Part shown: piece after piece, positions 1-5,275 of the stretch
How the letters are laid out: every line of letters starts with the position of its first letter
Numbering within the stretch: position 1 is the stretch's first letter
NCBI GenBank assembly: GCA_937942465.1
Contig: CALDEO010000251.1
Location: forward strand, 1 to 5,275
Origin: an uncultured Saprospiraceae bacterium
GTDB taxonomy: Bacteria > Bacteroidota > Bacteroidia > Chitinophagales > Saprospiraceae
Direction: 5' to 3'
Length of the DNA: 5,275 nt
Notes under the pieces: generated by a model
Databases searched by the model: none
What the model was told of the DNA's origin: nothing
What the model saw: the letters and a program-made list of their open reading frames with translations, nothing else
Program-made: the position numbers and the translations under genes

Positions 1-19
1 ACCATTATACGAACGGGCC
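1..19 (-). tRNA. partial tRNA gene (5' end only), probably tRNA-Glu
   Basis: Read on the minus strand from position 19 to the window edge, the sequence GGCCCGTTCGTATAATGGT has the layout of a tRNA 5' end: a 7-nt acceptor strand, T8, a D-stem GTAT, and a D-loop starting AA followed by the conserved GG. It begins 19 nt after the 3' end of the intact tRNA at 39-111, as expected for a tandem tRNA cluster. The anticodon lies outside the window. The Glu assignment rests only on remembered similarity to Bacteroidota tRNA-Glu genes that start GGTCCGTTCGTCTA; Gln or Gly remain possible. Confidence 0.6.
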
Positions 20-38
20 ATTTTCTCATTTTTTGTTG

Positions 39-111
39 CAGTACTGACGGGATTCGAACCCGCAACTTTCCGAGAGACAGTCGGATACTCTAGCCGTTGA
101 GTTACAATACT
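39..111 (-). tRNA. tRNA-Asp (anticodon GTC), intact cloverleaf with unusual U37
   Basis: On the minus strand the 73 nt fold into a complete cloverleaf. The 7-bp acceptor is AGTATTG with CAGTACT (one G-T pair). The D-stem is ACTC/GAGT with an 8-nt loop containing GG. The anticodon stem is TCCGA/TCGGA with loop CTGTCTC, and the variable loop is AAGTT. The T-arm is GCGGG-TTCGAAT-CCCGT. The anticodon GTC (76-78) and discriminator G73 fit tRNA-Asp. T8, A14, A21, T33 and the T-loop are canonical, and CCA is not encoded. Two features are odd: position 37 is a pyrimidine (T), where almost all tRNAs have a purine, and the first acceptor pair is A-T rather than G-C. No promoter is evident just upstream, so it may depend on read-through of the terminator at 137-174. 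Confidence 0.85.
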
Positions 112-136
112 ATATTGTTTTAAATTGAGTAAGCGC

Positions 137-174
137 AAAAAAAAAGCACCTCCTCGTGAAAGGAAGTGCTTTTT
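137..174 (-). terminator. intrinsic terminator, minus strand (possibly bidirectional)
   Basis: The arms at 141-149 and 166-174 (AAAAAGCAC with GTGCTTTTT) pair perfectly. After one C-A mismatch the stem continues with TCCT/AGGA (151-154 and 161-164) around a 6-nt loop. On the minus strand the stem runs into nine T residues (complement of the A-run at 137-145), the classic rho-independent layout. The plus-strand T tract is only five long, so the minus strand is the likelier direction. It lies 28 nt beyond the stop of the 37-codon ORF at 202-315 and upstream of the tRNA at 39-111. Confidence 0.8.
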
Positions 175-201
175 AATTGCAGCCGATATCTATTATCTAT
201 A

Positions 202-315
202 CTACATATATACGCTTCCTATTTCTTTTAATTCTAGTTGCTCTAGTCGTTCAATACCGAGATCAATCTGGACTAGATCATTGCTAAATTTGTTATATAT
301 ATTATGTGTTGTCAT
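202..315 (-). CDS. putative 37-aa small protein
   Basis: This short ORF runs from ATG (313-315) to TAG (202-204) and encodes a 37-residue peptide starting MTTHNIYNKF. Residues 14-31 are rich in alternating hydrophobic and charged residues (LVQIDLGIERLEQLELKE) and could form an amphipathic helix. There is no signal peptide or membrane segment. I do not recognise the family. The case for a gene is the context: a consensus promoter 66 nt upstream on the same strand and a terminator just beyond the stop make a closed unit of about 240 nt. No Shine-Dalgarno site is seen, which is usual in Bacteroidota. The alternative is that the unit makes a non-coding RNA and the ORF is accidental. Confidence 0.45.
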   Translation of the reverse strand: MTTHNIYNKFSNDLVQIDLGIERLEQLELKEIGSVYM

Positions 316-340
316 TGTATTTATATTTAATGTACTTTCT

Positions 341-367
341 ATCGAAATGATATCATATCACTTCGAT
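341..367 (-). promoter_or_regulatory. leader hairpin near the predicted RNA 5' end
   Basis: On the minus strand ATCGAA-G-TGATA, a TGA loop and TATCA-T-TTCGAT form a 12-bp stem with one central G-U pair. On the plus strand the same position is an A-C mismatch, so the structure is better as minus-strand RNA. It would begin within about ten nt of the start site predicted from the promoter at 381-411 and end about 25 nt before the ATG at 313-315. Stabilising the 5' end or controlling translation are possible roles. This is inferred from folding by eye only. Confidence 0.45.
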
Positions 368-380
368 GTTTTTGCTGTTG

Positions 381-411
381 CAAATGTATAACACTTAATT
401 GAAAAATCAAA
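381..411 (-). promoter_or_regulatory. consensus Bacteroidota promoter (TTTG-N19-TACATTTG)
   Basis: On the minus strand TTTG (complement of 408-411) is followed after exactly 19 nt by TACATTTG (complement of 381-388). This matches the primary sigma-factor consensus known for Bacteroidota, TTTG/TTG at -33 and TAnnTTTG at -7, in both elements and spacing. Transcription should start near 374-377 and run leftward through the leader hairpin and the 37-codon ORF to the terminator at 137-174. It is the best promoter match I found in the window. Confidence 0.75.
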
Positions 412-592
412 ACAAATTTTACATTTAATTTACTGATTATCAATTACTTATACTCATTTTAGGCATCGCAATTACTGCTCACTTAATAGCAAGTTATTCG
501 AATTTTTACAATCTGCTGTCTCTCAATTGCTTCCCTTCCAAATGCTTATTTTATGTTGTTATCCTGATTCAAATAATTATTTAAAAAATTAC
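412..592. other. intergenic stretch with nothing recognised
   Basis: This AT-rich stretch lies between the rtcB-side terminator and the promoter of the small transcription unit. All six frames hold only very short ORFs (for example 24 codons on the plus strand starting near 541) with no start context. I saw no tRNA, convincing hairpin, repeat array or second promoter. Confidence 0.5.
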
Positions 593-628
593 AAAAAAAA
601 AGCGTCCAAAAATTAATTTGGACGCTTT
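593..628 (-). terminator. strong intrinsic terminator of the rtcB transcript
   Basis: A perfect 12-bp stem (599-610 with 617-628, core GCGTCCAAA/TTTGGACGC) encloses a 6-nt loop. On the minus strand it is followed by an uninterrupted run of nine T residues (complement of 593-601). It lies 236 nt after the rtcB stop codon and 28 nt after the stop of the short ORF at 657-830. The rtcB mRNA therefore probably ends here and carries a long 3' segment or a second small gene. Confidence 0.85.
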
Positions 629-656
629 CACTATACTAGGTTTATATTTTATACTA

Positions 657-830
657 TCACATTAACCAATTACAACTACTACGTCCATTATATCTCTGTT
701 CTACAGTGGATATACCGTCCAGTCTAAAGTCAATATTGATAATATGTAATCGTGTTACTTTCATTTCTAATATAAAGTTAGCGTTTTCTATGGGTTTTCC
801 AAGGTGTACACGGCAAGTATGCTGATTCAT
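657..830 (-). CDS. possible 57-aa ORF between rtcB and its terminator
   Basis: This ORF runs from ATG (828-830) to TGA (657-659) and encodes 57 residues starting MNQHTCRVHLGKP. It begins 34 nt after the rtcB stop and ends 28 nt before the terminator, so it fills most of the space between them on the same strand. The product is mixed and rather basic, has two cysteines (residues 6 and 53) and no signal peptide or membrane segment. I recognise no domain; in particular it does not resemble archease or release factor H, known partners of RtcB. Chance or a gene remnant are real alternatives, and its position is the only positive evidence. Confidence 0.25.
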   Translation of the reverse strand: MNQHTCRVHLGKPIENANFILEMKVTRLHIINIDFRLDGISTVEQRYNGRSSCNWLM

Positions 831-864
831 AGATCAACCACTGGCATTAACTAAATGGATCTAC

Positions 865-2247
865 CTATCTTCTATTTCTATTCTTTTTTCTACGTTTTCT
901 CCATGGAGCATCTTGTTGCCAGTCACCTGCCATTATACATCCATAAGGCATAATCCTGTCTACAATTGTACCTAATCCGTAATACTCCATCTGTGCTTGC
1001 ACGGTCTCGGCATTCTTATATGCACTTGGTAACTCAGAGATATCGATACGTCCACTATAAAATCTAACATCAAGGCCAGACGTCTCTGCGGCAAACACTT
1101 CTTCGATCGTACGATCACTATTATTCCTGATATGCTGAGTCCTACTGATGTTTCTACCAGCTCCATGAGGAGCAAATCCAATATTATTTTCTGTGGTCTC
1201 ACCCTTTACTATCAATACTGGCTCGCTCATATTTAATGGAATCAAACGAAGACCATCCACTGAGTCTGGTACAAACTTATTACTTAAAGGTGTTGCTCCT
1301 TTGGCATGATAGAACTCATCTCCGTCCTTAAAAACAAAGTTGTGTTCATTCCAAAAACTATCCAATGGTTCAATCGCTAACTTTTCTGCTGTTGCTGTAT
1401 GCAATACTTCATGATTGAGCTTCGTCCATGCTCTTACCACCTGTAGTGCTGCCCAATATTCTCTTCCTTGATCGGTATCATATGGGATCCATGCATTGAC
1501 TTTATCTGTTTTTGGTGAAAACACCTTTCTATGTGCCTCGGCTGCTTGCATTCCTTTTTTATAAAGATAAGCACCGAACCCTCTACTACCGTGATGCGTC
1601 ACCATGATCGTCTCGCCAGTCTTCTCAGACTTACCAACATATAAGAAGTGGTTGCCATCACCTTGAGTTCCGAGATGAGTTTTTGCCAAGTTTAAACTTC
1701 TTTCACTATTTAAAAATCGGTTTTCTTTGATCTGCTCTTCCAATGCTACTGGAAAGTCAAAAAGATCCTGTCTACCGCCACCACCAAAATGCGTAATGCT
1801 ATGAGCAGCATCCAAGACAGCCTTGGGGTCAGCATTACCAAATGATGTCATCATCACAGAACAACAAACATCAGCACTATGCATTGCTGGATGGATTGCA
1901 TTTTTTGTCACTACTACACCACCAACTGGGATCTGACCGATCGATCCAGTAGGACATGCATCCGGCATTACCGCTCCATTCACGACAGTGGGAGTCTTCA
2001 TAAGTGCATCCATCGTGCTGAATACCTTATCTACTGTTACAGCCTCAACTTCATTCTCAGCTTTTATATTCTTATGGTAGGCTACAGCTACTTCTAATGG
2101 CTCTATTAATTGCGGTTGATTGTCATCTAAATATTCTTTAAGCTGTGTATCCGATAACTCATTGCTGTTAACATACTGAAGTGCATCGGTAAACCATGCT
2201 CCGGGCTGATAACCCATCTCTACTAATTTTTTTCCTGTAATATTCAT
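865..2247 (-). CDS. rtcB: RtcB-family RNA ligase (divergent clade)
   Basis: Cytoplasmic RNA ligase of the RtcB family, which joins 2',3'-cyclic-phosphate or 3'-phosphate RNA ends to 5'-OH ends using Mn2+ and GTP through a histidine-GMP intermediate. The product has 460 residues. Likely metal ligands are D126 and C129 (in SADVCCSV), H200 (GDGNHF), H218 (THHGSRG) and H302 (EHN). The guanylylated histidine is H361 in PHGAGR. Several conserved spots differ: DVCCS for the usual DxGCG, MPDAC for MPDxH, PLNM for PG(S/N)M near 337-340, and MAG for the C-terminal VKG, so the penultimate lysine is missing. A basic tail, WRKRRKKNRNRR, follows. Start: an upstream TTG at 2274 would add nine residues, but ATG at 2247 follows an A-rich stretch and puts the N-terminus just before ITGKKLVEMGYQPG. 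It is divergent from a WYL regulator. The family is certain; the exact substrate is not. Confidence 0.94.
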   Translation of the reverse strand: MNITGKKLVEMGYQPGAWFTDALQYVNSNELSDTQLKEYLDDNQPQLIEPLEVAVAYHKNIKAENEVEAVTVDKVFSTMDALMKTPTVVNGAVMPDACPTGSIGQIPVGGVVVTKNAIHPAMHSADVCCSVMMTSFGNADPKAVLDAAHSITHFGGGGRQDLFDFPVALEEQIKENRFLNSERSLNLAKTHLGTQGDGNHFLYVGKSEKTGETIMVTHHGSRGFGAYLYKKGMQAAEAHRKVFSPKTDKVNAWIPYDTDQGREYWAALQVVRAWTKLNHEVLHTATAEKLAIEPLDSFWNEHNFVFKDGDEFYHAKGATPLSNKFVPDSVDGLRLIPLNMSEPVLIVKGETTENNIGFAPHGAGRNISRTQHIRNNSDRTIEEVFAAETSGLDVRFYSGRIDISELPSAYKNAETVQAQMEYYGLGTIVDRIMPYGCIMAGDWQQDAPWRKRRKKNRNRR

Positions 2248-2264
2248 TTTTTCTTTATTTACAT

Positions 2265-2272
2265 CAAAGATC
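2265..2272 (-). promoter_or_regulatory. candidate -7 element of the rtcB promoter
   Basis: The minus-strand octamer GATCTTTG matches TAnnTTTG at all defined positions except the first. It lies 17 nt upstream of the ATG at 2247, allowing a short A-rich leader. No TTG sits at the expected 19-nt spacing: that region (2292-2295) reads AAAA on the minus strand and falls in the right half of the inverted repeat at 2282-2300. A weak -33 element overlapped by a candidate operator would suit activator-dependent control. Confidence 0.35.
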
Positions 2273-2281
2273 AAGTACTAC

Positions 2282-2300
2282 TACGCAACTATTTTGCGTA
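2282..2300. promoter_or_regulatory. inverted repeat, candidate operator between rtcB and the WYL gene
   Basis: TACGCAA (2282-2288) and TTGCGTA (2294-2300) are exact reverse complements separated by 5 nt (CTATT), giving a 19-bp dyad typical of a dimeric helix-turn-helix regulator. It is the only clear dyad in the 80 bp between the two divergent start codons and stands out as G/C-bearing in an AT-rich gap. It overlaps the expected -33 region of rtcB and lies 28 bp upstream of the WYL start, so one bound protein could act on both genes. The WYL protein is the natural candidate binder by inference; nothing in the sequence proves it. Confidence 0.55.
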
Positions 2301-2327
2301 CATTAAAATAATAGAAAATAATTTTTG

Positions 2328-3359
2328 ATGGCTACTAATAAAAATGCACTCATCAGGTATCGAACGATCGACAAATGCCTACAAAACAGATCTAGGAAAT
2401 GGACCCTTGATAATCTGATAGAATATTGCTCCGACGCATTATATGAGTTTGAAGGTAAAAATACGAATGTAAGTAAAAGGACAATACAACTAGATATACA
2501 ACTGATGCGTAGCAATAAGCTTGGATATAATGCTCCGATCATTAGCTATGACAAGAAGTACTATACCTACGAAGATGAGACCTACTCTATCACAGATATA
2601 CCGATCACCACTGTAGATATGTCTATTATCAAAGAGTCCATCGATATGCTGAAGCAATTCAAAAACTTCTCATTATTCTCTGAACTCAACGGGGTCATGC
2701 AGAAACTTGAAGATAAAGTCTATAGAGAATCAACGAATGAGTCAGCGATCATTCATATGGATAAAAATGACAGACTCCATGGTATAGAACATCTTGATAC
2801 CCTATATCAAGCAATACTAAAGAAGATTGTCTTACGTCTAACATATCGTTCGTTCACCGCAAGGGCAGATAGCGACTTCTTATTTCATGGTTATATACTC
2901 AAAGAGTATAACAATAGATGGTTTATTATCGGGCAACGGAATAGTGAAAAAAAAGTACTCACCCTCGCACTAGACCGCATTGTCAACATAGATCTATCAC
3001 TCAACACGGAGTATCTTCATCGGGTATTTGATGCAGACGACTATTATAAGAACACCTACGGTGTCACCGTGCTCAATGATGCTAACCTGAAAACTATAGT
3101 CCTAAAAATAGAACGATCCAATGCTCCTTATGTAATCACAAAGCCATTCCATCAAAGTCAAAAATTACTCACTCAACATAAGGATGGCAGTATAGAAATA
3201 TCCATCGACGTACACCACAACTATGAAATAGAACGATTGATTTTAGGTTTTGGTAGTTCGATAGAAGTTATATCTCCTATGAGACTAAGACGTAGGATCA
3301 AGTCTTCATTACATAAGGCTTTACGCAAGTATCAACCTACAGAAAATATCGAATCTTAA
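2328..3359 (+). CDS. WYL-domain transcriptional regulator, divergent from rtcB
   Basis: Predicted DNA-binding regulator of 343 residues. Residues 1-80 form a winged-helix region (MATNKNALIRYRTIDKCL, then VSKRTIQLDIQLMRS as likely recognition segment, then a wing ending KKYYTYED). A helical linker (about 90-150) leads to the WYL domain at about 155-220, where the signature WYL reads W198-F199-I200 in NNRWFIIGQRN, followed by LALDRI (213-218). The WCX-type C-terminal domain spans about 255-335. WYL domains are thought to bind ligands, often nucleic acids, as in PafBC-type regulators. The length is normal for the family. Start: a TTG at 2325 is also in frame, but the adjacent ATG at 2328 is preferred. 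Its position back to back with rtcB, sharing a 19-bp dyad, suggests it controls rtcB and itself. From memory, near-identical N-termini are common in Bacteroidota. No terminator is visible downstream. Confidence 0.92.
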   Translation: MATNKNALIRYRTIDKCLQNRSRKWTLDNLIEYCSDALYEFEGKNTNVSKRTIQLDIQLMRSNKLGYNAPIISYDKKYYTYEDETYSITDIPITTVDMSIIKESIDMLKQFKNFSLFSELNGVMQKLEDKVYRESTNESAIIHMDKNDRLHGIEHLDTLYQAILKKIVLRLTYRSFTARADSDFLFHGYILKEYNNRWFIIGQRNSEKKVLTLALDRIVNIDLSLNTEYLHRVFDADDYYKNTYGVTVLNDANLKTIVLKIERSNAPYVITKPFHQSQKLLTQHKDGSIEISIDVHHNYEIERLILGFGSSIEVISPMRLRRRIKSSLHKALRKYQPTENIES

Positions 3360-3493
3360 TAGTCGTGAAAAACAACTAAATAAAACCAATCACTGACCAC
3401 ATGCAGCGTTTGGGTAACTAGTATTATATTACTAAGACAATGGCCTTCTATCTTGTAATTAAGAAGGTGTATTCTATCGCAAAATCAGTTATT
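3360..3493. other. intergenic gap without a clear promoter or terminator
   Basis: This 134-bp gap separates two plus-strand genes. I found no TAnnTTTG element at proper spacing and no stem followed by a T tract. Two weak dyads (3419-3434 and 3444-3467) are AT-rich or have long loops. Whether the downstream gene has its own promoter cannot be decided from the sequence alone. Confidence 0.4.
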
Positions 3494-5275
3494 ATGAAAA
3501 AATCATTCATTTACTCTTTTATTGTATTAGTTCTATTCTCATTTGCCGTGCAAGCACAACAATCTGGAGATGAAATCTTTGATAATAGTTTTATTCATGA
3601 AGTACGCTTACAATTTGATGACACCAATTTTTTAAGTGTTTTATCTAATAATTTTGATTCAACTCCTCAAGAAGTAGGTAGTAGAGTTCCATACTTAATG
3701 GCTCATGTAACGATCGATGGAGTACAAGTTGATTCTGTTGGAGTCCGTTACAAGGGTTTTACCTCTTACTCTCCTGAGAGCCCTAAAAAGCCAATAAAGA
3801 TCGATTTCAATGAGTTTGTTGCTGGTAAAAGATATGATGGATTACGAAAGTTAAACCTAAACAATGCTACTGGTGACCCTGCTATGCAGCGAGATGTAAT
3901 CTGTTATGATTTGCTCCGTGCTGTAGGAGTTAATGCTTCTAGGACTTCGTACTCTAAAGTATACCTCAATGATGAATATTATGGCCTTTATCAAACGATC
4001 GAACAAGTAGATCAAGCGTTCCTAAAAAACAACTTTAGTAACGACAAAGGTAATCTCTTTAAAAATAAGTCATGGAGTAAGTTTGAGTATAATGGACCCA
4101 ATAAATCGGGATATGACAATATATTCGAATTAAAAACAAACAGAGAAACAGATGACTGGTCAGGTTTTATTAATCTAATGGATGTCCTAAACAACTCAAG
4201 TGATACAGAATTCGAATCAACAATAGAGTCTATATTTAATGTAGACCTATACCTAAAAACCCTTGCTGTTGATGTCGCTACAGGCAATTGGGATTCTTAT
4301 CTACAACATGGTCGTAACTGGTATGTTTATGAGGATACAAACACGGGTGTATTTCATTGGATACCGTGGGATTATAACTTTGCTTTAGAATCTTCCAGTT
4401 TTGGTGGTGAAGCTGAAGATTGTTTTGTGTTTCCTGAGTTTTCAGGTTGGACAGATGGTTCTGAAACTGTAAAATTCTATAATACCAGTTTTGCAACAGA
4501 GCAACCAATGTATATGTATGATTTTGGAGATGGCAATACATCAACTGAAGAAAACCCAATACATACTTTTGATCAAGCTGGTGTCTACGACGTATGTCTA
4601 ACACTAACCGTATCAGAAAACTGTACTGATCAATTTTGTAAAACAATCGATACAAATTATGATTATAACAATTGCAACTCAATAACAAGTGGTCAATTTG
4701 GTAGTGAAATCAATGAATACTTTGTGCAAACAGTTGAATGGAACTCTGGATGTTGTGGTACATGGAATGAAGACTGCCAAGAGATCTATGGTTGGTTATC
4801 TGGTGCTCCAGGTGAAGGGGGTAGTGATTTTACAGTTAATCAAGATGACAACGAAGGCGTACTCATCAGAAGATTGATGAGTGTAGATAAGTTTAAAGAA
4901 CGATACTATGAGTACTTCTGTCAAATGACTAATCAAGAATATACCCCAGAAAAGTATGAGGCGTTTATAAATGATAATAAGACATTAATAGAAACAGAGA
5001 TTCAAAACGATCCAAATCAACTTTTTAGTTATGACCAATTTGTTAAAGATTCTGGTGCAGAAGGAATCCTACAAACAATAAACACTAGACATGAAGCACT
5101 TGTAACAGAACTAGAAGATACGTACGGCTGCCAATTCAACATCGTACCAGTAGATTATCAAGATATAGTTATCAATGAACTCGTAGCATCTAATGATTCT
5201 TTAAGTAACATAGCAGATGCCGAAGGTAAATATGAAGATTGGATTGAATTATTTAATAACACCAATCAAGATATA
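3494..5275 (+). CDS. secreted CotH-kinase / PKD / lamin-tail protein, 3' end outside window
   Basis: The frame is open from ATG at 3494 to the window edge (594 codons). Residues 1-21 are a signal peptide (MKKSFIYSFIVLVLFSFAVQA, cleavage probably before Q22), so the product is exported. Residues about 34-300 match the CotH kinase-like domain: RYKG (85-88), LRKLNLNNATGDPAMQRD (117-134), YLNDEYYGLYQTIEQVD (157-173), GNWDSY with D267, and WIPWDYN with D293 (probable catalytic and metal-binding aspartates). A cysteine-rich insert (about 305-455) follows. It holds a PKD domain (about 312-386; YDFGDG at 342-347, NPIHTF, AGVYDVCLTLT) and a CCGTWNEDC motif (420-428). The CotH fold then resumes at LIRRLMSVDKFKERYYEYF. 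From I558 a lamin-tail domain begins (INELVASN, DWIELFN). The missing C-terminus may carry a type IX secretion signal. B. subtilis CotH phosphorylates spore-coat proteins; the target here is unknown. Confidence 0.9.
   Translation, partial: MKKSFIYSFIVLVLFSFAVQAQQSGDEIFDNSFIHEVRLQFDDTNFLSVLSNNFDSTPQEVGSRVPYLMAHVTIDGVQVDSVGVRYKGFTSYSPESPKKPIKIDFNEFVAGKRYDGLRKLNLNNATGDPAMQRDVICYDLLRAVGVNASRTSYSKVYLNDEYYGLYQTIEQVDQAFLKNNFSNDKGNLFKNKSWSKFEYNGPNKSGYDNIFELKTNRETDDWSGFINLMDVLNNSSDTEFESTIESIFNVDLYLKTLAVDVATGNWDSYLQHGRNWYVYEDTNTGVFHWIPWDYNFALESSSFGGEAEDCFVFPEFSGWTDGSETVKFYNTSFATEQPMYMYDFGDGNTSTEENPIHTFDQAGVYDVCLTLTVSENCTDQFCKTIDTNYDYNNCNSITSGQFGSEINEYFVQTVEWNSGCCGTWNEDCQEIYGWLSGAPGEGGSDFTVNQDDNEGVLIRRLMSVDKFKERYYEYFCQMTNQEYTPEKYEAFINDNKTLIETEIQNDPNQLFSYDQFVKDSGAEGILQTINTRHEALVTELEDTYGCQFNIVPVDYQDIVINELVASNDSLSNIADAEGKYEDWIELFNNTNQDI

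Follow-up and report, generated by a model that had tools for sequence, protein, structure and literature searches.

A probable DriD-like WYL regulator and a candidate operator of RNA-repair genes in Bacteroidota

The WYL-domain protein encoded divergently from rtcB in an uncultured Saprospiraceae bacterium probably activates a set of RNA-repair genes in the manner of DriD, acting through a 19-bp palindrome at positions 2282-2300, and is predicted to respond to broken RNA. The whole stretch of DNA that was analysed, here called the window, comprises 5,275 nt (contig CALDEO010000251.1, positions 1-5,275; GCA_937942465.1) of a 1.85-Mb assembly that is 65% complete. A preliminary description of this DNA was right about the gene pair and partly right about the role of the regulator, but it overlooked both the operator and the breadth of the regulon. 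Features of the window are collected in Table 1.

Table 1. Features of the rtcB-WYL locus in window coordinates
Feature	Position	Strand	Basis
rtcB, RNA ligase of the divergent window-type RtcB subfamily, 460 aa	865..2247	-	PF01139
Divergent promoter/operator region between rtcB and WYL gene	2248..2327	.	80 bp separating ATGs
Candidate -7 promoter element of rtcB, GATCTTTG	2265..2272	-	TTTG 14 nt beyond operator
19-bp palindrome TACGCAACTATTTTGCGTA, candidate operator, consensus TRCGCA-N7-TGCGYA	2282..2300	.	single exact copy in 1.85-Mb assembly
WYL-domain transcription regulator (winged HTH, WYL, WCX), 343 aa	2328..3359	+	PF13280, PF25583, AlphaFold2 model
N-terminal winged helix-turn-helix, residues 1-81	2328..2570	+	predicted model, conserved block
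WYL domain, presumed ligand sensor, residues 154-221	2787..2990	+	PF13280; sensing inferred
WCX domain, residues 256-332	3093..3323	+	PF25583

The rtcB-WYL gene pair and its conservation

The preliminary description placed an RtcB-family ligase and a WYL regulator back to back with 80 bp between their start codons, and this spacing is exact (positions 2248-2327). The open reading frame list opens rtcB at a TTG at 2274, but relatives align to the ATG at 2247, which is the start used here. Judged from its sequence, the product of 865-2247 is an RtcB-family RNA ligase. Its RtcB domain scores 121.5 bits against a Pfam cut-off of 27, and residues D96, D126, C129, N199, H200, H218, H302, and H361, which presumably correspond to the metal/guanylate site of RtcB, are unchanged in seven window-type and five canonical-type RtcBs. 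No rtcA gene was found in the window (open reading frame list and Pfam). Rfam at the gathering threshold detected no RNA other than tRNA there, and therefore the tRNA-like RNAs of relatives (see below) lie outside the window's own locus.

The WYL and WCX domains of the regulator exceed their Pfam cut-offs. By contrast, its N-terminal helix-turn-helix (HTH) gives a weak Pfam match only (HTH_11, E 0.06, below cut-off) and is visible in the predicted fold (helices 5-19, 27-42, and 50-61; strands 71-74 and 78-81), so that the HTH-WYL-WCX architecture rests on Pfam for two domains and on the model for the third. The winged HTH is moreover a strongly conserved block in alignment A1. The AlphaFold2 model has a mean pLDDT of 79.4 and a low pTM of 0.48. 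Its best Foldseek match is DriD (8tp8, E 1.4e-15; 15-16% identity), with BrxR and CapW as weaker matches. DriD is also matched by sequence profile in the C-terminal half (E 4e-6 to 9e-7), and it ranks above BrxR by profile and by fold.

The survey of Bacteroidota for divergent adjacency that the preliminary description had suggested was run, and the arrangement proved to be conserved. Of 296 Bacteroidota genomes, 17 encode a window-type RtcB (at least 53% identity); a WYL orthologue accompanies it in 13 of these 17 (Fisher p about 1.6e-10) and is absent from the other four. In all 13 surveyed genomes with both genes, the two lie within about 4.5 kb of each other. Window-type rtcB is the nearest upstream, divergent neighbour of the WYL gene in 32 of 80 named loci, a count that skipped the gene of a 204-aa protein (C2) and open reading frames under 110 aa. 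This recurrent linkage and co-occurrence across genomes rules out chance adjacency of the two genes. On the tree, 39 changes of repair partner are needed when "none" is counted as a state, and the window falls in a starred set of nine rows that all have window-type RtcB. Seven of the 80 named loci hold no repair gene in the examined stretch, at least one of which (L206) is incomplete. The possibility that the CotH/PKD gene at 3440-5275 forms an operon with the WYL gene was rejected; no gene of like size recurs 3' of WYL in the neighbourhoods listed and compared by size.

The palindrome, its promoters and the genes behind it

The palindrome TRCGCA-N7-TGCGYA tracks with the WYL orthologue group (43% identity or more). 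The window and 25 WYL-orthologue loci together contain 41 exact copies, compared to 0.0 in 20 resamplings, and 24 of these 26 loci have at least one. A site that scores at least 15 with the matrix and lies no more than 2.6 kb from the centre of the gene accompanies 109 of 114 orthologues compared to 2 of 16 more distant homologues (130 in total). Likewise, the motif is held by 34 of 35 genomes with a WYL orthologue and by 79 of 261 other genomes, and the ratio of operator to reversed-control matches is 90:6 in the former compared to 124:89 in the latter (Fisher 1.8e-11).

In relatives, the site stands before genes for RtcB, TROVE/Ro60, T4-type RNA ligase, Hen1, PNKP ligase, PNK kinase-phosphatase, and RlaP, as assigned by Pfam from one to a few members of each family, and a Pnkp-Hen1-RlaP cluster lies behind it at locus L045. 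All 14 tRNA-like RNAs examined have a site 140-148 bp upstream, with TTTG at 15. The recurrence of the site before many unrelated repair genes implies that the regulator likely switches on RNA repair. In Flavobacterium-type loci, the C2 protein shares the place behind the operator with WYL; C2 was not found in the window or in many site-bearing loci. Some sites stand before other genes, for example a large SprB-repeat/PorP pair. In the window's own genome, a canonical rtcB (contig C261) has no operator-like site, and the 65%-complete assembly yielded neither TROVE nor RlaP; the regulon of this organism is therefore seen for one rtcB only.

The spacing between site and promoter was determined at 78 repair-gene sites from the 80 named loci. 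TTTG, which we take to be the Bacteroidota -7 box (promoter boxes here are assigned by consensus), lies 14-15 nt past the palindrome at 72 of the 78 (14 nt at 54, 15 nt at 18), and the palindrome occupies the expected position of the -33 box. By this assignment, the site lies over the -35/-33 element and keeps a constant distance to the -10/-7 element, and in the window it has the same placement. This spacing is kept without divergence: it is 14 nt at L197, where rtcB is in tandem with WYL, and at L132, where some 80 kb separate the WYL gene from an rtcB with two sites, one site shows 15 nt and the other lacks the TTTG spacing. On the WYL/C2 side, TTTG is found at 14 in 2 of 78 sites and at 15 in none of the 78. 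There, TAnnTTTG occurs at offset 16 in 28 of 78 sites, giving TTTG-N19-TAnnTTTG, and is missing from 50 of 78 and from the WYL side of the site in the window. Scanning the window for sigma-70 promoters returned 15 promoter-like sites compared to 22.4 in shuffles, which is uninformative because Bacteroidota promoters differ from the sigma-70 consensus.

Proposed mechanism and alternative readings

We propose that a dimer of the WYL protein would bind the palindrome between the divergent rtcB and WYL genes, and that its WYL domain would sense fragments of damaged RNA, whereupon rtcB would be switched on. The palindrome appears to fill the -33 position of promoters without a -33 box, and because that box is lacking, RNA polymerase may depend on WYL protein bound there, much as it does on DriD and PafBC. 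Toward the WYL gene, the palindrome of some relatives seems to include the -33 TTTG of the promoter from which the regulator itself is transcribed, so that bound WYL protein may keep its own gene in check; this self-repression is the more weakly indicated of the two effects, because the window and 50 of the 78 WYL/C2-side sites are without TAnnTTTG at 16. The activating ligand is predicted to be broken RNA, for example tRNA halves or RNA whose ends carry 2',3'-cyclic phosphate or 5'-OH, and the signal would then disappear as RtcB and the other enzymes mend it. Nucleic-acid sensing by the regulator is plausible by analogy with DriD and PafBC, the closest WYL regulators of known structure, which are described as binding ssDNA in the WYL domain. 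One regulator would command whichever repair chemistry each Bacteroidota genome holds. The chances seem even that the system is a Bacteroidota RNA counterpart of SOS, in which one WYL sensor, triggered by broken RNA, and one "RNA-repair box" would serve all mending chemistries (RtcB, T4-type ligase, Pnkp-Hen1, RlaP, TROVE/Ro60 scaffolds, and tRNA-like RNAs), the sensor being retained through many swaps of the enzymes beneath.

Of the alternatives, it is possible, although we doubt it, that the locus serves in defence against phages or toxins, where WYL controls defence and RtcB mends tRNA cut by phage or toxin. WYL regulators are reported beside defence systems (PMC9122601), ribotoxin-cleaved RNA is reported to be repaired by Pnkp-Rnl-Hen1 (PMC4411300), and the window WYL protein matches two WYL profiles and one Cas3c profile in PADLOC; however, PADLOC gives nothing for the window RtcB. 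This reading names the source of the damage rather than the switch and is compatible with activation of RNA repair by the WYL protein. It is unlikely that the regulator senses DNA damage, with RNA repair as one arm of the response. This reading would accord with the ssDNA binding of DriD and PafBC and with the report that in Salmonella tRNA is cleaved and rtc induced upon DNA damage (PMC7790460), but the recurrent annotated targets here are RNA-repair genes and tRNA-like RNAs. Moreover, Pfam found no clear DNA-repair enzyme among 30 neighbour and target proteins, a set that takes in a minority of the single-copy targets; the RNase_T exonuclease could act on DNA.

The promoter geometry bears on the reading that the WYL protein is a BrxR/CapW-type repressor, which blocks rtcB and its own gene until released by ligand. 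Operator and promoter region overlap on either side, BrxR is reported to repress from inverted repeats close to its promoter (PMC9122601), and both repressors are among the weaker fold matches. Nevertheless, the absence of a -33 box from the repair-gene promoters and their one tight spacing (72/78), like that of DriD activator sites, together with the higher scores of DriD, make repression improbable. Finally, some protein other than WYL could bind the palindrome, given at least one motif copy in 79 of the 261 genomes without an orthologue and the sharing of the operator by C2 in Flavobacterium-type loci, but that the WYL gene is a mere passenger is very improbable, as genomes without the orthologue exceed the reversed control only modestly whereas those with it are strongly enriched, C2 was not found in the window or in many site-bearing loci, and the N7 spacing is identical to that of DriD.

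If activation of RNA repair by the WYL protein holds, it would give a regulon-wide view of Bacteroidota RNA repair, with the operator as a sequence tag for candidate new repair genes, such as those encoding the 204-aa C2 protein, a RING-type protein that follows a tRNA-like RNA, and a 585-597-aa protein. How bacteria without RtcR learn that RNA is broken would become a testable question. DriD/PafBC logic, so far tied to damaged DNA, would take in damaged RNA as well, and WYL domains would prove tunable to distinct signals of nucleic-acid damage. That factors with CARF or WYL domains may detect RNA ends and govern RNA repair has already been put forward in general terms (PMC9503650). Neither the operator nor the regulon appears in any title or abstract opening among the matches listed in a literature search.

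Comparison with known systems

The DriD site, ATACGAC-N7-GTCGTAT, is reported to lie over the -35 element at a single distance to the -10 in aligned promoters (PMC12340889). DriD resembles the window WYL protein in its HTH-WYL-WCX architecture and its pseudo-palindromic N7 site, to which TRCGCA-N7-TGCGYA corresponds, as well as in being the best fold match. It differs in half-site (TACGAC compared to TRCGCA), in the low identity of 15-16%, and in its regulon (didA/bapE/recJ/dnaG compared to RNA repair). PafBC, also of the WYL family, is described as a mycobacterial activator that senses nucleic-acid damage and works by sigma adaptation, between the promoter and the sigma domain reading the -35 (PMC11804915). 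Unlike the system described here, it is a heterodimer with a -26 motif and a DNA-damage regulon. The BrxR/CapW repressors of defence systems are reported to bind inverted repeats as WYL dimers (PMC9122601), as is predicted here, but they score below DriD in fold and sequence, and the promoter geometry here points to activation. Members of the Pnkp-Rnl-Hen1 repair families bear the same operator in relatives, although their genes are absent from the window. We know of no published regulator common to Pnkp-Rnl-Hen1 and RtcB.

In Proteobacteria, RtcR is described as being activated by 5' tRNA fragments bearing cyclic phosphate (PMC7790460). The RtcR-rtcBA and rsr-yrlBA-rtcBA systems have a regulator of RtcB, as is predicted for the window, and share with some of its relatives TROVE/Ro60 and a tRNA-like RNA. 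By contrast, RtcR is a sigma-54 activator with a CARF domain, and the window lacks rtcA. RtcR (PF06956) has no match in the window's 65%-complete assembly or in the 35 WYL-orthologue genomes and matches in 16 of the 296 genomes, numbers so small that this non-overlap alone is weak; a sigma-54/RtcR arrangement at this locus was rejected for lack of a match. The proposal of the preliminary description that a WYL protein replaces RtcR agrees with this absence, but the regulator is unlikely to be a substitute specific to rtcB, because the site precedes several non-homologous repair genes, and the WYL system also covers RNA ligases unrelated to RtcB.

The divergent rtcB-WYL pair and its conservation

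The preliminary description had proposed that an RtcB-family ligase gene and a WYL-regulator gene lie divergently and together form an RNA-repair module. The divergent pair was borne out, with 80 bp between the two genes. The WYL and WCX domains of the regulator score above the Pfam cut-off, and an N-terminal winged helix is visible in its predicted fold. The window RtcB belongs to a divergent subfamily (window-type) and is 26-30% identical to five canonical-type RtcBs. When seven window-type and five canonical-type proteins are aligned, residues D96, D126, C129, N199, H200, H218, H302, and H361 do not vary; these positions correspond to the RtcB active site.

Features of the window and of a representative relative
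Feature	Location	Strand	Remarks
tRNA-Asp gene	38-111	minus	
Terminator-like hairpin	598-629	minus	13 pairs and a U-run, ~240 bp past the rtcB stop codon
RtcB	865-2247	minus	460 aa
Candidate operator TACGCAACTATTTTGCGTA	2282-2300		rtcB-WYL intergenic region
WYL regulator	2328-3359	plus	343 aa
CotH kinase protein with PKD	3440-5275		weak partial LTD match; continues beyond the window end
tRNA-like RNA	L230:4622-4738	minus	~115-125 nt, conserved

The pairing proved to be conserved in a survey of 296 Bacteroidota genomes. Some WYL-protein match was present in 131 genomes, a member of the orthologue group (≈43% identity or more, a threshold that we set) in 35, and a window-type RtcB in 17. Thirteen genomes contain both, at most ≈4.5 kb apart by the listed coordinates, and 4 of the 17 window-type RtcB genomes have no WYL orthologue. 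Among 80 named loci (fetched by WYL alignment as the best 80 of at least 588; 14 of them end early at contig ends), a divergent window-type rtcB is the nearest gene upstream of WYL in 32, skipping open reading frames of <110 aa and genes of a ≈204-aa family, C2. An RNA-repair gene of some kind lies in the fetched stretch of 73 of the 80.

A palindromic candidate operator and its promoter geometry

The intergenic region contains a 19-bp palindrome, TRCGCA-N7-TGCGYA, which is a candidate operator for the WYL protein. The window and 25 orthologue loci (398,594 bases) hold 41 exact copies, with at least one in 24 of these 26 stretches and none in L037 or L051; resampled sequence (20 resamplings of each locus) gave 0.0 copies, and among 13 loci that hold distant WYL homologues, one has an exact copy. 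The operator occurs in 34 of the 35 orthologue genomes (90 copies compared to 6 for the reversed motif) and in 79 of the 261 genomes without an orthologue (124 copies compared to 89), which implies that it is near background outside the orthologue genomes but not inside them. Of 130 WYL homologues, 109 of 114 orthologues have a site with a matrix score ≥15 within 2.6 kb of the centre of the gene, compared to 2 of 16 distant homologues. Four homologues at 33-37% identity (L060, L062, L064, and L067) sit beside a recurrent pair of uncharacterised proteins of 316-396 and 803-939 aa, and the exact operator is absent from these loci. In the window's own assembly (1.85 Mb, 65% complete), the operator is found once, in this intergenic region, and permitting one mismatch gives seven sites, six of them new, compared to two for the reversed control. 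This assembly encodes a second, canonical RtcB on a 15.8-kb contig, C261; along that whole contig no WYL gene was called and no operator-like site was found (best matrix score, 2.8).

The two sides of the operator differ in layout. On the repair-gene side in the 80 named loci, TTTG starts 14 nt (54 sites) or 15 nt (18 sites) past the operator in 72 of 78 sites, compared to 2 of 78 at 14 nt and none at 15 nt on the WYL/C2 side. At the window rtcB site, the distance is 14 nt. In terms of the Bacteroidota promoter consensus, TTTG-N19-TAnnTTTG, this TTTG corresponds to the last four bases of the -7 box (TAnnTTTG). The complete TAnnTTTG is uncommon on the repair side, where, at the 14-15-nt spacing, the -33 box of this consensus would fall within the operator and is not present there. 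On the WYL/C2 side, TAnnTTTG occurs at offset 16 in 28 of 78 sites and, together with a TTTG within the operator, gives TTTG-N19-TAnnTTTG; this form is absent from the WYL side of the window.

Genes and tRNA-like RNAs behind the operator

When the genes behind the operator were clustered and representatives were scanned with Pfam, the targets identified were RtcB of both types, TROVE/Ro60, T4-type RNA ligase (PF09511), Hen1_N, PNKP ligase, a PNK kinase with HAD phosphatase, RlaP, and RNase_T; in one genome (L045), a Pnkp-Hen1-RlaP cluster is divergent from WYL. In the 80 named loci, the nearest gene downstream of a site is WYL (45), window-type RtcB (41), C2 (33), canonical RtcB (15), TROVE (8), RlaP (6), PNK (4), RNA ligase (3), a further cluster, C11 (2), or another gene (20), with RNase_T, a 597-aa family, a RING-type family, and Hen1_N once each. 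The pair proposed as an RNA-repair module is real, and the finding is larger than was described: the operator also precedes other repair genes. The operator is also separable from the divergent layout, because sites are present before an rtcB in tandem after WYL (L197; TTTG at 14 nt) and before a canonical rtcB ≈80 kb from the WYL gene in genome G017 (L132), where the nearer of two operator-like sites has TTTG at 15 nt and the farther has none. A second canonical rtcB lies close to the latter (L132:4534-5946, which bears both sites, and 8015-9001).

Some targets do not fit RNA repair, namely the "other" class and a pair in L034, L037, and L041, in which the gene directly behind the operator encodes a PKD/SprB-repeat protein of 1463-1487 aa and the next one a PorP/SprF protein (domains assigned by Pfam only in L037), and no RNA-repair role is evident. 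C2 (e.g., L041:14272-14883), which has no Pfam match, often lies directly upstream of WYL and behind an operator in Flavobacterium-type loci. A small HopJ-family gene (PF08888, by a Pfam scan of a single copy; L122:7186-7518 and four relatives) lies between operator and WYL in five genomes that belong to one genus group. A 585-597-aa protein with neither Pfam nor NCBIfam match (L124:3418-5208 and five relatives) is near window-type rtcB in five of six copies. SPFH/Band_7 genes are present in several operator loci, not immediately behind a site.

In the loci examined, sites without a nearby gene behind them are followed by a tRNA-like RNA. All 14 examined copies, from 13 loci (L230, L036, L038, L039, L107 [two], L112, L114, L218, L219, L224, L239, L247, and L251), have an operator 140-148 bp upstream and TTTG 15 nt after the site. 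These RNAs resemble tRNA in the acceptor, D, and T arms and have a longer conserved stretch in place of the anticodon arm. In Flavobacterium-type loci, the RNA is flanked by the operator on one side and by a gene for a RING-type protein on the other. A 746-aa protein (L038:3449-5686 and 24 more copies, some partial) is encoded behind the tRNA-like RNA or near rtcB; its match to the MXAN_6230/SCO0854 RING family (NF041916) scores under the family cut-off.

A predicted activator of RNA repair

In a tree built by a quick method from 130 WYL homologues, the distant ones of which include long branches, the nearest rows to the window protein are Saprospiraceae and a genome from its own family group, and the window falls in a set of nine rows that are all beside window-type RtcB (99 SH-aLRT). 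With the nearest repair partner scored in seven states including "none," and with the distant homologues counted in, at least 39 changes are needed compared to a shuffle mean of 76. Because the changes are fewer than in shuffles yet many, the regulator seems to have been kept while its repair partners were swapped. An RtcR match was found in 16 of the 296 genomes and in none of the 35 WYL-orthologue genomes, an absence of overlap that chance alone would give fairly often.

DriD is both the top fold match (E 1.4e-15) and the top PDB profile match of the WYL protein. Since the repair-side layout is also that of activators bound at the -35 position, our best reading of these sequence comparisons is that the WYL protein is probably a DriD-like activator of an RNA-repair regulon. 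It would occupy the -33 position of the rtcB promoter and switch rtcB on, and it may additionally check its own gene. DriD (PMC12340889) and PafBC (PMC11804915) are reported to sense ssDNA, and RtcR to sense tRNA halves with a cyclic phosphate (PMC7790460). Judged from the target functions and these precedents, the activating signal is predicted to be broken RNA; the results would fit an RNA or a DNA ligand. DriD binds ATACGAC-N7-GTCGTAT over the -35 position, at one distance from the -10 element in the promoters aligned there (PMC12340889), and PafBC works via sigma adaptation (PMC11804915). The system described here resembles DriD in its N7 operator spacer, in a site over the -35/-33 position, and in a set distance to the -10/-7 box. 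Unlike that of DriD and PafBC, which respond to DNA damage, its predicted regulon is RNA repair.
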